From assembly GCA_019235885.1 (NCBI GenBank), contig JAFAKB010000074.1, forward strand, positions 62,001-126,000: a stretch of 64,000 nt of DNA, written 5' to 3'. The first letter of the stretch is position 1; each line of letters starts with the position of its first letter. This stretch comes from Candidatus Eremiobacterota bacterium (GTDB lineage: Bacteria > Vulcanimicrobiota > Vulcanimicrobiia > Vulcanimicrobiales > Vulcanimicrobiaceae). Shown here piece after piece: positions 1-64,000 of this stretch. The notes below the pieces were generated by a model that was not told the DNA's origin, ran no database searches, and saw nothing but the letters and a program-made list of their open reading frames with translations. Position numbers and translations under genes: made by a program.

Positions 1-1
1 A

Positions 2-67
2 TCGGCTGCCATCGTCGACGGCGATGGCAACGCAACCGTCCGGCTGCGCGGCGGACAATTCGACTGA
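2..67 (+). CDS. C-terminal end of an unidentified protein (partial)
   Basis: An open frame enters from the left edge and ends at a TGA, leaving only about 21 codons. The tail (ending GGQFD) has normal coding-type codon use, and the gap to the hydrolase start at 112 is short, so the two could be co-transcribed. The fragment is too short to assign a family, and it may be a chance open frame. Confidence 0.35.
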   Translation, partial: SAAIVDGDGNATVRLRGGQFD

Positions 68-111
68 CACGCTCACAGGGTTCACGATCTTCTACTAGCG
101 AAGGCGAACGC

Positions 112-1164
112 ATGAGACGATTGCTCGAAGTGGTTGCCGTAGCACTCGGCGTTGCCGCTTGTACCGGCGTTGCCGTCGCAGCGGTCATCAGCGCGGACGA
201 GCTCGCGCCGTATCTTCAGCCGCAGACGTTGGTCGATGTGGGTGGGCACAAGATCAACCTGTATTGCACGGGCCAAGGCTCGCCCACCGTCGTCCTCGAC
301 GCCGGTGAGACCGAGACCATGTTCACGTGGCGCAAAGTCCAGCCGATGATCGCGAAGTTCACCCGCGTGTGCTCGTACGACCGCGCGAGCATGGGATTCA
401 GCACCGACGGACCGCTGCCGCGAGATGCGAGCGCGATCGTGAGCGATCTGCACACCGCCCTTCAGCGCGCGCGTGTTGCGCCGCCGTACGTCCTGGTGGG
501 CCACTCCATCGCAGGCTTGTACGCGCCGCTCTTCGCGGACCGCTATCCGCAGGACGTCGCCGGAATGGTGCTCGTCGATCCGTCGTTTCCCAATCAGCAG
601 CAAGCATTGGAGGCCGTTTCGCCCACGATGAAACGTATGGGCGCGTTGGGGAATAGCGCGTTCACTGCGTGCTATCAAGCCGCCTTGCACGGAAAGCTCG
701 GCCTCGATTACGGCTCCGAAGCGAATGCACCATGCGGATTTCCTCCGAACACGGCTGCCGCCGTAAAAGCGGGATGCGAAAAGAACGGTACGGCGTGGTG
801 CCAACTGCAGCACGTCCAATATTCGCATTTGCTTCGCCCAGGCTTCTGGCTGGCACTACGGTCCGAGGACGCGGCGTCGGATGCGACGGATTCCGCGGAG
901 CTCCTCAAGGAACAGCGCAACTACGGCGCGATGCCGCTCACCGTGCTGACCGCGGCGAACGACACGGACGAATCCGCGCCGATCCCGCCGGCCGAGATGC
1001 GCGAGGTGCAGCGGGTGTGGAGCGCCGGACACGAACGCATCGCGCACTTGTCGTCGGCCGGCACGCATACCGTCGTTGCGAAGTCCGGGCACTTCATCCA
1101 GCTCGACCAGCCCGCGGTCGTCACCGCCGCCATCGAAAAAGTGGTAAACTCGGCCAAGCACTGA
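112..1164 (+). CDS. exported alpha/beta hydrolase
   Basis: This 350-residue protein has an alpha/beta-hydrolase fold and probably acts as an esterase or related serine hydrolase in the envelope. The N-terminus (about residues 3-26) is hydrophobic and looks like a signal peptide or membrane anchor. The nucleophile elbow GHSIAG places the catalytic serine near residue 132. The late segment SGHFIQLDQP provides the expected catalytic histidine, and the Asp in VLVDPSFP or a later one completes the triad. The strand segment PTVVLDAG and the oxyanion-type region are also typical. The substrate cannot be told from sequence. The gene stands alone; the next sequence downstream is a broken gene on the other strand. 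Confidence 0.85.
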   Translation: MRRLLEVVAVALGVAACTGVAVAAVISADELAPYLQPQTLVDVGGHKINLYCTGQGSPTVVLDAGETETMFTWRKVQPMIAKFTRVCSYDRASMGFSTDGPLPRDASAIVSDLHTALQRARVAPPYVLVGHSIAGLYAPLFADRYPQDVAGMVLVDPSFPNQQQALEAVSPTMKRMGALGNSAFTACYQAALHGKLGLDYGSEANAPCGFPPNTAAAVKAGCEKNGTAWCQLQHVQYSHLLRPGFWLALRSEDAASDATDSAELLKEQRNYGAMPLTVLTAANDTDESAPIPPAEMREVQRVWSAGHERIAHLSSAGTHTVVAKSGHFIQLDQPAVVTAAIEKVVNSAKH

Positions 1165-1172
1165 AGCGCCGG

Positions 1173-1289
1173 CTATTGCCGGCAGATGATCTCCTCACCG
1201 TGGACGACGATCGACGTCCCGCCCCAGTCGCGCACCAGCGCCTCGCGAAGCCAGTCGTCGCCCTCCGCGGATTTTCGCCGTACGTTCAT
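1173..1289 (-). pseudogene. N-terminal remnant of a GNAT acetyltransferase
   Basis: A 38-codon frame on the minus strand starts at ATG 1289 and hits TAG immediately next to the end of the hydrolase gene. Its translation includes DDWLREALVRDWGGTSIVV, which resembles the N-terminal helix and first strand of GNAT N-acetyltransferases. The rest of the roughly 150-residue domain, including the acetyl-CoA-binding loop, is absent. I read this as a truncated gene left by a past rearrangement at about 1173. The family call rests on pattern recognition only. Confidence 0.5.
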
Positions 1290-1319
1290 CGGACGCGTCC
1301 TGCGAGGGCTAATTCCCGA

Positions 1320-1685
1320 CTATGGGACGGTCTCGGTCTCGAAACTCGCCGGAAGGGTGATCTCGAGCATTTCGAGATCCGCGCTGTGCGCGAGCTCGGC
1401 GTGGCGGATTCCTGGCGGTTGTACGACGGAGGAGCCTTGCTCGAGGCGGACTCGTCCGACGCCATCGTACTCGAAATCGACCCAGCCGCGAAGGACGTAC
1501 ACCAGTTGGAAATCGAGCGCGTGCCGATGCGGTTCGCCCGGCTCGTTCGACGCGCCGCGCGCGCGGATGACGTGCGCGCCGACGCGACCTTCCGTCGCTT
1601 GCGCGACGCCGAGGTCACGGTAGGCGAAGAACCCACGCAACCCGTCGTTCCAGTTCGCATCGCGCGCATGATTCATGACCACCAT
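1320..1685 (-). CDS. small cupin-domain protein
   Basis: This 121-residue protein is a single beta-barrel cupin. The first cupin motif is visible as GEPHRHALDFQLVYVLRGWV, with two histidines and a glutamate-like position for metal binding. The second is PPGIRHAELAHSADLEMLEI. Single-domain cupins of this size bind metal and act as small-molecule enzymes, or as sensors when fused to other domains; nothing here shows the substrate. It lies 30 bases downstream of the GNAT remnant on the same strand, so the two may once have formed an operon. The ATG at 1685 is the most upstream start in frame. Confidence 0.75.
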   Translation of the reverse strand: MVVMNHARDANWNDGLRGFFAYRDLGVAQATEGRVGAHVIRARGASNEPGEPHRHALDFQLVYVLRGWVDFEYDGVGRVRLEQGSSVVQPPGIRHAELAHSADLEMLEITLPASFETETVP

Positions 1686-1890
1686 GCCTATGCACTACGC
1701 CCGCCGAACGGTCTGGTCCTCGATTTCCGCGCGGCGCGAGAGCGTCTCTGATCAGCAACACAAGGGCATGGATCGGGCTCATCCAGCACCTGAGCGGTTC
1801 GGACTCGTTCGCACCGCCGAACCGCCGACGGCGAAGAGGGCATTGGCGGCACGATTTGCGGAGCGCACTCGCCAATCTTTGAAGAGAAGC

Positions 1891-2484
1891 TCAACGATCC
1901 CGTACGAGAAAGGTCTTGCGGTGAAATGGGCTTTCTTCATCGAACGGGACGAGCGGATCGATGAACCCGCCCTCCCAAATCCGTACGGCGACAATTTCTG
2001 CGTGAGCGGGAACCGCGGCGTGCACCCGTGATGTGAATGACTCGCCGGGCTTGATAGCGGCGTCGAGCTTTGGATCCCATGGCGACGGCGCGGCGGAATA
2101 CCACGTCCCGCGAGCGTCGATGAGATAGAGGCGCGGATCCGATCCGCGCTGCGTAACGCGTTTTGCAATGCTTCTGACCCGTACGTTCGCCGTCACGACG
2201 CGGCTGCCCGAAGAAGCCGGCGCGTTTTGCAAACTCGTCACTGTTGCGCACCAATCGTCGAAGCAAAGATCCGTTCCGAACGGCAGGCGACGCTCGCGGC
2301 TCGTCACGCTGCCGGCGATCATCAGCAGCGCATAAATGCAAAGGGCCGCCGCGAGCGGTTGAAACGCAGACAGCGGCGGCGACCCTCGAGCAAAGGCGTA
2401 CAGCGAGACGACAGCCGTCGCCGCGACGCCAATAACGAGCAGCACGAACAGCGGCTGAAGAAAGCTTGGAAATACTTGCACCAT
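1891..2484 (-). CDS. two-pass membrane protein of unknown function
   Basis: I chose the ATG at 2484 because a GGAGG lies 5 bases upstream of it, giving 197 residues; an in-frame start at 2532 lacks this. Two hydrophobic helices follow (about residues 10-32 and 42-62). After them comes a soluble, probably extracytoplasmic domain with two cysteines (DLCFDDWCATV) and beta-rich sequence (RLYLIDARGTWYSAAP). The arrangement of two helices followed by a DUF4352-like beta domain is common in exported-domain membrane proteins, but I do not recognise the family with confidence. A palindrome sits just upstream at 2522. Confidence 0.7.
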   Translation of the reverse strand: MVQVFPSFLQPLFVLLVIGVAATAVVSLYAFARGSPPLSAFQPLAAALCIYALLMIAGSVTSRERRLPFGTDLCFDDWCATVTSLQNAPASSGSRVVTANVRVRSIAKRVTQRGSDPRLYLIDARGTWYSAAPSPWDPKLDAAIKPGESFTSRVHAAVPAHAEIVAVRIWEGGFIDPLVPFDEESPFHRKTFLVRDR

Positions 2485-2521
2485 CGGCGCCTCCAGGGCT
2501 TTGCCTCGCAAAGGTTGATAA

Positions 2522-2536
2522 CTTTGTATCACAAAG
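2522..2536. promoter_or_regulatory. 15-bp palindrome, candidate operator
   Basis: CTTTGT-ATC-ACAAAG is a perfect 6-3-6 inverted repeat 38 bases upstream of the start codon of the membrane-protein gene at 2484. Its placement near a promoter suggests a binding site for a dimeric repressor. No cognate regulator lies nearby. Confidence 0.3.
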
Positions 2537-2714
2537 CCGAGGCAGACGCAAGCTGGGCCCGGACGCTCGTTGCATCAGGGTTGGATCAGATGCGCGCCCG
2601 CGACGGCGGCGCGGGCGTGCTTGCGCGTGGTCTTCGCGGGCGCGAAGTTCGAGCCCGATCGCGGGTGACCGAGGTCGAAGCGACCGAAAGACGACTTGAC
2701 CTCCGCGTGCGTCC

Positions 2715-3662
2715 TCAGGGCAAGAGGCGCTGAAGCAGCAGGCGCCAGAGGTAGTGCGCGGCTTCCTCCGCCGTGAGCAACCCGCGGTCGCCATTGCCGA
2801 AATTTGTCATGCCGAGCGGCTGCAGCCGCAGTTCGAAGCCGTCGTCCGCTGGGGAAAGGCTTTCGTTGTATTGCATGCCCGCGCCACCCGCTTCGTACGA
2901 GAAATAGATTTCCGTCGATCGGAACTGCTTGGCGCGGAACACCCGGCAAGCAGCTCGTTCTTTGCCATCGCGGTACACCGTGGCCGTGAACTCCTCGGCG
3001 TTCTTGCGTCTGAATCGCGCCTTCACATCCGCGTTCGCGCGCTCCAGTGCTTGCAGCGAAGCAGCGAAGAAGTCCGCGATCGCGTCGAACGCCTCGTAGA
3101 TGAAGTCATCGCGCTCGGCGTCTCCGAACGAGCGGGGCAATTGCGAGGCCGCGCTGTCCCGGGCGCGCGGCGCGGGGAGTGTCGTGCCGACGGGCGTGCG
3201 CGAGCCGCCCTCGCCGCGCTTGGCCCGTGGCGCCTCGATGAGCCGGCGGATCTGGGTCTCGACGTCGTGCCAGGCGTCGTCCGGGTCTGCGAATTTCGAG
3301 ACCGGCGTGCCATCGCGCGGTATCGCGAGCAGACCGCCGAGCGACGTATGCTTCCAAGAGCAAGGGCGCAGGATAAGCGGAATGACGACCGCTTTGCCGA
3401 CGCGATGCCGCTCCAGCGCGCGCGCCATCTCCTTTTCGTAGCAGTAGTCCGACTCGATGAACTCCGGACTGACTAGCAGCACGATGACATCCGCCCTGTC
3501 GAGCTCGGCCGCGATCCGCGGATCGATCTCCTCGCCCGGAAGGATCTCCCGGTCGGTCCAGACGTCCACGAGCCCTTGGCGCTTCAATAGAGCGAGCGCA
3601 GTGCCCAAGCGTTTGCGGTACGCCTCGTCGACGTGCGAGTATGAGACGAACAGCCGGGTCAT
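2715..3662 (-). CDS. TIR-domain protein with an unrecognised C-terminal domain
   Basis: Residues 1 to about 145 form a TIR domain. It begins RLFVSYSHVDEAYRKRL, followed by box 2-like DVWTDREILPGEEI and the helix SPEFIESDYCYEKEM, where Glu76 or Glu78 occupies the place of the catalytic glutamate of NADase TIR domains. A charged linker (about 145-180) leads to a second domain with DDFIYEAFDAIADFFAASL, a beta-rich core (EFTATVYRDGKERAACRVFR) and a closing helix. Bacterial TIR proteins are often antiphage effectors that deplete NAD+. Here the second domain could be the sensor or ligand-binding part. No partner gene (Thoeris ThsA, a STING or a CBASS cyclase) is adjacent, so a stand-alone role is inferred. 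Confidence 0.8.
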   Translation of the reverse strand: MTRLFVSYSHVDEAYRKRLGTALALLKRQGLVDVWTDREILPGEEIDPRIAAELDRADVIVLLVSPEFIESDYCYEKEMARALERHRVGKAVVIPLILRPCSWKHTSLGGLLAIPRDGTPVSKFADPDDAWHDVETQIRRLIEAPRAKRGEGGSRTPVGTTLPAPRARDSAASQLPRSFGDAERDDFIYEAFDAIADFFAASLQALERANADVKARFRRKNAEEFTATVYRDGKERAACRVFRAKQFRSTEIYFSYEAGGAGMQYNESLSPADDGFELRLQPLGMTNFGNGDRGLLTAEEAAHYLWRLLLQRLLP

Positions 3663-3741
3663 CGACGAGTCTTCGTAGCGTCAAAGGCACGAGGCCTCCC
3701 GGGTGGCCGCGTCAGTACTACGGCCGCCTCCAAGCCGAGCC

Positions 3742-3981
3742 TCACGCCTTCATGCTCGAACATCGTCCGCACGAATAGAGCGTAAGCTCGTTGGACGAGG
3801 CGGTTCGAGCGGTCGCGATCACGGTCGTGCCCGGAGCGACGCCGTACACATCGTCCAGGCTGGTCAACTCGGCGTCGTAGTCATCGATCCACTTCGCGTC
3901 CACCATCACCATCTGTTCGCCCAGGGGTAGATCGTCGAACGTGTAGACTTCAATCTCCGGGTGCCTGAATCGACGTGCCAT
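3742..3981 (-). CDS. small hypothetical protein
   Basis: This 79-residue protein starts at ATG 3981; a GTG three codons upstream is also possible. The sequence MARRFRHPEIEVYTFDDLPLG is acidic in its middle and ends in a cysteine-containing tail (YSCGRCSSMKA). It has no membrane segment and no family I recognise. It lies on the same strand as, and about 80 bases upstream of, the TIR gene, so a shared transcript is possible. Confidence 0.45.
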   Translation of the reverse strand: MARRFRHPEIEVYTFDDLPLGEQMVMVDAKWIDDYDAELTSLDDVYGVAPGTTVIATARTASSNELTLYSCGRCSSMKA

Positions 3982-4128
3982 ATCGCGCACTAATTCGACG
4001 ATTCAGGCGGTTCCGCCCTGAACGAAGGGATCAGCGCGCGCTTACGGTCCTGGCGTGCCAAAGTTACGCGCTTCCGCTTCGAGCGGGACGAGCATCCTCG
4101 GTCTTATTACCGTCAAGTGAATTTTCGC

Positions 4129-4391
4129 CTATCGGCGGAGGTCTGCAATCCGTCTCTCACGCTCGGCGGCGGTGAGCGGTCGCAGATAGGACTCGTCGAA
4201 GTCGAACTCCGAGATATTCGTTGTCCAGCCGTCGGGCTCGTGACGGTCGTGATGCGCACCGTGTACTCGGGAGTCGCGAGATTCGGCTCGTTTGTGGGCC
4301 GCAGTACCTCCACGACATTCCTGTAGCCGAGTTCGAGTTTTGCGTCCGGGCAGCCGTAGAGCGCGCCGGCGACGATCGTTTCAGGTATCAT
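4129..4391 (-). pseudogene. small gene broken by a frameshift
   Basis: From ATG 4391 the frame reads MIPETIVAGALYGCPDAK and continues sensibly to EYTVRIT. Coding-like sequence then continues in a different frame as EPDGWTTNISEFDFDESYLR and on to a TAG at 4129-4131. Joining the two at about 4240 would give a protein of roughly 86 residues that ends in a charged helix (AAERERRIADLRR). This looks like a recent single-base indel, or a sequence error. The family is not recognised. Confidence 0.5.
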
Positions 4392-4705
4392 GCCGGACCA
4401 TTTCGCCTCCGACTCTTCCCTGATGTCTGGCGGGTCCGAATACGTCCAAGGGCGGGCCCGGGCTGCGGCCGAGTCGACAACTGCTAACTAGGAGCTGCGC
4501 ATCGAGATCCTCAGTCCTGAGCGGCGGCTGACATGGCGCACGGATGTCCCAATAGCATCCTATTGACGGCGATCGCGCGTGCGCGGCCCAGTCTCGCGTC
4601 GCGCGCTCCATCGCCGTCGATGGGGCGTTTGGGACCCGGTCCTCCGGCTTACCCCAGTGGCTCGAATCTCCGCTTATCGAAGCCGCCCAGGAAATTGCAG
4701 AAATG
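4392..4705. other. gene-free stretch between the small broken gene and the tRNA terminator
   Basis: I see no convincing gene here. A minus-strand open frame crosses it, but that frame also runs through the terminator and has no family-like sequence. There are no clear repeats or RNA structures before the terminator at 4706. Confidence 0.4.
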
Positions 4706-4731
4706 AAAAACCGCGTAACCACGCGGTTTTT
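4706..4731. terminator. bidirectional intrinsic terminator
   Basis: AAAAACCGCG and CGCGGTTTTT form a perfect 10-bp inverted repeat around a 6-base loop, with an A run on one side and a T run on the other. It lies 13 bases downstream of tRNA-Glu on the minus strand, so it probably ends the tRNA transcript. Confidence 0.85.
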
Positions 4732-4743
4732 CGTGCCTGCATG

Positions 4744-4816
4744 TAGCCCCAACGGGATTCGAACCCGTGTTACCGCCGTGAGAGGGCGGCGTCCTAGGCC
4801 TCTAGACGATAGGGCC
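4744..4816 (-). tRNA. tRNA-Glu (anticodon CUC)
   Basis: The minus strand folds as a 73-base tRNA. The acceptor stem pairs GGCCCTA with TGGGGCT, and the T arm is ACGGG-TTCGAAT-CCCGT. The anticodon arm is CCGCC-CTCTCAC-GGCGG, giving anticodon CTC for GAG. The discriminator base is A, and no CCA is encoded. It lies 6 bases downstream of tRNA-Gln and shares its terminator. Confidence 0.95.
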
Positions 4817-4822
4817 GAGATG

Positions 4823-4893
4823 CTCCCGGGCAGAGATTCGAACTCCGATGACCTGAGTCAGAGTCAGGCATGCTACCGTTGCATCACCCGGGA
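4823..4893 (-). tRNA. tRNA-Gln (anticodon CUG)
   Basis: The minus strand folds as a 71-base tRNA. The acceptor stem pairs TCCCGGG with CCCGGGA, and the T arm contains GGAGTTCGAATCTC. The anticodon loop CTCTGAC gives CTG for CAG. No CCA is encoded. The last codons of the HNH gene overlap its 5' end by 21 bases on the same strand. Confidence 0.95.
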
Positions 4894-5457
4894 ATGATCC
4901 ATCTTGACTAATCTTAGACGTTTCTTGTTTCTTGCCCCGTGTGTCTCCGTTTGGCTGTGGCAGTTCGGGCAGAGCATCCGTAGGTTCTCGAGCCGGTGGT
5001 CGTTCCGAATCCCGTTGCGGTGATCGAGCTCCATGACCAGCGGCCGGCTGAGCCACTCCCGGAGCCCACATTCCTCGCAAACGTTTTCCAGTATACCAGC
5101 CTCGATCAAGTGGCGCTTGACGGTGTTCCGGGACTTCGCTTCGGTGAGGACCTTTTCAAGCGGCCACCGCAAGCTCCGTGGCTTTAGATCTCCGCGGCGC
5201 ACTGCCTTCGTCCACGATGCCGCCGCGAACTGGAAGCGAGTTTGGCATTCCCGAAAGGTGTGCCCTTCATCGTAAAACAGCTGGACTGCTCCCCAATCGA
5301 CCGTCTTCTGGCGCTCGAGCTGAGCGTGCAGCTTTCCGCGCCGGATTGCCTTGTACCAAGCCATCAGCGTGAACCCGAACCGCTCGATGCACTCGTCTCG
5401 GCCGTGGCCGTCGTCGTAGTACCGCTGCACCGCGGTCCAGTCATATCGAACCCGCAC
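4873..5457 (-). CDS. HNH endonuclease with duplicated N-terminal repeats
   Basis: This is a 194-residue protein. Residues about 5-43 (YDWTAVQRYYDDGH...AIRRGKL) and 53-92 (VDWGAVQLFYDEGH...AVRRGDL) are two copies of a helical, probably DNA-binding module. The C-terminal part is an HNH nuclease: CEECGL, then LVMELDHRNGIRNDHRLENL and CPNCHSQT supply the zinc cysteines, the catalytic histidine and the conserved asparagine. The layout resembles free-standing HNH homing-type endonucleases. The gene ends inside the 5' part of tRNA-Gln, so its mRNA probably reads into the tRNA pair. It could also be a phage or mobile-element remnant, since no partner is visible. Confidence 0.8.
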   Translation of the reverse strand: MRVRYDWTAVQRYYDDGHGRDECIERFGFTLMAWYKAIRRGKLHAQLERQKTVDWGAVQLFYDEGHTFRECQTRFQFAAASWTKAVRRGDLKPRSLRWPLEKVLTEAKSRNTVKRHLIEAGILENVCEECGLREWLSRPLVMELDHRNGIRNDHRLENLRMLCPNCHSQTETHGARNKKRLRLVKMDHSRVMQR

Positions 5458-5561
5458 CTTGGCAGCTTATCAGGCGAGCGTGCCATATGCCGGGCACACT
5501 GCTCTGGCTGCATCGGGCTGAAGCAGGCTTCGACTGGGTTGCGCTCGATACAGTCTGTCCC

Positions 5562-6629
5562 GTGCAGGCAGTCGTGCTCGTCGGCGGCGAGGGGACGCGG
5601 CTTCGGCCGTTGACCTTCGAGACGCCCAAACCGATGGTCCCCGTCATGAACATGCCGTTCCTCGAGCGGACCCTGCGGCGGCTCAAAGAGGCCGGCATCG
5701 ACGACGTGATCCTGCCGGCCGGCTACCTCCCCGAGGCGATCACGTCGTACTTCGGCGACGGCTCCCAACTGGGATTGCATATCCGCTACGTCATCGAGGA
5801 GACGCCGCTCGGGACCGCCGGCGCGCTCAAGAACGTCGAGCAGCACATCGACGGCCCGTTCTTCGTCCTCAACGGCGACGTCCTGACCTCGCTCGACCTG
5901 CGCGCCATGATGGACTACCACCGCGCGAAGGGCGGGCTCGGCACGATCCATTGCAAGCCGGTCGAGGACCCGAGCCCCTTCGGCTGCGTCGTCCACGACC
6001 CGGCCGGCCGGGTTGAAGCCTTCGTCGAGAAGCCCAAGCGCGAAGAAGCTCCGACCAACGAGATCAACGCCGGGACCTACCTCCTGGAGCGCGAGGTCCT
6101 CGACCGGATCCCCGCTGGGCGCCCGGTCTCGATCGAGCGCGAGACTTTCCCGCAGCTCATCGACGCTGGCGGCCGCGGCCTCTACGCCTACGTCACCGGC
6201 GACTACTGGATCGACCTGGGCAAGCCGGAGGCCTACCTCGACGCCCACCGCCACGTCTTCGACGGCGCCATGCCGCTCGGGCTGACCCCGGAAATAGACG
6301 GCCCCGGCCGCGAGACCATCCCCGCCTCCGCGGTCCGCCCGCCGGTCTTCATCGGCGAGAACTGCCGGATCGACCCGGCGGCCGCGGTCGGCCCGTACAC
6401 GGTCCTTGGCGACGGCTGCACGGTCGAAGCAGGGGCGGTCGTCGGCGACTCGCTGCTCTGGGACGGCGTCACCGTCGAGGCCGGCGCGCGACTCGAATGG
6501 GCGATCGTCGCCAGCCGCGCACGCATCGGTACGGAAGCGCACATCGGACGCGGCGCGGTGATCGGCCACGACGCGCAGATCGCGCCCGGAACGGCCGTCG
6601 AGGAAAACGCACGCGTCGCCGCGCGCTGA
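5562..6629 (+). CDS. sugar-1-phosphate nucleotidyltransferase with left-handed beta-helix tail
   Basis: I place the start at GTG 5562 because the family N-terminus MQAVVLVGGEGTRLRPLT begins there; upstream in-frame codons overlap nothing conserved. That gives 355 residues. The N-terminal Rossmann-like domain carries the nucleotide loop GGEGTRLRP, the PKPMVPV motif and the metal-binding NGDVL. The product-side motif YWIDLGKPEAYLDAH is also present. From about residue 260, hexapeptide-like repeats (VFIGENCRIDPAAAVGPYTV) form a beta-helix. The combination is typical of bacterial GDP-mannose pyrophosphorylase-like enzymes (mannose-1-phosphate guanylyltransferase), although UDP- or dTDP-sugar use is possible. 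It probably supplies activated sugar to the glycosyltransferase that follows. Confidence 0.85.
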   Translation: MQAVVLVGGEGTRLRPLTFETPKPMVPVMNMPFLERTLRRLKEAGIDDVILPAGYLPEAITSYFGDGSQLGLHIRYVIEETPLGTAGALKNVEQHIDGPFFVLNGDVLTSLDLRAMMDYHRAKGGLGTIHCKPVEDPSPFGCVVHDPAGRVEAFVEKPKREEAPTNEINAGTYLLEREVLDRIPAGRPVSIERETFPQLIDAGGRGLYAYVTGDYWIDLGKPEAYLDAHRHVFDGAMPLGLTPEIDGPGRETIPASAVRPPVFIGENCRIDPAAAVGPYTVLGDGCTVEAGAVVGDSLLWDGVTVEAGARLEWAIVASRARIGTEAHIGRGAVIGHDAQIAPGTAVEENARVAAR

Positions 6630-6775
6630 GCGGGCCGCTTGCTGTCGAGCGCTGCGTCACGTTCTCCTCTGTTAAGGAACCGTATTGTGCGGGTATGAAA
6701 CCGCCAGACTCACCGAGCGTGTCTCCGTAAGAGGTCGTTCCTTTTCGCGACCACTTCTCGGGATCGTCATCGCCG

Positions 6776-7999
6776 GTGCAAAGACAAACGTTCGCCGGCC
6801 GCTACAAGGGGACGACGTTGCAAGCCCAAGCTCCACGAATGCTCTTTCTCGGTTCCTTTCCGCCGCGCGAGTGCGGGATCGCAACCTTCATGAAGGACGT
6901 CGTGGACAGCTACGACCAAGCGTTCGGCACGCGCAGCGCGGTCGTCGCGATCGACGAGCCGGGCGGCGAAGAGCGCGTCTATCCCGACCGCGTCGTCGCG
7001 CGCCTCGTGCAGCGCGAGCGCGACTCATATTACGACGTCGCGGAGTTCGTCAACACCTACCCGTGCGACGCGCTGAACATCCAGCACGAGTACGGGCTCT
7101 TCGGCGGCGACGAAGGCGAATGGGCCGTCGACCTCATCAGCGCGATCGAAAAGCCGGTCGTCACCTCGCTGCACACCGTGCTCCCCGATCCTTCGCCGCA
7201 GCACCTGCGCGTCGCGCGCGCGCTCTGCGCGGCGTCGGCCGCAGTCGTCGTGCTCTCCGAAACCGGCCGTGAGCTCCTGATCGACCGCTACGACGTCGAC
7301 CCGGCGAAGATCCACGTGATCCACCACGGCGTCCCCGACGTGCCGCTGCGCGACACGGCAGAAGCGAAGAAGAAGCTCGGCTTCGAAGGCCGCACGACGA
7401 TCTCGACGTTCGGGCTGATCAGCCGCGGAAAAGGCCTCGAGTACGCGATCGAAGGGATGCAGGCCGTCATCGAGTCGCATCCGGAAGCGCTGTACCTGAT
7501 TCTCGGGCAGACGCACCCCGTCATCAGGCGCAACGAAGGCGAGTCGTACCGCCGGCAGCTCGAAGCGACGATCGCCGCGAACAAGCTTTCCGACAACGTC
7601 AAGCTCGTCGACAAGTACTTGGAGTTCGACGAGCTGATCGGCTACCTGACCGCCAGCGACATCTACCTCACGCCGTACCTGAACCCGACGCAAGTCGTCA
7701 GCGGCACGCTCGCGTACGCGGTCGGCTGCGGCAAAGCGATCGTCTCGACGCCGTACTTGTACGCGCAGGAGCTGCTCGCGCACGGCCGGGGCTTCACCGT
7801 CCCGTTCCGCGACTCGTCCGCGATCGCGACGACGCTCGTCGCGCTGCTCGACGATCCGGCGCTGCGCCAGGCCACCAGCTACCGCGCCTACCGGTTCGGC
7901 CGGCGCATGACCTGGCCGCACGTCGCGGCTGCCTACGGCGCGCTGTTCACGGAACTGCTTCCCGATGCGCGGCGCGCGGAGCTTGCGACCTCCGCGTAA
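6776..7999 (+). CDS. GT4-family glycosyltransferase
   Basis: This 407-residue GT-B glycosyltransferase starts at GTG 6776, with an internal ATG at 6839 as an alternative. The N-terminal Rossmann domain opens with MLFLGSFPPRECGIATFMKD, whose glycine-rich loop is typical of GT4 enzymes. The C-terminal nucleotide-sugar domain has the phosphate-binding lead-in ISTFGLISRGKGLEYAI and a later conserved region around GTLAYAVGCGKAIVSTPYLY. The protein probably transfers a sugar from a GDP- or UDP-sugar to a glycan or glycolipid. It overlaps the next gene by 35 bases, so the two are translated together. Confidence 0.85.
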   Translation: MQRQTFAGRYKGTTLQAQAPRMLFLGSFPPRECGIATFMKDVVDSYDQAFGTRSAVVAIDEPGGEERVYPDRVVARLVQRERDSYYDVAEFVNTYPCDALNIQHEYGLFGGDEGEWAVDLISAIEKPVVTSLHTVLPDPSPQHLRVARALCAASAAVVVLSETGRELLIDRYDVDPAKIHVIHHGVPDVPLRDTAEAKKKLGFEGRTTISTFGLISRGKGLEYAIEGMQAVIESHPEALYLILGQTHPVIRRNEGESYRRQLEATIAANKLSDNVKLVDKYLEFDELIGYLTASDIYLTPYLNPTQVVSGTLAYAVGCGKAIVSTPYLYAQELLAHGRGFTVPFRDSSAIATTLVALLDDPALRQATSYRAYRFGRRMTWPHVAAAYGALFTELLPDARRAELATSA

Positions 8000-9071
8000 C
8001 GCGGGCGCGAGCGCACCGCGCGCGCATCGCCGGCCTGCGCTCGACCATCTGCTCGCGATGACCGACGACGTCGGCCTGCTGCAGCACGCGACGCTCGACG
8101 TGCCGAACCGCGCGTGCGGCTACTGCACCGACGACGCCGGCCGCGCGCTGATCGTCGCCTGCGACGCCGCGGCCCGCAGCGCGACCGAACGCGACGGCGC
8201 GCGGCTCGTCACCACGTACCTCGCGTACCTGCACGACGCGCAGCTTCCCAGCGGCAGTTTCCACAACTTCATGGGCTACGACCGCCGCTGGCAGGACCGC
8301 GAGGGGACGCCGGACGCGGTGGGGCGCGCGATTTGGGGGCTGGGCTACGCCGAGCGGCACGCGCCGCGCGAGACGTGGCGCGCGCTCGCCGGACGCTTGC
8401 GCCGCAACGCGCTGCCCGCGATCGCGCGCATGACGTACGTGCGCTCGCGCGCGTACGCGGCGCTCGGACTCGTCCACGCGCTCGCCGCGCGGCCCGACGA
8501 CGAGCTCGCGGTGCGCGCGCTGCTCGACGAGTCGCTCGCGCTGATCGCGGACGCGTACGACGCGCACGCCGGCGAGGGCTGGCAGTGGTGCGAGGACGTG
8601 ATGACGTACGACAACGCGCGCCTGTGCGAAGCGCTGCTGCGCGGCGGCACCGCGCTCGGCAACGCGCGCTACGTCGACACCGGGCTCGCGATGCTCGAGT
8701 TCTACGCCTCGGTCGTGATCGAAGGCGATCTCTTCGTGCCGGTCGGGAACGCCGGCTGGTATCCGCGCGGCGGCGTGAAGGCGCGCAGCGCGCAGCAGCC
8801 GCTCGAAGCGGCGGCGATGGTCGACGCGGCGTTCGCCGCGCTGGACGTCACCGGCGAAGAGCGCTGGCGCACCGTCGCGACGCTCGCGCACCAGTGGTAC
8901 TTCGGGCGCAACTCCTACGGTCTCGCCGTCGCGACGGAGAGCGGCTGCCGCGACGGCATCGGCGAGGGCGGACTCAATCCCAACATGGGCGCCGAGTCGA
9001 CCGTGTGCTACCTCATGAGCGCGCTGGCGCTGGCGAACCGCTCGACGAAGACGCTGCACCTCGCGCGATGA
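7965..9071 (+). CDS. alpha/alpha-barrel protein paired with the GT4 glycosyltransferase
   Basis: The 368-residue product is rich in helices with GYCTDDAGRALIVA, YDRRWQDREGTPDAVGRAIW and GEGWQWCEDVMTYDNARL. These motifs belong to a family of putative (alpha/alpha)6-barrel carbohydrate-active proteins that usually sit beside, or are fused to, GT4 enzymes. Aspartate/glutamate pairs in DDAGRA and WCEDVMTYDNA could be catalytic or sugar-binding. The start codon overlaps the GT4 gene; ATG 8058 is a shorter alternative, but family-like sequence begins slightly before it. Its 3' end overlaps the convergent GMC gene by 59 bases. The exact reaction is unknown. Confidence 0.7.
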   Translation: MRGARSLRPPRNAGASAPRAHRRPALDHLLAMTDDVGLLQHATLDVPNRACGYCTDDAGRALIVACDAAARSATERDGARLVTTYLAYLHDAQLPSGSFHNFMGYDRRWQDREGTPDAVGRAIWGLGYAERHAPRETWRALAGRLRRNALPAIARMTYVRSRAYAALGLVHALAARPDDELAVRALLDESLALIADAYDAHAGEGWQWCEDVMTYDNARLCEALLRGGTALGNARYVDTGLAMLEFYASVVIEGDLFVPVGNAGWYPRGGVKARSAQQPLEAAAMVDAAFAALDVTGEERWRTVATLAHQWYFGRNSYGLAVATESGCRDGIGEGGLNPNMGAESTVCYLMSALALANRSTKTLHLAR

Positions 9072-11016
9072 GCGCGCGCGTCGCGCGGTGCGCGAGCGCC
9101 ATGACCGTCAGCATCGGATTGACGCCGGACGCGGTCGGAAACGCCGACGCGTCGGCGACGATCAGCCCGTCGACGCCGTAGACGCGCCCATCCGGATCGA
9201 TCGCGCCAGTCTCCGCCGACGCCGCCATCCGCGCCGTCCCCATCTGGTGCGCGGAGAACAGCGCCACCGGCGCGCGCTGCGCGGCGCGCGCGCGCAGCTC
9301 GGCGGCGAACGCCTGCAGCCCGGCTTCGCTCGCGTCCGCCGCTTCCAGCGTCAGCGGATCGCCGTGGAGCGTCGAGACGCTGCGCGCGCCGGCGGCGAAC
9401 GCGATACGCGCCGCGGCGGCGACGCCGTCGGCGAGCCGTTGCGCGTCGTCGTCAGCGATGCGGTAGCGCACGTCGGCCCGCGCGTCCAAGCCGACGCTGC
9501 CCTCGCCGCGGTCGCGCGCGATGACGATCATCGTCGCGCGGTGGCGCGCGGTGCTCATCTGCGTTGCGTGCTCGTCGCGGCCTTCCCACGGCAGCGCGCT
9601 TGCCATCAACCCCGGATGGGACGGCGACACCTCGATCACCGTGCCGAAGCCCACGCCGCCGTCCGCAGATGCCGTGAATCCGGCGAACTCGTCGCACACG
9701 GCGGTCTGCATCGCGCCGTGCCACGGCTCGACCGGTTCGTCGAACTGCGCGGAGAGCGCGGTGACCGGATGCAGGTGCAGGTGCTTGCCGAGATGCGGCG
9801 AGCGCACGCCGCTGCGCGCGAGGATTCCCGGCGTGCGCAGCGCGCCCGCCGCGACGACGACGAGCGGCGCGTCGACCACGAGCGCGCGCCCGTCCGCGTC
9901 GACCGCTTCGACCCCGCGCGCAATGCCGGACTCGATCACCACGCGCTCCGCGCGCGTGCGCGCGTAGACTTGTGCGCCGTGCGCAAGCGCGTCGCGCAAG
10001 TACGTCGCGGCGGTCGAGCGTTTGTTGCCGTACGCGCAGCCGAAGCCGCAGTAGCCGCATTGGTCGCCGCTGCACTCGGCGTTGCGCGGGATCGCGCGGC
10101 ACGACCAGCCAAGCTTCGCGCAGCCGCCGGCGATGACGGCGTTGTTGCGGTTGTGCGCGCGCGCCGGCGTCACGCCGAGCCGTGTCTCGACGGCGTCGTA
10201 CGCGTCGGCGATCTCGCCCGCGAACTCCGGGCGTCCGAGCGTGCGGCCCCACTCCGCGGCGAGCGCGGGCGGAAGCCGCAGCGAGGTCGACCAGTTCACC
10301 GCCGTCCCGCCGCCGACGCACGCGCCGGCCAGGATCGAGACCCCGCCGTCGTCGCTCGCGCACAGCCCGTGCTCCAGGTACAGCTCGGCAAACGCCTCGG
10401 CTTCGCGCTGGCGCGCCGCGACCGCCTCGAACGGCCCGCCCGCCTCCAGCACCACCACCCGCAGCCCCGCCTGGGCCAGCAACGCTGCCGCGACGCCCCC
10501 GCCGGCCCCCGAGCCGACCACCACCGCATCGGCCGCGGTCCGCCCGCCGGGCGGCGGCTCCGCCAGCGGAAACGGCTCGCCGGCCGGCACGTCTGCCCGC
10601 GGCCCGGGGTAGCCGATCCGCTCCCAGACGGCGCTGCGACCCTGCTCGCCGGCCACCGAGTACGCCGCGAACAGCGCCAGCCGCCCGAACGCCACGATCG
10701 CAGGCCGCAGCAGCGCCACCCGCGTCAGCCGGCGCAGCGCGCGCTCGCGCGCGGGCCGGTCGAGCACGGCGAAACCGCGCGGAATTCCGGCCAGGGCCAG
10801 CATCGCGAGCGGATTTCCGAGCAACGACAACACGAGCGCCAGCTTCGCACGGCGGTGCGGCGCGAGCCCGTCGAGGGCGGTCGCCACCATCGCCTGCGCG
10901 GTGGCGAGATCGGCGTCCGGCGGCACGAACGTGTCAACGACGGCATCCAGGATCGCGCGCGGTATTTTCGCCAAAGCAATCAGCCGTTTCGCCGCCGCCG
11001 AAAGTGCCTCCGGCAC
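9013..11016 (-). CDS. GMC oxidoreductase, long-chain alcohol oxidase-like
   Basis: This is a 667-residue flavoprotein. The dinucleotide-binding fingerprint DAVVVGSGAGGGVAAALLA binds FAD, and the C-terminal GMC signature appears as SAHQMGTARM and VADASAFPTASGVNP. The cysteine-rich ECSGDQCGYCGFGCAYGNK and the extra N-terminal helical region (RAILDAVVDTFVPPDADLA) match long-chain fatty alcohol oxidases/dehydrogenases rather than choline or glucose oxidases. I chose GTG 11016, where the family-like sequence VPEALSAAAKRLIAL begins; upstream starts would overlap pcrA on the opposite strand. It is convergent with, and overlaps, the alpha/alpha-barrel gene. Confidence 0.85.
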   Translation of the reverse strand: MPEALSAAAKRLIALAKIPRAILDAVVDTFVPPDADLATAQAMVATALDGLAPHRRAKLALVLSLLGNPLAMLALAGIPRGFAVLDRPARERALRRLTRVALLRPAIVAFGRLALFAAYSVAGEQGRSAVWERIGYPGPRADVPAGEPFPLAEPPPGGRTAADAVVVGSGAGGGVAAALLAQAGLRVVVLEAGGPFEAVAARQREAEAFAELYLEHGLCASDDGGVSILAGACVGGGTAVNWSTSLRLPPALAAEWGRTLGRPEFAGEIADAYDAVETRLGVTPARAHNRNNAVIAGGCAKLGWSCRAIPRNAECSGDQCGYCGFGCAYGNKRSTAATYLRDALAHGAQVYARTRAERVVIESGIARGVEAVDADGRALVVDAPLVVVAAGALRTPGILARSGVRSPHLGKHLHLHPVTALSAQFDEPVEPWHGAMQTAVCDEFAGFTASADGGVGFGTVIEVSPSHPGLMASALPWEGRDEHATQMSTARHRATMIVIARDRGEGSVGLDARADVRYRIADDDAQRLADGVAAAARIAFAAGARSVSTLHGDPLTLEAADASEAGLQAFAAELRARAAQRAPVALFSAHQMGTARMAASAETGAIDPDGRVYGVDGLIVADASAFPTASGVNPMLTVMALAHRATRALIARGAASSSSGSPAPARS

Positions 11017-11092
11017 CCGCCGTTTGAATAGTCGTCTGAGCCCTGTAGAAGGCCCATAGGCAAAAGAACCGTTGGCGGCGAACATTGTCTTG

Positions 11093-13255
11093 ATGCTGGC
11101 GCCGACCGAACTTCTCAATGACGTCCAGCGCGAAGCCGTCGAGCATACAGACGGCCCAGTGCTGATCTTCGCCGGTGCAGGCTCGGGCAAGACCCGCGTC
11201 CTCACGCACCGGATCGCCTACCTCCTCGAACGGAAGAAGGTCTTCCCGGACCGTATTCTGGCCGTCACCTTCACCAACAAGGCCGCCGGCGAGATGAAGT
11301 CTCGCCTCGAGCGCATGGTCGGTGCGGCGGCGCGCGACCTCTGGGTCGGAACGTTCCACAGCATGTGCGTGCGGATGCTGCGCCGCGACGGCCGCAAGAT
11401 CGGGATCGCGCCGAACTTCGCGATCATGGACGACGCCGACCAGCGCGCGATCGTCCGCGAGGTGATCGCCGACCTCGACTACGACGAGCGCCAGATCGGC
11501 CCCGGCGCCGCGCTCGCCGAGATCTCGAAGGCGAAGAACAACCTGTGGTCGCCCGAGCAGTACGAGGAGAAGAACCCCTCGTTCGCCGGCGAGCGCTACG
11601 CGAACGTCTACCGCGAGTACGACCGCCGGCTCGCCGAGTCGAACGGGCTCGACTTCGACGACCTCATCGCGAACGCGATCAAGCTGCTCGACACCGACGA
11701 AGAGTCGCGCACCCGCTACCAGACGAAGTTCAAGTACATCCTGGTCGACGAGTACCAGGACGTCAACTACGCGCAGTACCGCCTCGTCGCCACGCTCGCC
11801 AAGGAGCACGGCAACATCACTGTGGTCGGCGACGACGACCAGTCGATCTACTCGTGGCGCGGCAGCGACTACCGGATGATCTTGCGCTTCGAGGAAGACT
11901 TCCCGGGCGCGAAGGTCTTCAAGCTCGAGGAGAACTACCGCTCGACGCAGACGATCCTCGCGGCGGCGAACGAGCTCGTCCACCACAACGCCGGACGCCA
12001 TCCGAAGAAGCTGTTCACCCGGCGCTCCGAGGGCGAGAAGCTCACCGCGTTCCAAGCGGAGTCGGAGCGCGCCGAGGTGCGCTACGTGATGGAGAAGGTC
12101 AAGGAGCACGTGCGCGAAGGCGCCGCGTACCGCGACTTCCTCGTCCTCTACCGCACCAACGCGCAGTCGCGCTACTACGAAGAAGGCTTCCTCGCCGAGG
12201 GGATCCCGTACCGGGTCGTCGGCGGGGTCGGGTTCTACGCGCGCACCGAGGTCAAGGACATGCTGTCCTACCTGCGCTACATCGTGAACCCGTCCGACGC
12301 GGTCGCCTTCCGCCGCATCGTCAACGTGCCGCGCCGTTCGATCGGCCAGCAGACGCTGGCCTCGCTGCTGGAAGCTGCGAATCAGGCCGGCGTTTCGGTC
12401 GGCCAGGCGGTGTTCGACTCGAACCTGCTCAAGCGCGCGGTGCCGAAGAAGCAGCGCGAGCTGGAGCGCTTCGCGGAGCTGATCAACGACCTGCGCGAGA
12501 AGGCGAAGTCGTTCAGCGTGAGCGAGCTGCTGATCGCGGTGATGGAGGAGTCGGGCTACCTGCGCGAGCTGCAGGCCGACGAGACTCCCGATGGCCGCGC
12601 GCGGATCGAGAACCTGCAAGAGCTGGTCGGCGTCGCGCGCGAGTTCGAGAACAACCCGGAGACGGGCTCGACGATCGACGACTTCCTCTCCAACATCGCG
12701 CTGATCACCGACATCGACACGCTCGACCCCGACTCGTCGTTCGTCACCCTGATGACGATGCACGCGGCGAAGGGCTTGGAGTTCCCGATCGTCTTCCTCA
12801 CCGGACTGGAAGAGGGCGTCTTCCCGCACACGCGCGCGCTGACCGACATGACCGAGCTCGAGGAAGAGCGCCGACTGGCATACGTCGGCGTGACCCGCGC
12901 GATGGACCGGCTCTACCTGAGCTTCGCCGCGCGGCGGACGCTGTTCGGCAACACCTTCTCGCACCCGAAGTCGCGCTTCATCGAGGAGATGCCGTCGGTC
13001 GAGGTGATCGGCGGGGTCGGGATCGGTCCGCGGCCGGGCGGCGGGCGCTGGCGCGAGGTCTCGATCCACGAGAACGCCGGCGCGGGCGTCGGGATGGACT
13101 TGAACCCCGGCGACAAGGTCCGCCATCCGAAGTGGGGCGAGGGCACGGTGGTCAACACCGTCGGTGCGGGCGGCGACGGCCTGTTGACGATCAACTTCCC
13201 CAACGTCGGGCAGAAGATGGTGATGTTGAAATACGCGCCGCTGGAGAAGGTCTAA
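11093..13255 (+). CDS. pcrA: ATP-dependent DNA helicase PcrA/UvrD
   Basis: This 720-residue superfamily 1A helicase unwinds DNA 3' to 5' in nucleotide-excision repair and in clearing replication blocks. Visible motifs are Q-motif region LNDVQREAVEH, Walker A AGAGSGKT, motif Ia TFTNKAAGEMK, Walker B VDEYQDVN, motif III DDDQSIYSWRGS, motif IV ENYRST, motif V TMHAAKGLEF and motif VI RRLAYVGVTRA. The C-terminal GDKVRHPKWGEGTVV is the small Tudor-like domain characteristic of PcrA. ATG 11093 is the likely start; an upstream TTG is possible. It is transcribed divergently from the GMC gene. Confidence 0.95.
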   Translation: MLAPTELLNDVQREAVEHTDGPVLIFAGAGSGKTRVLTHRIAYLLERKKVFPDRILAVTFTNKAAGEMKSRLERMVGAAARDLWVGTFHSMCVRMLRRDGRKIGIAPNFAIMDDADQRAIVREVIADLDYDERQIGPGAALAEISKAKNNLWSPEQYEEKNPSFAGERYANVYREYDRRLAESNGLDFDDLIANAIKLLDTDEESRTRYQTKFKYILVDEYQDVNYAQYRLVATLAKEHGNITVVGDDDQSIYSWRGSDYRMILRFEEDFPGAKVFKLEENYRSTQTILAAANELVHHNAGRHPKKLFTRRSEGEKLTAFQAESERAEVRYVMEKVKEHVREGAAYRDFLVLYRTNAQSRYYEEGFLAEGIPYRVVGGVGFYARTEVKDMLSYLRYIVNPSDAVAFRRIVNVPRRSIGQQTLASLLEAANQAGVSVGQAVFDSNLLKRAVPKKQRELERFAELINDLREKAKSFSVSELLIAVMEESGYLRELQADETPDGRARIENLQELVGVAREFENNPETGSTIDDFLSNIALITDIDTLDPDSSFVTLMTMHAAKGLEFPIVFLTGLEEGVFPHTRALTDMTELEEERRLAYVGVTRAMDRLYLSFAARRTLFGNTFSHPKSRFIEEMPSVEVIGGVGIGPRPGGGRWREVSIHENAGAGVGMDLNPGDKVRHPKWGEGTVVNTVGAGGDGLLTINFPNVGQKMVMLKYAPLEKV

Positions 13256-13264
13256 GCCGACGGC

Positions 13265-13999
13265 ATGCTGCGCGTCGGGGTTGCCGGCGCGCTCGGGAGA
13301 CTGGGGCGCGTCGCCTGTACCGCCGTCGAGGCCGCCGGCGACCTGACGTTGTCGGCGGCGTTCGCACGGCGCGCCGGCGTGCGCGTCGACGGAGTTGTGA
13401 CGGACGACGAGCTCGGCGCATTTCTTGCGCACGGGCTCGACGCCGTCGTGGACTGCACGGTCTATCCAAAGACGCTCGACGTTGCGCGCGCGGCAGTTGA
13501 AGCGGAGGTGGCGCCCGTGATCGGTGCGACCGGGTGGACCGACGAAGACCTCGTCGCGCTGGGCGCATTGTGCGACGAGCGCGGCGTGCCGGCGATGTAT
13601 GTGCCGAACTTCTCGTTCGGCGCAGTGCTGATGATGCGCTTCGCGGCGCAGGCGGCGCGCGTCTTTCCGCGCGCGGAGATCGTCGAGCTGCACCACGACA
13701 CCAAGCGCGACGCGCCGAGCGGGACCGCGAAGCTGACCGCGCGCCGCATCCGCGACGCCGGCGCGCCGCTGCCGCCGATCCACAGCGTTCGCCTGCCCGG
13801 GCTCGTCGCCCACCAAGAGACGATTTTCGGCGGCGCCGGCGAGACGCTGACGCTGCGCCACGACTCGCCCTCCCGCGAAGCCTACGGCCCCGGAATCGTC
13901 GCCGCGGTGCGCGCGGTGCGCCAGCAGAACGGACTCGTGATCGGACTGGATTCGATCGTCGACGCGCTGATATCGGAGCCCGCGCGGTCATGCCGATGA
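13265..13999 (+). CDS. dapB: 4-hydroxy-tetrahydrodipicolinate reductase
   Basis: DapB reduces hydroxy-tetrahydrodipicolinate with NAD(P)H in the diaminopimelate/lysine pathway. The N-terminal nucleotide-binding GVAGALGRLGRV and the substrate/catalytic motif ELHHDTKRDAPSGTA (the His and Lys are catalytic) are clear, and GATGW and PNFSFGA are also conserved. At 244 residues the length is normal. It starts 9 bases after pcrA and overlaps asd by 10 bases, making it the first gene of a dapB-asd-lysC-dapA operon. Confidence 0.95.
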   Translation: MLRVGVAGALGRLGRVACTAVEAAGDLTLSAAFARRAGVRVDGVVTDDELGAFLAHGLDAVVDCTVYPKTLDVARAAVEAEVAPVIGATGWTDEDLVALGALCDERGVPAMYVPNFSFGAVLMMRFAAQAARVFPRAEIVELHHDTKRDAPSGTAKLTARRIRDAGAPLPPIHSVRLPGLVAHQETIFGGAGETLTLRHDSPSREAYGPGIVAAVRAVRQQNGLVIGLDSIVDALISEPARSCR

Positions 14000-15000
14000 A
14001 GGTTGCGTTGATCGGCGCGACGGGCGTCGTCGGCGGGACGATTCTGCGCGTGCTCGAGGAGCGCAATGTCGCCGTTGGCGAACTGCTCGCCTATGCTTCT
14101 CGCGACCGTGCCGAGGGCGTGCAGTTTCGCGGCGCGAGCGTGCCGATCGTTGCGGCGTCGCGCGAGCGGCTGGTCGCCGACCGTCCGGACGTCGCGTTCT
14201 TCGCCTCCAGCGACGACGCGAGCGCCGAGCTCGCCGAAGCGCTCGTCGAAGCGGGCGCGGTGGTGATCGACAACTCCTCGACGTTCCGGCTGCGGCACGA
14301 CGTTCCGCTGGTGATCCCGGAAGTGAATCCCGACCACATCCGTCACGAGCACCGGATCTTTCCGGTCGCGAACTGCACCGCGATCGTGCTGACGGTCGCG
14401 CTCGCGCCGATCGCACGAGCGCTCGGGCTCCGCAGCGTGCGCGTCGCGACGTACCAGGCGGTGAGCGGCGCGGGCCGCGCCGGCCTCGATGCGCTGGCGC
14501 ACGAAGAGCAGGGCGCCGCGCCCGACGGCACGTTCGCCGCGCCGATCTTCCGCAACGTCGTCCCGCACGTCGGGAGCTGGAGCGGCGACGGCGACACCGG
14601 CGAAGAGCAGAAGGTCGTCGCCGAGACGCGCAAGATGCTCGGCCGCCCGCAGCTCGCGATCGCCGCGACCACCGTGCGCGTTCCGGTGCGGCGCGCGCAC
14701 AGCGTGGCCGTCTTCTTCGAAACCGAGACGCCGGCGAGCGTCCACGAGATTCACGAAGCGCTGCGTGAAGCGCCCGGCCTCGTGCTGCACGAGCACGGGA
14801 TCGTCACGCCGCGCGACGTCGAGGACACCGACCTGGTCCACGTCGCGCGGGTTCGCTGCGAGCCCGACGACCCGACGGACACGCACTTCCAAATGTGGGT
14901 CGTCGGCGACCAACTCCGCAAAGGGGCGGCGACGAACGCGGTGCAGATCCTCGAGCTGCTGATCGCCAAGGGGCGCTTTGCGGAGACGCACGTTTCGTGA
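13990..15000 (+). CDS. asd: aspartate-semialdehyde dehydrogenase
   Basis: Asd reduces aspartyl phosphate to aspartate semialdehyde, the branch point to lysine, threonine and methionine. The 336-residue protein opens with the NADP loop ALIGATGVVGGTILRVLE. It contains the catalytic cysteine in FPVANCTAIVL and the downstream histidine in VPVRRAHSVAV. I chose ATG 13990; a second ATG two codons later is equally plausible. The stop overlaps the lysC GTG start in the usual GTGA arrangement. Confidence 0.95.
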   Translation: MPMKVALIGATGVVGGTILRVLEERNVAVGELLAYASRDRAEGVQFRGASVPIVAASRERLVADRPDVAFFASSDDASAELAEALVEAGAVVIDNSSTFRLRHDVPLVIPEVNPDHIRHEHRIFPVANCTAIVLTVALAPIARALGLRSVRVATYQAVSGAGRAGLDALAHEEQGAAPDGTFAAPIFRNVVPHVGSWSGDGDTGEEQKVVAETRKMLGRPQLAIAATTVRVPVRRAHSVAVFFETETPASVHEIHEALREAPGLVLHEHGIVTPRDVEDTDLVHVARVRCEPDDPTDTHFQMWVVGDQLRKGAATNAVQILELLIAKGRFAETHVS

Positions 15001-16214
15001 GCAGTGTCGTCGTGTTGAAGTTCGGCGGCTCGTCGCTTGCGACCGAGAATCTGCGTGAGATTGCGGCGTCGCGAGTGCTCGACGTCGTGCGGGGCGGGGA
15101 GTCGCCGGTCGTGGTGTGCTCGGCGCTCGGGCGCGCCCCGGAGCCGTATGCAACCGACTCGCTCGCCGGGCTGCTCGGGCCGGCGCGCGACGGGCCGAAC
15201 CGCGATCTGCTGCTGGCGTGCGGCGAAGCGATCGCGTGCGCGGTGTTCGCCGAATTGCTGACGTCCCTCGGCGCGCCGGCGCAGGCGATGACCGGACTGC
15301 AGGCCGGGATCACCACCGACGACGAGTACGGCGACGCCGAGATCACCGACGTCGATCCGGCGCCGGTGCGCGCGATGCTCGCGCGCGGGATCATCCCGGT
15401 CGTGACCGGCTTTCAAGGCGGCACCCGGGAGCGCGCGACGACGACGCTCGGCCGCGGCGGGAGCGATCTGACGGCGGTCGCGCTCGGCGACGCGCTCGGC
15501 GCGCGGTCGGTCGAGATCTATACCGACGTCTCGGGCGTGATGACGGCCGACCCGCGCCGCGTCGCGGGCGCGCACCCGCTCGAGCGCGTCACGCAAGCGG
15601 AGATGGTCGAGCTGGCCGGAACCGGCGCGAAGGTGATGCACCACAAGGCCGCCGAGCTTGCGCACGCGACGCGCACGCCGTACGTGGTGAAAGGGCTGCG
15701 CAGCAACGTCGGAACGACGATCGACGACGACGCGCCGGTCGACGCGGAGCGTCCGGTCACCGGGCTCACCGCGATCCGCGACGTGACGTTCTGCCGCATC
15801 ATCCAAGGGCTCACCGAAGACGCCGACCGCGCCGACGTCGACCGCAGCGTGCTGGCGCGCGTGGCGGAGCGCGGGATCTCGATCGACATGGTCAACGTCA
15901 ACGACGCCGGCGTGTTCTTCATCGTGGACGACGAGCACGCCGACGCGGTCCGTCCCGCCCTCGCCGACCTGAACCTGGCGCTGCGGATGCGGCCGCACTG
16001 CTCGAAGATCTCGGTGGTCGGCGCAGGGATGCGCGGCACCTCCGGCGTCATGTACCGCGTGGTGAAAGCCGTCTCCGACGCCGAGGTGGACATCATCCAC
16101 TCGACCGACTCGAACATCACGATCTCGATCCTGGTCCCCGCCGATCAGGCGCACAAGGCCGAGCAGGCGCTGCACGACGCGTTTCGCCTCGGCCGCGGGG
16201 TCATCGCTCGATGA
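14997..16214 (+). CDS. lysC: aspartate kinase
   Basis: LysC phosphorylates aspartate at the head of the aspartate-family pathway. The 405-residue protein starts with the kinase motif VVLKFGGSSLA. It contains TLGRGGSDLTAVAL for substrate and ATP binding, and EIYTDVSGVMTADPR. Two ACT domains occupy about residues 265-405 and probably bind lysine and/or threonine for feedback control. Start and stop overlap its neighbours by 4 bases each, so asd, lysC and dapA are translationally coupled. Confidence 0.95.
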   Translation: MSSVVVLKFGGSSLATENLREIAASRVLDVVRGGESPVVVCSALGRAPEPYATDSLAGLLGPARDGPNRDLLLACGEAIACAVFAELLTSLGAPAQAMTGLQAGITTDDEYGDAEITDVDPAPVRAMLARGIIPVVTGFQGGTRERATTTLGRGGSDLTAVALGDALGARSVEIYTDVSGVMTADPRRVAGAHPLERVTQAEMVELAGTGAKVMHHKAAELAHATRTPYVVKGLRSNVGTTIDDDAPVDAERPVTGLTAIRDVTFCRIIQGLTEDADRADVDRSVLARVAERGISIDMVNVNDAGVFFIVDDEHADAVRPALADLNLALRMRPHCSKISVVGAGMRGTSGVMYRVVKAVSDAEVDIIHSTDSNITISILVPADQAHKAEQALHDAFRLGRGVIAR

Positions 16215-17095
16215 AGCAGCTCGGCCGCGTCCTGACCGCGATGATCACGCCGTTCGAGCCGACCGGCGAGGTGAACGTCCCCGAAGCCGTCCGCATCGCG
16301 CAGTTCCTGATCGAGCGCGGTAACGACGGCGTCGTCGTCGCCGGCTCGACCGGCGAGGGCAACGCGCTCGAAACCGGCGAGAAGCTCGCGCTCTTCCTGG
16401 CGGTGAAGAAAGGACTCGGCCCGAGCGGGACGGTGATCGCGGGAACCGGCGGCAACAACACCCGCCAGTCGATCGAGCTGACGAAGGCCGCCGAGCAGTG
16501 CGGCGTCGACGCGGTGCTGCTCACCGTGCCGGCGTACGTCAAGCCGACGCAGGACGGAATGCTGGCGCACTTCGGCGCAATCCTCGAGTCGACGCAGCTG
16601 CCCGCGATCATCTACAACATCCCCGGGCGCACCGCGGCGAACATGCTGCCGGCGACGTTCGCCGAGCTGTGCCGCCGGCACGTGAACGTCGCGGGGATCA
16701 AAGAGTCGACCGGCGACGTCAACCAGTTCACCGCGATCCTGCGCGGCCGGGCGCGACCCGACGTGAGCTTCTGGTGCGGCGACGACTACATCTATTTGCC
16801 GTCATTGTCGATCGGCGGCTACGGGGTGATCTCGGTCAGCGGACATCTCGTCTCGCGCGAGATTCGCGCGATGGCCCAGGCGTTCGACGCCGGCGACGTC
16901 GACACGGCGGCGCGCATCCACCAGGATCTCGCACCGTTGAACACCGCGCTGTTCACGACGACGAACCCGATTCCGGTGAAGTGGGCGATGGGGACCTACG
17001 GCTTCGACGTCGGCGTCTGCCGCTCGCCGCTCGGCGCGATGCCCGACGAGCTGAAAGCAACGCTCGAGCCGCTGATCGCGCCGTACCGCCCTTAG
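16211..17095 (+). CDS. dapA: 4-hydroxy-tetrahydrodipicolinate synthase
   Basis: DapA condenses pyruvate with aspartate semialdehyde. The 294-residue TIM barrel contains the GSTGEGNAL motif (usually GTTGE), the catalytic tyrosine in IIYNIPGRTAAN and the Schiff-base lysine in VAGIKESTGD. The start forms an ATGA overlap with lysC, and the final G of its TAG stop is the first base of the next gene. It completes a compact lysine operon. Confidence 0.95.
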   Translation: MKQLGRVLTAMITPFEPTGEVNVPEAVRIAQFLIERGNDGVVVAGSTGEGNALETGEKLALFLAVKKGLGPSGTVIAGTGGNNTRQSIELTKAAEQCGVDAVLLTVPAYVKPTQDGMLAHFGAILESTQLPAIIYNIPGRTAANMLPATFAELCRRHVNVAGIKESTGDVNQFTAILRGRARPDVSFWCGDDYIYLPSLSIGGYGVISVSGHLVSREIRAMAQAFDAGDVDTAARIHQDLAPLNTALFTTTNPIPVKWAMGTYGFDVGVCRSPLGAMPDELKATLEPLIAPYRP

Positions 17096-17838
17096 TGTTC
17101 AGTGTTCTAGGTTGTCGGGTCGACGCGGTCGGACGCGACGAAGCGGTCGCGTGCATCGTGACGCTCGCGAACGGGGGTGCGAGCGGAAACGGCGTCGTCG
17201 TGACGCTGGGCGTCGAGATGGTGATGGCGGCGCAGCGCGACCGCGCGTTCCGCGACGTCGTCAACTCCGCCGCGCTCGTCACCTGCGACACGATCGGTTT
17301 GCTGCTCGCCTCGCGGCTGCGCGGCGGCCCGCTCCATGAGCGCGTCACCGGGGTCGAGCTGGCCGGCGCGCTCGCCGCGCGCTCGGCCTCGCACAGCGAC
17401 GTCCGCTTGTACTTGCTCGGCGGCGGCGGCGACACCGCGCAACGTGCGGCGGAAGCGCTGCAGCGCGCGCATCCCGGCGCGAAGATCGCCGGCGCGCGCG
17501 ACGGCTACTTCCGCGACGACGAGAGCGACGCGGTCGCCGCGGCCGTTCGCGCGAGCGGCGCGAACGTGCTGCTGGCCGGACTCGGCTCGCCGAAACAGGA
17601 GCTTTGGCTCACGCAGCATCTCGCCGCGACGGGGTGCGGCGCCGGGATCGGCGTCGGCGGCTCGTTCGACGTCTACGCGGGGAACGTCTTGCGCGCGCCG
17701 GCGCTCGTGCGGCGGGCCGGCCTTGAGTGGGCCTACCGGCTGGCGAAAGAGCCGCGCCGCTGGCGCCGCCAGCTCGCGCTCCCGCGCTTCGCTCTCGCCG
17801 CGCTCGCCGAGACGATCACCAGCCGCCGAACGCGGTGA
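17095..17838 (+). CDS. WecG/TagA/CpsF-family glycosyltransferase
   Basis: This 247-residue GT26 enzyme transfers N-acetylmannosamine(-uronate) or a similar sugar onto a lipid-linked precursor in cell-wall or exopolysaccharide assembly. Family landmarks are VTCDTIGLLLASRL (the donor/acceptor region), RLYLLGGGGDTAQRAA, and the strongly conserved VLLAGLGSPKQELWL. The C-terminal RRAGLEWAYRLAKEPRRWRR is also typical. The GTG start shares one base with the dapA stop, so it is probably translated by coupling with the lysine operon even though its role is in glycan synthesis. Confidence 0.85.
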   Translation: MFSVLGCRVDAVGRDEAVACIVTLANGGASGNGVVVTLGVEMVMAAQRDRAFRDVVNSAALVTCDTIGLLLASRLRGGPLHERVTGVELAGALAARSASHSDVRLYLLGGGGDTAQRAAEALQRAHPGAKIAGARDGYFRDDESDAVAAAVRASGANVLLAGLGSPKQELWLTQHLAATGCGAGIGVGGSFDVYAGNVLRAPALVRRAGLEWAYRLAKEPRRWRRQLALPRFALAALAETITSRRTR

Positions 17839-17923
17839 AACGACCTCGCTTCTGCCACACTGCCGCCGCGCGGAAGGGAAGGGCGCCGACCCGCGCGAGT
17901 GAACTTCTTCGGAGGTGACGACC

Positions 17924-18955
17924 ATGCTCCATCGCCGGTTCTTGCTGCGGTCGTTCGCACGTGCCGGCGCGCTCGCGCTGGTGGTCGCGCTCGTGCCGGC
18001 GCCGGCACGCGCGCAGGTTGCGCCGATTCTGCCGCCTGGCGTCGCGAAGCTGCCGTTTCAGCGGCTTGCGTTCGACACCGACCACTCCGGAATCGAGTTC
18101 CGCGTCGGGTTCATGGGCGTCTCGTCGGTGCACGGCGACTTCGAGCGCTGGGAGGGCACGATGATGTACGACCCGGTGCGCTTCGAGCGCACGACGGTGA
18201 CGGTCGCGATCCTCGCCGAGAGCGTCAACACCGGCGTGCCAGCGCGCGACCGCGACCTGCGCAGCGACCACTTCTTCGACGCGAAGAAGTTCCCGTACAT
18301 CGTCTTCGTCTCGACCGGGATCGTGCCGCACGGCCAAAGCTACACGATGAGCGGAAACCTCACCATGCACGGCGTCACCAAGGCGGTAGCGCTGGACGTC
18401 ACGCCGCTGCACCCGCTGGTGCGAGACGCTTGGCGCAACGAGCGGATCGGCTTCACCGGAAAAACCTCGCTGAACCGCAAGGACTTCGGCATCGAAGGGA
18501 TCGCGTTCTGGAACAACGAGTTCGATCCGGGACGCCGCGCGATCGCCGACCGGGTCGACGTCGAGCTCACGGTCGAAGCGGAGCTCGCGAACATGGGGAA
18601 CCGGAGCACGCCGCAGGTCGATGCGCTGATGAAGCAGATCGACTCCGGCGGCGTGGCGCCGGCGCTCGCGGGCGTGCCGAAAGACGCGCCGGCCGACGAA
18701 GTGCGGACCGAGAAGCAGACGCTTGCGATGGTCGGCGCGAAGCTGTTCCAGAACGGGCAATTCGCGGACGCGCTCGCGGTGTACCGCGCATCCAGCGGGC
18801 TCGATCCCAGCGACGCCACGGCGCTGGCCGCGCTCGGCGAGGCGGAGTTGCTGACCGGCGACCGGAAACGGGCCGTCGCCGACTTCAAGCGCGCCCTTGC
18901 CGCCGACCCGACCAACACGGCCGCCCTGGAGTATCTGCGCCATCTCGGCACGTAA
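17924..18955 (+). CDS. exported YceI-like protein with TPR tail
   Basis: I chose ATG 17924 because GGAGG ends 8 bases upstream. The 343-residue precursor begins with a signal peptide (LHRRFLLRSFARAGALALVVAL, cut into RRF twin-arginine-like and hydrophobic parts). A YceI lipocalin-like beta-barrel follows at about residues 50-210 (FDTDHSGIEFRVGFMGVSSV, NLTMHGVTKAV, GFTGKTSLNRKDFGI), which usually binds isoprenoid-type lipids. Residues about 265-343 form tetratricopeptide-type helices (GAKLFQNGQFADALAVYR). The barrel-TPR combination is unusual. The protein probably acts in the periplasm. Confidence 0.8.
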   Translation: MLHRRFLLRSFARAGALALVVALVPAPARAQVAPILPPGVAKLPFQRLAFDTDHSGIEFRVGFMGVSSVHGDFERWEGTMMYDPVRFERTTVTVAILAESVNTGVPARDRDLRSDHFFDAKKFPYIVFVSTGIVPHGQSYTMSGNLTMHGVTKAVALDVTPLHPLVRDAWRNERIGFTGKTSLNRKDFGIEGIAFWNNEFDPGRRAIADRVDVELTVEAELANMGNRSTPQVDALMKQIDSGGVAPALAGVPKDAPADEVRTEKQTLAMVGAKLFQNGQFADALAVYRASSGLDPSDATALAALGEAELLTGDRKRAVADFKRALAADPTNTAALEYLRHLGT

Positions 18956-18996
18956 GCGTGCCTTGACCGTCTGAAAACGGGGAAAACCGACCTCTG

Positions 18997-20022
18997 ATGC
19001 GCGCGATGATTCTCGCGGGCGGGATGAGCACGCGGCTCTACCCCCTGACCAAAGAAGTCCCGAAACCGATCGTCCCGGTCGCGGGCGAGCCGATCAGCGG
19101 ACACGTGATGCGCTGGCTGGCGTCACACGGGTACGACGAGGTCGCGATCAACGTCTTCTATCTGGCGGACAAGGTCGAAACGACGTTCGGCGACGGCAGC
19201 CGGTACGGGGTGAAGCTGCACTACCTGCGCGAGCCGCGTCTGACCGGCAGCGCCGGCGGCTTGAAGCAGATGGAAGGCTGGTTCAGCGAGACGTTCGTCG
19301 TCGTCGGCTGCGACGACCTGACGAACGCCGATCTGACTTCGCTGGTCCGCTTCCACAAAGCGCGCGGTGCGCTCGCGACGATCGGGTTGCTCGAAGTCGA
19401 GGAAGTCGACCAGTACGGCGTCGTCCTGCTCGACGAGGACGGCCGCATCACCGGCTTTCAGGAGAAGCCTGCGAAGGGGACGGAAAAGTCGAAGCTCGCG
19501 AACACCGGGATCTACGTCTTCGAGCCGGAGATCTTCGAGCGCATTCCGGCGGAAACGTTCTACGACTTCGGCAAGCAGGTCTTTCCGGAGCTGTTGCGCG
19601 ACGTCTTGCCGTTCTATGGGATGAAGCTCGAGGGCGCGTACTGGCGCGACATCGGCACGCCGGACGAATACCGCCGCGCAACCGACGACCTGCTGTGTGG
19701 CCGCGTGCAAATCCACGGCGCTCGCGCAACCGGAATCCCCGCGAGCGCGCGCGTCGCGAGCGACGCGGCGATTGAAGGCGCGGTGCGGGTGGGCGAGGGC
19801 GCGGAAATCGGGAGCGGCGCGCGCATAGCCGGGCCGACGGTGATCGGCGACGGCGTGCGCGTCGGCGCGAAGGCGACCTTGGAGCGCGCGATCATCTGGA
19901 ACGGCTCGACGATCCGTGCCGGCGCGACGCTGCGCGACACGATCGTCGGCGAGCGCTACGTCGTGGAGGAGGGCGCGATCCTCGACGGCGCGATCGTCGC
20001 GAACGAACCGAGCCCGGCATAA
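18997..20022 (+). CDS. second sugar-1-phosphate nucleotidyltransferase
   Basis: This 341-residue enzyme resembles the one at 5562 but is a distinct paralogue. It has the nucleotide loop MILAGGMSTRLYPLT, PKPIVPVAG, a metal-binding GCDDLTNADL and YWRDIGTPDEYRRA. A C-terminal series of hexapeptide repeats (AAIEGAVRVGEGAEIGSGAR) forms a left-handed beta-helix. It is probably a mannose-1-phosphate guanylyltransferase or glucose-1-phosphate thymidylyl/uridylyltransferase. It stands just downstream of the YceI gene on the same strand. Confidence 0.85.
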   Translation: MRAMILAGGMSTRLYPLTKEVPKPIVPVAGEPISGHVMRWLASHGYDEVAINVFYLADKVETTFGDGSRYGVKLHYLREPRLTGSAGGLKQMEGWFSETFVVVGCDDLTNADLTSLVRFHKARGALATIGLLEVEEVDQYGVVLLDEDGRITGFQEKPAKGTEKSKLANTGIYVFEPEIFERIPAETFYDFGKQVFPELLRDVLPFYGMKLEGAYWRDIGTPDEYRRATDDLLCGRVQIHGARATGIPASARVASDAAIEGAVRVGEGAEIGSGARIAGPTVIGDGVRVGAKATLERAIIWNGSTIRAGATLRDTIVGERYVVEEGAILDGAIVANEPSPA

Positions 20023-20489
20023 ACCGAAAAGTTTCTCGAAGGCGCTCAACCGCCGCAGGCGCGACGCACTGTGCGCCGGGCTGCCCCGGCATCGGGGTCG
20101 GTGTGCGACCGGCACACAGGGTAGGAGTGGCAACGGGGTCGTGGCAGCGAGAAGCGCTGCGGTCGTGCGCGAAATACTGCGGCGAGAGGGTTATGCGGCG
20201 CACGCACTGGTCGGACACATCGCCTCCGGCGTCGCGCCGGTGCTCACGCTGGGACGCCGCGATGGTGCTCGTCGAGGTCGGAAGGCCAACGTGACGAAAG
20301 TCACGACGCGCGAGAAATGTTTAAATTGGCGATGAGCGATCTGCTTCGCCGACGAGGCGTTCGCGGTGCCGGATCGAGGCGGAATCGTCATCACGCGAGC
20401 GCTGTAGCGCGGAGGCATTGTCAGTCGGAGCAAACTCCCAGTTGAGTTGTTGCCGCCGCCATTTTCATGAGGCCTACGCGGTTCTCTTG
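20023..20489. other. 467-base gap with a possible decayed coding fragment and one small hairpin
   Basis: No intact gene is visible. At about 20110-20335 (+) one frame reads AARSAAVVREILRREGYAAH, which looks like real protein (for example a receiver or rhodanese-like piece) but has no start and no recognisable ending, so it may be a remnant. CGTGAC-GAAA-GTCACG at 20290-20305 is a perfect 6-bp stem with a GNRA loop, without a T run. Confidence 0.3.
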
Positions 20490-21050
20490 CTAGTCGCCAA
20501 TTCCATCCGGCGCAGCGGGTGTCTCGCAACCTGGCCGGTAGTAATACCCCTCTTCGAACGTAAGGCCACCCTCCTTCTCCGCCTCCTCTAACAGCGCGAA
20601 GATTCGATGCACATCTACCCCCGGTGGTACGTCAATCGCGTAGAGACCGCCATGTGCCCCTTCATGTCCGCACCCTTCGGATTCGAGAGCACGCAAGAGT
20701 CTATTGCATGCCGCAATATCTTCGGGGCTCTCGGCGCATTTAACGCGATACGTGGAATGCCCGGACCGAGCCAGAACTCCGTCGAATGTCAACATATCAT
20801 CACCCGCCGGTCGCGCAGCGACCTTATCCTGGTACGCCACCCCATAAGCATAGAATGGTATGTTATCGATTTCAAATCCGTGAGGCAGAGGAATCGCCCA
20901 CACGACCTCGCTATTGACTGGCGGCCAGCCTGCGCCTTCTTTGCGAAGATTATCGAATCTGATCTTGACGCGTCCTTCCCCATGAGAAGGAACATCAAGT
21001 TCGCCCCTGTACAGGCCACCCAAAGTCACGGCTTCTGATTCCCTGGTCAT
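20490..21050 (-). CDS. DUF4265 protein, probable immunity partner of the Rhs toxin
   Basis: This 186-residue protein contains RGELDVPSHGEGRVKIRFDN, WPPVNSEVVWAIPLPHGFEI and DNIPFYAYGVAYQDKV, the pattern of DUF4265. It is soluble and acidic, as immunity proteins commonly are. Its start codon overlaps the stop of the large Rhs gene by ATGA, so it is translated directly after the toxin-bearing C-terminus. That position is where the cognate immunity gene lies in polymorphic toxin loci. Binding to the HNH tip is inferred from this context. Base composition is lower in GC than the flanking core genes, which fits horizontal exchange. Confidence 0.7.
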   Translation of the reverse strand: MTRESEAVTLGGLYRGELDVPSHGEGRVKIRFDNLRKEGAGWPPVNSEVVWAIPLPHGFEIDNIPFYAYGVAYQDKVAARPAGDDMLTFDGVLARSGHSTYRVKCAESPEDIAACNRLLRALESEGCGHEGAHGGLYAIDVPPGVDVHRIFALLEEAEKEGGLTFEEGYYYRPGCETPAAPDGIGD

Positions 21051-24000
21051 GGCATCTTATTCCCTAATGGGCGATGACATGTTCTGCAAAGGTTCGCAGC
21101 ATTCTCGGGATCGCTATTGCCTCCCCTTGATCGTGGGATGATATGATGTGTCTCGGCTTTATCAGGGCCATTTGGCCCTTTTAAGGGCGTATCGACACCA
21201 CAATTCTCACACTTCCCATCCGCGTCCTCGTGCGTCTTGACGCGCGTCTTCTCCGCGAAGCGGCGGCCCGCACCCGGCCCGCCGGCGCTCCCGGGGTTGC
21301 GAAAGAAATTAGGAAGGCCCGAGTCGGCGCCGCTGGATTGCGGCGCTTCGCCCGGAGTGCCACAAGTGCATCCAAAACCTGGCGGCCGCGGCCATGAGTC
21401 TGGCACTGGCGTGTTCGCAAGATCCTGAAGCGCTTTCCCTAACCGCGCGTATAATTTTTGCAAGACTTCCGCCATGTTCGGGGTTATTCCGATATAGCCG
21501 CTAGGATCGCTGTAGTCGTAGGCGTTGCCGCGGTTGAACATGTAGCGCTGCTGTGAGGCGGGGTCGTGGACGTCGCCGAGATAGGCGTCCGGGGTCGTCC
21601 ATGCGCCGAGCGAGGAGTCATAGGCGCGGACGCCGTTGATGGTGACCGTGCTGGCTCCGGGGGCGACGAGTTCAAAGCCGTCGGAGCGGACGTACTGGAC
21701 GTAGGGCTCCCCGGGCCCTTGGAACCCCGGTGTCGACGCGGTGCTCGCCGCTTCCAAAAGCGTTGGGTCCTTGGGCTGCATCCCCGAGGTGCCGGTGCTG
21801 TTGTTGATCGCGATCAGCGTGCCGCTGGGATCGCGGTCGTAGGCGTTCATTCCGGTGAAGTTCGTGTCGCCGGGGACCGCCTCGCCGTCCAGGCCGATGT
21901 TGAAGTCGACAACGTTCCCGGAGACGTCGGTGGCGAACAGGATCATGTCGCCGTCCCAGTGCAGGGTGACCGCCGGAGTCTTCCCATAACCACTGAATTG
22001 CAGTAAGGCGGGGTGATCGTTCGGTCCCCATCCGACGGTCGTGGGGCCATTGTCCTTGGTGGACGTAGTCGTTACGTTCGTGCTGGTGTTGGTCGTCATC
22101 TTCGACACGACAGCATGCGCGCTCAACACGCGGTTTTCGGCGTTGTACGTGTTGGTCGTCGTGTTTGTCGTGGTTGAGTTGAGCGTGTAGGTGAGGCTGC
22201 GTGGGGGCGCCGTCGTATACGTCACCGACGAATCGGCGACATGGACGTGTCTGGTCAAGCGGCCGGTCGCGTCGAAGGTCCAGTTGTCGCCGGGCGGCGC
22301 GCCGCCGGTCGCTCCGGTCTCGCCGCTGCATTCGCTACCGACGCGTACACCATTGGTGTAATCGACTAAGTCGCCGCAATTCGAGGGCGAGCCGTCGGCA
22401 GCAAGCGCCGTCAAGTTGTAGTACCCGGCCGTTGAGCCGCCCGCCTCCTGCGGCAGGTTGATGGTATTAGGAGCCCAGTTCTCGCCGCTGATCTCGCCGC
22501 GCACGTTCAAGGACGTCGTGAGCGTTTCGGTTACGGGACCGCCGCCGCTCGGCGGATAGATATCCGGGACATTGGTCGTCACGACGCTGCCCTCGGCGTC
22601 GTGCGTGAAGGACAGAGTACCGGATTGGAGTGCCTCGCTCGTGAGCTGTCCGCTCGGATTGTCGTACGCGAAATGCTGGGTGTTCACCCCACCGACGTTG
22701 AGGAGCCGGCCCGCATCGGTATACGACTTGCTCCACGTGCCTCCCCCGAACGCGTTCGCCGTTTCCGTCTGCATGTCGCCGTCCGCGCGATAGCTGTATG
22801 CCAGCAGATTGGACTGCGTAAAGTTCGGGGAAGCGACCGAGACGGCCGATTCCTTTCCGTCACCGTAGTACGAGTACGTGAGCTGTGCTGCGTCGGTGAG
22901 GCCTCCGCCGCTCGGCTCGATGGACTGTTGCAGCCGCCCGTCGTCATCATAGGCGTATTGCTGCGCCCCGAACGTGCCCGAGGTGATCGACGCCTTGCGC
23001 CCGTTGGCGTCGTAGACATAGTTCTCGCTCGGGGTAACGCCGTTGTCGCCGGCATAGGTCTGCGAATGTACTTGGCCCAACTCATCGTAGGCATAAGTCA
23101 CCGACTCGCCGCTCGGATTCGTCTTCTGCGTGAGCAAACCTAGCGTCGCGGGAGAGCCGGCGTCGTACGTTTGCTGGGTCGTCTCGATGGTCGGGGGTGT
23201 GCCGCCCCCGGTCTGGGCGAGCTGGTAGGAGAAACTTTGAACGCTGCGGTCCAGCGCGTCGAACGCGTTACCCTTTTGATCGGTCCACCCGCCCCCGATG
23301 AGAGACTGGGTCTTGAACAGATTGCCGTAGGCCGCGAACGGCGCAGGTGCCGCCGTCATCGTGACGGTCCCGCCGACGGTCAAGTCGTACAAATAGCGCA
23401 GCACCCAGGCGCCGGCGGTGGAGTCCGTCGGCTGCTGGACCTCGATGAGCCGGTTGGCCCCGTCGTACCATTTGGTCGTCGTCCCGGCGGTGCAGCTCGT
23501 GCCGACGACGCACCCGTGGTGCTCGACCGCGGTTGCAACGTCGCCGTCCAGATCGTACGTGTAGGTGCTCGACACGCCGAACGCGCGTTCCGCCGGCGTC
23601 TGCTCACTCGCTTTGGAGCCGTCGGCAAAATACGTGTACGTCGCTTGGGTGTTCCAGCCGGCTTGGCCGCTCGTTTTGCCGCACACCGATCCGGCGTTGG
23701 CGGACGTGTCGTCCGGATCGGCCTCGCTCAAGAGCTGCCCGAGCGGGTCATAGGACAGCACGTACGTCCCGACGCCCTTGCTGTAGCACCGCAGATTTCC
23801 CGGCGCATCGTACCAGAAGGTCTGCGCGGGCGTGATCGTCGTGCCGTCGAGCTGCGTGAACGAATCGCCGGTGACCGAGGTCGGTAGACCGTAATCCGTC
23901 CCACCCTGCTGCGCGGCGGCGTACGCAATGCGCCTGTTATAGCCCAAAGGCGTGGTTATCGTCGCGAGCTGGCCATAGGGCTGATACGAAGGGTATGTGA

Positions 24001-25996
24001 AGGCGAACTGCGCGTGCGGCACGGTGTGCGAGGAACACAGCGAGTCGGACGCTGCCGGCGGGCTCGTCCAATCAGCGCCCGCGGCGTGCGTCTCCGTCTG
24101 GTCGCAGTAGGCGGTCACGTTGTTGTAGGCGTCGTAGTCGTACAGCCGCGTCGGCCGGAACGTCCCGAGCGAGGTCGTGGTGCTCGGCTCGGCGACGGCG
24201 ATCGTGTTCCCGTTGCCGTCGTACGCGTAATCCGTTTCGTAGCCGCGTTGATCGATCGACGAGATAAGGTTGTTGTCGGCGTCCCAAGTCTCGTTCGAAA
24301 CGAGCCACGTGCCGGTGCACGTTTGGCCCTGATTCGCGCTCGCCGTGCACTCTTGCGTCTGCGTCGGTCTGCCGGTCCCGTCGACGACCCAGTTCGCCAT
24401 GTGGCCATCGGTGTCGCGGAAAAGCGGCGTCGTTCCGCCCAGGTTGAAAAAGTCGTAGAGAAACACCGTTGCGCCCGTGGCCGCACCCGGCTGGAGCACG
24501 GTGTTCGTGCCGTCGGGCGGCGCCCAATTCATCACCCCGATGTGGGCGATCGTCGTGAGCGTCGACGAAACGGCGCTGCTGCCGACAAATGCAAAGTCGA
24601 GATAGCCGCCCTCGCCGAGCATCTGCCAGCGCGGGCTCACGGCATATTGCAGGATCGAGTCGCTGCCGATCGCAGCGTAGGCGTACGTCTGCACCGGCCG
24701 CGTTCCGGCGGCGTTGTTGGGCGGTCGAGAGACCGAGGTGAGGTTCCCCAGCGAGTCGTAGCCGTACGAGACGGTCGTCACGCCGTCGGGGTACGTGAGC
24801 TGCTGCAGCAGCCGGATCCCGTTGAAGTCGGCGAACGAGAGCGTCGCCGACATGCCGGATTCGGTCGTCGCGGTGATGGCGCTGATCTTGCCGTTGACCG
24901 AGGCGTCCCCGTTGTCCCAGGAATAGTTCAAGGTGATGTAGGTGTTGTTGTTCCGGCCGATGATTTGATACAGGCGGCCGGCGTACCCTCCGACGCTCGC
25001 CATGGCCGGACACGATCCGGCCGGATTCGAGATGTAAAAGTGGTAGATCGTCCCGGATTTCTTCGTCCAGGTCATGCCGCAGGCGCCATCCCAGGCCAGG
25101 ACTGCATGCTGACCCGGTGTAAGCGAAGTGTAGCCGTGGCCGTTCGAGACGTAGTCGTAGCGCGCACCGTCGATGTCGTACACGCTCTTTGCCGAGGGCG
25201 ACGTGGCGATGATGTGCGCGTCGAACGTGTTGGTCCAGCCCCGCCCGAACATCCGCTGGTACGCCGAGTAATAGCCCTCCGGCGTCTGGGACGCCTGAGA
25301 GTTGTAGGTCCGGCGGAACGCCATCGCGATGCCCTTATGCGAAATCGCCATGTCGTCGTCTTGGAGCACCACGTTCCCGGTGCCGACGTTGACCATGAGA
25401 TGGCCCCCGCCGGGGACGTTTTCTTCTTGATAGCGCCACCACGGGTTGATGCCCGTCCCGGACGCCGTTGGATCCGAGGGAAGCGACATCGTTCGCCGCG
25501 CCCCCGGCCGTGTGCCGGCCGCGGGCATTTTCTGTATCGTACGTCCCTGCTGTGCGTTGATCGGAGCGCCAAGCTCTTGCGTCGCACGACGCTGCGCGGC
25601 GGCGACGGCGTGGTAAACTTCTTGCGGGCGCAGCATCGGCGGCCCGGCCACGCGTATGCCGTGCGCTCGAACGCCGTGCAGAACGGTCGGGTGCAGGACC
25701 CTCGTCGGAGGCGGCGACGGTTTCACGCGCACTGGCTCTTTCACGGGAATGCGCCGCGGCGGCGTCGCGGGCGCGACGCCCACTCGTTGCGGAATTAGCG
25801 TAGCCGCTGCGGCGAGCGGAATGCCGCCGAACCACGGACGCGCAGTGATCGCCTCGAACACGAGCGACACCGGCGAGACTTGGCCCAAGAGCGCAAAGGA
25901 AAGCAGCGCCGCCAGTGCGGCACGAACGCGGAAGCGCACGAGAAAATCTCCCAACAGCAGAACAGCTGTGGACCAGAATACTGCGGCAGCGCGCAT
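21047..25996 (-). CDS. Rhs/YD-repeat polymorphic toxin with C-terminal HNH nuclease
   Basis: This is a 1649-residue exported protein. An N-terminal hydrophobic stretch (about residues 10-50) acts as a signal or anchor. A proline-rich region follows, then an RHS-type domain starting near NVGTGNVVLQDDDMAI, and many YD repeats (for example TYAYDELGQVHSQTY, YVYDANGRKASI). The RHS core ends around RAYDSSLGAWTTPDAYLGDV and YDYSDPSGYIG, the usual border with a variable toxin tip. The last roughly 70 residues are an HNH nuclease: KCENCGVDTPLKG, ETHHIIPRSRGGNSDPEN, LCRTCHR. It should be a contact-dependent or secreted DNase toxin encased in a Rhs shell. The overlapping downstream gene is the likely immunity gene. 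Confidence 0.9.
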   Translation of the reverse strand: MRAAAVFWSTAVLLLGDFLVRFRVRAALAALLSFALLGQVSPVSLVFEAITARPWFGGIPLAAAATLIPQRVGVAPATPPRRIPVKEPVRVKPSPPPTRVLHPTVLHGVRAHGIRVAGPPMLRPQEVYHAVAAAQRRATQELGAPINAQQGRTIQKMPAAGTRPGARRTMSLPSDPTASGTGINPWWRYQEENVPGGGHLMVNVGTGNVVLQDDDMAISHKGIAMAFRRTYNSQASQTPEGYYSAYQRMFGRGWTNTFDAHIIATSPSAKSVYDIDGARYDYVSNGHGYTSLTPGQHAVLAWDGACGMTWTKKSGTIYHFYISNPAGSCPAMASVGGYAGRLYQIIGRNNNTYITLNYSWDNGDASVNGKISAITATTESGMSATLSFADFNGIRLLQQLTYPDGVTTVSYGYDSLGNLTSVSRPPNNAAGTRPVQTYAYAAIGSDSILQYAVSPRWQMLGEGGYLDFAFVGSSAVSSTLTTIAHIGVMNWAPPDGTNTVLQPGAATGATVFLYDFFNLGGTTPLFRDTDGHMANWVVDGTGRPTQTQECTASANQGQTCTGTWLVSNETWDADNNLISSIDQRGYETDYAYDGNGNTIAVAEPSTTTSLGTFRPTRLYDYDAYNNVTAYCDQTETHAAGADWTSPPAASDSLCSSHTVPHAQFAFTYPSYQPYGQLATITTPLGYNRRIAYAAAQQGGTDYGLPTSVTGDSFTQLDGTTITPAQTFWYDAPGNLRCYSKGVGTYVLSYDPLGQLLSEADPDDTSANAGSVCGKTSGQAGWNTQATYTYFADGSKASEQTPAERAFGVSSTYTYDLDGDVATAVEHHGCVVGTSCTAGTTTKWYDGANRLIEVQQPTDSTAGAWVLRYLYDLTVGGTVTMTAAPAPFAAYGNLFKTQSLIGGGWTDQKGNAFDALDRSVQSFSYQLAQTGGGTPPTIETTQQTYDAGSPATLGLLTQKTNPSGESVTYAYDELGQVHSQTYAGDNGVTPSENYVYDANGRKASITSGTFGAQQYAYDDDGRLQQSIEPSGGGLTDAAQLTYSYYGDGKESAVSVASPNFTQSNLLAYSYRADGDMQTETANAFGGGTWSKSYTDAGRLLNVGGVNTQHFAYDNPSGQLTSEALQSGTLSFTHDAEGSVVTTNVPDIYPPSGGGPVTETLTTSLNVRGEISGENWAPNTINLPQEAGGSTAGYYNLTALAADGSPSNCGDLVDYTNGVRVGSECSGETGATGGAPPGDNWTFDATGRLTRHVHVADSSVTYTTAPPRSLTYTLNSTTTNTTTNTYNAENRVLSAHAVVSKMTTNTSTNVTTTSTKDNGPTTVGWGPNDHPALLQFSGYGKTPAVTLHWDGDMILFATDVSGNVVDFNIGLDGEAVPGDTNFTGMNAYDRDPSGTLIAINNSTGTSGMQPKDPTLLEAASTASTPGFQGPGEPYVQYVRSDGFELVAPGASTVTINGVRAYDSSLGAWTTPDAYLGDVHDPASQQRYMFNRGNAYDYSDPSGYIGITPNMAEVLQKLYARLGKALQDLANTPVPDSWPRPPGFGCTCGTPGEAPQSSGADSGLPNFFRNPGSAGGPGAGRRFAEKTRVKTHEDADGKCENCGVDTPLKGPNGPDKAETHHIIPRSRGGNSDPENAANLCRTCHRPLGNKMP

Positions 25997-26345
25997 GACG
26001 CAGCGCCGGCAAATAAAACCGGCGCGACATTCGTACGGACAACCCTGGGCGGTACGCTACACCCAATGTTTGCGCCGCGTCAAGTGGGTGTTATGAACCG
26101 TTTCGCGCAAATGCAGCTGCATTGTCCTAAAGACGTTGTTGCGCTTGGCGGCACATTCGGCATCACGATTGCGCGCACGCCAGCTTGAATGAACCGTTTC
26201 GGAAGATCGCACGACAAAAGTCGCGGTCAGGTACGGCGACTCGACGTGAAGGACACATCGGCCTGCGACCCGTACGAACGGAGCCGCGTCGTAGCGAACG
26301 GCGCTTGCCTTCCGGTCGGTGGTGTTCTCAGTGAATTCGATTGTT
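25997..26345. other. divergent promoter region between the Rhs gene and the secretin
   Basis: No gene is visible. The 13-base sequence ATGAACCGTTTCG occurs twice in direct orientation, at 26093-26105 and 26189-26201, 96 bases apart. This could be a regulator site for one of the two diverging genes. I see no clear -10/-35 pair. Confidence 0.4.
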
Positions 26346-28961
26346 ATGCGTGAGCGCGCGGTGTGTGCGATCGTGGCGGCTCTGTTCGTGTCGTCGTCGT
26401 TCGCGATCGCGACGGCCGCGCAGCCGCCCGCACACGATGCGCGAAAGGTGTTTCTGCACGCGCAAAACGAGCCGGTGCGGAGCGTTCTCGTGCGTATGGC
26501 GCGGGATACCGGCACGAACATCGCAATCGGGGACGGCGTTTCGGGATACGTAACGGTGGAGTTGAACGGCGTCGCGCTGACGAAGGCGCTGCACGCGGTA
26601 CTCGATCCGCTCGGTGCCACGTTTCAGGTGCACAACGGCGTCTACGACGTCGAGCGCCCGCCGAGCGCTGCGGCTGCCGGCGCGACGGCTCCGGTCGTGC
26701 TGCCGTTGGCGGTCGTCAGCGCGAAGCGGGCGGCCGCGATGCTGCGACCGCTCTTTCCCGGCGTGTCCATCAGCGAGGACGGAGCCGCGAACGCGCTGGT
26801 CGCGATCGGCTCGGCCAGCGACGTGCAAGCGATGCGCACGGTGCTCCAAGGAATCGACGTGCGCAATCCGGCATTGCCGGTGACGCAGGCGTTCGCGCTG
26901 CACGGAGCGGTTCAGGCGCGGGTGCTCGCGCAAAACCTGCGCGCCGCCTTTCCGACGTCGAAGTTCGCGGCCGCCGGGGCCAAGCAGCTGCTCGTCACAG
27001 CACGCCCCAACGACCTCACGCAGATTAAAGCGGCGATCGATGCGCTCGACGCGCCGAGCGCCACACCACCGCCGGTGCCGGTTTCGGCCGAGGCCGTACC
27101 GGTGTCGCGCCGCCTGCCGCGCGACGTCGCGCGGTCGCTCGCCGCGCAGGTCCCGGGCCTCCACGTAGCCGTCTCCGGAAGCGCGGTTGTTCTGTCGGGT
27201 GCGCCGGACGCCGTTGCACGCGGCAAGGCGCTCGTCGCACAGCTCGATCTGCCGAACTTCGGCGAGCGCTACACGCAAGTCTATCGCATCCGCACGCTGG
27301 ATGCGGCTTCGGTCGCCGATCTTCTGCGGCGCAGTTTTCGGGACCTCGAGGTCACCGTCGATGCGCCGCTCAACGCGCTGGCGGTCACCGGGACGGCGGC
27401 GCAGCAGCAACGCATCGCAGACGCCATCGCGCAGCTCGACGCCGCGCCCAGCACCCAAGGGACCGGCATCGCCCAGCCCGGCGCCTTTGGCGACGGTTCC
27501 ACGGAGGTTGTCACGCTGAGGTCGTTCGTCCCTGGGCAGTCGACAGGCGGCGTCGACGCGGTCGCGTCGTTCACGCAAGCGCTGCAGGTCATCACGCCGG
27601 ACGTGCGCGTCGTGCAACTGCCGACACCGGGACAGATCGCGCTCGTCGGGCCACCGTCGAGCGTCCGCACTGCGCGGCAGTTCCTCGACAAGGTCGATGT
27701 CGTGCCGCCGCTCGTCGTGCTGGACACCGAGGTGCTCGAAGTCGATGAGAGCGTCGCCAAGAACATCGGCCTTCAGCTCGGCACTGCCGCCCTCAGCACG
27801 ACGTTCACGGAAATGCAGCCGCCGCCGAACGCGGACGGCTCGCCGCCGCGCCTCGGACGATTTCAAGCGCTCTCGCGGACGCCGATCTCGTTTACGGCGC
27901 AGCTGAACCTCCTGGTGCAGAACGGCAAAGGGCGCGTGCTCGCCGATCCGCGGATCACCACCCTGTCGGGACGCACCGCCAGCATCCGCGCCGGCGACAC
28001 GATCTCCATCCTCACGACGACTGCCGGCAACGCCGGAACGATCGCAACCACCCAGGTCCAGAGCTTCCAAACCGGCGTCACGCTGGACATCACGCCATCC
28101 GTCTCGCCCGACGGCGGCGTCACCGTCGCCTTGCATCCGGTCGTGAACAGCCTGATCGGCACGAACGCCGGCGTGCCCGAAATCAGCACCCGCGACACGC
28201 AAACGACCGTGCACCTTCAGGACGACGAGACGCTCGTCATCGGCGGCTTGATTCAGGAGAACGACACCCGGACGACGACCAAGATCCCGCTGCTGGGCGA
28301 CGTGCCGCTCGTCGGACGCGTGTTCCGCAACGACAACGTGCAGGGGCAGCGCAACGAGCTGATCATCGTCGTCACGCCGCACATCGTCAAGCCCGGCAAG
28401 TCCGTCCTTCCCGGTCCGCCGCTGCAAGCCATACCGACGCCGGCCGCGCTCCCGACGCTGCCGCCGAACACGCGTCTTCCCGCACCGAGCGGGCAGTTGC
28501 CGGCGCAGCGTCTGACCTTCGGAGCGGCCGCAGCGATGCCTGCGCCGATTGCTACGGCATCGCCGACGCCGCGCCCGGCTGCGACGCCGGCGCCGGTGCC
28601 GACAGCGTTCGCGCAAACGAACGTGTTCACGTTCGGCGCGGCGCCGCAAAGCAATTTCGCCAAGCCGACCGATCCGGTTCAGATTTTCTACGCGACGCTT
28701 TCACCGACCGTGGTTTCGAACGGAACCTCGGTTCACATCGCAGCCGTGACGACCACGAACTCGACGACGGTCAAGTTGCAGATCGGCACGCAGAGCATCG
28801 GCCTGGCTAAAACGGCGCCCGGCCAATGGCAGGCGTCCTTTCCGTTTCCGCTCGCGGCGCTCGCGCCCGGACAAACGACCGTAACGGCGTCTCTCATCGC
28901 AAGCCGGTCGGACGGTACGTCGGCTACGGTTCCAATTCCGCTCAACGTAACATTGCCATGA
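26346..28961 (+). CDS. secretin-type outer-membrane channel protein
   Basis: I place the start at ATG 26346, which opens a signal peptide (RERAVCAIVAALFVSSSFAIA); the result is 871 residues. An STN-like domain (DARKVFLHAQNEPVRSVL and on to about residue 95) is followed by several NolW-type ring domains (AFALHGAVQARVLAQNLRAA; YRIRTLDAASVADLLRR). The secretin domain comes next, with QLNLLVQNGKGRVLADPRI, TPSVSPDGGVTVALHPVVNS and the hallmark IPLLGDVPLVGRVFRN. A Pro/Ala-rich C-terminal extension of about 200 residues (from PPLQAIPTPAALPTLPP) is followed by a beta-rich domain and is unusual for PilQ/GspD. No other secretion or pilus genes are adjacent, so the machine it serves is unknown. Confidence 0.9.
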   Translation: MRERAVCAIVAALFVSSSFAIATAAQPPAHDARKVFLHAQNEPVRSVLVRMARDTGTNIAIGDGVSGYVTVELNGVALTKALHAVLDPLGATFQVHNGVYDVERPPSAAAAGATAPVVLPLAVVSAKRAAAMLRPLFPGVSISEDGAANALVAIGSASDVQAMRTVLQGIDVRNPALPVTQAFALHGAVQARVLAQNLRAAFPTSKFAAAGAKQLLVTARPNDLTQIKAAIDALDAPSATPPPVPVSAEAVPVSRRLPRDVARSLAAQVPGLHVAVSGSAVVLSGAPDAVARGKALVAQLDLPNFGERYTQVYRIRTLDAASVADLLRRSFRDLEVTVDAPLNALAVTGTAAQQQRIADAIAQLDAAPSTQGTGIAQPGAFGDGSTEVVTLRSFVPGQSTGGVDAVASFTQALQVITPDVRVVQLPTPGQIALVGPPSSVRTARQFLDKVDVVPPLVVLDTEVLEVDESVAKNIGLQLGTAALSTTFTEMQPPPNADGSPPRLGRFQALSRTPISFTAQLNLLVQNGKGRVLADPRITTLSGRTASIRAGDTISILTTTAGNAGTIATTQVQSFQTGVTLDITPSVSPDGGVTVALHPVVNSLIGTNAGVPEISTRDTQTTVHLQDDETLVIGGLIQENDTRTTTKIPLLGDVPLVGRVFRNDNVQGQRNELIIVVTPHIVKPGKSVLPGPPLQAIPTPAALPTLPPNTRLPAPSGQLPAQRLTFGAAAAMPAPIATASPTPRPAATPAPVPTAFAQTNVFTFGAAPQSNFAKPTDPVQIFYATLSPTVVSNGTSVHIAAVTTTNSTTVKLQIGTQSIGLAKTAPGQWQASFPFPLAALAPGQTTVTASLIASRSDGTSATVPIPLNVTLP

Positions 28962-29014
28962 GCTGACCGCTCAACGCCTTGCACGCCTTGGATCTAGACG
29001 CCCTAGTCCAGTCC

Positions 29015-29353
29015 TCACTGCCAGAGAGGGCCGCTTTCTGAGACGTACTCCGCCAGCATCTTCAGTACGTCGCATTGGCGCTGCCGAAGCTTCATGGAAA
29101 GGACGATCTCGGCACGATTCGCTACGTACTCCAGGTCGGCCGCGATCGCGCCTTGTCGGCGCGTCACGATTCCGAGCAGAAGAAGCGACACGAGGCCGCT
29201 CGTCCCGGCAGAGCTTTCGTACGTGAGATATGCCTCGCGCAGTACGCGTTCTCCGTCGCTGCACGCCTCTCTCGTCCAGTCGATGCCGGCTTGGTCGAAC
29301 ACGTCGCTCGCCTTGAACGGTACGACGTTCATCCCCGTCGTCGATCCTTTCAT
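29015..29353 (-). CDS. unknown cassette protein A, copy 1
   Basis: This 112-residue protein is nearly identical in design to the one at 41523. It opens MNVVPFKASDVFDQAGIDW after a short variable lead and contains YLTYESSAGTSGLVSLLLLG, a moderately hydrophobic helix. It ends in a helical tail (RQRQCDVLKMLAEYVSESGP). Its start overlaps the stop of the upstream HTH gene (ATGA), so it is the second gene of a two-gene operon. No family is recognised. Possibilities include an effector or toxin controlled by the HTH partner, or a regulator. The two copies keep the same frame and length, which argues for function. Confidence 0.65.
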   Translation of the reverse strand: MKGSTTGMNVVPFKASDVFDQAGIDWTREACSDGERVLREAYLTYESSAGTSGLVSLLLLGIVTRRQGAIAADLEYVANRAEIVLSMKLRQRQCDVLKMLAEYVSESGPLWQ

Positions 29354-29628
29354 GACGCTCCCCGTTCGAGGTGAAGCGGCGCCATGCGATACACGCCGTC
29401 TTCGACGGCGACGCGGACGCCGGCGTTCTGCACTAAGGCAAGATCACGACGAAAGGCCCGCGGCGATGCGCCGAACCGATCGCGATAGAGCTCGAACCGT
29501 ACGGCTTCGCGCCGCACGAACCGCGCAATGAGCCAGGCGGCCCGCACGATTCTGGAGTGCCCGTACTCCACGGGCATATGATCCGGCCGGGTACGCGGCG
29601 CCGGCACGGCGAACTGAGGTCCTGTCAT
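29350..29628 (-). CDS. HTH protein of the duplicated cassette, copy 1
   Basis: I start at ATG 29628 because the two copies align from this Met (MTGPQFAVPA here, MTKPQFAVPA in copy 2); an ATG at 29643 is an alternative. The 92-residue protein has an N-terminal lead and a winged-helix-like HTH: IARFVRREAVRFELYRDRFG, ASPRAFRRDLALVQNAGV and a wing ending GVYRMAPLH. It resembles the DNA-binding head of DeoR/WYL-type regulators without the ligand domain. It probably controls its own operon, whose promoter and hairpin lie directly upstream. Confidence 0.65.
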   Translation of the reverse strand: MTGPQFAVPAPRTRPDHMPVEYGHSRIVRAAWLIARFVRREAVRFELYRDRFGASPRAFRRDLALVQNAGVRVAVEDGVYRMAPLHLERGAS

Positions 29629-29652
29629 TCGATGCACTCTCATCGGGTGACG

Positions 29653-29685
29653 GGCCCGGTCAGCGTTCTCAGCGCTGATCGGGCC
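29653..29685. promoter_or_regulatory. leader hairpin of cassette copy 1
   Basis: GGCCCGGTCAGCG and CGCTGATCGGGCC can pair over 13 positions around a 7-base loop. The one imperfect position is a G-U pair in plus-strand RNA but an A-C mismatch in minus-strand RNA. It lies between the promoter and the HTH gene. On the plus strand it is followed by CTTTAGTTAT, so it could also end a plus-strand RNA. Confidence 0.55.
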
Positions 29686-29731
29686 GCTTTAGTTATGACA
29701 CCGACAGGTTCGCACCCGACGGCGTAACATA

Positions 29732-29760
29732 ATTATAGCACATATGTTCGATAATGTCAC
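29732..29760 (-). promoter_or_regulatory. cassette promoter with LexA-like box, copy 1
   Basis: On the minus strand GTGACA is followed after exactly 17 bases by TATAAT. The spacer contains CGAACATATGTGCT, which fits the Gram-positive-type LexA box CGAACRNRYGTTYG at 12 of 14 positions. A repressor bound there would block the promoter. Confidence 0.65.
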
Positions 29761-29828
29761 GCTCGTAGGATGAATTTTGCTTGTGTATACGCACTAGCGC
29801 CGCTGCGAGCGCGGCGTGATGGAACGGT

Positions 29829-30461
29829 ATGCTGGATGTGCTCCGTTCTTGGCTTTTTCCGCCGGCCTGCGCTGCGTGCGACGCGCCCGGCGTCGCGCTG
29901 TGCGCCGCTTGCGCGCCGTCGCCGCGTGACGCGATCGCATTTGCGGTCGACGGCGTTCCGGCGTTCGCGCTCGGCGCGTATGAGGGTGCGCTGCGCAAGG
30001 CGATCGTCGCGATGAAGCACGGCGAGCGCGATCCGCTCGACGCGTTCGCCGCGCTGCTTGCGGAGCGCGCACCGCTGCACGGCGTGCTGGTCCCGCTGTC
30101 CACGACGCGCCCGCGCGCGGCCGAGCGCGGCTTCGACCAGAGCGTCGAGCTGGCGCGCCGCATCGCAGCGCGCACCGGCGTGCCGTACGCCACGCTGCTG
30201 CGCAAGCACGGCGCGCCGCAGGACGGCCGCGCGCGGCTCGCCCGGCTGCGCTCCGCCGGACGGTTCCGGCTCGTTGCGCTGCCGCCGTTGCCCGCGACCG
30301 TGACGCTGCTCGACGACGTCTGCACCACCGGCGCGACCTTGCGCGACGCGATGCGCACGCTGGCCGGCGCCGGCGTCTGCGTCCGCCAGATCGTCGTCGT
30401 CGCGCGGACGCCGCCGGGCCGGGGCCGCTCGGATGCCGGCCCGCGCGCGGCGCCAGGCTGA
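29829..30461 (+). CDS. comF: ComF-family phosphoribosyltransferase-like protein
   Basis: This 210-residue protein begins with a zinc-ribbon (CAACDAPGVALCAAC, residues about 14-28), followed by the central ComF region (GAYEGALRKAIVAMKHGERD) and RAAERGFDQSVELARR. The PRPP-loop motif is VTLLDDVCTTGATL. ComF proteins take part in DNA uptake or replication restart and are found widely with this architecture. It lies just upstream of the DUF427 and riboflavin genes on the same strand. Confidence 0.9.
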   Translation: MLDVLRSWLFPPACAACDAPGVALCAACAPSPRDAIAFAVDGVPAFALGAYEGALRKAIVAMKHGERDPLDAFAALLAERAPLHGVLVPLSTTRPRAAERGFDQSVELARRIAARTGVPYATLLRKHGAPQDGRARLARLRSAGRFRLVALPPLPATVTLLDDVCTTGATLRDAMRTLAGAGVCVRQIVVVARTPPGRGRSDAGPRAAPG

Positions 30462-30504
30462 CGGATGGAACCGTTTCGCTTGCGAGCGGGTCGATGACGG
30501 TGCA

Positions 30505-30786
30505 ATGAAAGCCGTTTGGAAGGGCGCGGTCCTCGCCGAGAGCGACCGCACCGAAGTCGTCGAGAACAACCATTACTTTCCGCCGGACACGATCAAGTCC
30601 GAGCACTTCAAGCCGTCCGAGAAGCACACGGTTTGCCCGTGGAAAGGAACCGCGAGCTACTACACCGTCGAGGTGAACGGCGAGCGGAACGCCGACGCCG
30701 CGTGGTATTACCCGACGACGAAGGACGCCGCGAAGAACATCGAGGGCTACGTGGCGTTCTGGAAGGGCGTTGAGGTCACGCCGTAG
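30505..30786 (+). CDS. DUF427 protein
   Basis: This 93-residue protein matches DUF427: MKAVWKGAVLAESDRTEVVE, NNHYFPPDTIKSEHF, VCPWKGTASYY and AAWYYPTTKDAAKNI are family-typical. The fold is a small beta-sandwich of unknown biochemical role. I chose ATG 30505 because the family begins there. Its stop overlaps the beginning of the conserved RibD sequence in another frame. Confidence 0.85.
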   Translation: MKAVWKGAVLAESDRTEVVENNHYFPPDTIKSEHFKPSEKHTVCPWKGTASYYTVEVNGERNADAAWYYPTTKDAAKNIEGYVAFWKGVEVTP

Positions 30787-30821
30787 ACCCCGACCGCACG
30801 TACCTCGCGCGCGCCGTCGAA

Positions 30822-31907
30822 TTGGCGGCGCGCGCGCTGGCGAACGCCGCACCGAACCCGCCGGTGGGCTGCGTCCTCGCGCGCGACGGCGTGACGCTGG
30901 GCGAGGGCTGGCACCATTTCGCCGGCGAGGCGCACGCCGAAGTCGAGGCGTTGCGCGACGCGCGCGCGCGCGCGAACGACGTGCGCGGCGCGACCGCGTA
31001 CGTTTCGCTCGAACCGTGCAACCACCACGGGCGCACCCCGCCGTGCAGCGAAGCGCTCATCGAGGCCGGGATCGCGCGCGTCGTGGTCGGCGCGCTCGAT
31101 CCGAACCCGAAAACCGCCGAAGGCGGCGTGCGCCGGCTGCGCGAGGCCGGAATCGAGGTCAACGTGCTCGACGACGCGGCGCGCGCGCTGATCGAGCGCT
31201 TCCGCTGGACGATCGCGCACGCCGAGCGGCCGTACCTGACGCTGAAGATGGCCGCCTCGCTCGACGGCTACGTCGCTTCGCGTCCCGGCGCGCAGCAGTG
31301 GCTGACCGGCGAGCTAGCGCGCGAGCGCGTGCGCGATTTGCGAGTTGAACACGACGCGGTTCTCGTCGGTGCCGGAACGATCCGCATCGATGACCCGCAG
31401 CTCACGGTGCGTCCGCACGCCACGCGCCGCAAGCCGTACACCCGCGTCGTCGCGTGCGAGACCGAAGCGATCGCCCCGACGAGCCGCATCCTCGCGCCGC
31501 CGTCCGACGCGCCGCCCGGCGCGTATGCGCGCACCATCGTGCTGGCGCCGGCCGGCGCGCGCACGAAATTCGCCGCGCTGCAGCCGCTCGCCGACGTCGT
31601 GTACGTCGGGGACGACGGGGCGCTGCAACTCGATCTGGCGGCGGCGCTGGGCGCGCTGCGCGAGCGCGGGATCGCGAGCGTGCTGTGCGAAGGCGGGCCG
31701 ACGCTGGCCGGGCGGCTTCTCGCGCGCGGGCTGGTCCAGCGGGTGGTCTGGCTGATGGCGCCCACGTTCCTGCGCAGCGAGACGGCCGTCCCCGTGCTGA
31801 ACGGCGCCGATTTGGCCGGCGCGAACGGATGGCGCTTCGACCGCATCGAACGCGTCGGCGACGACATGCTGCTCTCCGCGGATCTCACCACGTGTTCTCG
31901 GGCCTGA
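30822..31907 (+). CDS. ribD: bifunctional riboflavin deaminase-reductase RibD
   Basis: RibD deaminates and then reduces the pyrimidine intermediate of riboflavin synthesis. The deaminase part shows the zinc motif GEAHAEVEAL and SLEPCNHHGRTPPCSEAL. The reductase part begins with RPYLTLKMAASLDGYVAS and contains VLCEGGPTLAGRLL. In-frame family-like sequence (DPDRTYLARAVELAARALAN) continues upstream to about 30783 but contains no standard start codon, and a TGA lies just before it. The only usual start is TTG 30822, which would clip the conserved first helix. The stop overlaps ribE by 16 bases. Confidence 0.85.
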   Translation: MAARALANAAPNPPVGCVLARDGVTLGEGWHHFAGEAHAEVEALRDARARANDVRGATAYVSLEPCNHHGRTPPCSEALIEAGIARVVVGALDPNPKTAEGGVRRLREAGIEVNVLDDAARALIERFRWTIAHAERPYLTLKMAASLDGYVASRPGAQQWLTGELARERVRDLRVEHDAVLVGAGTIRIDDPQLTVRPHATRRKPYTRVVACETEAIAPTSRILAPPSDAPPGAYARTIVLAPAGARTKFAALQPLADVVYVGDDGALQLDLAAALGALRERGIASVLCEGGPTLAGRLLARGLVQRVVWLMAPTFLRSETAVPVLNGADLAGANGWRFDRIERVGDDMLLSADLTTCSRA

Positions 31908-32545
31908 TCGTGCACGACGGCCGCGTCGCTTCGGCCGACGGCGCAGCGCGCGGCGGGCTGACGCTCGTCGTCGAAGCGCCCGACGCCATCGCCGCCGGCG
32001 TCGCCGATGGTGACTCGGTCGCGATCAATGGCGCCTGTCTGACCGTGGTCGGCTTCGACGCGCGCACGATGCGCTTCGACGTCGTGCCGGAAACGCTCGC
32101 GCGGACCGGTTTCGAGCGCCTGCGCGCGGGCGACCGCGTCAATGTTGAGCTTTCGCTGCGCGTCGGCGACCGGCTCGGCGGGCACTTCGTGTACGGCCAC
32201 GTCGACGCGAGCCCGTCGATCCTCGCCAAAGTGCCGGAAGGCCAAGGCTTTCGCCTCCACGTCTCGCTGCCGGACGAGCTCGCGCCGTTCATCGTCGAGA
32301 AAGGCTACGTCGCGGTGGACGGGGTGAGCCTCACCGTCGCCTCGGTCGACCACGAGAAGTTCACCGTCGCGCTGATCCCCGAGACGGCACGCCGTACGAC
32401 GCTGGGGACGAAAGGTCCCGGCGAGCGCGTGAACGTCGAAGTCGACCCGATCGCGCGCTATGCGCAAGGCGCGGTGGTCGCGTACGCGCAGCAGCGCAGC
32501 GACGCGCCGACCGCCGACGAAGTCGCCTGGGCCTACGAAATCTGA
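31892..32545 (+). CDS. ribE: riboflavin synthase alpha chain
   Basis: RibE dismutates two lumazines to make riboflavin. The 217-residue protein consists of two lumazine-binding repeats: FSGLIVHDGRVAS... and a second repeat from about residue 95 (GHFVYGHVDASPSIL). The paired motifs GACLTVVGFD and GVSLTVASVD mark equivalent positions of the two repeats. It starts at GTG 31892, inside the ribD end, so it is translationally coupled. The thioesterase gene follows 5 bases later. Confidence 0.9.
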   Translation: MFSGLIVHDGRVASADGAARGGLTLVVEAPDAIAAGVADGDSVAINGACLTVVGFDARTMRFDVVPETLARTGFERLRAGDRVNVELSLRVGDRLGGHFVYGHVDASPSILAKVPEGQGFRLHVSLPDELAPFIVEKGYVAVDGVSLTVASVDHEKFTVALIPETARRTTLGTKGPGERVNVEVDPIARYAQGAVVAYAQQRSDAPTADEVAWAYEI

Positions 32546-32550
32546 CCCGC

Positions 32551-32994
32551 GTGCCAAGCGGCGAAGGCCAGCCGATCCGCGTCGGCCCGGAGGTGTGCGA
32601 GCGCGTCCGCTGGAGCGACGTCGACGTGATGGGCATCGTCTACTACGGCAAGTACCTGCGCTTCATGGAAGCCGCCGAGGCGGAGTTCTTCCGCGCGACG
32701 CGCTTTTCGTACGGCCGCATCGCCGGTGAATTCGGCGTGTGGATCGCGCGCGTTCGGCTGGAGTGCGACTACCGCGCGCCGGCGCGGCTCGACGATGAGA
32801 TCGTGTGCCGCGCGGAGCTGCGCGAGCTCGCTGCGGCGTCGATGACGTTCGCCTTTCCGATCGACCGCGCCGACGGAACCCGTCTCGCCGACGGCGTCCT
32901 CGTCCTCGCCGCGCTCGACCGCGAGACACTCCGCCCGAAACGCCTCCCGGCGCCGCTCGCCGCAGCACTGCGCGGCGACGCCGCTTTTCGCTGA
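32551..32994 (+). CDS. YbgC/4HBT-type acyl-CoA thioesterase
   Basis: This 147-residue hotdog-fold protein begins at GTG 32551. The conserved VRWSDVDVMGIVYYGKYLRF carries the catalytic aspartate, and DYRAPARLDDEIVCRAELRE follows the usual hotdog order. It most likely hydrolyses short- or medium-chain acyl-CoA. It sits between ribE and a flavoprotein gene, perhaps only by operon packing. Confidence 0.85.
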   Translation: MPSGEGQPIRVGPEVCERVRWSDVDVMGIVYYGKYLRFMEAAEAEFFRATRFSYGRIAGEFGVWIARVRLECDYRAPARLDDEIVCRAELRELAAASMTFAFPIDRADGTRLADGVLVLAALDRETLRPKRLPAPLAAALRGDAAFR

Positions 32995-33007
32995 AAGGAT
33001 TGATTCC

Positions 33008-34753
33008 GTGGCCGACGAGCAGTACGACGTTCTCGTAATCGGTTCGAGTCTGGGCGGCGTGGCGGCCGCGATCCGGGCCGCGGAGATGGGCGCGGCGGTG
33101 TGCCTGATCGATCCCGGCGAGTGGGTCGGCGGACAGTTCACCTCGCAAGGCGTCTCGAAGCCGGACGAGCACAAATACATCGAAACCGTCGGCAGCACGG
33201 CGTCGTACCGGCAGTTCAAGAACAACGTGCGCGCGTGGTACCGCGCGAACGCGACGCTGTCCGCGGTCGGGTCGAGCCAGCCGATCTTCAATCCCGGCGG
33301 CCCGTACGTCGCCTCGCAGCCGCAGTTCGCCGTCGAGCCGAAGCTCGGCGATACGATCCTCAAGCAGATGATCGCCGCGGCGCCCGGCTTGACCTGGCGG
33401 CCCAACACGACCGTCACGGGGTTCGAGCTGTCGGATGACGCGATCGCCGCGGTGAAAGCGAACGGTGCCGACGGCAGCGAGACGCGCTACGTCGCGAGCT
33501 ACGTGCTGGACGCGACCGACCTCGGCGACTGCCTGCCGCAAGTCCTGCGCGAGGACGAATGGGTCGTCGGCGCCGAGAGCCATGCCGACACCGGCGAGGC
33601 GGGCGCGCCCGCGAAGGCGCAGCCGAAGTGGATCCAGCCGATCACCGTCGTTTGTGCCGTCGAGCACCGTCCGGCCCCAGAGAACCACACGATTCCCGAG
33701 CCGCCGAACTACGCCGCGAACCGCTCGAAGTACCACGTCAAGGACGGTGTTATCACGACGATGTTCGCCGGCGGCGGAACGACTGGCTTCAACTACCGCC
33801 AGTACCTGGACGCGCGAAACTTCGACGATCCGAACTTTCGCTACGACCGCACCACGCTGAACACCGGCGCCAACGACTACGACGAAGAGAGCATCCCGAC
33901 CGGCGATCCGAAACGAGATGCGCAGATCGTGCAGGCGGCACGCGACCTGAGCCTCGGATTTCTCTACTGGCTGCAGACCGAATGCCCGCGCGACGATCAC
34001 TCTGGCAATGGCTACCCCGAGCTGCGCCCGGCGAGCGAGGCGTTCGGAAGCGATGACGGGATGGCACCGGTCGCCTACATCCGCGAGTCACGCCGGATCA
34101 AGGCGCTCAAGACGATCGTGCGCAGCGAGATCGAGCAGTCGCGCGCGAACACCGGGCCGCGCGCGGCGTTGTTCGACGATTCGTGCGGCGTCGGCACGTA
34201 CGCGTTCATGGACGGGCATGCGCTGCCGGGCCAGCACATGAGCGGCTTCTGGATCAACATCTGGCCGGTCCAGATTCCGCTGCGCGCGCTGATCCCGAAG
34301 CGCGTGACGAACCTGCTGGCGGCGTGCAAGAACATCGGCACGACGCACTTCACCAGCGGGCTGTACCGTCTGCATCCGTTCGAGTGGAACGTCGGCGAGT
34401 CTGCCGGCGCGCTGGCCGCATTCTGCGTGGCGCAGGACACGACGCCGCACGACGTCGCCGGCGATCAGCACCTGACGCGCGAGTATCAGCGAGCGCTGCT
34501 CGAGCAAGGGATTCCGTTGTACTGGTGGACCGACGTGCAGCCGGGCGATCCGATCTGGGCGGCGGTGCAGATGGCCGGCGCGACGAAGGTCATGACCGGT
34601 GACGGCAACCGCGAGATGAAGTTCAACCCGGACGATTCCGTCTCCGACGATACGCGCAGCGCGATCGCCGCGAAGATCGGCGCGGACGTGCCTGACGGAA
34701 TCGACACCCGCGGTCACCTCGCGCAGTGGCTCTTCGAGCAGGGCCACACGTAG
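33008..34753 (+). CDS. FAD-dependent oxidoreductase
   Basis: The 581-residue protein opens with the FAD fingerprint DVLVIGSSLGGVAAAIRAAE, and an acidic ribose-binding region follows (VCLIDPGEWVGGQF). Later motifs such as GYPELRPASEAFGSDDGMAP, YIRESRRIKA and GHALPGQHMSGFWINIWPVQ, and the ending LLAACKNIGTTHFTSGLYRL, resemble the xanthan lyase-type FAD-dependent oxidoreductase group. The substrate is unknown. Downstream of it, in opposite orientation, lies a PadR regulator. Confidence 0.8.
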   Translation: MADEQYDVLVIGSSLGGVAAAIRAAEMGAAVCLIDPGEWVGGQFTSQGVSKPDEHKYIETVGSTASYRQFKNNVRAWYRANATLSAVGSSQPIFNPGGPYVASQPQFAVEPKLGDTILKQMIAAAPGLTWRPNTTVTGFELSDDAIAAVKANGADGSETRYVASYVLDATDLGDCLPQVLREDEWVVGAESHADTGEAGAPAKAQPKWIQPITVVCAVEHRPAPENHTIPEPPNYAANRSKYHVKDGVITTMFAGGGTTGFNYRQYLDARNFDDPNFRYDRTTLNTGANDYDEESIPTGDPKRDAQIVQAARDLSLGFLYWLQTECPRDDHSGNGYPELRPASEAFGSDDGMAPVAYIRESRRIKALKTIVRSEIEQSRANTGPRAALFDDSCGVGTYAFMDGHALPGQHMSGFWINIWPVQIPLRALIPKRVTNLLAACKNIGTTHFTSGLYRLHPFEWNVGESAGALAAFCVAQDTTPHDVAGDQHLTREYQRALLEQGIPLYWWTDVQPGDPIWAAVQMAGATKVMTGDGNREMKFNPDDSVSDDTRSAIAAKIGADVPDGIDTRGHLAQWLFEQGHT

Positions 34754-34769
34754 CGGCGCTGCCGAAGGG

Positions 34770-35324
34770 CTACGTCTCGTCGGAGGCGAGGATCGCGTAG
34801 ATCTCCTTGCGTGCCTTGTCGAGGATCTCGCGCACGCGGTCCAGCGTCTTGTCGTCGCTGTTGCGCACGCTCATCACCGCGGCGCCGAGCTTCATCGCCG
34901 ACTCGCGGATGCGCTGTCGCGAACTCGGTTCGTCGTCGACCTCGTCGCCGTCGGTCGCCTCGGTGCCGCGGTTCGCGAGCAGCTCGCGACCGGCGTCGGT
35001 GATGGTGTACACCCGCTTCCCGTCGACCTGGTCGGACGTCACGAAGCCGCCGTCTTCCAGCATCTGCAGCGTCGGATACACCGATCCCGGACTCGGCTTC
35101 GCGCCGCGCCGCTCGGCGATCGCGTGCATGATCTCGTAGCCGTGCTGCGGCCCCTGCGCGAGCACTTCGAGGATCGCGAACTTCACGTCCCCGCGGCGCA
35201 TGCGCTGAATCCACCCGGCTTCCCAGCCGTAGTCCTTGCCGTGGCCGAACCAGAAGCCCCGCATCCCGCCAAACCCGTGCCGGTGACGGTGCCGGAAAAA
35301 CGCCCGATCTAGTTCATTCATCAT
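34770..35324 (-). CDS. PadR-family transcriptional regulator
   Basis: This 184-residue protein has a His/Gly-rich N-terminus (FRHRHRHGFGG). The PadR winged helix follows at about residues 44-115: RRGDVKFAILEVLAQGPQHG, YEIMHAIAERRGAKPSPGSV, YPTLQMLEDGGFV, then the wing KRVYTITDAGREL. A C-terminal helix with REILDKARKEIYAIL serves dimerisation. PadR proteins often repress their own promoter, and a fitting palindrome sits in the spacer of its promoter. The His-rich head could bind metal. Confidence 0.9.
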   Translation of the reverse strand: MMNELDRAFFRHRHRHGFGGMRGFWFGHGKDYGWEAGWIQRMRRGDVKFAILEVLAQGPQHGYEIMHAIAERRGAKPSPGSVYPTLQMLEDGGFVTSDQVDGKRVYTITDAGRELLANRGTEATDGDEVDDEPSSRQRIRESAMKLGAAVMSVRNSDDKTLDRVREILDKARKEIYAILASDET

Positions 35325-35332
35325 GTCGCGAT

Positions 35333-35360
35333 ACTATAACGATATATCGCAATCTGTCAA
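35333..35360 (-). promoter_or_regulatory. padR promoter with operator-like palindrome
   Basis: On the minus strand TTGACA is followed by a 16-base spacer and TATAGT. The spacer contains the perfect palindrome CGATATATCG (35340-35349), and a larger inverted repeat GCGATA-N11-TATCGC spans the -10. This fits autoregulation by PadR. Confidence 0.65.
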
Positions 35361-35383
35361 TACGCTCCGCGCCCTCGGTCTAC

Positions 35384-35463
35384 TTAAGGGCTAATGTGCG
35401 GGCTCTTATAGTCGATTTTCCGGCTTAGCAGCTCAAATGCGAGCTGTTCGGAACGTCTCCGAA
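35384..35463 (+). promoter_or_regulatory. putative ribBA promoter and leader inverted repeats
   Basis: TTAAGG-N17-TATAGT (35384-35412) is a plausible plus-strand promoter with a weak -35. Downstream are two perfect 6-bp inverted repeats, CAGCTC-N6-GAGCTG (35429-35446) and TTCGGA-N5-TCCGAA (35447-35463), in the untranslated leader. No FMN-riboswitch consensus is visible, so these repeats are candidate operators for the HTH fused to RibBA. Confidence 0.4.
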
Positions 35464-35537
35464 GCTCAGAGCAGGAGCCGGGCGCCTCGCTCGTTGGGCT
35501 TGACACCTGTTAACCCCCTGAGCGAGTCTTAGGGCCT

Positions 35538-36952
<1,415 letters not shown>

Positions 36953-36956
<4 letters not shown>

Positions 36957-37456
36957 AAGCCGACAAGCAGCCCAAGCACAAGAACGCGCTGCCCGACGCG
37001 CGCGGCAAGCACTTCGCGATCGTCGTCGCCGACTTCTACACCGACCTCGCCGCGCAGCTCGAAGACGGCGCGCGGCGCGGCTTGCGCGACTGCGGCGTCG
37101 CCGACGATCACGTCGAGGTGGCGCACGTCCCGGGCTGCTTCGAGCTGCCGATCGCCGCGCGCCGCCTGATCTCCGACGGCGACTTCGACGGGGTCGTCGC
37201 GCTCGGCGTCGTCATCCGCGGCGAGACGCCGCACTTCGACTACGTCGCCGGCGAGTGTGCGCGCGGCATCATGAACGTCCAGCTCGCCACCGAGATCCCG
37301 ATCGGTTTCGGCGTCCTGACGACAGAGAACCGCGCCCAAGCCGAAGAGCGCGCCGACCCCAAGCGCGGCGACAAAGGCTACGAAGCGGCGATCGCCGCCG
37401 CGACCGTCGCCGTCCTCGAGCGCAAGCGGGAGAAGAAGCGCGTCGGCTTTCGATAA
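36953..37456 (+). CDS. ribH: lumazine synthase
   Basis: RibH condenses the two riboflavin precursors into lumazine and usually forms a capsid-like shell. The 167-residue protein contains HFAIVVADFYTDLAAQLEDG, VPGCFELPIAARRL, ALGVVIRGETPHFDYV and the catalytic region GVLTTENRAQAEERA. A charged C-terminus (RKREKKRVGFR) follows. The gene ends with TAA at 37454-37456. Its last roughly 54 codons recur, diverged, at 42395-42559. Confidence 0.95.
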
Positions 37457-37463
37457 GCGCGGT

Positions 37464-37492
37464 GCCGTCCAGCGCCCCCCGCACTGGACGGC
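37464..37492. terminator. hairpin after ribH, possible terminator
   Basis: GCCGTCCAG and CTGGACGGC form a perfect 9-bp stem around an 11-base loop between the convergent ribH and the exported-protein gene at 37523. No T run follows, so termination is uncertain. Confidence 0.45.
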
Positions 37493-37522
37493 GTCGTGCC
37501 GCTCGTCCGCGGTACCTTGTGC

Positions 37523-37933
37523 TTACGCTGCGGGGCACTTTTCCAGGTGCGCCCACACGGGAAGCGGCTGGTTCGGTGTACGCGCAAACGCCGCCAGCAG
37601 CATCAGGTTCGGGGGTCGTAGGCCGCGGAACCATGAACGGGTCCTCGCATCCGCATCGGCCGAGACCGTAACCCACGCGTTTCCAAGGTCATCCAGAAAG
37701 ACGAACCCCTGCGTCTTATCGCCGACCTTCAGTTGGGCTGCCGCGATGAGCGACGCTCGGAGAAACTTCTTTGCCTTCACGTCGTACGCCGTCGCGTTGT
37801 CGTAGTAGAGGTAGCGATTTGACGTATGCGGGCAAATATTCGGCGACGGGAGGGTATCGGCGCTCGCGCCGGACGACATGGACAGCAACAGTGCCACAAG
37901 AGCCGACGTGGTAAGTGAGGTTGCTCTGGCCAT
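37523..37933 (-). CDS. exported protein of unknown function
   Basis: I chose ATG 37933, which opens a signal peptide (RATSLTTSALVALLLSMSS, cut near ASA). The mature part (about 112 residues) contains CPHTSNRYLYYDNATAYDVK, ASLIAAAQLKVGDKTQGFVF and a final CPAA, giving two cysteines that could form a disulphide. No family is recognised. It lies 14 bases downstream of the frameshifted lipoprotein gene on the same strand, so both were probably one operon. This is the first gene of the ribH-bounded island. Confidence 0.6.
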   Translation of the reverse strand: MARATSLTTSALVALLLSMSSGASADTLPSPNICPHTSNRYLYYDNATAYDVKAKKFLRASLIAAAQLKVGDKTQGFVFLDDLGNAWVTVSADADARTRSWFRGLRPPNLMLLAAFARTPNQPLPVWAHLEKCPAA

Positions 37934-37947
37934 AGGGTCAAGGCTCC

Positions 37948-38713
37948 TTAGTGCGTCATCTGCTTGAGACTGGACCAGCATTGCACTGCCGTCTTTCCGG
38001 CGGGAAGTGACGGTATTCCCTTGACCGGCGAACCGTTCTGCTGCAGCTGCTGCGCCGTCGTGTTCGGAGCCGCATTCAAGCCGAACGAGACGCCAAAACC
38101 GGTCGAATTTGCATAGCTGACGCTGACGGATGGTGACCAACTGAGATTGGGGTTCGCTTGGAAGTAGTAATACCCCCATTGATCTTGATAGAACCAACCG
38201 ATCAGCGTATCATTTACCATCAGCTGCCCGCCCGCATTGTACGGGAAGCCCTGCGACACAACCACTTCGTTGACGTTGGCCACCTGCGCGGGTACGCCGT
38301 TGCGCTGGTACGGAAGGTTGTCGTGATAGCCATACCCTGACCCAGGATTATTTCCGCACTTCTGCCCATCGGTCGGCGGGGATGGATAAATGGCGACTTG
38401 ATCGCCGGTAGAACCTCCTTGGTTCGTTTCGCCCCCGGTTCCACCAGTCTCCGGGGAGCCGCTATCGCCGCACGCTGCGCTGTTCGGATCGCTGCCACAC
38501 CCGGCGCAAGACTGAGGGTCATCCAAACAGTTGGACTGCGTGTACGATGGCTTTTTTCGCGTGAGACTTTGAGGTGGAGTCCCCCGCGGAGCGTGCAGAC
38601 GGTAGCGCTGACGAACTTGACCATCCGCTGCATCCGCCCAGCGATAGCGCAAGAATCGACAAAGGAAGGAGAAGGCCCGCGCGACTAATGAGCGAGCGCG
38701 TTGCACAGGGCAT
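37948..38713 (-). pseudogene. lipoprotein gene interrupted by a frameshift
   Basis: From ATG 38713 the frame gives a signal peptide with a lipobox (LSILALSLGGCSG) and then runs to a stop near 38519. The rest of the protein is in another frame, which carries RKKPSYTQSNCLDDPQSCAG, a Gly/Ser/Thr-rich linker (GGTGGETNQGGSTG) and a beta-rich tail (GWFYQDQWGYYYFQANPNLS) to 37948. The shift falls near 38590. It is either a recent one-base indel or a sequence error, since the downstream frame is long and clean. No family is recognised. Confidence 0.6.
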
Positions 38714-39090
38714 TTGAACACACACCGATCGTTTAGAAACGGGTAACACACTACACGCGGCGTTGGACGTTTAGATCACTAGCCGCTGGGAACGGATATT
38801 TTGCGCTCCACAGCCAATGTTCGGAAGAACGAGGCGCTTGTGACGCTCGGTCGCGAAGATGCGGAAGTCGCCCACACCGTGGAACCGAAACCCATTCATC
38901 CAGTTCCGACAATAGTCATAACACGCTAGGCGATTTGTGTCAACGGAGCGCCGCGATTTTTTCATGATGTCGGCGCCACGAGGCGGACGCCGTTCGTATC
39001 GACGACATCCCCGGCTTATTGCGCGCCGAGCGAAACCTTAATCTGCACCGGGAGATTTGTCCCGCCGCGCTGCATCGCGCCTCTTGGAGC

Positions 39091-39188
39091 GGTTTGATGA
39101 ATCCCGCGCCCCGCGGGAGCTCCTTCAATAATTCCGCGCGATTTCGGGCGTTGAAGGTTCGATAAACCTCCGTCACAGTGTTCGCGGT
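39091..39188 (-). pseudogene. C-terminal remnant of a LuxR-type regulator
   Basis: The minus strand encodes ANTVTEVYRTFNARNRAELL, closely matching the tail of the regulator at 41509 (ANTVTEVYRAFNVRNRTELL). Stop codons (TAG) interrupt the frame just upstream, and no body of the gene is left. It is a relic of a second, oppositely oriented regulator in the same island. Confidence 0.65.
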
Positions 39189-39603
39189 CTACGTTCCGTG
39201 CGTCTATCGCTCTTCGCCGTCGTTTGAAACAGCGCATTCAAAGCCGGAAAAGAAGCCACTGCCGCCGACAACCTCCGGGGTGTAGGCGGACCGCTACTGT
39301 GTGGCAAGCGCGGCCCGCAGAGGCGATCGGCGGCAGCGTCCGCCGTTACCCGCGCTCACCCCGTCGAAGACGGCACTCGCACGGTAACGGACGATGGTGA
39401 AGCGTTCCCGACGTCCGATGAGTGCATCCCGCATCGTCGTGCAGTGAAGTTCGATGACCGCAAGCGCCGCACACTAACGCGACGGATTCATCGGACCGTC
39501 CGCAGACCCAAGCGTATGGCACCCGTCTCCTCCAGGATCGCACTGCCCGCCGCGTCGTGCGCGCAGTACCAGCACGCTACCACAGGACGCTTCTAATCAC
39601 CAT

Positions 39604-39673
39604 CCGGAGATTTCTCCCGGGGTTCCCTGTCGCAATGCTGGTATTCTAATCGGAACCGGGAGGTTTCTCCCGG
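39604..39673. promoter_or_regulatory. two inverted-repeat elements upstream of the peptide gene
   Basis: CCGGAGATTTCTCCCGG (39604-39620) and CCGGGAGGTTTCTCCCGG (39656-39673) are near-identical imperfect or perfect palindromes. Their starts are 52 bases apart, about five helical turns. The second extends to a 9-bp arm (AACCGGGAG / CTCCCGGTT). The peptide start lies 33 bases downstream. They are candidate operators for the TPR/LuxR regulator; the second could also form a terminator-like RNA hairpin. Confidence 0.6.
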
Positions 39674-39705
39674 TTTCTCTGGCTCAAGTGCCGGAAAGGG
39701 TGCCC

Positions 39706-39855
39706 ATGCTCGTAATCCTCGCGCTTGCCGCGCTACTGCTCGGTGGTACCGTCACGCCGAATGACGTTCTCCCTGGTGGACCGTCCATAACTACTAACGC
39801 GGCCACGATGCCCGCTGGTCCTGTTGACGACGGCCTAACCGGGGGACCCTCGTAA
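39706..39855 (+). CDS. 49-residue signal-peptide-like ORF, candidate peptide signal
   Basis: ATG 39706 follows GGAAAGGG by 5 bases, a good ribosome site. The product starts LVILALAALLLGG, a short hydrophobic export signal. A 35-residue Gly/Pro/Thr-rich tail follows (TPNDVLPGGPSITTNAA ... GLTGGPS). It is followed 35 bases later by the TPR/LuxR regulator. The order small exported peptide then TPR regulator is the layout of RRNPP-type quorum-sensing pairs, where the peptide tail is processed outside and re-imported. That role is inferred from layout alone. It could also be a leader peptide or a chance ORF. Confidence 0.55.
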   Translation: MLVILALAALLLGGTVTPNDVLPGGPSITTNAATMPAGPVDDGLTGGPS

Positions 39856-39889
39856 GACGGGGACGGAGTTCGCCCGCGCAAAGCGAAGG

Positions 39890-41509
39890 TTGCGCGCGGG
39901 TGTCACGGGGGAGGCACCTCGGAAAGGTGTCTCCCTCTCTTTATCCCGGGGAGGATTTACGTCTGCACAACGCCGGTCCAAGAACCAGCGCCATACGTTT
40001 CGGGAAGCGATAGACCTATGGTTCGCCGGGAACTTCGAGTTGTGCCTGGACGTCTGCGAATCCGTCAGTGAGCGCGCACCTGAGGTATTAGCGCAAGTAG
40101 AGCTCCTACGCGCTCGCGCACTACTGCGATTGAATCGTGCCGCCGAGGCGCTCGCAATCATTGACAATTTCGCATGGCCGGAAAGCGGCGACGTCGCGGT
40201 CACTGCACGCATGCTAAAGGGCGCGGCCCTCATTCGATCCGATGAAGTTGGCCGCGGTCTCGCGCTACTGGAAGCCCTTCAACAAACTGCGACCGACGCG
40301 CATCCAACGATTCAGTCCGAAATAGCGTTGAATCGCGCGCTCGGCCACTTCTGCCGCCATGAAGTGGACGCCGCCGATCGCGCCCTCGACTTGGTCTCTC
40401 CGGATACGGACATTGTGTACGCGCGAGCGCTCGAATATCGCGGCTGGGTTGCCTGTCGTCGCGCGAAGTTTCTCCTTGCCAGCAGGTACTTTCAGGAAGC
40501 CCTCGCGTTCCTAGACGGATGCAAACACTACGATCGGTACCTTGAAGCAAATTGTGCTCAAGTCCTCGCATTACTCACGATTGAACTTCTTGACCTTCCA
40601 ACGTGGACCGTGGTTGCTGAGCGTCGGGCGAAAATTGATTGGTCGGCGACGGATATTCAGCGTCATCGATTCTGGATCACGCTTTGCGCGGCGACCTACG
40701 CTTACGAAATCGAAGGAGCTGATCTTGTTGCGATCAGCGAAGGCCGTATGGCGGAAGCGCTCGCACCGACGCCGGCGGCGCGAGTCGAAGCCCTTTGCCG
40801 CCGAGCGGCCACGGCAGGGCGCGCCGCTGAGCGGCTTTCGCACCGGGACCATACGGACGAGGCGTACGAACTCTTTGCTTCGCTCAACCCAGCCCAATTC
40901 GAGCAGTATGACAAGCTGGTACCGCTTGTACTCGCGAAAGAGTTGTCGATCGCGGGTCGTGTCGAGCAGGCCCAACGCGTGTTTCACCTATACCGAGAGC
41001 ACCGGGGAACCTCTGCGTTGCTTGCGGTGACAGGAAACCCGTTTCGTCATGCGTTTGAAAAATTTATCGAAGGGTTTGTCGCAGAATCCGCCGACGATCG
41101 TGCGAGGGCGCGCCGCTCCTACCTCCAAGCCTTCACCAAGTTCCGCGCTATCGACTACAAGAGGCGAGCCGTGCACTCAGCTCTACGCCTCGGCGCACTG
41201 CTGAACGAGCCGGAGCTCTTTGAATACGCCGATGCGACGACGCGCCATTTGCCGCCGCAAGGCTGGCTTCGGCAACAGGTAGAAAGCCTGCCAACCGACA
41301 TTATCCTGCGAGGCCTTTCAATGGCGCGAAGGGACGTATTGCGATTGCTTTGCCAGGGCCTCACGATGGACGAGATCGCGCAACGCCGGGAGCGTTCGCC
41401 AAAGACGGTCGCAAACACGGTGACGGAAGTCTATCGTGCCTTCAACGTCCGCAACAGAACGGAACTACTGAACGAGCTCCTACGGCGCGGAATCATTAAA
41501 TCGGCATAG
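39890..41509 (+). CDS. TPR-type regulator with C-terminal LuxR HTH
   Basis: This protein is about 510-539 residues. The start is uncertain: the frame is open from GTG 39890, but a GGGGAGG at about 39950 suggests initiation near FTSAQRRSKNQRHTF with a non-standard codon. Residues from HTFREAIDLWFAGNFELCLD to about 460 are helix pairs of TPR type (LLRARALLRLNRAAEALAII, ARALEYRGWVACRRAKFLLA). The C-terminal 65 residues are a LuxR HTH: LSMARRDVLRLLCQGLTMDE, IAQRRERSPKTVANTVTEVY, RAFNVRNRTELL. It probably activates the peptide gene or its neighbours when the TPR part binds a ligand. No ATPase or kinase domain is visible. Confidence 0.8.
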   Translation: MRAGVTGEAPRKGVSLSLSRGGFTSAQRRSKNQRHTFREAIDLWFAGNFELCLDVCESVSERAPEVLAQVELLRARALLRLNRAAEALAIIDNFAWPESGDVAVTARMLKGAALIRSDEVGRGLALLEALQQTATDAHPTIQSEIALNRALGHFCRHEVDAADRALDLVSPDTDIVYARALEYRGWVACRRAKFLLASRYFQEALAFLDGCKHYDRYLEANCAQVLALLTIELLDLPTWTVVAERRAKIDWSATDIQRHRFWITLCAATYAYEIEGADLVAISEGRMAEALAPTPAARVEALCRRAATAGRAAERLSHRDHTDEAYELFASLNPAQFEQYDKLVPLVLAKELSIAGRVEQAQRVFHLYREHRGTSALLAVTGNPFRHAFEKFIEGFVAESADDRARARRSYLQAFTKFRAIDYKRRAVHSALRLGALLNEPELFEYADATTRHLPPQGWLRQQVESLPTDIILRGLSMARRDVLRLLCQGLTMDEIAQRRERSPKTVANTVTEVYRAFNVRNRTELLNELLRRGIIKSA

Positions 41510-41522
41510 TTCCCGCAGATAC

Positions 41523-41861
41523 TCATTGCCACAATGGGCCGTTTTCCGAGACGTACTCCGCCAGCATGTTCAGCACATCGCATTGACGCTGCCGAAGCTT
41601 CATAGAAAGAACGATCTCGGCGCGATCTGCGACGTACTGCAGATCGGGTGCGATCGTGCCTTGGCGACGCGAGACGATCCCGAGCAAAAGGAGCGAGATG
41701 AGGCCGCTCGTTCCCGCAGAGCTCTCGTAGGTGAGATACGCCTCCCGCAGCGTGCGTTCTGCGTCGCTGCAAGGCTCTCTCGTCCAATCGATGCCGGCCT
41801 TGTCAAATGCGTCGCAGGCCTTGAACGGTACGACGTTCATTCTCTTCGTCGAGTCATTCAC
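41523..41861 (-). CDS. unknown cassette protein A, copy 2
   Basis: This 112-residue paralogue of the protein at 29015 is about 85% identical by eye: MNVVPFKACDAFDKAGIDWT, YLTYESSAGTSGLISLLLLG, QRQCDVLNMLAEYVSENGPL. Most differences are conservative. Its start overlaps the HTH gene upstream (ATGA). The 3' end lies 14 bases past the convergent LuxR stop. Same-length retention in both copies suggests selection. The function is unknown. Confidence 0.65.
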   Translation of the reverse strand: MNDSTKRMNVVPFKACDAFDKAGIDWTREPCSDAERTLREAYLTYESSAGTSGLISLLLLGIVSRRQGTIAPDLQYVADRAEIVLSMKLRQRQCDVLNMLAEYVSENGPLWQ

Positions 41862-42139
41862 GACGGGGACCGCCCTTCGTGGTGAAAGGGCGCCATGCGA
41901 TACGCGCCGTCTCCGGCGGCGACGCGAACGCCGGCGGCTTGCACCGCCGAGAGATCCCGCCGAAACGTCTGCGCCGAAGCGCCGAACCGATCCCGATAAA
42001 GATCAAACCGTACGGCTTCGTGCCGTACGAACCGCGCGATGAGCCAGGCGGCTCGCGCGATTCTGGAGTGCCCGCATTCTACGGGAATATGACCCGGCCG
42101 GGTATCGCACGCGGGCACGGCGAACTGAGGTTTTGTCAT
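41858..42139 (-). CDS. HTH protein of the duplicated cassette, copy 2
   Basis: This 93-residue protein starts at ATG 42139, the Met conserved between copies; ATG 42151 is an alternative. It keeps the HTH signature IARFVRHEAVRFDLYRDRFG, ASAQTFRRDLSAVQAAGV and the wing GAYRMAPFH. Changes relative to copy 1 cluster in the first recognition-helix positions (SPRAFRR versus SAQTFRR), so the copies may bind slightly different sites. It is the first gene of the operon. Confidence 0.65.
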   Translation of the reverse strand: MTKPQFAVPACDTRPGHIPVECGHSRIARAAWLIARFVRHEAVRFDLYRDRFGASAQTFRRDLSAVQAAGVRVAAGDGAYRMAPFHHEGRSPS

Positions 42140-42164
42140 TCGATGATTCATCCATCGGGTGACG

Positions 42165-42196
42165 GGCCCGGTCAGTGTTCCACCACTGATCGGGCC
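42165..42196. promoter_or_regulatory. leader hairpin of cassette copy 2
   Basis: GGCCCGGTCAGTG and CACTGATCGGGCC pair around a 6-base loop. Relative to copy 1 a C-G pair is replaced by a T-A pair (GCG/CGC to GTG/CAC), so both arms changed together. A second perfect stem, CGCCGGG-TTCACG-CCCGGCG, lies next to it at about 42214-42233 in this copy only. Confidence 0.6.
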
Positions 42197-42243
42197 GCTT
42201 TAGTTATGAAAAGCGCCGGGTTCACGCCCGGCGGCATAAAGGA

Positions 42244-42272
42244 ATTATAGCACATACGTTCGACGTTGTCAT
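42244..42272 (-). promoter_or_regulatory. cassette promoter with LexA-like box, copy 2
   Basis: On the minus strand ATGACA-N17-TATAAT repeats the design of copy 1. CGAACGTATGTGCT in the spacer again fits the LexA box at 12 of 14 positions, while the bases just upstream of it differ between the copies. Confidence 0.65.
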
Positions 42273-42392
42273 GTCGTCCAGCTAAAATTTTTCTGCGTGC
42301 GGGTCTTAGTGCGGGCGCCTTCTGAGCACCTCAGGCAGCGCGATATTACTCGGCACCAAAAGATGCGACGCTTCTCCAGGGTATTTTGCACG

Positions 42393-42559
42393 CCGAGATC
42401 CCCATCGGTTTCGGCGTGCTGACGACCGACAACCGCGCGCAAGCCGAAGAGCGCGCCGACCCGAGGCGCGGCGACAAAGGCTACGAAGCGGCGATCGCCG
42501 CCGCCACCGTTGCCGTCCTCGAGCGCAAGCGCGAGAAGAAGCGCGTGGGCTTCCGCTGA
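42393..42559 (+). pseudogene. duplicated 3' end of ribH
   Basis: From GAG 42395 to TGA 42557-42559 the plus strand encodes 54 residues (EIPIGFGVLTTDNRAQAEER ... RKREKKRVGFR) that match the end of RibH with only about three amino-acid changes. Most nucleotide differences from the true gene are synonymous, so the copy has diverged under former selection rather than being a fresh duplication. The 5' two-thirds of the gene is missing. It marks the right end of the island that begins after ribH. Confidence 0.85.
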
Positions 42560-42563
42560 CCGG

Positions 42564-43445
42564 TCAAAACCGATGGTTCTGAGGCGTGAACGAGACGACG
42601 AACGTGTACGCTCCGAAGACGTGACGACAGCGAAAAACCGAGCCTTCGAAGCGTGATCGCGCGGTAGCAGCGAGGGCCACTCGATCCATGATGTTGTTCC
42701 CGGCCGTCTTCAGCACGCGCGTTCCGAGAATCCGATCGTCCGGCCCGAGCAGGACGACGATGACCGCCTGCCCCTCCGCGTCTGGGTACGGGTTTCCCGG
42801 TTTGAACGCGAACGTCGTTTGCGGCGCACGATAGGGAACCGCACACGAAACCGGATCGTCGACCGCTGTCGGAGCGTCGATAGGCACCTGCGCGCGAGCT
42901 CGTGCGCGAAGCTCCTCCGTGCGCCGGCCGTCGTTATTCACTGCGCCGTCGACCGACGCTATCCACGGCGAGAACACCGGGCTGCACGTTGTCATGCCGT
43001 TTTCTTCGATCGCGGTCACGGCGGCACCGTCGAGCGACACCGCCGCCGGAAACCGAACGACGACCGGAGCCTCCGGCGTCTTGTCGTCCGCCATGTCCGG
43101 TACGACGACGTTCTTGAAGCGTACGTCGTACCGCCGGTTTCCAGCGTAGAGCGAGACGATACCTGATGCGAGCCCGGTCTCGAGCCCGTGGAGCGTGATC
43201 GCATAGCGTGTCTTCGTACCGTCGATGACCGTGACGGAAGGTTGCACCGGGCAGAACGGCGTGTCTGCCGACGATCGTGCGGGGCTGGACGGCTGCGGCG
43301 ACGGCTTTGCGCCGGGACCGGGTTCAGCCCCGACCGCGGGCGCCGCGGAAGCGGCGAGAACGGCAAGGACCGCTGCGATGGTTGAAGAGCTCATGCCGAG
43401 CGACGTCGTGAGGCCGAACCAGAACACCTGTGCGATCGACCGCAT
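42564..43445 (-). CDS. exported protein with TonB C-terminal-like domain
   Basis: The 293-residue protein starts at ATG 43445; ATG 43394 is an alternative. A hydrophobic N-terminus (STIAAVLAVLAASAAPAVG) acts as a signal or anchor. A Pro/Ser-rich spacer (GAKPSPQPSSPARSS) and a beta-rich middle domain follow. The last roughly 90 residues (AFKPGNPYPDAEGQAVIVVL ... NNIMDRVALAATARSRFEG) resemble the TonB C-terminal fold of TonB-family proteins, where a conserved YPDAE/Y-P motif begins the domain. It lies 5 bases beyond the ribH fragment on the opposite strand. Confidence 0.7.
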   Translation of the reverse strand: MRSIAQVFWFGLTTSLGMSSSTIAAVLAVLAASAAPAVGAEPGPGAKPSPQPSSPARSSADTPFCPVQPSVTVIDGTKTRYAITLHGLETGLASGIVSLYAGNRRYDVRFKNVVVPDMADDKTPEAPVVVRFPAAVSLDGAAVTAIEENGMTTCSPVFSPWIASVDGAVNNDGRRTEELRARARAQVPIDAPTAVDDPVSCAVPYRAPQTTFAFKPGNPYPDAEGQAVIVVLLGPDDRILGTRVLKTAGNNIMDRVALAATARSRFEGSVFRCRHVFGAYTFVVSFTPQNHRF

Positions 43446-43622
43446 GCGACGCGCGGGTTCGCGCGCCGCGCGCCGGCCGCCTCGGCCTCGATGGTCCCGG
43501 ATAGACAAGTACCGTTCTCTCCCGTATACTCCGCGATACGACGCCGCCGATCGGTCGGCGCCGTGTTTCCCATCCGTTTCCATTTGGGGGGTCGAGCGGC
43601 GTCCGCCGCCCGGCCGAGGTCG

Positions 43623-43937
43623 GTGTACGAAAACAAACTTCTGATCTGCAAAGACTGCGGCAACACGTTCGACTTTACGGTCCGCGACCAGATGTTCTAC
43701 GCGGAGAAAGGGTTCGAGAACGAGCCGCAGCGGTGCCGCGACTGCCGCACGGTGCGGAAGTCGCAGCGTGCGAACGGGCTGGGCACGCCGCCCACCTCGA
43801 CCGCGGGCCTCCGGGAGATGTTCGACGCGGTCTGCGCGCAGTGCGGGACGGCGACGACCGTTCCGTTCAAGCCGCGTGGCGACCGGCCGGTGTACTGCCG
43901 GAACTGCTATTCGGCCCTGAACGCCGTGAGGGCGTAA
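43623..43937 (+). CDS. small double zinc-ribbon protein
   Basis: This 104-residue protein starts at GTG 43623. Two CxxC pairs form the first ribbon (LICKDCGNTFDF and RCRDCRTVRK) and two more the second (VCAQCGTATTVPF and YCRNCYSAL). Similar short proteins with an ENKLLICKDCG opening are widespread in bacteria and of unknown role, probably nucleic-acid or protein binding. It precedes mtnA by 27 bases on the same strand. Confidence 0.8.
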   Translation: MYENKLLICKDCGNTFDFTVRDQMFYAEKGFENEPQRCRDCRTVRKSQRANGLGTPPTSTAGLREMFDAVCAQCGTATTVPFKPRGDRPVYCRNCYSALNAVRA

Positions 43938-43964
43938 CACCGACCCCGCCGAATCCGCCTCGCC

Positions 43965-44954
43965 GTGGATTCGGTTTGGTACGACGGCGACGCCGTCGGG
44001 TTTCTCGATCAGCGGGCGCTTCCGCGCGCCGTCGTGCGCGAGCGCGCCGCCAGCGTCGAGGCGGTCGTCGACGCGATTCGGACCCTGGCGGTCCGCGGCG
44101 CCCCGGCGATCGGGATCTTCGGCGCGTACGGCGTCGCGCTGGCCGCCCGGCTGCACGCCGGCGACCGAGGCGCCTACGAAGCGGCCGCGGCGCTGATTCG
44201 CGCAGCCCGGCCGACTGCGGTCAACTTGGCCTGGGCGGTCGACCGCGTCTTGCGCGCGCCGGCCGGTGAGGAGCTGGCCGAGGCGCAGCGGATCCACGAC
44301 GAGCAGCGCGACGTCGACCGGCGCATCGCCGAGGCGTCGGTCGAGCTGTTCCCGGCGCGCGGGAACGTGCTCACGCACTGCAACACCGGCCCGATCGCGA
44401 CCGGCGGCGACGGCACCGCGCTGGGCTGCTTCATTGCGGCGCACCGCGCCGGCAAGGCGCTGCACATTTTCGTCGACGAGACGCGCCCGCTGCTGCAGGG
44501 CGCGCGCCTGACGATGTTCGAGCTGCGCGAGGCCGGCGTCCCGGCGACGCTGATCGTCGACAGCGCCGCGGCGATCACGCTGCAGCGCAAAGCAGTGCGC
44601 GCCGTCGTCGTCGGCGCCGACCGCATCGCGCGCAACGGCGACACCGCGAACAAGATCGGCACGTACGGCGTCGCGATCGCCGCCGCGCACCACGGCATTC
44701 CGTTCTACGTCGCCGCGCCGCGCTCGACGTTCGATTTCGCGCTCGCGTCGGGTGATGAGATTCCGATCGAGGAGCGCGCCGCCGACGAGGTTCGCATTGC
44801 GGAGGACGATCCCGTCTACAATCCCGCTTTCGACGTGACGCCGGGCCGCTTGATCACCGGCTTCATCACCGAGTACGGCGTCGTGCGCGCGCCGTACGAG
44901 GACGCGATCGCCGATCTGCAGCACCGTCCGCGCATTCCGCTGCCCGTCGCGTGA
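43965..44954 (+). CDS. mtnA: methylthioribose-1-phosphate isomerase
   Basis: MtnA converts methylthioribose-1-phosphate to the ribulose form in methionine salvage. The 329-residue protein shows IRTLAVRGAPAIGIFGAYG, the catalytic-cysteine region NVLTHCNTGPIATGG, DETRPLLQGARLT and the catalytic aspartate in VVVGADRIARNGDTANKIGT. The GTG start and the 4-base overlap with holA suggest co-translation. No other methionine-salvage gene is adjacent. Confidence 0.95.
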   Translation: MDSVWYDGDAVGFLDQRALPRAVVRERAASVEAVVDAIRTLAVRGAPAIGIFGAYGVALAARLHAGDRGAYEAAAALIRAARPTAVNLAWAVDRVLRAPAGEELAEAQRIHDEQRDVDRRIAEASVELFPARGNVLTHCNTGPIATGGDGTALGCFIAAHRAGKALHIFVDETRPLLQGARLTMFELREAGVPATLIVDSAAAITLQRKAVRAVVVGADRIARNGDTANKIGTYGVAIAAAHHGIPFYVAAPRSTFDFALASGDEIPIEERAADEVRIAEDDPVYNPAFDVTPGRLITGFITEYGVVRAPYEDAIADLQHRPRIPLPVA

Positions 44955-45940
44955 AGTTCTACGATTTTCTCGACAAGGAACCGAAGATCGACGGCCTCGT
45001 CATCATCGAGGGCGAGGACGCGATCCTCGCGCAGCGCGCGCTCGACGCGGTGCTCGACCGGCTGCTGCCGGAAGAGATGCGCGCGCTGAACTGCGACGTG
45101 TTGGACGGACCGGAAAGCGAGTCGATCGGGCGCGCCGCGGGCGACGCGGTCAACGCGATGCCGTTTCTGGCCGAGCGGCGCGTGGTCGTCGTGCGCAACT
45201 GCCAGCGCTTGCGTGCGCAGCCGCGCCGCGATCTGTGGGCGGTCGCGGAAAACGTGCCGGCCGGCAACACGCTGGTGCTCGAAGATCTGTTTTCACCGGC
45301 AAAGAAGACGAAGCCCGAGCCGTACGGCCAGCTCGCGGGCCGCAAGGCGCTGCGCATCGACACCACGCCGAACGCCGACGTGCGCGAGCGCTTCGTGCGC
45401 GAGACGCTGGCGAAACTCGGCGCGAAAGCGCAGCCGCGCGTCGTGACGATCCTGGCCGAGAGCGACGCCGACACCGGGTCGATCCGGAACGACCTCGAGA
45501 AGCTCGCGCTCGGCGGGAAGACGATCACCGTAGCCGACCTGGAGCGCGAGAGCCTCAGCGTCGAGGACCCGAAGGCCTGGCAGTACGCGGCCGCCGTGGT
45601 CGAGGGCCGCACCGCCGAGGCCCTCGCGATCGCCTTCGAGCTGTTCGCGAACGACCCGCGCGGGGCGGGGGTGCCGCTGGCCAGCGCGCTGGCGACTGAT
45701 TTCGCGCTGCTCTGGGAGCTCGCGCGCCCCGGCGGGGGCGAGCTCCCGGCGCGGCACCGCTGGCGGGAGCGGGCGCTGCGGCCGATCGCGCGGCGGATCG
45801 GCGAGCGCCGCGCGAAGTACGGCTATGAGGCCGCGGTGCGCGGCTTCGAGGCGGTCGTGACGGGCCGGATCGACGATCCGCGGGCCATGATCGAATTGTT
45901 AACGGCAGATTTAGGCGGGCGGCTCGCTCAGGCGCGCTGA
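44951..45940 (+). CDS. holA: DNA polymerase III delta subunit
   Basis: HolA opens the beta clamp as part of the clamp loader. The 329-residue protein has no perfect motifs but follows the family pattern. It opens FYDFLDKEPKIDGLVIIEGE, with AMPFLAERRVVVVRNCQRL in the delta wrench region. A helical C-terminus begins around EDPKAWQYAAAVVEGRTAEA, with a final domain through GYEAAVRGFEAVVTGRIDD. It starts by overlapping mtnA. Confidence 0.8.
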   Translation: MKFYDFLDKEPKIDGLVIIEGEDAILAQRALDAVLDRLLPEEMRALNCDVLDGPESESIGRAAGDAVNAMPFLAERRVVVVRNCQRLRAQPRRDLWAVAENVPAGNTLVLEDLFSPAKKTKPEPYGQLAGRKALRIDTTPNADVRERFVRETLAKLGAKAQPRVVTILAESDADTGSIRNDLEKLALGGKTITVADLERESLSVEDPKAWQYAAAVVEGRTAEALAIAFELFANDPRGAGVPLASALATDFALLWELARPGGGELPARHRWRERALRPIARRIGERRAKYGYEAAVRGFEAVVTGRIDDPRAMIELLTADLGGRLAQAR

Positions 45941-46055
45941 CGGAGCGGAGGATTCGCTTTCTCCGGAATCCAACGTCGCGTTCGACCGGCGGCCGCTTTT
46001 ATGCGATTCCCCGCGTCGTCGCTCGCCATCGGCTCCCTGAGAGGTCACTCCACGC

Positions 46056-47027
46056 ATGCGTAGCCTCCTCGCCCGCCTAGCCGTCCTGGGCGCATTCGCC
46101 GTGACGCTGTCCGCCTGCTCGAACGGAAACGGCACCTCGCTGCCGTTCGCGAACGCCCCGAACGGCGCCGGAGGAACGTCGGGCACGTTCCAGAGCGGTT
46201 CCAACGGCCAGATGCTGCTGCGTTTCCTCGACGGTTCGCCAGACAGTTTCCCGGTATCGCCCGGGTCAGCGACGAAAACGACGACGGTCGATGTTTGCAT
46301 CGACAACCAGCCGTTCGGCCTCACCGGCGGCGTCGCGACGTACGGCAAGTTCGCGACGGGGGGTACCGCGATCGGGAGCCTGTTCGAGGTGAGCGGCGGC
46401 ATCCCGCACGTGATCTCGGTCTTCCCTGACACCGGCGCCGCCAATGCCGGACTGGAATGCGCGACCGCACCCGGACCCTATTTCGGATCTCCGGCGATCG
46501 CGACCGCGACGCTGGCTCCGGGCAACAACGTCCGCTGGACCATCGTCCTCGGCGGAACGTCGGCAAGCGGAACCCTGGGGCTCTACATCTACGGCGAGCC
46601 GACGTTCCCGGTGCCGCCGTCCGGGTTCCTCGCGATCTCGCACAATGCCGCGCCGGCGTTCAGCGCCGCTCGGGTTCCGCCGAATCCCAAGAGCGTCGGC
46701 TTCGGCATCTGCACGACGACCGTGACGCCATGCGCCGTCGCGGTCGGATTGACCGGCGCCAACAACGTACCCGCGCCGGTGCGCGCGACGAACAACCCCA
46801 GCTCCACGGTAAACGGCAACGTGCAATCGGCTCTCGGCAGCATCCCCGCCGGCTTCTACGACGGCGCCGGTGTGACGGCCGGAAGTGCTGTGCCGATCAC
46901 GTCGATTTCCGCGCCAGCCCCGATCGTAGGCCAGCCCTATGTGGTCCAATTGTACGCGTATGATGCTCCGGCCGGCGGTTTGAATCTTATCGGTATCGTC
47001 GAAGCCACTCAGGGTTACGGATTCTGA
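46056..47027 (+). CDS. DUF4397 lipoprotein
   Basis: The 323-residue precursor has a signal peptide with lipobox LSAC (RSLLARLAVLGAFAVTLSAC), then a low-complexity linker and a pair of DUF4397-like beta-sandwich domains. GQMLLRFLDGSPDSFPV and VDVCIDNQPFGL open the first; SALGSIPAGFYDGAGV lies in the second. Such lipoproteins are surface or periplasmic; ligand unknown. A strong terminator-type hairpin follows at 47046. Confidence 0.75.
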   Translation: MRSLLARLAVLGAFAVTLSACSNGNGTSLPFANAPNGAGGTSGTFQSGSNGQMLLRFLDGSPDSFPVSPGSATKTTTVDVCIDNQPFGLTGGVATYGKFATGGTAIGSLFEVSGGIPHVISVFPDTGAANAGLECATAPGPYFGSPAIATATLAPGNNVRWTIVLGGTSASGTLGLYIYGEPTFPVPPSGFLAISHNAAPAFSAARVPPNPKSVGFGICTTTVTPCAVAVGLTGANNVPAPVRATNNPSSTVNGNVQSALGSIPAGFYDGAGVTAGSAVPITSISAPAPIVGQPYVVQLYAYDAPAGGLNLIGIVEATQGYGF

Positions 47028-47045
47028 CCAGGGTCGAAACTGGGC

Positions 47046-47077
47046 GAGAAGGGGCCACGGAATCGTGGTCTCTTCTC
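47046..47077. terminator. terminator-like hairpin between convergent genes
   Basis: GAGAAGGGGCCACG and CGTGGTCTCTTCTC pair in 12 of 14 positions, plus two G-T pairs, around a 4-base loop. It lies between the lipoprotein gene and the convergent prepilin-like gene and could serve both. Confidence 0.7.
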
Positions 47078-47089
47078 ATATTGAGCCCT

Positions 47090-48799
47090 CTACGGCGTAG
47101 CCTGAAAAATTTCGAATACTAACTCCACTTGTGCGATCCCATACTGCTTGCTTGGGCTTCCCCCAACGTTCCCCGCGACATCACATCCAGGAAAGTCAGC
47201 AAACCAGCCGATGAAGTCGGTCGGCGATACGTTCGGAACAGAATACGTGAATGACTCGACAGCGCCTACTCTCTGCGTTGCTACTGACTCAGACATATCG
47301 AGAAGTGTCGTCTGTTGCGGCCAAGTCGTCGGTTCAGTAGTCGGGTTCCCCCCGGTCGGACCGAACGAAACGCGATTCATGGTGATGTATTTTGACGGCT
47401 CTCCGAAGCCGGGCGGAGGATTTACCGGCCCGCCGATTCCGGCAGGCGACCAACGAACCTGATCCGCCGGTATAGTTCCGAAAGCGGAATACGGTAAACA
47501 CGCCGTTGTGACGCTCTGTATTGCGTCGATTTGGAAAAGGAGTTCGTGATTTGAATCTGTGGGCAGCGTTGCCGGCTGCAACGTGTATGGAATGCCAAGG
47601 TCGATGTAGTTAATGCTATCGAGATAATAACACATCGGCGGATCACCCGAACAGGACTCATTCGGGATGACGAACTTCGAAAATTGATATGCCGTTCGGT
47701 TGACGATGCGGCTGTAGCACTTGCCGTTCGCGACGAGATCGCATGTCGGTGGAGTCGGCGTCGGTGCCGGCGACGCTGCAACCGAGACCGACACGGACAC
47801 CGTCGCCGCATCTGTAGTCGCTCCGGCGACTGACGACACGTCTGCTTGCATCACGACCGTGCAGGTTCCGGCGGAGATGCCGTTCAGCGTGAACGTCGTG
47901 CCGGACGGCTGCGAGCCTTGCGGCGAGGCCGTACAAATCCCGCTGGTGGTTTGTTGTATCGCCACCGGCACCGAGGCCGGTGTGCCGATCGGCGCGCTGC
48001 CGGGATTGCTCAGCGTCGCTTGGGCGGTGAAGGAGTTGGTTCCGCCGACGCTCATTGTCGGCGATGCCACCGATACGCTGACGTGATATCGCGCGCCGGC
48101 GCTCGGCGTCGGAGTCGGCGTGCAGCCGCTGGGGATCGCGGTGAAATTCGGCGGGCAGCTCGGCGAGGACGACGGCGCGGTCGGCAGGGCCGCCGGCGCG
48201 CACGACGCTGCGCACGGTGTCGGAAGCGGCGCGATCGTCGCCGAGGGCCAGATTGTCAGCGTTGCCGGCCCGGTTGCCGCGAGCGGCGTGCGGCACGGGA
48301 CGAAGCGGTCGGCGGAGCCGCCGTTCACGTGGATGACGAAATGAAACGCGCCTTTCGCGGGACAGCCGATCTCGCTCGATGCGGTGTTCGCGCCGATGCG
48401 GTAATCGGAGCGCCCGCCGAGCGCGCCGTTCACGTGCAGCACGAAAGCAAAGGGCGGTTTGCCGAGCGATTCCACTTCTTCGATCACCGCGTGCGTGTAC
48501 AGCGGTGGCAGCGTCGTCGCGACGGGCGTTCCGTTCGCGGTTCCGGCGTAGACGCGCACTTCCGTGCCGTCGCCGTACGCGTCGGGGACGAACGCGATCG
48601 TCGCGCCTTGCACTTGGTGCGAGATCGTGCGCGCGCTGTCGAGCAGGTGGTCGAACTCCGTCGCCGCCGCCGCGACCCCGAACGAGCGGGACGCCAGCGA
48701 GAGGCCGACGCCGGCCACGGCGGTCGTCGCGATGATCCCGACCGCGACGACGACCTCGATCAGCGTGAAGCCTCGCTCGCGGGCGCGCATCCGTTCCAT
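47090..48799 (-). CDS. large prepilin-like protein
   Basis: Starting at ATG 48799 (alternative ATG 48790) this is a 569-residue protein. Its N-terminus MERMRARERGFTLIEVVVAV is a class III/type IV prepilin signal with the GFTLIE cleavage site and the following hydrophobic helix. After a globular part (about residues 30-190) comes a Pro/Thr-rich segment (APLPTPCAAS ... SSSPSCPPNFT), a bacterial Ig-like domain (VSVASPTMSVGGTNSFTAQA) and a unique C-terminal domain (YLDSINYIDLGIPYTLQPAT). It is much larger than ordinary pilins and could be a minor tip or pseudopilin-type adhesin. Its partner machinery is not in the window, although a secretin lies at 26346. Confidence 0.75.
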   Translation of the reverse strand: MERMRARERGFTLIEVVVAVGIIATTAVAGVGLSLASRSFGVAAAATEFDHLLDSARTISHQVQGATIAFVPDAYGDGTEVRVYAGTANGTPVATTLPPLYTHAVIEEVESLGKPPFAFVLHVNGALGGRSDYRIGANTASSEIGCPAKGAFHFVIHVNGGSADRFVPCRTPLAATGPATLTIWPSATIAPLPTPCAASCAPAALPTAPSSSPSCPPNFTAIPSGCTPTPTPSAGARYHVSVSVASPTMSVGGTNSFTAQATLSNPGSAPIGTPASVPVAIQQTTSGICTASPQGSQPSGTTFTLNGISAGTCTVVMQADVSSVAGATTDAATVSVSVSVAASPAPTPTPPTCDLVANGKCYSRIVNRTAYQFSKFVIPNESCSGDPPMCYYLDSINYIDLGIPYTLQPATLPTDSNHELLFQIDAIQSVTTACLPYSAFGTIPADQVRWSPAGIGGPVNPPPGFGEPSKYITMNRVSFGPTGGNPTTEPTTWPQQTTLLDMSESVATQRVGAVESFTYSVPNVSPTDFIGWFADFPGCDVAGNVGGSPSKQYGIAQVELVFEIFQATP

Positions 48800-48922
48800 T
48801 GCCGGGATCGGTGCCGCGCTCGGCGGCCTTTCAGTCGTCCGAGCGAGCGGAGGTCCTTCCTGCCTCCCCGACCTTTCTCGTCGAGGCCGATCCATTTTCG
48901 TCCGCGAAGCCGACCGCGAACC

Positions 48923-50335
48923 GTGAACGACACCACCTACACCTCGCCGTTCTCGTGGCGCTACGGCCGCCCGTCGCTGCGCGAGCTGTTCTCCGAACGC
49001 GAGCGCCGCAAGCTGTGGCGGGCGGTGTGGGTCGCGCTCGCCGAGGCGCAGCAAGCCGCCGGGCTCGTCACCCAAGCCGAAATCGACGATCTGCGCGCGC
49101 ACGCCGAGGACATCGACTTGGCCGCGGCGCTCGCGGTCGAGCGCGAGATCGGCCACGATCTGATGGCGGAGATCCGCGTCTACGCGCGGCAGGCGACCGT
49201 CGGCGGCGGAAAGATTCATCTCGGCGCAACGTCGATGGACGTCGAGGACAACGTCGAGACGTTCCGGATGCGGCTCGCGCTCGAGCGCATCATTGCAGCG
49301 CTCGACGACCTGCTGCGCTCGTTCGCGGACCGCATCGAGCGCTATGCCGAGCTCGTCTGCATGGGCTACACGCACTTGCAGCCCGCCGAGCCGACGACGC
49401 TCGGCTACCGGCTCGCGGTCTACGCACAAGATTTGCTGATCGATCGCGCGTCGCTGCTGGCCGCGCGCGAGCAGCTGACCGCCAAGGGCATTCGGGGCGC
49501 GGTCGGGACGTCGGCGTCGTACACGCGCTTGTTCGAAGGGACGCCGAGCACGCCGCAGGAGCAAGAGAACGGCGTGCTCGCGCGGTTCGGTCTGAGCGCG
49601 CGCGACGTCGCCACGCAGACCTATCCGCGCAAGCTCGACTACTTGCTGCTCTCGGCGCTGGCGGGGCTCGGCGCGTCGCTTGCGAAGTTCGCGTTCGACG
49701 TGCGCATCCTCGCCAGCCCCGGCTTCGGCGATCTCGCCGAGCCGTTCGGCGCGAAGCAGGTCGGCTCGAGCGCGATGCCCTTCAAGCGCAATCCGGTGAT
49801 GGCCGAGCGCATCGACTCGCTCGCGCGACTGCTCCCGGCGTACGCGGACGTCGCCTGGCAGAACGCCGCCGGCAATCTGCTCGAGCGCACGCTCGACGAC
49901 AGCGCGAACCGCCGCACGATCCTGCCCGAAGCGCTGCTCTGCAGCGACGAGATCCTCGCGCTGGCGAAGAAGATCGTCGACGGGCTGCGCGTCGACGAGC
50001 GCCGCATCGCCGAAAACCTGCGCACCTACGGCCCGTTCGCGGGCACCGAAGCGATTCTGATGGAAGCGGCGAAGCGCGGCGGCGACCGCCAGGAGCTGCA
50101 CGAGGTGATTCGCCAGAGTGCGATGCGCGCGCACGACGCGCTGGCCGCGGGCGAGCTGAACCCGCTCGCGCGGCTGCTCGCCGACGACGATCGCATCGCG
50201 CGCTGGGTCGATCCGGCCGAGGTGCGCGAGCGGCTCGATCCGAGCGGGCACGTCGGCGACGCACCGCAGCGCGCGCGCCGCTTGGCGCAGCGGATTCGCG
50301 ACACCGTCGCTACGGCGGAGAAGAACGATGCGTAA
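48923..50335 (+). CDS. purB: adenylosuccinate lyase
   Basis: PurB cleaves SAICAR to AICAR and adenylosuccinate to AMP. The 470-residue protein starts at GTG 48923 and contains TSPFSWRYGRPSLRELFSE, IHLGATSMDVEDNVETFR, CMGYTHLQPAEPTTLGYR and the flexible catalytic loop SSAMPFKRNPVMAERI. It is the first gene of the large purine operon and overlaps the purC start by 8 bases. Confidence 0.95.
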   Translation: MNDTTYTSPFSWRYGRPSLRELFSERERRKLWRAVWVALAEAQQAAGLVTQAEIDDLRAHAEDIDLAAALAVEREIGHDLMAEIRVYARQATVGGGKIHLGATSMDVEDNVETFRMRLALERIIAALDDLLRSFADRIERYAELVCMGYTHLQPAEPTTLGYRLAVYAQDLLIDRASLLAAREQLTAKGIRGAVGTSASYTRLFEGTPSTPQEQENGVLARFGLSARDVATQTYPRKLDYLLLSALAGLGASLAKFAFDVRILASPGFGDLAEPFGAKQVGSSAMPFKRNPVMAERIDSLARLLPAYADVAWQNAAGNLLERTLDDSANRRTILPEALLCSDEILALAKKIVDGLRVDERRIAENLRTYGPFAGTEAILMEAAKRGGDRQELHEVIRQSAMRAHDALAAGELNPLARLLADDDRIARWVDPAEVRERLDPSGHVGDAPQRARRLAQRIRDTVATAEKNDA

Positions 50336-51542
50336 GGGACACGAGATCGCGCGCGGCAAGACCAAGATCCTGTACGAGCACGAAGGCCAGCCCGACGTGC
50401 TCGTGGTGAAGCAACAGGACGGGATCACCGCGCGCGACGGCGAGCGGCGCGACGTGATCGAAGGGAAAGGCCGCATTGCCGCGCAGACGACCGCGCGCGT
50501 CTTCCGGCTGCTGAACCTGTGCGGGCTGCCGACGCACTACCTGAACGGCGGCGAGGACGACGACGACAACGAGATGCTCGTCCGCCGCGCGCAGATGATC
50601 CCGCTCGAGGTCGTCGTGCGCGGCGTCGCGGCGGGCTCGCTGGTGAAGCGCCGGCCGGGGATCCAGCGCGGCGCGCTGCTCGTCCCGCGGCTGATCGAGT
50701 TCTTCCTGAAAGACGACGCCAACCACGATCCGCAGATCGACGTCGACGCGATCGTCGCGCAGGGCATCGCGACGGCCAACGAGGTCGGAACGATGCAGGA
50801 GCTCGCGCGGATCACCTACGAGATTCTCGGGCACGCTTGGCGCCGGCGCGACGCCCTGCTGGTCGACCTGAAGATCGAGTTCGGCCGGTTGGCGAGCGGC
50901 GAAGGGAAAGGCCAGCTCGTCATCGCCGACGTGATCGACAACGATTCGTGGCGCGTGTGGCCGCAGGGCCGCGAAGAGCTGATGCTCGACAAGCAGCTCT
51001 ACCGCAACCTCGAGGTCGTCACGCCGGCCGATCTGGCGCAGATTCGCGGCAACTACGAGCGCGTCGCCGAGATCGTCGGCACGTTTCCGCAGATGCAGCC
51101 CGGGATGGTGGCGTTGATCGCCGACGGTCCGGAGCACGTCCCGACGATCGATCTGATCGGGCGCGCGCTGGGGGCGTTCGGTCTGCCGGCGGTTCGGCAC
51201 GTCGCCTCCGTCGCGCGCACGCCGGGCTACGCGCTGCAGCTGGTCTCGCAGCTCGAAGCGACGTTCACGCGGCTGATCTTCGTGGCGATCGGGCCGGCGA
51301 CGAGCGCGCTTCCCGCGCTGATCGACAACGCCAGCGCGAACCCGATCGTCGTGGTCGACGTCGCCGATCCGCGGGCCGACGACGTCGCGCGCGCGGCCGC
51401 GAAGGCGTTCGCGCTCGACGACACCGTGGTGTTCGGGCGCGTGCTGCTGCTGCAGGCGAACGCGCGCAGCGCCGTGCTGAGCGCCGACGCGCAGCTCAAT
51501 CAGCCTCCCCCGCCGCTGCCGCCGGGCACCGCACGTGCCTGA
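50328..51542 (+). CDS. purC: SAICAR synthetase fused to a degenerate PurE-like domain
   Basis: Residues 1 to about 245 are PurC: ARGKTKILYEHEG, PLEVVVRGVAAGSLVKRR and DLKIEFGRLASGEGKGQLVI, with the ATP and substrate loops and the DEIDNDS-like ADVIDNDSWRVW. From about 258 to 385 the sequence MVALIADGPEHVPTIDLIGR, GLPAVRHVASVARTPGYAL and LPALIDNASANPIVVVDV follows the PurE fold. The PurE hallmarks are altered: GSDSD is replaced by ADGPEH, and the SAHRTP motif reads SVARTP, so its histidine is lost. Such a domain may be structural or regulatory. No PurK is present. It overlaps purL by 8 bases. Confidence 0.85.
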   Translation: MRKGHEIARGKTKILYEHEGQPDVLVVKQQDGITARDGERRDVIEGKGRIAAQTTARVFRLLNLCGLPTHYLNGGEDDDDNEMLVRRAQMIPLEVVVRGVAAGSLVKRRPGIQRGALLVPRLIEFFLKDDANHDPQIDVDAIVAQGIATANEVGTMQELARITYEILGHAWRRRDALLVDLKIEFGRLASGEGKGQLVIADVIDNDSWRVWPQGREELMLDKQLYRNLEVVTPADLAQIRGNYERVAEIVGTFPQMQPGMVALIADGPEHVPTIDLIGRALGAFGLPAVRHVASVARTPGYALQLVSQLEATFTRLIFVAIGPATSALPALIDNASANPIVVVDVADPRADDVARAAAKAFALDDTVVFGRVLLLQANARSAVLSADAQLNQPPPPLPPGTARA

Positions 51543-53892
51543 GACGGCGGTCGTGCTCGACGACGCCGTCGCGCGCGGCCGCCGGCTGGGCCTCGCGCTC
51601 TCCGACGACGAGCTGCGGCGGATCGCCGAGCACCTCGGGCGCGTCCCGAGCGACACCGAGCTGTTCGCGTTCGACGCGCAGTGGAGCGAGCATTGCTCGT
51701 ACAAGTCCTCGCGCGAGCATCTCAAAAAGCTTCCGACCGAAGGACCGAGCGTGCTGCTCGGCGTCGGCGAGGACGCCGGGATCGTGCGGCTCGGCGAGTG
51801 GAACGGCGAGACGTACGGGATCGTCGTCGCGCACGAGTCGCACAACCATCCTTCGCAGGTCGTGCCGTTCGAAGGCGCGGCGACCGGAATCGGCGGGATC
51901 GTGCGCGACGTGCTGTGCATGGGCGCCGAGGTGATCGGCATCGCCGACCCGCTGCGGTTCGGGCGGCTCGAGAACGAGCACTGCCGGTACGTCGCCCAGC
52001 AGGTCGTCGACGGGATCGCCGCCTACGGCAACGCGATCGGCGTCCCGAACGTCGGCGGCGACGTTTTCTTCGACGAGTCGTTCGACGACAACGTGCTGGT
52101 CAACGTGGTCGCGCTCGGGCTGGTCAAAGAGAAGGACATCATCCACTCGCGCGCGCCGCAGGGCAGCGTGGGCTGGGACATCGTGCTCGTCGGAAAGGCG
52201 ACGGACCGGAGCGGTTTCGGCGGCGCGTCGTTCTCCTCGCTGACGCTCGACGAGGACGACGCCGATCAGAACAAGGGCGCCGTTCAAGTCCCCGATCCGT
52301 TCCTGAAGAACGTCCTCATGCGCGCGACGTACGCCGTCTTTGCGGAGCTGCGCGCGCAGGGGATCACCGCGGGGTTCAAGGACCTCGGCGCCGGCGGCCT
52401 TGCCGGGTGCAGCGCCGAATTGTGCGCGGCGGGCGGTGTCGGCGCGGAAGTGGAGCTCGAGCGCGTCTCGACGGCGCAGCGCGATCTGCCGCCAGAAGTG
52501 ATCGCGATCGGCGAGACGCAGGAACGGCTGTGCTGGATCGTGCCGCCGTCGTTCACGCCGCTGATGCTGCAAATCTACAACGACGTCTACGGCCTCCCGC
52601 GGATCGCGCGCGGCGCCTGCGCAAGCGTCATCGGCAAGGTCACCGAAACCGGCCGCTACGTCGCGCGCTATCGCGACCAAGTCGTGATGGACGTCGACTT
52701 GCCGTTCCTCACCGGCGGCGTGCGCTACCATCGCCCGTACGTGCTGCCGCGGACGCGATCCGAGACGCCCGAAGAGCGCGAAGCTGAGATGCGGCGGAAG
52801 TTCGACGGCTACGCGCGGACCTCGCCGTTCCTGCTACTCGAGAAGGTTCTCACGCATCGCGACGTCTGCTCGCGTGCGGTGATCTACCGGCGGTACGACG
52901 GCGTCGTGCGCGGTTGCACTGCGATCCCGCCCGGATATGCGGATGCGGGGGTCCTGGTGCCAATTCCCGGCGCGCCGCTCGGCGTCGCGCTCGGGCTTGG
53001 CGGAAACCCGCGTTATGGCAAGGTAGATCCGCGCCGCGCAGCCGAGCTCGCGGTCGCCGAGGCGATCGCGCAGGTCAGTGCCGTCGGTGCGACGCCGGTC
53101 GGCCTCACGGATTGTCTGAATTTTGGGGATCCGACGGTCCCCGAGCAGATGGGCGCCTTCGTCGCCGCAGTCGACGGGCTCGCGGACGCGGCGCGCACGC
53201 TGCAAGTGCCGTTCGTCTCGGGGAACGTTTCGCTCTACAACCGCTCGTCTTCCGGAAATCACGTCGCGCCGTCGCCGATCGTCGCGTGCGTCGGCACGAT
53301 TTCCGACATCGCGCGCATCACGACCGGCGGCTTTAAACAGGCGGGCTCGACCATCGGACTGGTCGGCATCCCGCAGCTCGTGTACGGCGGAAGCATCATC
53401 GCAGAGGTCATGGGACTGACGACGACCGCCTTGCCGGAAGTGAGATACCCGGAGTTCGCCCGGTATTGTGCGCTCGTCCGCGAGGGCGTTGCGCGGGGGC
53501 TCGTGCTCGCGGCACGCGACGTTAGCGATGGCGGTATCCTCACCGCGATCGCGGAGATGGTGATCGGGGCCACGGATCGTTCGCTCGGCGCGGAGTTGAT
53601 GCACTGGGACGCGCTCTACGACGTGGACCTCATGCTCGATGACCAGACCCCGCAGTTGGAGATGGCGATCTGGTTCGAGGAGTTTCCGGGTTTTGTTTGT
53701 GAAGTCGCCGACTGGACCGCCTTTCGTCGCCTGGGCATGGAAGTCGGCGTGATGACGCGCTACGCGGGCTCCACGATCGCGGAGCCGTTTCTACGAACCC
53801 CGTACGACCATGAAGTCAGCGTTGAACGTCTGCGTGAAGCGTGGGAAGCGCCGCTGCGCGACTTCTATGGCCCTTCGACAGGCTCAGGATGA
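51535..53892 (+). CDS. purL: phosphoribosylformylglycinamidine synthase, large (PurL) subunit
   Basis: PurL converts FGAR to FGAM with ATP and ammonia delivered by PurQ. The 785-residue small-type protein shows DAQWSEHCSYKSSREHL, VAHESHNHPSQVVPFEGAAT, GIGGIVRDVLCMGA and the second-half motifs LTDCLNFGDPTVPEQM, SGNVSLYN and AARDVSDGGILTAIAEMV. Length and order match the bacterial PurL/Q/S system. Its last codons (GPSTGSG) lie in a repeat unit at 53871, so the natural C-terminus may have been replaced. It overlaps purQ by ATGA. Confidence 0.95.
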   Translation: MPETAVVLDDAVARGRRLGLALSDDELRRIAEHLGRVPSDTELFAFDAQWSEHCSYKSSREHLKKLPTEGPSVLLGVGEDAGIVRLGEWNGETYGIVVAHESHNHPSQVVPFEGAATGIGGIVRDVLCMGAEVIGIADPLRFGRLENEHCRYVAQQVVDGIAAYGNAIGVPNVGGDVFFDESFDDNVLVNVVALGLVKEKDIIHSRAPQGSVGWDIVLVGKATDRSGFGGASFSSLTLDEDDADQNKGAVQVPDPFLKNVLMRATYAVFAELRAQGITAGFKDLGAGGLAGCSAELCAAGGVGAEVELERVSTAQRDLPPEVIAIGETQERLCWIVPPSFTPLMLQIYNDVYGLPRIARGACASVIGKVTETGRYVARYRDQVVMDVDLPFLTGGVRYHRPYVLPRTRSETPEEREAEMRRKFDGYARTSPFLLLEKVLTHRDVCSRAVIYRRYDGVVRGCTAIPPGYADAGVLVPIPGAPLGVALGLGGNPRYGKVDPRRAAELAVAEAIAQVSAVGATPVGLTDCLNFGDPTVPEQMGAFVAAVDGLADAARTLQVPFVSGNVSLYNRSSSGNHVAPSPIVACVGTISDIARITTGGFKQAGSTIGLVGIPQLVYGGSIIAEVMGLTTTALPEVRYPEFARYCALVREGVARGLVLAARDVSDGGILTAIAEMVIGATDRSLGAELMHWDALYDVDLMLDDQTPQLEMAIWFEEFPGFVCEVADWTAFRRLGMEVGVMTRYAGSTIAEPFLRTPYDHEVSVERLREAWEAPLRDFYGPSTGSG

Positions 53893-53893
53893 C
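53871..53893 (+). repeat. copy of a dispersed CCCTTCGACAGGCTCAGG-type repeat
   Basis: The 23 bases start with CCCTTCGACAGGCTCAGG and end GATGAC. This is a well-known type of dispersed intergenic repeat in several bacterial phyla. It encodes the last residues of purL, its stop, and the first start codon of purQ. Confidence 0.55.
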
Positions 53894-54683
53894 AAGGATG
53901 AGTGCGCGGGTTGCGGTGCTTGTTTTTCCGGGGACGAACAGTGAGGATGAGACCTTGCGCGCGGTGCGAGCGGTGGGGCTCGACGGCGAGCTCGTGCATT
54001 GGTCGCAGCCTGAGAAGCTCGCGCGGTTCGGCGCGTTCATCTTGCCGGGTGGGTTCGCGTACGAGGATCGCGTCCGCGCGGGCGCCGTTGCGGCGCACGA
54101 CGCGATCATGGACCCGGTGATCGAGGCGGCGCAGGCCGGCAAGTTCGTCCTCGGCATCTGCAACGGCGCGCAGATGCTCGCCGAAGCGGGGCTCGTGCCG
54201 GGGACGGGACCGTTGCGCCGGCCGACCGCGGCGTTTGCGCCGAACCGGGACGGCCGCTTTCACTCGCTGCACGTGCACGTGCGGCTAGCGGTTGCGCCCG
54301 AGCGCGTTCCGATTCTCGGTGGCATCGAACCAAACGCCGTGATCCCGGCCTGGGCGTCGCACGGTGACGGCCGCCTTGCTGCGCCCGCCGACGAGCTGGC
54401 GTGCATCGCGAACGACGGCCATCTGGCGTTCGTGTACTGCGATCGCGACGGCAACGACGTCCCGGCGCCGAACGGTTCGGCACTCGATTGCGCGGGGCTG
54501 GTGAACCGAGAAGGGAACGTGCTGGCGATCATGCCGCATCCGGAGCGCGACGCCTGGACGTACATGCACCTGGACGACGTTCCGGCGGCACGCGGCGACG
54601 CGCGCGCGGCGCTCGCGCCGTCGGGCGGGATCAAGCTGTTCGAGCACTTCGCCCGCGCGGTGCGCGGCAAGGTACCGGCATGA
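53889..54683 (+). CDS. purQ: phosphoribosylformylglycinamidine synthase, glutaminase (PurQ) subunit
   Basis: PurQ releases ammonia from glutamine for PurL. ATG 53889 and ATG 53898 are both possible starts; family-like sequence (ARVAVLVFPGTNSEDETL) begins after the second. The class I glutaminase features are FGAFILPGGFAYEDRVRAG, the nucleophile cysteine in VLGICNGAQML, and the late catalytic His/Glu in IMPHPERDAWTY. About 264 residues is normal. Stop and next start overlap by ATGA. Confidence 0.95.
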   Translation: MTRMSARVAVLVFPGTNSEDETLRAVRAVGLDGELVHWSQPEKLARFGAFILPGGFAYEDRVRAGAVAAHDAIMDPVIEAAQAGKFVLGICNGAQMLAEAGLVPGTGPLRRPTAAFAPNRDGRFHSLHVHVRLAVAPERVPILGGIEPNAVIPAWASHGDGRLAAPADELACIANDGHLAFVYCDRDGNDVPAPNGSALDCAGLVNREGNVLAIMPHPERDAWTYMHLDDVPAARGDARAALAPSGGIKLFEHFARAVRGKVPA

Positions 54684-55135
54684 GCACCACGCGGACGTTT
54701 GCGATTTCGCTCACCATTCCCGACAACGAGGCGTTCACCGCGCACGAGACGCTCGGCGGCCTCGGCGTTGCCTGCGCGCGCGTGGTGCGCAGCGACATCT
54801 GGCAGTTCGACGTCGATGCCGGCGTCGCGGGCGAGGCCGGAGACTTCGCGCTGCGGATCGCCTCGATCGAGACGATCCACAACCCCAACAAGCATCGCTT
54901 GGCCGTGCGGGAGTCGGACCGGCCGGCGCCCGGCGAGGTGTGGATCGCACCGCGCGACGAAGCTCCGAGCGAACTCGTGGCGGGACGCACCATCCCGGGA
55001 GTTCGCGCCGTTCGCCGCCGCACCGCATGGCGCTTGCTCGACGATGCGGGCCGCGACGTGGCAAGCGCCGACCTCGACCGCGCGGTCGAGACGTTTCTCT
55101 GTAACCCCGCGTTTCAGGTAGCAATAAAAGCATGA
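54680..55135 (+). CDS. PurS-like subunit, double length
   Basis: In the purL-purQ context a PurS subunit is expected. Residues about 5-80 (TFAISLTIPDNEAFTAHETL, GVACARVVRSDIWQFDVDAG) look PurS-like in the order of strands and helix. Usual PurS has about 80-85 residues, while this protein has 151. The second half contains PGEVWIAPRDEAPSELVAGR and ends VETFLCNPAFQVAI, which resembles the end of PurS (NP near the terminus). It may be a tandem or extended PurS. It is translationally coupled on both sides. Confidence in the family is moderate. Confidence 0.6.
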   Translation: MSTTRTFAISLTIPDNEAFTAHETLGGLGVACARVVRSDIWQFDVDAGVAGEAGDFALRIASIETIHNPNKHRLAVRESDRPAPGEVWIAPRDEAPSELVAGRTIPGVRAVRRRTAWRLLDDAGRDVASADLDRAVETFLCNPAFQVAIKA

Positions 55136-56214
55136 CGATGACCGTAGAGCCCTTGCACCAGGCCGCGGAGCGGCGCAACGACGTCGGCGAGATGTACACG
55201 ATCGCGACGCTCGGCTCGCACTCGGCGCTGCAGATCCTCAAGGGCGCGCACGACGAGGGGTTCCGCACGCTCGCGATCGCGAACCGCGACACGGAGCGGC
55301 TGTACCGCTCGTTCGCGTTCGTCGACGAGGTGATCACGATCGACCGGTACAGCGACTTCATGTCGCTGGTCCCCGAGCTCGAGAAGCGCAAGATCATCAT
55401 CGTCCCGCACGGCTCGTTCGTCGCCTACCTCTCGCTCGAAGAGCACAAGAAGATGCGCATCCCGTACTTCGGGAACAAGGCGGTGCTCGACTGGGAGGCG
55501 AGCCGCGAGCTGCAGCGCGACTGGCTGCTGCGGGCGGGGCTCAAGCTGCCGCGCCAGTTCAAGACCGGCGCCGAGATCGACCGCCCGGTGATCGTCAAGC
55601 TGTACGGCGCGCAAGGCGGCAAAGGCTACATGTTCCTGCGCGACGCGATGGATTTCGAGGAGCGCGCCTCGCTGCTCGCGCGGCAGAACTACATCCTGCA
55701 AGAGTACATCATCGGCGTCCCGCTCTACATCCACTACTTCTACTCGCCGCTGACCCGCAAGCTCCAGATCATGTCGATGGACCGGCGCTACGAGACGAAC
55801 GTCGACTCGCTCGGCCGCATCCCCTCGCAGGCGCAGGTCGGGATGGACCTCGATCCCTCCTACGTCGTGGTCGGAAACCAGCCGATCAGCTTGCGCGAGT
55901 CGATGCTCGCCGAAGCATACCGGATGGGCGAGGACGTCGTGCGGGTGAGCCAGGAAATCTGCGGCCCCAAGGGGCTGTTCGGTGCGTTCTGCATCGAGAC
56001 GATCATCACGCCCGACACCCAGTTCTACATCATGGAGATTTCGGCGCGCATCGTGGCCGGCACGAACCTCTTTATCGACGGCTCTCCCTACTCGTACCTG
56101 AACTACAGCGAGCCGATGTCGACCGGCCGCCGCATCGCCCGCGAGATCAAGAACGCGCTGCTCTCCAACTCGCTCAACGTGGTACTCGATGACTCGACGC
56201 TCATCGATGCGTAG
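55132..56214 (+). CDS. purP: PurP, formate-dependent FAICAR synthetase
   Basis: PurP makes FAICAR from AICAR, formate and ATP and replaces the AICAR transformylase half of PurH. The 360-residue ATP-grasp protein follows the archaeal family closely: TIATLGSHSALQILKGAHDE, IIVPHGSFVAYLSL, PVIVKLYGAQGGKGY, VPLYIHYFYSPLTRKL, MSMDRRYETNVDSLGRIPSQ and EISARIVAGTNLFIDG. PurP is characteristic of archaea and uncommon in bacteria. It lies between the PurS-like gene and an exported protein, coupled to both by overlaps. Confidence 0.9.
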   Translation: MTMTVEPLHQAAERRNDVGEMYTIATLGSHSALQILKGAHDEGFRTLAIANRDTERLYRSFAFVDEVITIDRYSDFMSLVPELEKRKIIIVPHGSFVAYLSLEEHKKMRIPYFGNKAVLDWEASRELQRDWLLRAGLKLPRQFKTGAEIDRPVIVKLYGAQGGKGYMFLRDAMDFEERASLLARQNYILQEYIIGVPLYIHYFYSPLTRKLQIMSMDRRYETNVDSLGRIPSQAQVGMDLDPSYVVVGNQPISLRESMLAEAYRMGEDVVRVSQEICGPKGLFGAFCIETIITPDTQFYIMEISARIVAGTNLFIDGSPYSYLNYSEPMSTGRRIAREIKNALLSNSLNVVLDDSTLIDA

Positions 56215-57304
56215 GCTCGCCGTCGTTCTGCTCGCGGCGCTCGTGCTCGTGCTGCCGTGCGCCCCCGCGCGCGCGGCGCTCGACATCGACCCGATGCAGC
56301 TCTACCGCCAGATGAAGGCCGCCTTCGACAAAGGTGCCGCCGCAGGGTGGCACCTCGGCGATGAGCTCGACTACTTCTCGGCCGTCCTCGACGCCGGGCG
56401 CGACTTCGAGCTGCGCCGGCGCGACGATCCGGAAAACGTCGCGATCAAGGGGATCACGGTCGATCTCGCCTACCAGCTGCACTACGACCCGCTCACCAGC
56501 AACGATGCGGCGGAGTGGTACGTCCGGCTCGCGGCGGAAGCGTGGCAGAACGATGCGCAGCGCGGCGCTGCCGCGAAAGCGATCATCGCGAAGCTCGACG
56601 CCGAAGACGTCGACGTCGGGCGGCTCGCATACGACGCCGACGCCGACGCCGCGGCGCTGGCGAAAGACTATCCGGGCGACGTGCAAGCGCTGCTCGGCCA
56701 AGTCGACGCGGACCTGCGCGCCTACAACCTCACGCAGGACGTGCGCTGGCGAACGCTCGCGCTGCAGCGCGCCGCGCAGCCGACGTTTCCGATCGGCTCG
56801 GTCCCGCAGGACCTGGGCAAAGTGCTGTTCCCGATGGTCGACGCCGCGCGCAACGCGGGCCGCGGGTACTCGCCCGACGAGCGCGAAGCCGCGCGCATCG
56901 TCGCCTCGCACCGCGCGTCGGCACACGGCGGGCTGCAGATCATCGGCCACGTCGTCTCGCACAACGCGTACTTGGTGATCACCGCGCCGGCCGACGAGTA
57001 CTTCGGGCACACGAAGCTTTCGCCGATCGGCCTGCGCAACGAGCTGGCGCGCATCGGGAAGTTTCTCGATGCCGGCTGGGGCGGGCGGATGACGAAGGAG
57101 ACGGTGTGGGTCGTCGACTCGCTCGACGACTGGCAGCACCAGTACCCGCGCGACTACGAGCTGCCGCGGCTCTACAAGCGCGTCTACGACACGCTCGCGC
57201 GCGAGGACACCCCTGAGGCGAAGGACGCCCTCAAGCAAGTCCGCCGCACGCTGCTCGTCAACTACCCGACCTCGACCGAGGCCCGCGACTTTCTGTCGTC
57301 GTAG
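56207..57304 (+). CDS. exported protein inside the purine operon
   Basis: I place the start at ATG 56207, giving a signal peptide (RRLAVVLLAALVLVLPCAPA) and 365 residues in all. The mature part is helical early (LYRQMKAAFDKGAAAGWHLG, GDELDYFSAVLDAGRDFEL), then mixed, with VVSHNAYLVITAPADEYFGH near the end. No family is recognised. It overlaps purP by 8 bases and is followed 9 bases later by the second purP, so it is made with the purine enzymes although it is probably periplasmic. Confidence 0.7.
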   Translation: MRRLAVVLLAALVLVLPCAPARAALDIDPMQLYRQMKAAFDKGAAAGWHLGDELDYFSAVLDAGRDFELRRRDDPENVAIKGITVDLAYQLHYDPLTSNDAAEWYVRLAAEAWQNDAQRGAAAKAIIAKLDAEDVDVGRLAYDADADAAALAKDYPGDVQALLGQVDADLRAYNLTQDVRWRTLALQRAAQPTFPIGSVPQDLGKVLFPMVDAARNAGRGYSPDEREAARIVASHRASAHGGLQIIGHVVSHNAYLVITAPADEYFGHTKLSPIGLRNELARIGKFLDAGWGGRMTKETVWVVDSLDDWQHQYPRDYELPRLYKRVYDTLAREDTPEAKDALKQVRRTLLVNYPTSTEARDFLSS

Positions 57305-57313
57305 TCGCCTGAC

Positions 57314-58450
57314 GTGCCGTTCGACGTAAAGGCGACCCTGGCGTCCTACGATGCGAGCCGGCTTACGCTGTGCTCGATCGGGAGCCACTCCGCGCTGGAC
57401 GTCGCTTCCGGCGCGCGGGCGCAGAACCTGCGCAACCTGATCGTCACCGAGCGCGGCCGCAACGCGACCTACGACACCTACTACGCGCGCCGCGGCGACG
57501 GTCCGCCGCGCGGCTGCGTCGACGCGACGCTCGAAGTCGACAAGTTCGCCGACGTGCTCGACGAGGAGGTGCAGGAGAAATTGCGCCTCGAGAACGTCGT
57601 CTTCGTGCCGAACCGCTCGTTCGAAGTGTACCTGCACCAGCGGTACTCGTACGCGGACATCGAAGAGCGGATGCGCGTTCCGTTCTTCGGAAACCGGCGT
57701 CTGCTGCGCGCCGAAGAGCGCGACGAGGCCGAAAACCAGTACGCCCTGATGGAGCGCGCCGGCATCCGCTACCCGCGCCGGATCGCCTCGGCCGACGACA
57801 TCGACACGCTGGTGATGGTGAAGGCGCCGCACGCGAAAGTCTCGTTCGAGCGCGCGTTCTTTCTGGTGCGCAGCACCGACGAGTACAACGACGCGGCGGA
57901 GCAGCTGATCGAGTCGGGGATCGTCACGGCGGACGGTTTGCGCGGCGCGGTGATCGAGGAGTTCGCGCTCGGGCCGACGATCAACCTGAACTTCTTCTGG
58001 TCCCCCGTGCTCGGCGAGCTCGAGCTGATGGGAACCGACACGCGCCGGCAGACGAACCGCGACGGGCTCATCGGCCTGCCGTACAAACAGGCGCGCGACC
58101 TCGCCGACGAGCCGGTGCGGATGGAAGAGGCCGGACACATCGCCGCGACGCTGACCGAGTCGATGCTGGAGAAGGCGTTCGATCTGGGCGAGCGGTTCGC
58201 CAAAGCGGCGCAGGCGGTCGATGGCATCGGCGTGATCGGGCCGTTCGCGCTGCAGTGCGTGATCGTCAGCGGTCCGCCGAAGGACTTCGTCGTGTACGAC
58301 GTCTCGCTGCGCATCCCGGGCTCGCCGGGGACGCGCTACACCCCGTACACCGCGTACCGCTGGGGCCGCGACGTCTCGGTCGGCGAGCGCATCGCGATGG
58401 AGCTGGTGTGGGCACGCGACGCCGGCCGCCTGCCGGACGTCCTGACCTGA
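57314..58450 (+). CDS. second PurP-like ATP-grasp protein
   Basis: This 378-residue paralogue shares the PurP fold and landmarks in a more diverged form: LCSIGSHSALDVASGARAQN, NVVFVPNRSFEVYLHQRY, PFFGNRRLL, TLVMVKAPHAKVSFERAF, NLNFFWSPVLGELELMGTD and YDVSLRIPGSPGT. Several archaea also carry two PurP paralogues, and the role of the second kind is less clear. It could form a hetero-complex with PurP or use a related substrate. It sits between the exported gene and guaA on the same strand. Confidence 0.8.
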   Translation: MPFDVKATLASYDASRLTLCSIGSHSALDVASGARAQNLRNLIVTERGRNATYDTYYARRGDGPPRGCVDATLEVDKFADVLDEEVQEKLRLENVVFVPNRSFEVYLHQRYSYADIEERMRVPFFGNRRLLRAEERDEAENQYALMERAGIRYPRRIASADDIDTLVMVKAPHAKVSFERAFFLVRSTDEYNDAAEQLIESGIVTADGLRGAVIEEFALGPTINLNFFWSPVLGELELMGTDTRRQTNRDGLIGLPYKQARDLADEPVRMEEAGHIAATLTESMLEKAFDLGERFAKAAQAVDGIGVIGPFALQCVIVSGPPKDFVVYDVSLRIPGSPGTRYTPYTAYRWGRDVSVGERIAMELVWARDAGRLPDVLT

Positions 58451-58467
58451 GCGCCGAAGCGCCCGGC

Positions 58468-60042
58468 GTGACCACCACCGTGCAAGCGAAGCCCGCGACC
58501 GTCGTGATTCTCGACTTCGGCTCGCAGGTCAGCCAGCTCATCGCGCGGCGCGCGCGCGAGGCCAACGTCTACTCCGAGCTGCTGCCGTACGACGCCTCGT
58601 GGGACGAGATTGCGAAGCGCGAGCCGGCGGCGATCGTGCTGAGCGGCGGGCCGGAATCGACGTTCGGCGACGACGCGCTCGACTGCGACCCGCGCGTCTA
58701 TTCGAGCGGGTTGCCGCTGCTGGGAATTTGCTACGGCATGCAGCTGCTGGTGAAGCGGTTCGGCGGCGGTTTGATTCGGCTCGGACACAGCGAGTTCGGC
58801 CCGGCGCAGCTCGTGCTCGACCGCGTCGACTCGCCTCTGTTTCTCGGCGTGCCGGCGGAGTCACGCGTGTGGATGTCGCACGGCGATTCGGTCGAGCGCA
58901 TCCCGCCCGGGTTCGTGCCGCTCGCGCACACCTCGAGTTCGCCGGTCGCCGCGATGGGCGACGACGCCCGCAAGATTTACGCGGTGTTGTTCCATCCGGA
59001 GGTCGTGCACACGGAAGCAGGCACCGCGATCCTGGAGAACTTCCTGCACACGATCGCCGGAATCGCACCGTCGTGGCGGATGGACTCCTGGGTCGACGAC
59101 GCGATCGAAAAAGTGCGCGCGCAGGTCGGCGAGGCGAACGTGCTGTGCGCGCTATCCGGCGGGGTGGACTCCGCGGTCGCCGCAACGCTAGTCTCGCGCG
59201 CGATCGGCAAGCAGCTTACCTGCATCTACGTCGACACCGGGCTGATGCGCAAGAACGAGTCGCTCGGCGTGCTGGCCGCGTTCCGCGACGTGCTGCACCT
59301 CAACGTGATCCACGTCGACGCATCGCAGCGCTTCCTCGAACGCCTCGCCGGCATCGATGACCCCGAAGAAAAGCGCATCCGCATCGGCCACGAGTTCATC
59401 GCGATCTTCGAAGAAGAGGCGAAGAAGATCCCCGGCGTGCGGTTCTTGGTGCAAGGGACCCTGTATCCCGACGTGATCGAGTCGAAGACGCCGGGCTCGA
59501 AAGCCGGCCACAAGATCAAGTCACACCACAACGTCGGCGGTTTGCCGGAGCGGATGGCGCTGGGGCTGGTGGAGCCGCTGCGCTCGCTGTTCAAGGACGA
59601 AGTGCGCGAAGCGGGCCGCGTCCTCGGCCTGCCGAACGCGATCGTCGAGCGCCAGCCCTTCCCGGGGCCTGGTTTGGCGGTGCGCATCATCGGCGAGGTC
59701 ACGCGCGAACGGCTGGACATCGTGCGCGAAGCCGACTGGATCGTCACCAGCGAGATCGACGCCGCGATCGCGCAAGGCCGGCTCTCGCCGCGCCCGTGGC
59801 AGTACTTCGCGGTGCTCACGCCGGTGCGCAGCGTCGGCGTGATGGGCGATGGCCGGACCTACGGCAACCTGGTCGGCGTCCGCGCGATCACCAGCGAAGA
59901 CGGCATGACCGCCGACTGGGCCCGCCTCCCGCACGAGCTCCTCGAGCGCATCTCCGCCCGCATCGTCAACGAGATCCCCGGCATAAACCGCGTCGCCTAC
60001 GACATCACGTCGAAGCCGCCAGCCACGGTCGAATGGGAGTAA
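58468..60042 (+). CDS. guaA: GMP synthase (glutamine-hydrolysing)
   Basis: GuaA turns XMP into GMP. The 524-residue protein starts at GTG 58468. The glutaminase domain has VILDFGSQVSQLIARRAREA, the nucleophile in LLGICYGMQLLVKRFGGG, and FHPEVVHTEAG. The synthetase domain has the P-loop CALSGGVDSAVAATLVSR, then HHNVGGLPERMALGLVEPL. The C-terminal dimerisation domain ends ITSKPPATVEWE. It is separated from the second purP by 17 bases. Confidence 0.95.
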   Translation: MTTTVQAKPATVVILDFGSQVSQLIARRAREANVYSELLPYDASWDEIAKREPAAIVLSGGPESTFGDDALDCDPRVYSSGLPLLGICYGMQLLVKRFGGGLIRLGHSEFGPAQLVLDRVDSPLFLGVPAESRVWMSHGDSVERIPPGFVPLAHTSSSPVAAMGDDARKIYAVLFHPEVVHTEAGTAILENFLHTIAGIAPSWRMDSWVDDAIEKVRAQVGEANVLCALSGGVDSAVAATLVSRAIGKQLTCIYVDTGLMRKNESLGVLAAFRDVLHLNVIHVDASQRFLERLAGIDDPEEKRIRIGHEFIAIFEEEAKKIPGVRFLVQGTLYPDVIESKTPGSKAGHKIKSHHNVGGLPERMALGLVEPLRSLFKDEVREAGRVLGLPNAIVERQPFPGPGLAVRIIGEVTRERLDIVREADWIVTSEIDAAIAQGRLSPRPWQYFAVLTPVRSVGVMGDGRTYGNLVGVRAITSEDGMTADWARLPHELLERISARIVNEIPGINRVAYDITSKPPATVEWE

Positions 60043-60090
60043 AAGTCTCAGCAGGACGAGCGAGATTTTGCGAACACGCGTGAGAAGATG

Positions 60091-60786
60091 CTAAATGGTA
60101 TCGTTGTACGTCTCAGCTTCGAGGTGGTCGAGCAGGGCCGATAGTTCTGCGGCGCGGGCGGTGCCAATGCGCTTTGCAGTTCGGGTAATAAGGCGCGGCG
60201 GGATGTCGGTGACGAACTTGCGGAGCGTTTTGAGGGCGGGCTGCACGTCGGCTTTGTCGCTGCCGGTCAGCGCCAAGATGCGCGTCGCGCCGACGACGCC
60301 GAGAAAGTCCAGCGAGTCGGCGTCGTGCAGCGCGATCGCTTCGGGGACGGTTCCGGCTTCGCTGTAGTACATGTGGCCACGCATCGCGGCTTGCACGGCG
60401 GGGAACTTGCGCATCGGAAAACCGGCCGCGCGCAACACGGCTTCGCTCGTCTCGGCCGCGCGGTCGCCGTGCTCCATTCCCGGCTTCTCGTACGGCGGAA
60501 AGGCCGCCATGTCGTGCAGCATCGCGGCGGCGAACAGCACGTCCGTATCGACCTTCAGCCCGTCGCCTTGGGCCACTTCGGTCGCCAGCTGATAGTCGCG
60601 CTCCGAATGCTGCCAGCCCCAACCGGGATGGTGAAATTTCGCGCGTACCATCTCGTAGATCGCCACTTTCCAGGGAGCGTCGAGCGCGATCCCGGTCGCG
60701 GTTTGCGTGCCGGCGCCGGTTGCGCGCATGCCGGGAACGACGAGCAGCGCGCAGGTCAGCAGCGCGGCGGAAGCAAGGCGTTTCAT
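60091..60786 (-). CDS. exported HD-domain protein
   Basis: The 231-residue protein starts with a signal peptide (KRLASAALLTCALLVVPGMR). An HD-type phosphohydrolase-like domain follows: HPGWGWQHSERDYQLA with the first histidine, LFAAAMLHDMAAFPPYEK with the HD pair, MRGHMYYSEAG, and ALHDADSLDFLGVVGATRIL with the last aspartate. HD enzymes are usually cytosolic, so an exported one is uncommon. It lies against the purine genes, opposite guaA and purD. A role in extracellular nucleotide turnover is speculative. Confidence 0.75.
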   Translation of the reverse strand: MKRLASAALLTCALLVVPGMRATGAGTQTATGIALDAPWKVAIYEMVRAKFHHPGWGWQHSERDYQLATEVAQGDGLKVDTDVLFAAAMLHDMAAFPPYEKPGMEHGDRAAETSEAVLRAAGFPMRKFPAVQAAMRGHMYYSEAGTVPEAIALHDADSLDFLGVVGATRILALTGSDKADVQPALKTLRKFVTDIPPRLITRTAKRIGTARAAELSALLDHLEAETYNDTI

Positions 60787-60862
60787 GGGCGCGACTTCGC
60801 CGCCCCCGGCAGGATTCCGCGGCGGCTCGGCGCACGTCGGGGGCGCTACGCATGGTCAACGC

Positions 60863-62137
60863 ATGAGGATCCTGATCGTCGGCGGCGGTGCGCGCGAGGA
60901 CGCGCTGTCGTGGCGGCTTGCGGCGTCGCCGTCGTGCGAAGCGCTGTTTCATGCGCCGGGGAACGCCGGGACGGCGGCGCGCGGGACGAACTGGCCGGAC
61001 GTGAGCGCGACCGACGCGCGCACGATCGTGCGGCGCGCGCAAGGCGAGAACATCGATCTGGTCGTGCTCGGTCCGGAGACCGCCATCGCCGCGGCGGTCG
61101 GCGACAAGTGCCGCGACGCCGGGCTCGCGGTGTTCGGCCCGAACCGCAGCGCCGGGCGCCTCGAGACGAGCAAAGTGTTCGCGAAGCGTTTCATGGAGCG
61201 GCACGGGATTCCGACGGCGCGCTTTCGGGTCGTGCACAACCTCGATCAGGCGAAGCGGGCGCTCGAGGGCTGGCGCGGCGGCGCGGTGGTCAAAGCCGAC
61301 GGGCTGGCGGCCGGGAAAGGGGTCGTCGTCTGCGACGACGCGGCGAGCGCGCTCGCGCTGCTGACCGAGTGGTACGGCGGCAACAAGATTCCCGGCGGCG
61401 GCCACGACGTGGTGATCGAGCAAAGGCTCGACGGCCGCGAGGTCAGCGTGTTCGCGATCGGCGACGGGCGCGCGATGGTTCCGTTCGCGGCGGCGTGCGA
61501 CTACAAGCGCGCCGGCGACGACGATAAAGGCCCGAACACCGGCGGGATGGGCGCGTACTCGCCGCCGGCCGGATTCCCCGACGACCTGGTCGACGTCGTG
61601 CGCGCGCGCGTCGTCGCACCGGCGCTGCGCGGTTTGCTCGCCGAAGGCGAGGACTACCGCGGCGTGCTGTACTGCGGGTTGATGTGGACCGCGAACGGAC
61701 CGTACGTGATCGAGTTCAACGCGCGCTTCGGCGATCCGGAGACGCAGGTGCTCATGCCGCGCGCCGGCGGAGACTTCGCGCGGTACCTGCGCTCGGCCGC
61801 CGACGGCGCGCTGGAGATCGATGCCGCCACGTGGTCGAACGACGCGTGCGCCGGCGTCGTGCTGGCGACCTCGCGCTATCCGTACGAGAACACGAAGATA
61901 TCCGGACTCCCTGCGGAGCTTGGTCTTCCCGATGGTGCGGTCGCGTTTTGGGGGACGTCGGCGCGCGAGCCGGACGGTACCGTCTCCTCGCCCGGCGGCC
62001 GCGTGCTGACCGTCAGCGCGCGCGGCCAGACGATCGAAGACGCGCGCGCGCGCGCGTACGACGCGATCGCGGCGCTGAAGAAACGCTTTCCGCCCGGCAC
62101 GCCGCTCGCGTACCGCTCCGACATCGCGCGGCTGTGA
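60863..62137 (+). CDS. purD: phosphoribosylamine-glycine ligase
   Basis: PurD joins phosphoribosylamine and glycine with ATP. The 424-residue ATP-grasp protein opens RILIVGGGAREDALSWRLAA. It shows VLGPETAIAAAVGDKCRDAG, SKVFAKRFMERHGIPTARFR, VKADGLAAGKGVVVCDD, DYKRAGDDDKGPNTGGMGAY and EFNARFGDPETQVLMPR. It starts after a 76-base gap from the HD gene on the other strand and overlaps the ABC permease by 4 bases. Confidence 0.95.
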   Translation: MRILIVGGGAREDALSWRLAASPSCEALFHAPGNAGTAARGTNWPDVSATDARTIVRRAQGENIDLVVLGPETAIAAAVGDKCRDAGLAVFGPNRSAGRLETSKVFAKRFMERHGIPTARFRVVHNLDQAKRALEGWRGGAVVKADGLAAGKGVVVCDDAASALALLTEWYGGNKIPGGGHDVVIEQRLDGREVSVFAIGDGRAMVPFAAACDYKRAGDDDKGPNTGGMGAYSPPAGFPDDLVDVVRARVVAPALRGLLAEGEDYRGVLYCGLMWTANGPYVIEFNARFGDPETQVLMPRAGGDFARYLRSAADGALEIDAATWSNDACAGVVLATSRYPYENTKISGLPAELGLPDGAVAFWGTSAREPDGTVSSPGGRVLTVSARGQTIEDARARAYDAIAALKKRFPPGTPLAYRSDIARL

Positions 62138-63294
62138 CCGCGCTGCGCGAGCTCGCGTCGCGTCCCGCGCGCACCATCTTGACGGTCGCCGGGATCGCGA
62201 TCGGGATCCTGGCGCTGACCGTCGTCGGCTCGCTCGCGGAGCGCTTGCACCAGATCGTCGCGCGCTCGACCGCGCTGAACGGCAACGTGGTCTTCGCAAC
62301 GATTCGGCGTTCCGCGTTGATCGCGCCGGACGCGCGCCGCACGATCGAGTCGGCGTACCGCAAGCTCAGCGCGCTCGACGGCGTGCGCGCCGCGGTGCCC
62401 GAGGTGATCCTGCCGTACGAAAGCGGCAGCGCGAACGCGCGGTTCGGGCCTCCCTCGCTGGTGTTCGGCTTTCCCGACGACGCGCGCGCGGTGCGCGGCG
62501 ACTTCTTCGTCATCGCGCGCGGGCGCGCGGCGGCGCGCGGGGAGCGGCGCGTCGCGCTGATCGGCCCCGATTTCGCCGCCGCCGAGCACGTCGGGCTCGG
62601 CGACGTGATCGCGCTGCAGGGCAACTCGTTCGTCGTCGTCGGCCAGCTCGACAAGACGTACACGATCTTCGACGCCGCGGTCATCGTGCCGCTCACCGAT
62701 GCGCAGGACTTGCTGCGCCAGGACGTGCCGCCCTCGAGCGATCCGCTGCCGCCGAATCCGGTCTCGGCGTTCTTCGTCCTCGCCAAGCCGGGCGCGGACG
62801 TCGGGCTGCTGGCGCGGCGGATCGGCTTGATCGACGGGCTCTCGGCACGCGATCCGCAGGAGGTCGCAAACGCGGTGCGCTCGACGCTCGGCATCTTCGA
62901 CGCGATCGTGTTCGGCGCGGCGCTCGTCGCGCTGCTGATCGGGGCGTTCTCCGTCGTCAACACGATGACGATCGCGGTCACCGAGCGGACCCGCGAGATC
63001 GGGATTCGCAAGGCGATCGGCGCAACCGACGCCGACGTTTTGCTGACGTTCGTCGGTGAGGCGGCGACGATCGGCGCGCTCGGCGGCTTGGCCGGAATCG
63101 TTCTCGGGCTCGTCGTCGTCGGCGCGATCGACGCGCGCAGCGCTGCCGGCGGCAACCTGCAGCTCTTCGCGATCTCGCCGCGCGTCGCGCTGGGCGCGTT
63201 TGCGTTCGCCGTCGCGCTGAGCGCGCTCGCCGGGTTCGTGCCGGCGCTCGCCGCGGCGCGGCTGCTTCCTACCGTCGCGCTGCGCCGCGCATGA
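62134..63294 (+). CDS. MacB/FtsX-type ABC transporter permease
   Basis: This 386-residue membrane protein starts at GTG 62134. An N-terminal transmembrane helix (ILTVAGIAIGILALTVVGSL) is followed by a large extracytoplasmic domain (about residues 40-260). Three helices follow, with FDAIVFGAALVALLIGAFSV, TMTIAVTERTREIGIRKAIG and ARLLPTVALRR. The EIGIRKAIGAT motif is diagnostic for MacB/FtsX-type (type VII) exporters or mechanotransmission complexes. It is coupled to the ATPase gene by ATGA. Confidence 0.9.
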   Translation: MTALRELASRPARTILTVAGIAIGILALTVVGSLAERLHQIVARSTALNGNVVFATIRRSALIAPDARRTIESAYRKLSALDGVRAAVPEVILPYESGSANARFGPPSLVFGFPDDARAVRGDFFVIARGRAAARGERRVALIGPDFAAAEHVGLGDVIALQGNSFVVVGQLDKTYTIFDAAVIVPLTDAQDLLRQDVPPSSDPLPPNPVSAFFVLAKPGADVGLLARRIGLIDGLSARDPQEVANAVRSTLGIFDAIVFGAALVALLIGAFSVVNTMTIAVTERTREIGIRKAIGATDADVLLTFVGEAATIGALGGLAGIVLGLVVVGAIDARSAAGGNLQLFAISPRVALGAFAFAVALSALAGFVPALAAARLLPTVALRRA

Positions 63295-64000
63295 TGCAGG
63301 CACGCGAGCCTGATGCCGACACCACGGAAACGATCGTCGACGTGCGCGACGTGGTCAAGATTCACGCGCCCGGAACGCCGACCGAAGTGCGTGCGCTCGA
63401 CGGCGTCACGTTTGCCGTCCGCGCGGGCGAGTACGTCGCGATCGTCGGCGAGAGCGGGAGCGGAAAGACGACGCTGATGCACGTCCTGGGCGGACTCGAC
63501 CGGCCGACCTCGGGCGACGTCGTCGTCGAGGGCCGTTCGCTCGCGCGCACCTCGCGCCGGCAGCTGGCCGCGATCCGCGCCCGCGCAATCGGCTTCGTCT
63601 TTCAAGGCTTCAATTTGCTGCCGAACCTGGACGCGCGCGAGAACGTCGCGCTCGCCGCGCGCTACGCGCGCCGCGGTGGCAACGAGGCCGCCTCGCGCGC
63701 CGAGCGCGTGCTGCGTGAGGTCGGCCTGGGAGACCGCATGCACCACCGTCCCTCGGCGCTCTCCGGCGGACAGCAGCAGCGCGTCGCGATCGCGCGCGCG
63801 CTGGTCAACGAGCCCGCATTGCTGCTCGCCGACGAGCCGACCGGCGAGCTCGACTCGCGCACGGCCGAGACGGTCCTGGAGCTGCTGAGCGCGCTGAACG
63901 CGCGCGGGCAGACGCTGCTCGTCGTGACCCACAGCGAAGCCGTCTACCGCCGCGCGCGGCGGGTGATCCGGCTCGCCGACGGCAAGATCGTCGCGGACGA
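63291..64000 (+). CDS. ABC transporter ATPase (partial, 3' end off the window)
   Basis: About 236 residues are visible and the frame is open to the right edge. Family motifs are Walker A IVGESGSGKTTLMHVLGG, Q-loop IGFVFQGFNLLPNLDAREN, signature LSGGQQQRVAIARALV, Walker B LLLADEPTGELDS and the H-switch VVTHSEA. This is the LolD/MacB-type ATPase partner of the permease. The start codon overlaps the permease stop. Confidence 0.95.
   Translation, partial: MMQAREPDADTTETIVDVRDVVKIHAPGTPTEVRALDGVTFAVRAGEYVAIVGESGSGKTTLMHVLGGLDRPTSGDVVVEGRSLARTSRRQLAAIRARAIGFVFQGFNLLPNLDARENVALAARYARRGGNEAASRAERVLREVGLGDRMHHRPSALSGGQQQRVAIARALVNEPALLLADEPTGELDSRTAETVLELLSALNARGQTLLVVTHSEAVYRRARRVIRLADGKIVAD

Follow-up and report, generated by a model that had tools for sequence, protein, structure and literature searches.

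A candidate peptide signal gene beside a TPR-LuxR regulator, one of many paralogous pairs in Candidatus Eremiobacterota

The window, by which we mean the whole stretch of 64,000 nucleotides analysed here, belongs to a Candidatus Eremiobacterota genome of 4.5 Mb in 105 contigs, and carries at 39706-41509 a short open reading frame (ORF) followed on the same strand by the gene of a TPR protein with a LuxR-type helix-turn-helix (HTH). The features assigned at this locus (L009) are:

39036-39065, no strand assigned: third, degenerate copy of the operator, beside the receptor remnant
39090-39186, minus strand: remains of a second TPR-LuxR gene (its 3′ end), with 75% identity to 41410-41503
39603-39620, no strand assigned: operator 1, TCCGGAGATTTCTCCCGG, an imperfect copy of operator 2 lying 53 bp upstream of it
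39642-39647, plus strand: putative -10 element TATTCT, inferred from the alignment, in a stretch conserved in homologous loci L058 and L021
39654-39675, no strand assigned: operator 2, the palindrome AACCGGGAGGTTTCTCCCGGTT, with symmetric changes in L058 and L021
39693-39699, plus strand: ribosome site GGAAAGG of the peptide gene, kept in the alignment with L058 and L021
39706-39855, plus strand: peptide precursor gene, 49 aa, ATG start and TAA stop, product MLVILALAALLLGGTVTPNDVLPGGPSITTNAATMPAGPVDDGLTGGPS
39763-39786, plus strand: tail unit 1, DVLPGGPS, inside the 49-aa ORF
39829-39852, plus strand: tail unit 2, DGLTGGPS, at the C-terminus of the 49-aa ORF
39907-39937, plus strand: terminator-like hairpin between the two genes, GC-rich and followed by TCTTT, covarying in homologues
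39948-39954, plus strand: strong ribosome site GGGGAGG of the receptor, followed by ACG 39959
39959-41509, plus strand: TPR-LuxR receptor gene, likely first codon ACG 39959 (previously placed at TTG 39890)
41324-41467, plus strand: LuxR/GerE HTH of the receptor (PF00196)

The 49-residue ORF and its good ribosome site are as the preliminary description had them. The export signal that it also claimed stands only in part, as the N-terminus is hydrophobic but holds no basic residue, and the word 'exported' rests on hydrophobicity alone. The g1 precursors likewise lack a basic n-region, while relatives in another genus are longer and lipoprotein-like; they have both a lipobox (LGGC) and a basic n-region, which make a better case for export than the window peptide does. 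Comparison of the peptides with Pfam and NCBIfam gave nothing of note, and an Rfam search of 38900-41600 gave no match. A RiPP or bacteriocin precursor was set aside, no modifying or immunity gene being seen nearby within the window.

That the downstream gene encodes a TPR protein with a LuxR HTH is borne out by three lines of evidence. The GerE HTH is matched above cut-off (PF00196, E 4e-7) at the C-terminus, residues 455-502 of about 515 aa; the same model is matched by all 25 of 25 aligned relatives, which also match TPR models; and the AlphaFold model presents an all-helical repeat superhelix followed by a C-terminal HTH (mean pLDDT 91.1). The closest structure to this model is domain III of MalT (Z 23.5), followed by pheromone-bound Rap (21.6), NprR (21.3) and AimR (19.5), although LGN (20.6), itself a TPR protein, and APC/C subunits (19.4) score close to these. 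The predicted fold fits a peptide receptor but does not prove one. There is no RRNPP chain among the PDB sequence matches listed for the receptor, which is an absence from that list and not an exclusion. No MalT ATPase module is seen in the 515 aa, and Pfam finds no autoinducer-binding domain in the protein, which has helical TPR repeats instead.

The gap of 35 bases formerly given between the two genes presupposes a receptor start at TTG 39890, which is unlikely because this codon precedes the terminator-like hairpin and lacks a good ribosome site. The true start is probably further downstream, as the conserved coding sequence begins behind GGGGAGG; the sequence after ACG 39959 is kept as protein in L058 and L021, and on this alignment the receptor probably starts at that codon. 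Across the receptors of the clade (L021, L058, L010, L022, L023, L024, L050 and L053) ATG, GTG and TTG are absent at the expected distance from the ribosome site (window 39948-39961), and ACG, GCG or TCG occupies the expected start position, which is unexplained; the L021 receptor has no standard in-frame start from the upstream stop to codon 28. That the peptide ORF is joined to the receptor by a frameshift was rejected, since frames and stops are not kept among homologues. The intergenic hairpin shows compensatory changes at seven of eleven consensus pairs in ten sequences, and could limit read-through into the receptor gene.

Several features of the surrounding DNA are recorded here as observations in their own right. 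The last 163 bp of ribH is duplicated at 92.6% identity (37290-37452 and 42393-42555), and these copies flank 5 kb of DNA that holds the peptide-receptor pair, as if it had been inserted at the ribH 3′ end; no integrase was recognised between them. A second version of the 600-bp stretch 39308-39898, which includes both operators together with the peptide gene, stands on contig C76 of the same genome, G000 (L103, L117), at 78% identity; it has no receptor and so represents an orphan peptide gene (MLVTLALAALLLGRTATPSEILPGGPS...GLPGGPS). The segment 39259-39336 forms a long imperfect inverted repeat with 22-nt arms; it has no Rfam match, and similar DNA lies upstream of the L010 peptide gene. The ribBA gene (35538-36956) encodes an N-terminal Cro/C1-type HTH domain (PF13560, PF01381), and this riboflavin enzyme may therefore double as a regulator.

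Eremiobacterota are a soil phylum, almost uncultured and known mostly from metagenomes; all genomes used here are drafts or metagenome-assembled genomes (MAGs). The named relatives of the receptor are from MAGs of Candidatus Eremiobacterota/WPS-2, several with the isolate name 'palsa'. Receptor matches occur in 88 of 99 searched genomes of the family, the window's genome having eleven further ones (one a remnant) and its congener G092 having 15; one pair was found in another family of the class (L137), and no viral contig with the receptor was found. In front of five of the paralogs in the window's genome stands a short hydrophobic ORF whose tail is related (DDSTSGGPSK, MDGVAGGGPS, ADDILLPTSGS, DSVTPSGPL and TDYVGGGGPG).

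It had been proposed that the peptide reading would fail if the small ORF were not conserved beside homologous regulators, or if it varied equally at synonymous and non-synonymous sites. Neither is the case. A short ORF with a hydrophobic N-terminus is present in 38 of 70 usable receptor upstream regions, against 3/70 on the antisense strand of the same regions, none of the 77 regions before other window ORFs and 0.3% of shuffles. The thresholds had been chosen with the first examples already known, but the same ones were applied to the controls. For about half of the homologous receptors no upstream peptide ORF is recognised. The variation that the small ORF does show is mainly synonymous. 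Between the window locus and its closest counterpart, L058, pS is 0.58 and pN 0.17 for the peptide gene, and 0.61 and 0.15 for the receptor, for which the comparison is limited to 167 codons because the L058 receptor spans more than one frame in its assembly; for the L056/L067 peptide genes the values are 0.18 and 0.03. These substitution patterns indicate that the peptide gene is under purifying selection, and on them and the controls a chance ORF was set aside.

In half of the precursors the tail unit is repeated: an internal seven-residue repeat is detected at p <= 0.02 in 22 of 44, nearly always at the tail motif, as in three units of DVLNGGPS type or four of DSVGGGPP. Among 271 codon comparisons between repeated units there are 135 synonymous and 9 non-synonymous differences, although the choice of units by motif lowers the non-synonymous count. 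In L078 identical octapeptides carry serine codon switches (TCG/AGT and TCG/AGC). That octapeptides remain identical with about half of their codons changed suggests selection on each unit, and this conservation of the repeats is the strongest sign in the sequences pointing to the tail unit itself as the product. Two precursors are of only 24-25 aa, a hydrophobic stretch and then an end in TGGPS or GAGPS. Divergence of the tail correlates with that of the receptor (r 0.51), but that of the N-terminus does so as well (r 0.61), and therefore joint inheritance is demonstrated more than matched specificity.

Palindromes are found mostly 23-46 nt before the peptide start, although a clear one is absent at some loci, and they differ among paralogs while agreeing among orthologs. 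Thus L010, L022, L023 and L050 have AGGTACGATCGTACCT-like sites in common, and L009, L058 and L021 share CGGGA-N6-TCCCG with symmetric changes. Genome-wide searches by sequence pattern were made for four operator types. AGGTACGATCGTACCT has a single site in each of four genomes, in every case in front of the cognate peptide gene; ATGCCCTAGGGCAT has one site at the L012 promoter and two at that of L062; TCCCCCRTTTGGGGGA has one site in each of two genomes. The window type, CGGGANNTTNNTCCCG, has five sites in the window's genome, at the window gene, the adjoining remnant, the peptide copy on C76 (intact but without a receptor), a decayed peptide copy on C1 and inside a long ORF, and four of the five were counted as marking peptide promoters. 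The four searched types thus occur essentially only at peptide promoters, and no target of the regulator beyond these promoters was found. Where loci share an operator, their HTH recognition helices are nearly the same. Because of this match and the restriction to promoters the palindromes are most simply taken as DNA sites of the neighbouring regulator, in the absence of binding data. A two-site spacing like the 53 bp of the window recurs in L021, L062 and L063. A sigma-70 scan of the locus gave no full promoter; with the inferred -10 at 39642-39647, operator 1 would be centred near -42 and operator 2 near +11. A site near -42 is the position typical of LuxR-type activators. The L010 operator, ACAGGTACGATCGTACCTGT (G000:C49:136032-136047), has ACCTGT half-sites that we take to be the same as those of the Vibrio fischeri lux box in opposite orientation, which may be chance.

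The reading that we consider probable is one of pheromone and receptor pairs in many paralogs, in which an exported peptide is sensed inside the cell by an autoregulating TPR-LuxR regulator; export, processing, import and binding all lack direct evidence. The hydrophobic N-terminus would send the precursor across the membrane, where proteases would cut out short units with GGPS at the end, in this case DVLPGGPS and DGLTGGPS. The peptide would re-enter the cytoplasm, probably via oligopeptide ABC transporters; the 19 matches in the genome to SBP_bac_5, the oligopeptide-binding protein family, only show that such transport is possible. It would then sit in the TPR superhelix of the neighbouring regulator. 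Recognition of the peptide-promoter palindrome by the C-terminal LuxR HTH is well supported, by the match of recognition helix and operator though not by binding data, and would place the peptide gene under the control of its own product. Activation would fit the position of operator 1, and repression or feedback that of operator 2, but the sign of regulation is not known. Through the hairpin and the non-standard start codon, less receptor than peptide may be made. Tail, operator and recognition helix all vary from one paralogous pair to another, which is what private channels would lead one to expect. The role of signal and receptor, first proposed from the gene layout alone, is in this way supported by conserved pairs, selected tandem units, operators particular to each pair and the many paralogs, while binding, export and a response to peptide remain inferences.

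Two other functions for the peptide have to be weighed. The precursors might be secreted or lipid-anchored effectors, such as surface, adhesive or antagonistic small proteins, the TPR-LuxR protein being their local regulator and sensing some other ligand. The lipobox-type precursors of one genus would suit such effectors, a plain regulator, too, would be expected to have its operator at the gene that it controls, and TPR-LuxR proteins such as MalT do sense small molecules. We nevertheless hold this to be unlikely: many precursors consist of a membrane segment, one unit and hardly anything else (24-25 aa), with little room for an effector, the product is confined to the repeated octapeptide, and regulator and tail diversify pair by pair.

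The alternative that we name as the main rival is a translational arrest leader of the SecM/RAPP type, in which the export N-terminus and C-terminal Gly-Pro stall the ribosome, altering the downstream hairpin and with it the expression of the receptor. The layout is the same, with an export-type N-terminus, conserved Gly-Pro near the stop, and a hairpin and ribosome site before the next gene, as in SecM/RAPP systems, where an export sequence and a C-terminal Gly/Pro motif lie upstream of a hairpin and the regulated gene; RAGP/RAPP arrest peptides are moreover widespread and, with YwcI upstream of sacT, not limited to Sec genes (PMC10987492). However, arrest needs one unit, whereas half of the precursors hold two to four selected units, of GGP type; the tails vary with receptor clade, some (DDILLPTSGS, YDAVIPIGL) having no GGP; an intact peptide gene with both operators exists without a receptor; and no Sec/YidC gene lies downstream. 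A single RAPP/RAGP-type motif near the C-terminus is not met with in the precursors, nor is a motif of the Arg-Ala-Pro-Pro type, although non-RAPP arrest sequences are not excluded. On balance an arrest leader appears quite improbable. That the palindromes are instead RNA hairpins in the peptide leader, with receptor and peptide co-inherited and no feedback loop, is very improbable, for although the palindrome in the window makes a good RNA fold and is placed downstream of the putative -10, a shared recognition helix goes with a shared palindrome across genomes, several palindromes have no loop, and the window has a further copy on the upstream side of the -10.

Known intracellular peptide quorum sensing belongs almost wholly to Firmicutes and their mobile elements. 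If the pheromone reading holds, the same answer would have been reached with another DNA-binding module, the pairs would be the first candidate communication system for Eremiobacterota, and they would offer many naturally distinct sets of peptide, receptor and operator. We think it somewhat more probable than otherwise that they form an independently evolved class of intracellular peptide pheromones outside the Gram-positives, in which the receptors join TPRs to a C-terminal LuxR HTH and have up to about 15 matches in a genome, the Gly-Gly-Pro pheromones are made singly or in tandem and each type of pair has a private operator. Such pairs are spread through one Eremiobacterota family and were found once in another family of the class. 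Neither a TPR-LuxR peptide receptor nor a quorum-sensing peptide in Eremiobacterota was found in a word search of open-licence papers, which can miss reports.

The preliminary description had seen an RRNPP-like layout with a different architecture, and this is upheld: the pair would work as RRNPP systems do, but with a C-terminal GerE HTH and outside Firmicutes. As in the RRNPP(A) systems (Rap-Phr, NprR-NprX, PlcR-PapR, Rgg-SHP, AimR-AimP and AloR-AloP), a small export-type precursor gene adjoins a TPR receptor gene and the mature signal, here inferred, is placed at the C-terminus. Tandem units occur in some RRNPP(A) precursors (PMC9765709, PMC11343458), and Paenibacillus has many paralogous RRNPP pairs per genome (PMC7425212), as here. 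In RRNPP(A), however, the DNA-binding domain is an N-terminal HTH or absent (PMC9765709, PMC12700828), a rule that the window receptor does not meet; its length of about 515 aa falls outside the 250-500 aa of RRNPP_detector (PMC10075063); and its relatives are in Candidatus Eremiobacterota, not in Firmicutes or their mobile elements. Because of the failed N-terminal HTH rule and the distant phylum we do not file the receptor as an RRNPP member. In the PatS/PatX-HetR system of cyanobacteria a short C-terminal peptide motif acts on a DNA-binding protein outside Firmicutes (PMC7761841), but HetR is not a TPR-LuxR protein, the motif is RG(S/T)GR and the peptide is a developmental inhibitor. The receptor does meet the criterion of LuxR/GerE transcription factors, a C-terminal GerE HTH, and resembles MalT and other LuxR-family regulators in its helical-repeat sensor followed by that HTH, differing from MalT in having a peptide gene as partner. 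With LuxR-AHL systems the proposed system shares an autoregulatory loop that acts at a palindrome recognised by a LuxR HTH, with one such palindrome near -42, but its sensor is a TPR domain in place of an autoinducer-binding domain and its signal an encoded peptide in place of the product of a synthase.
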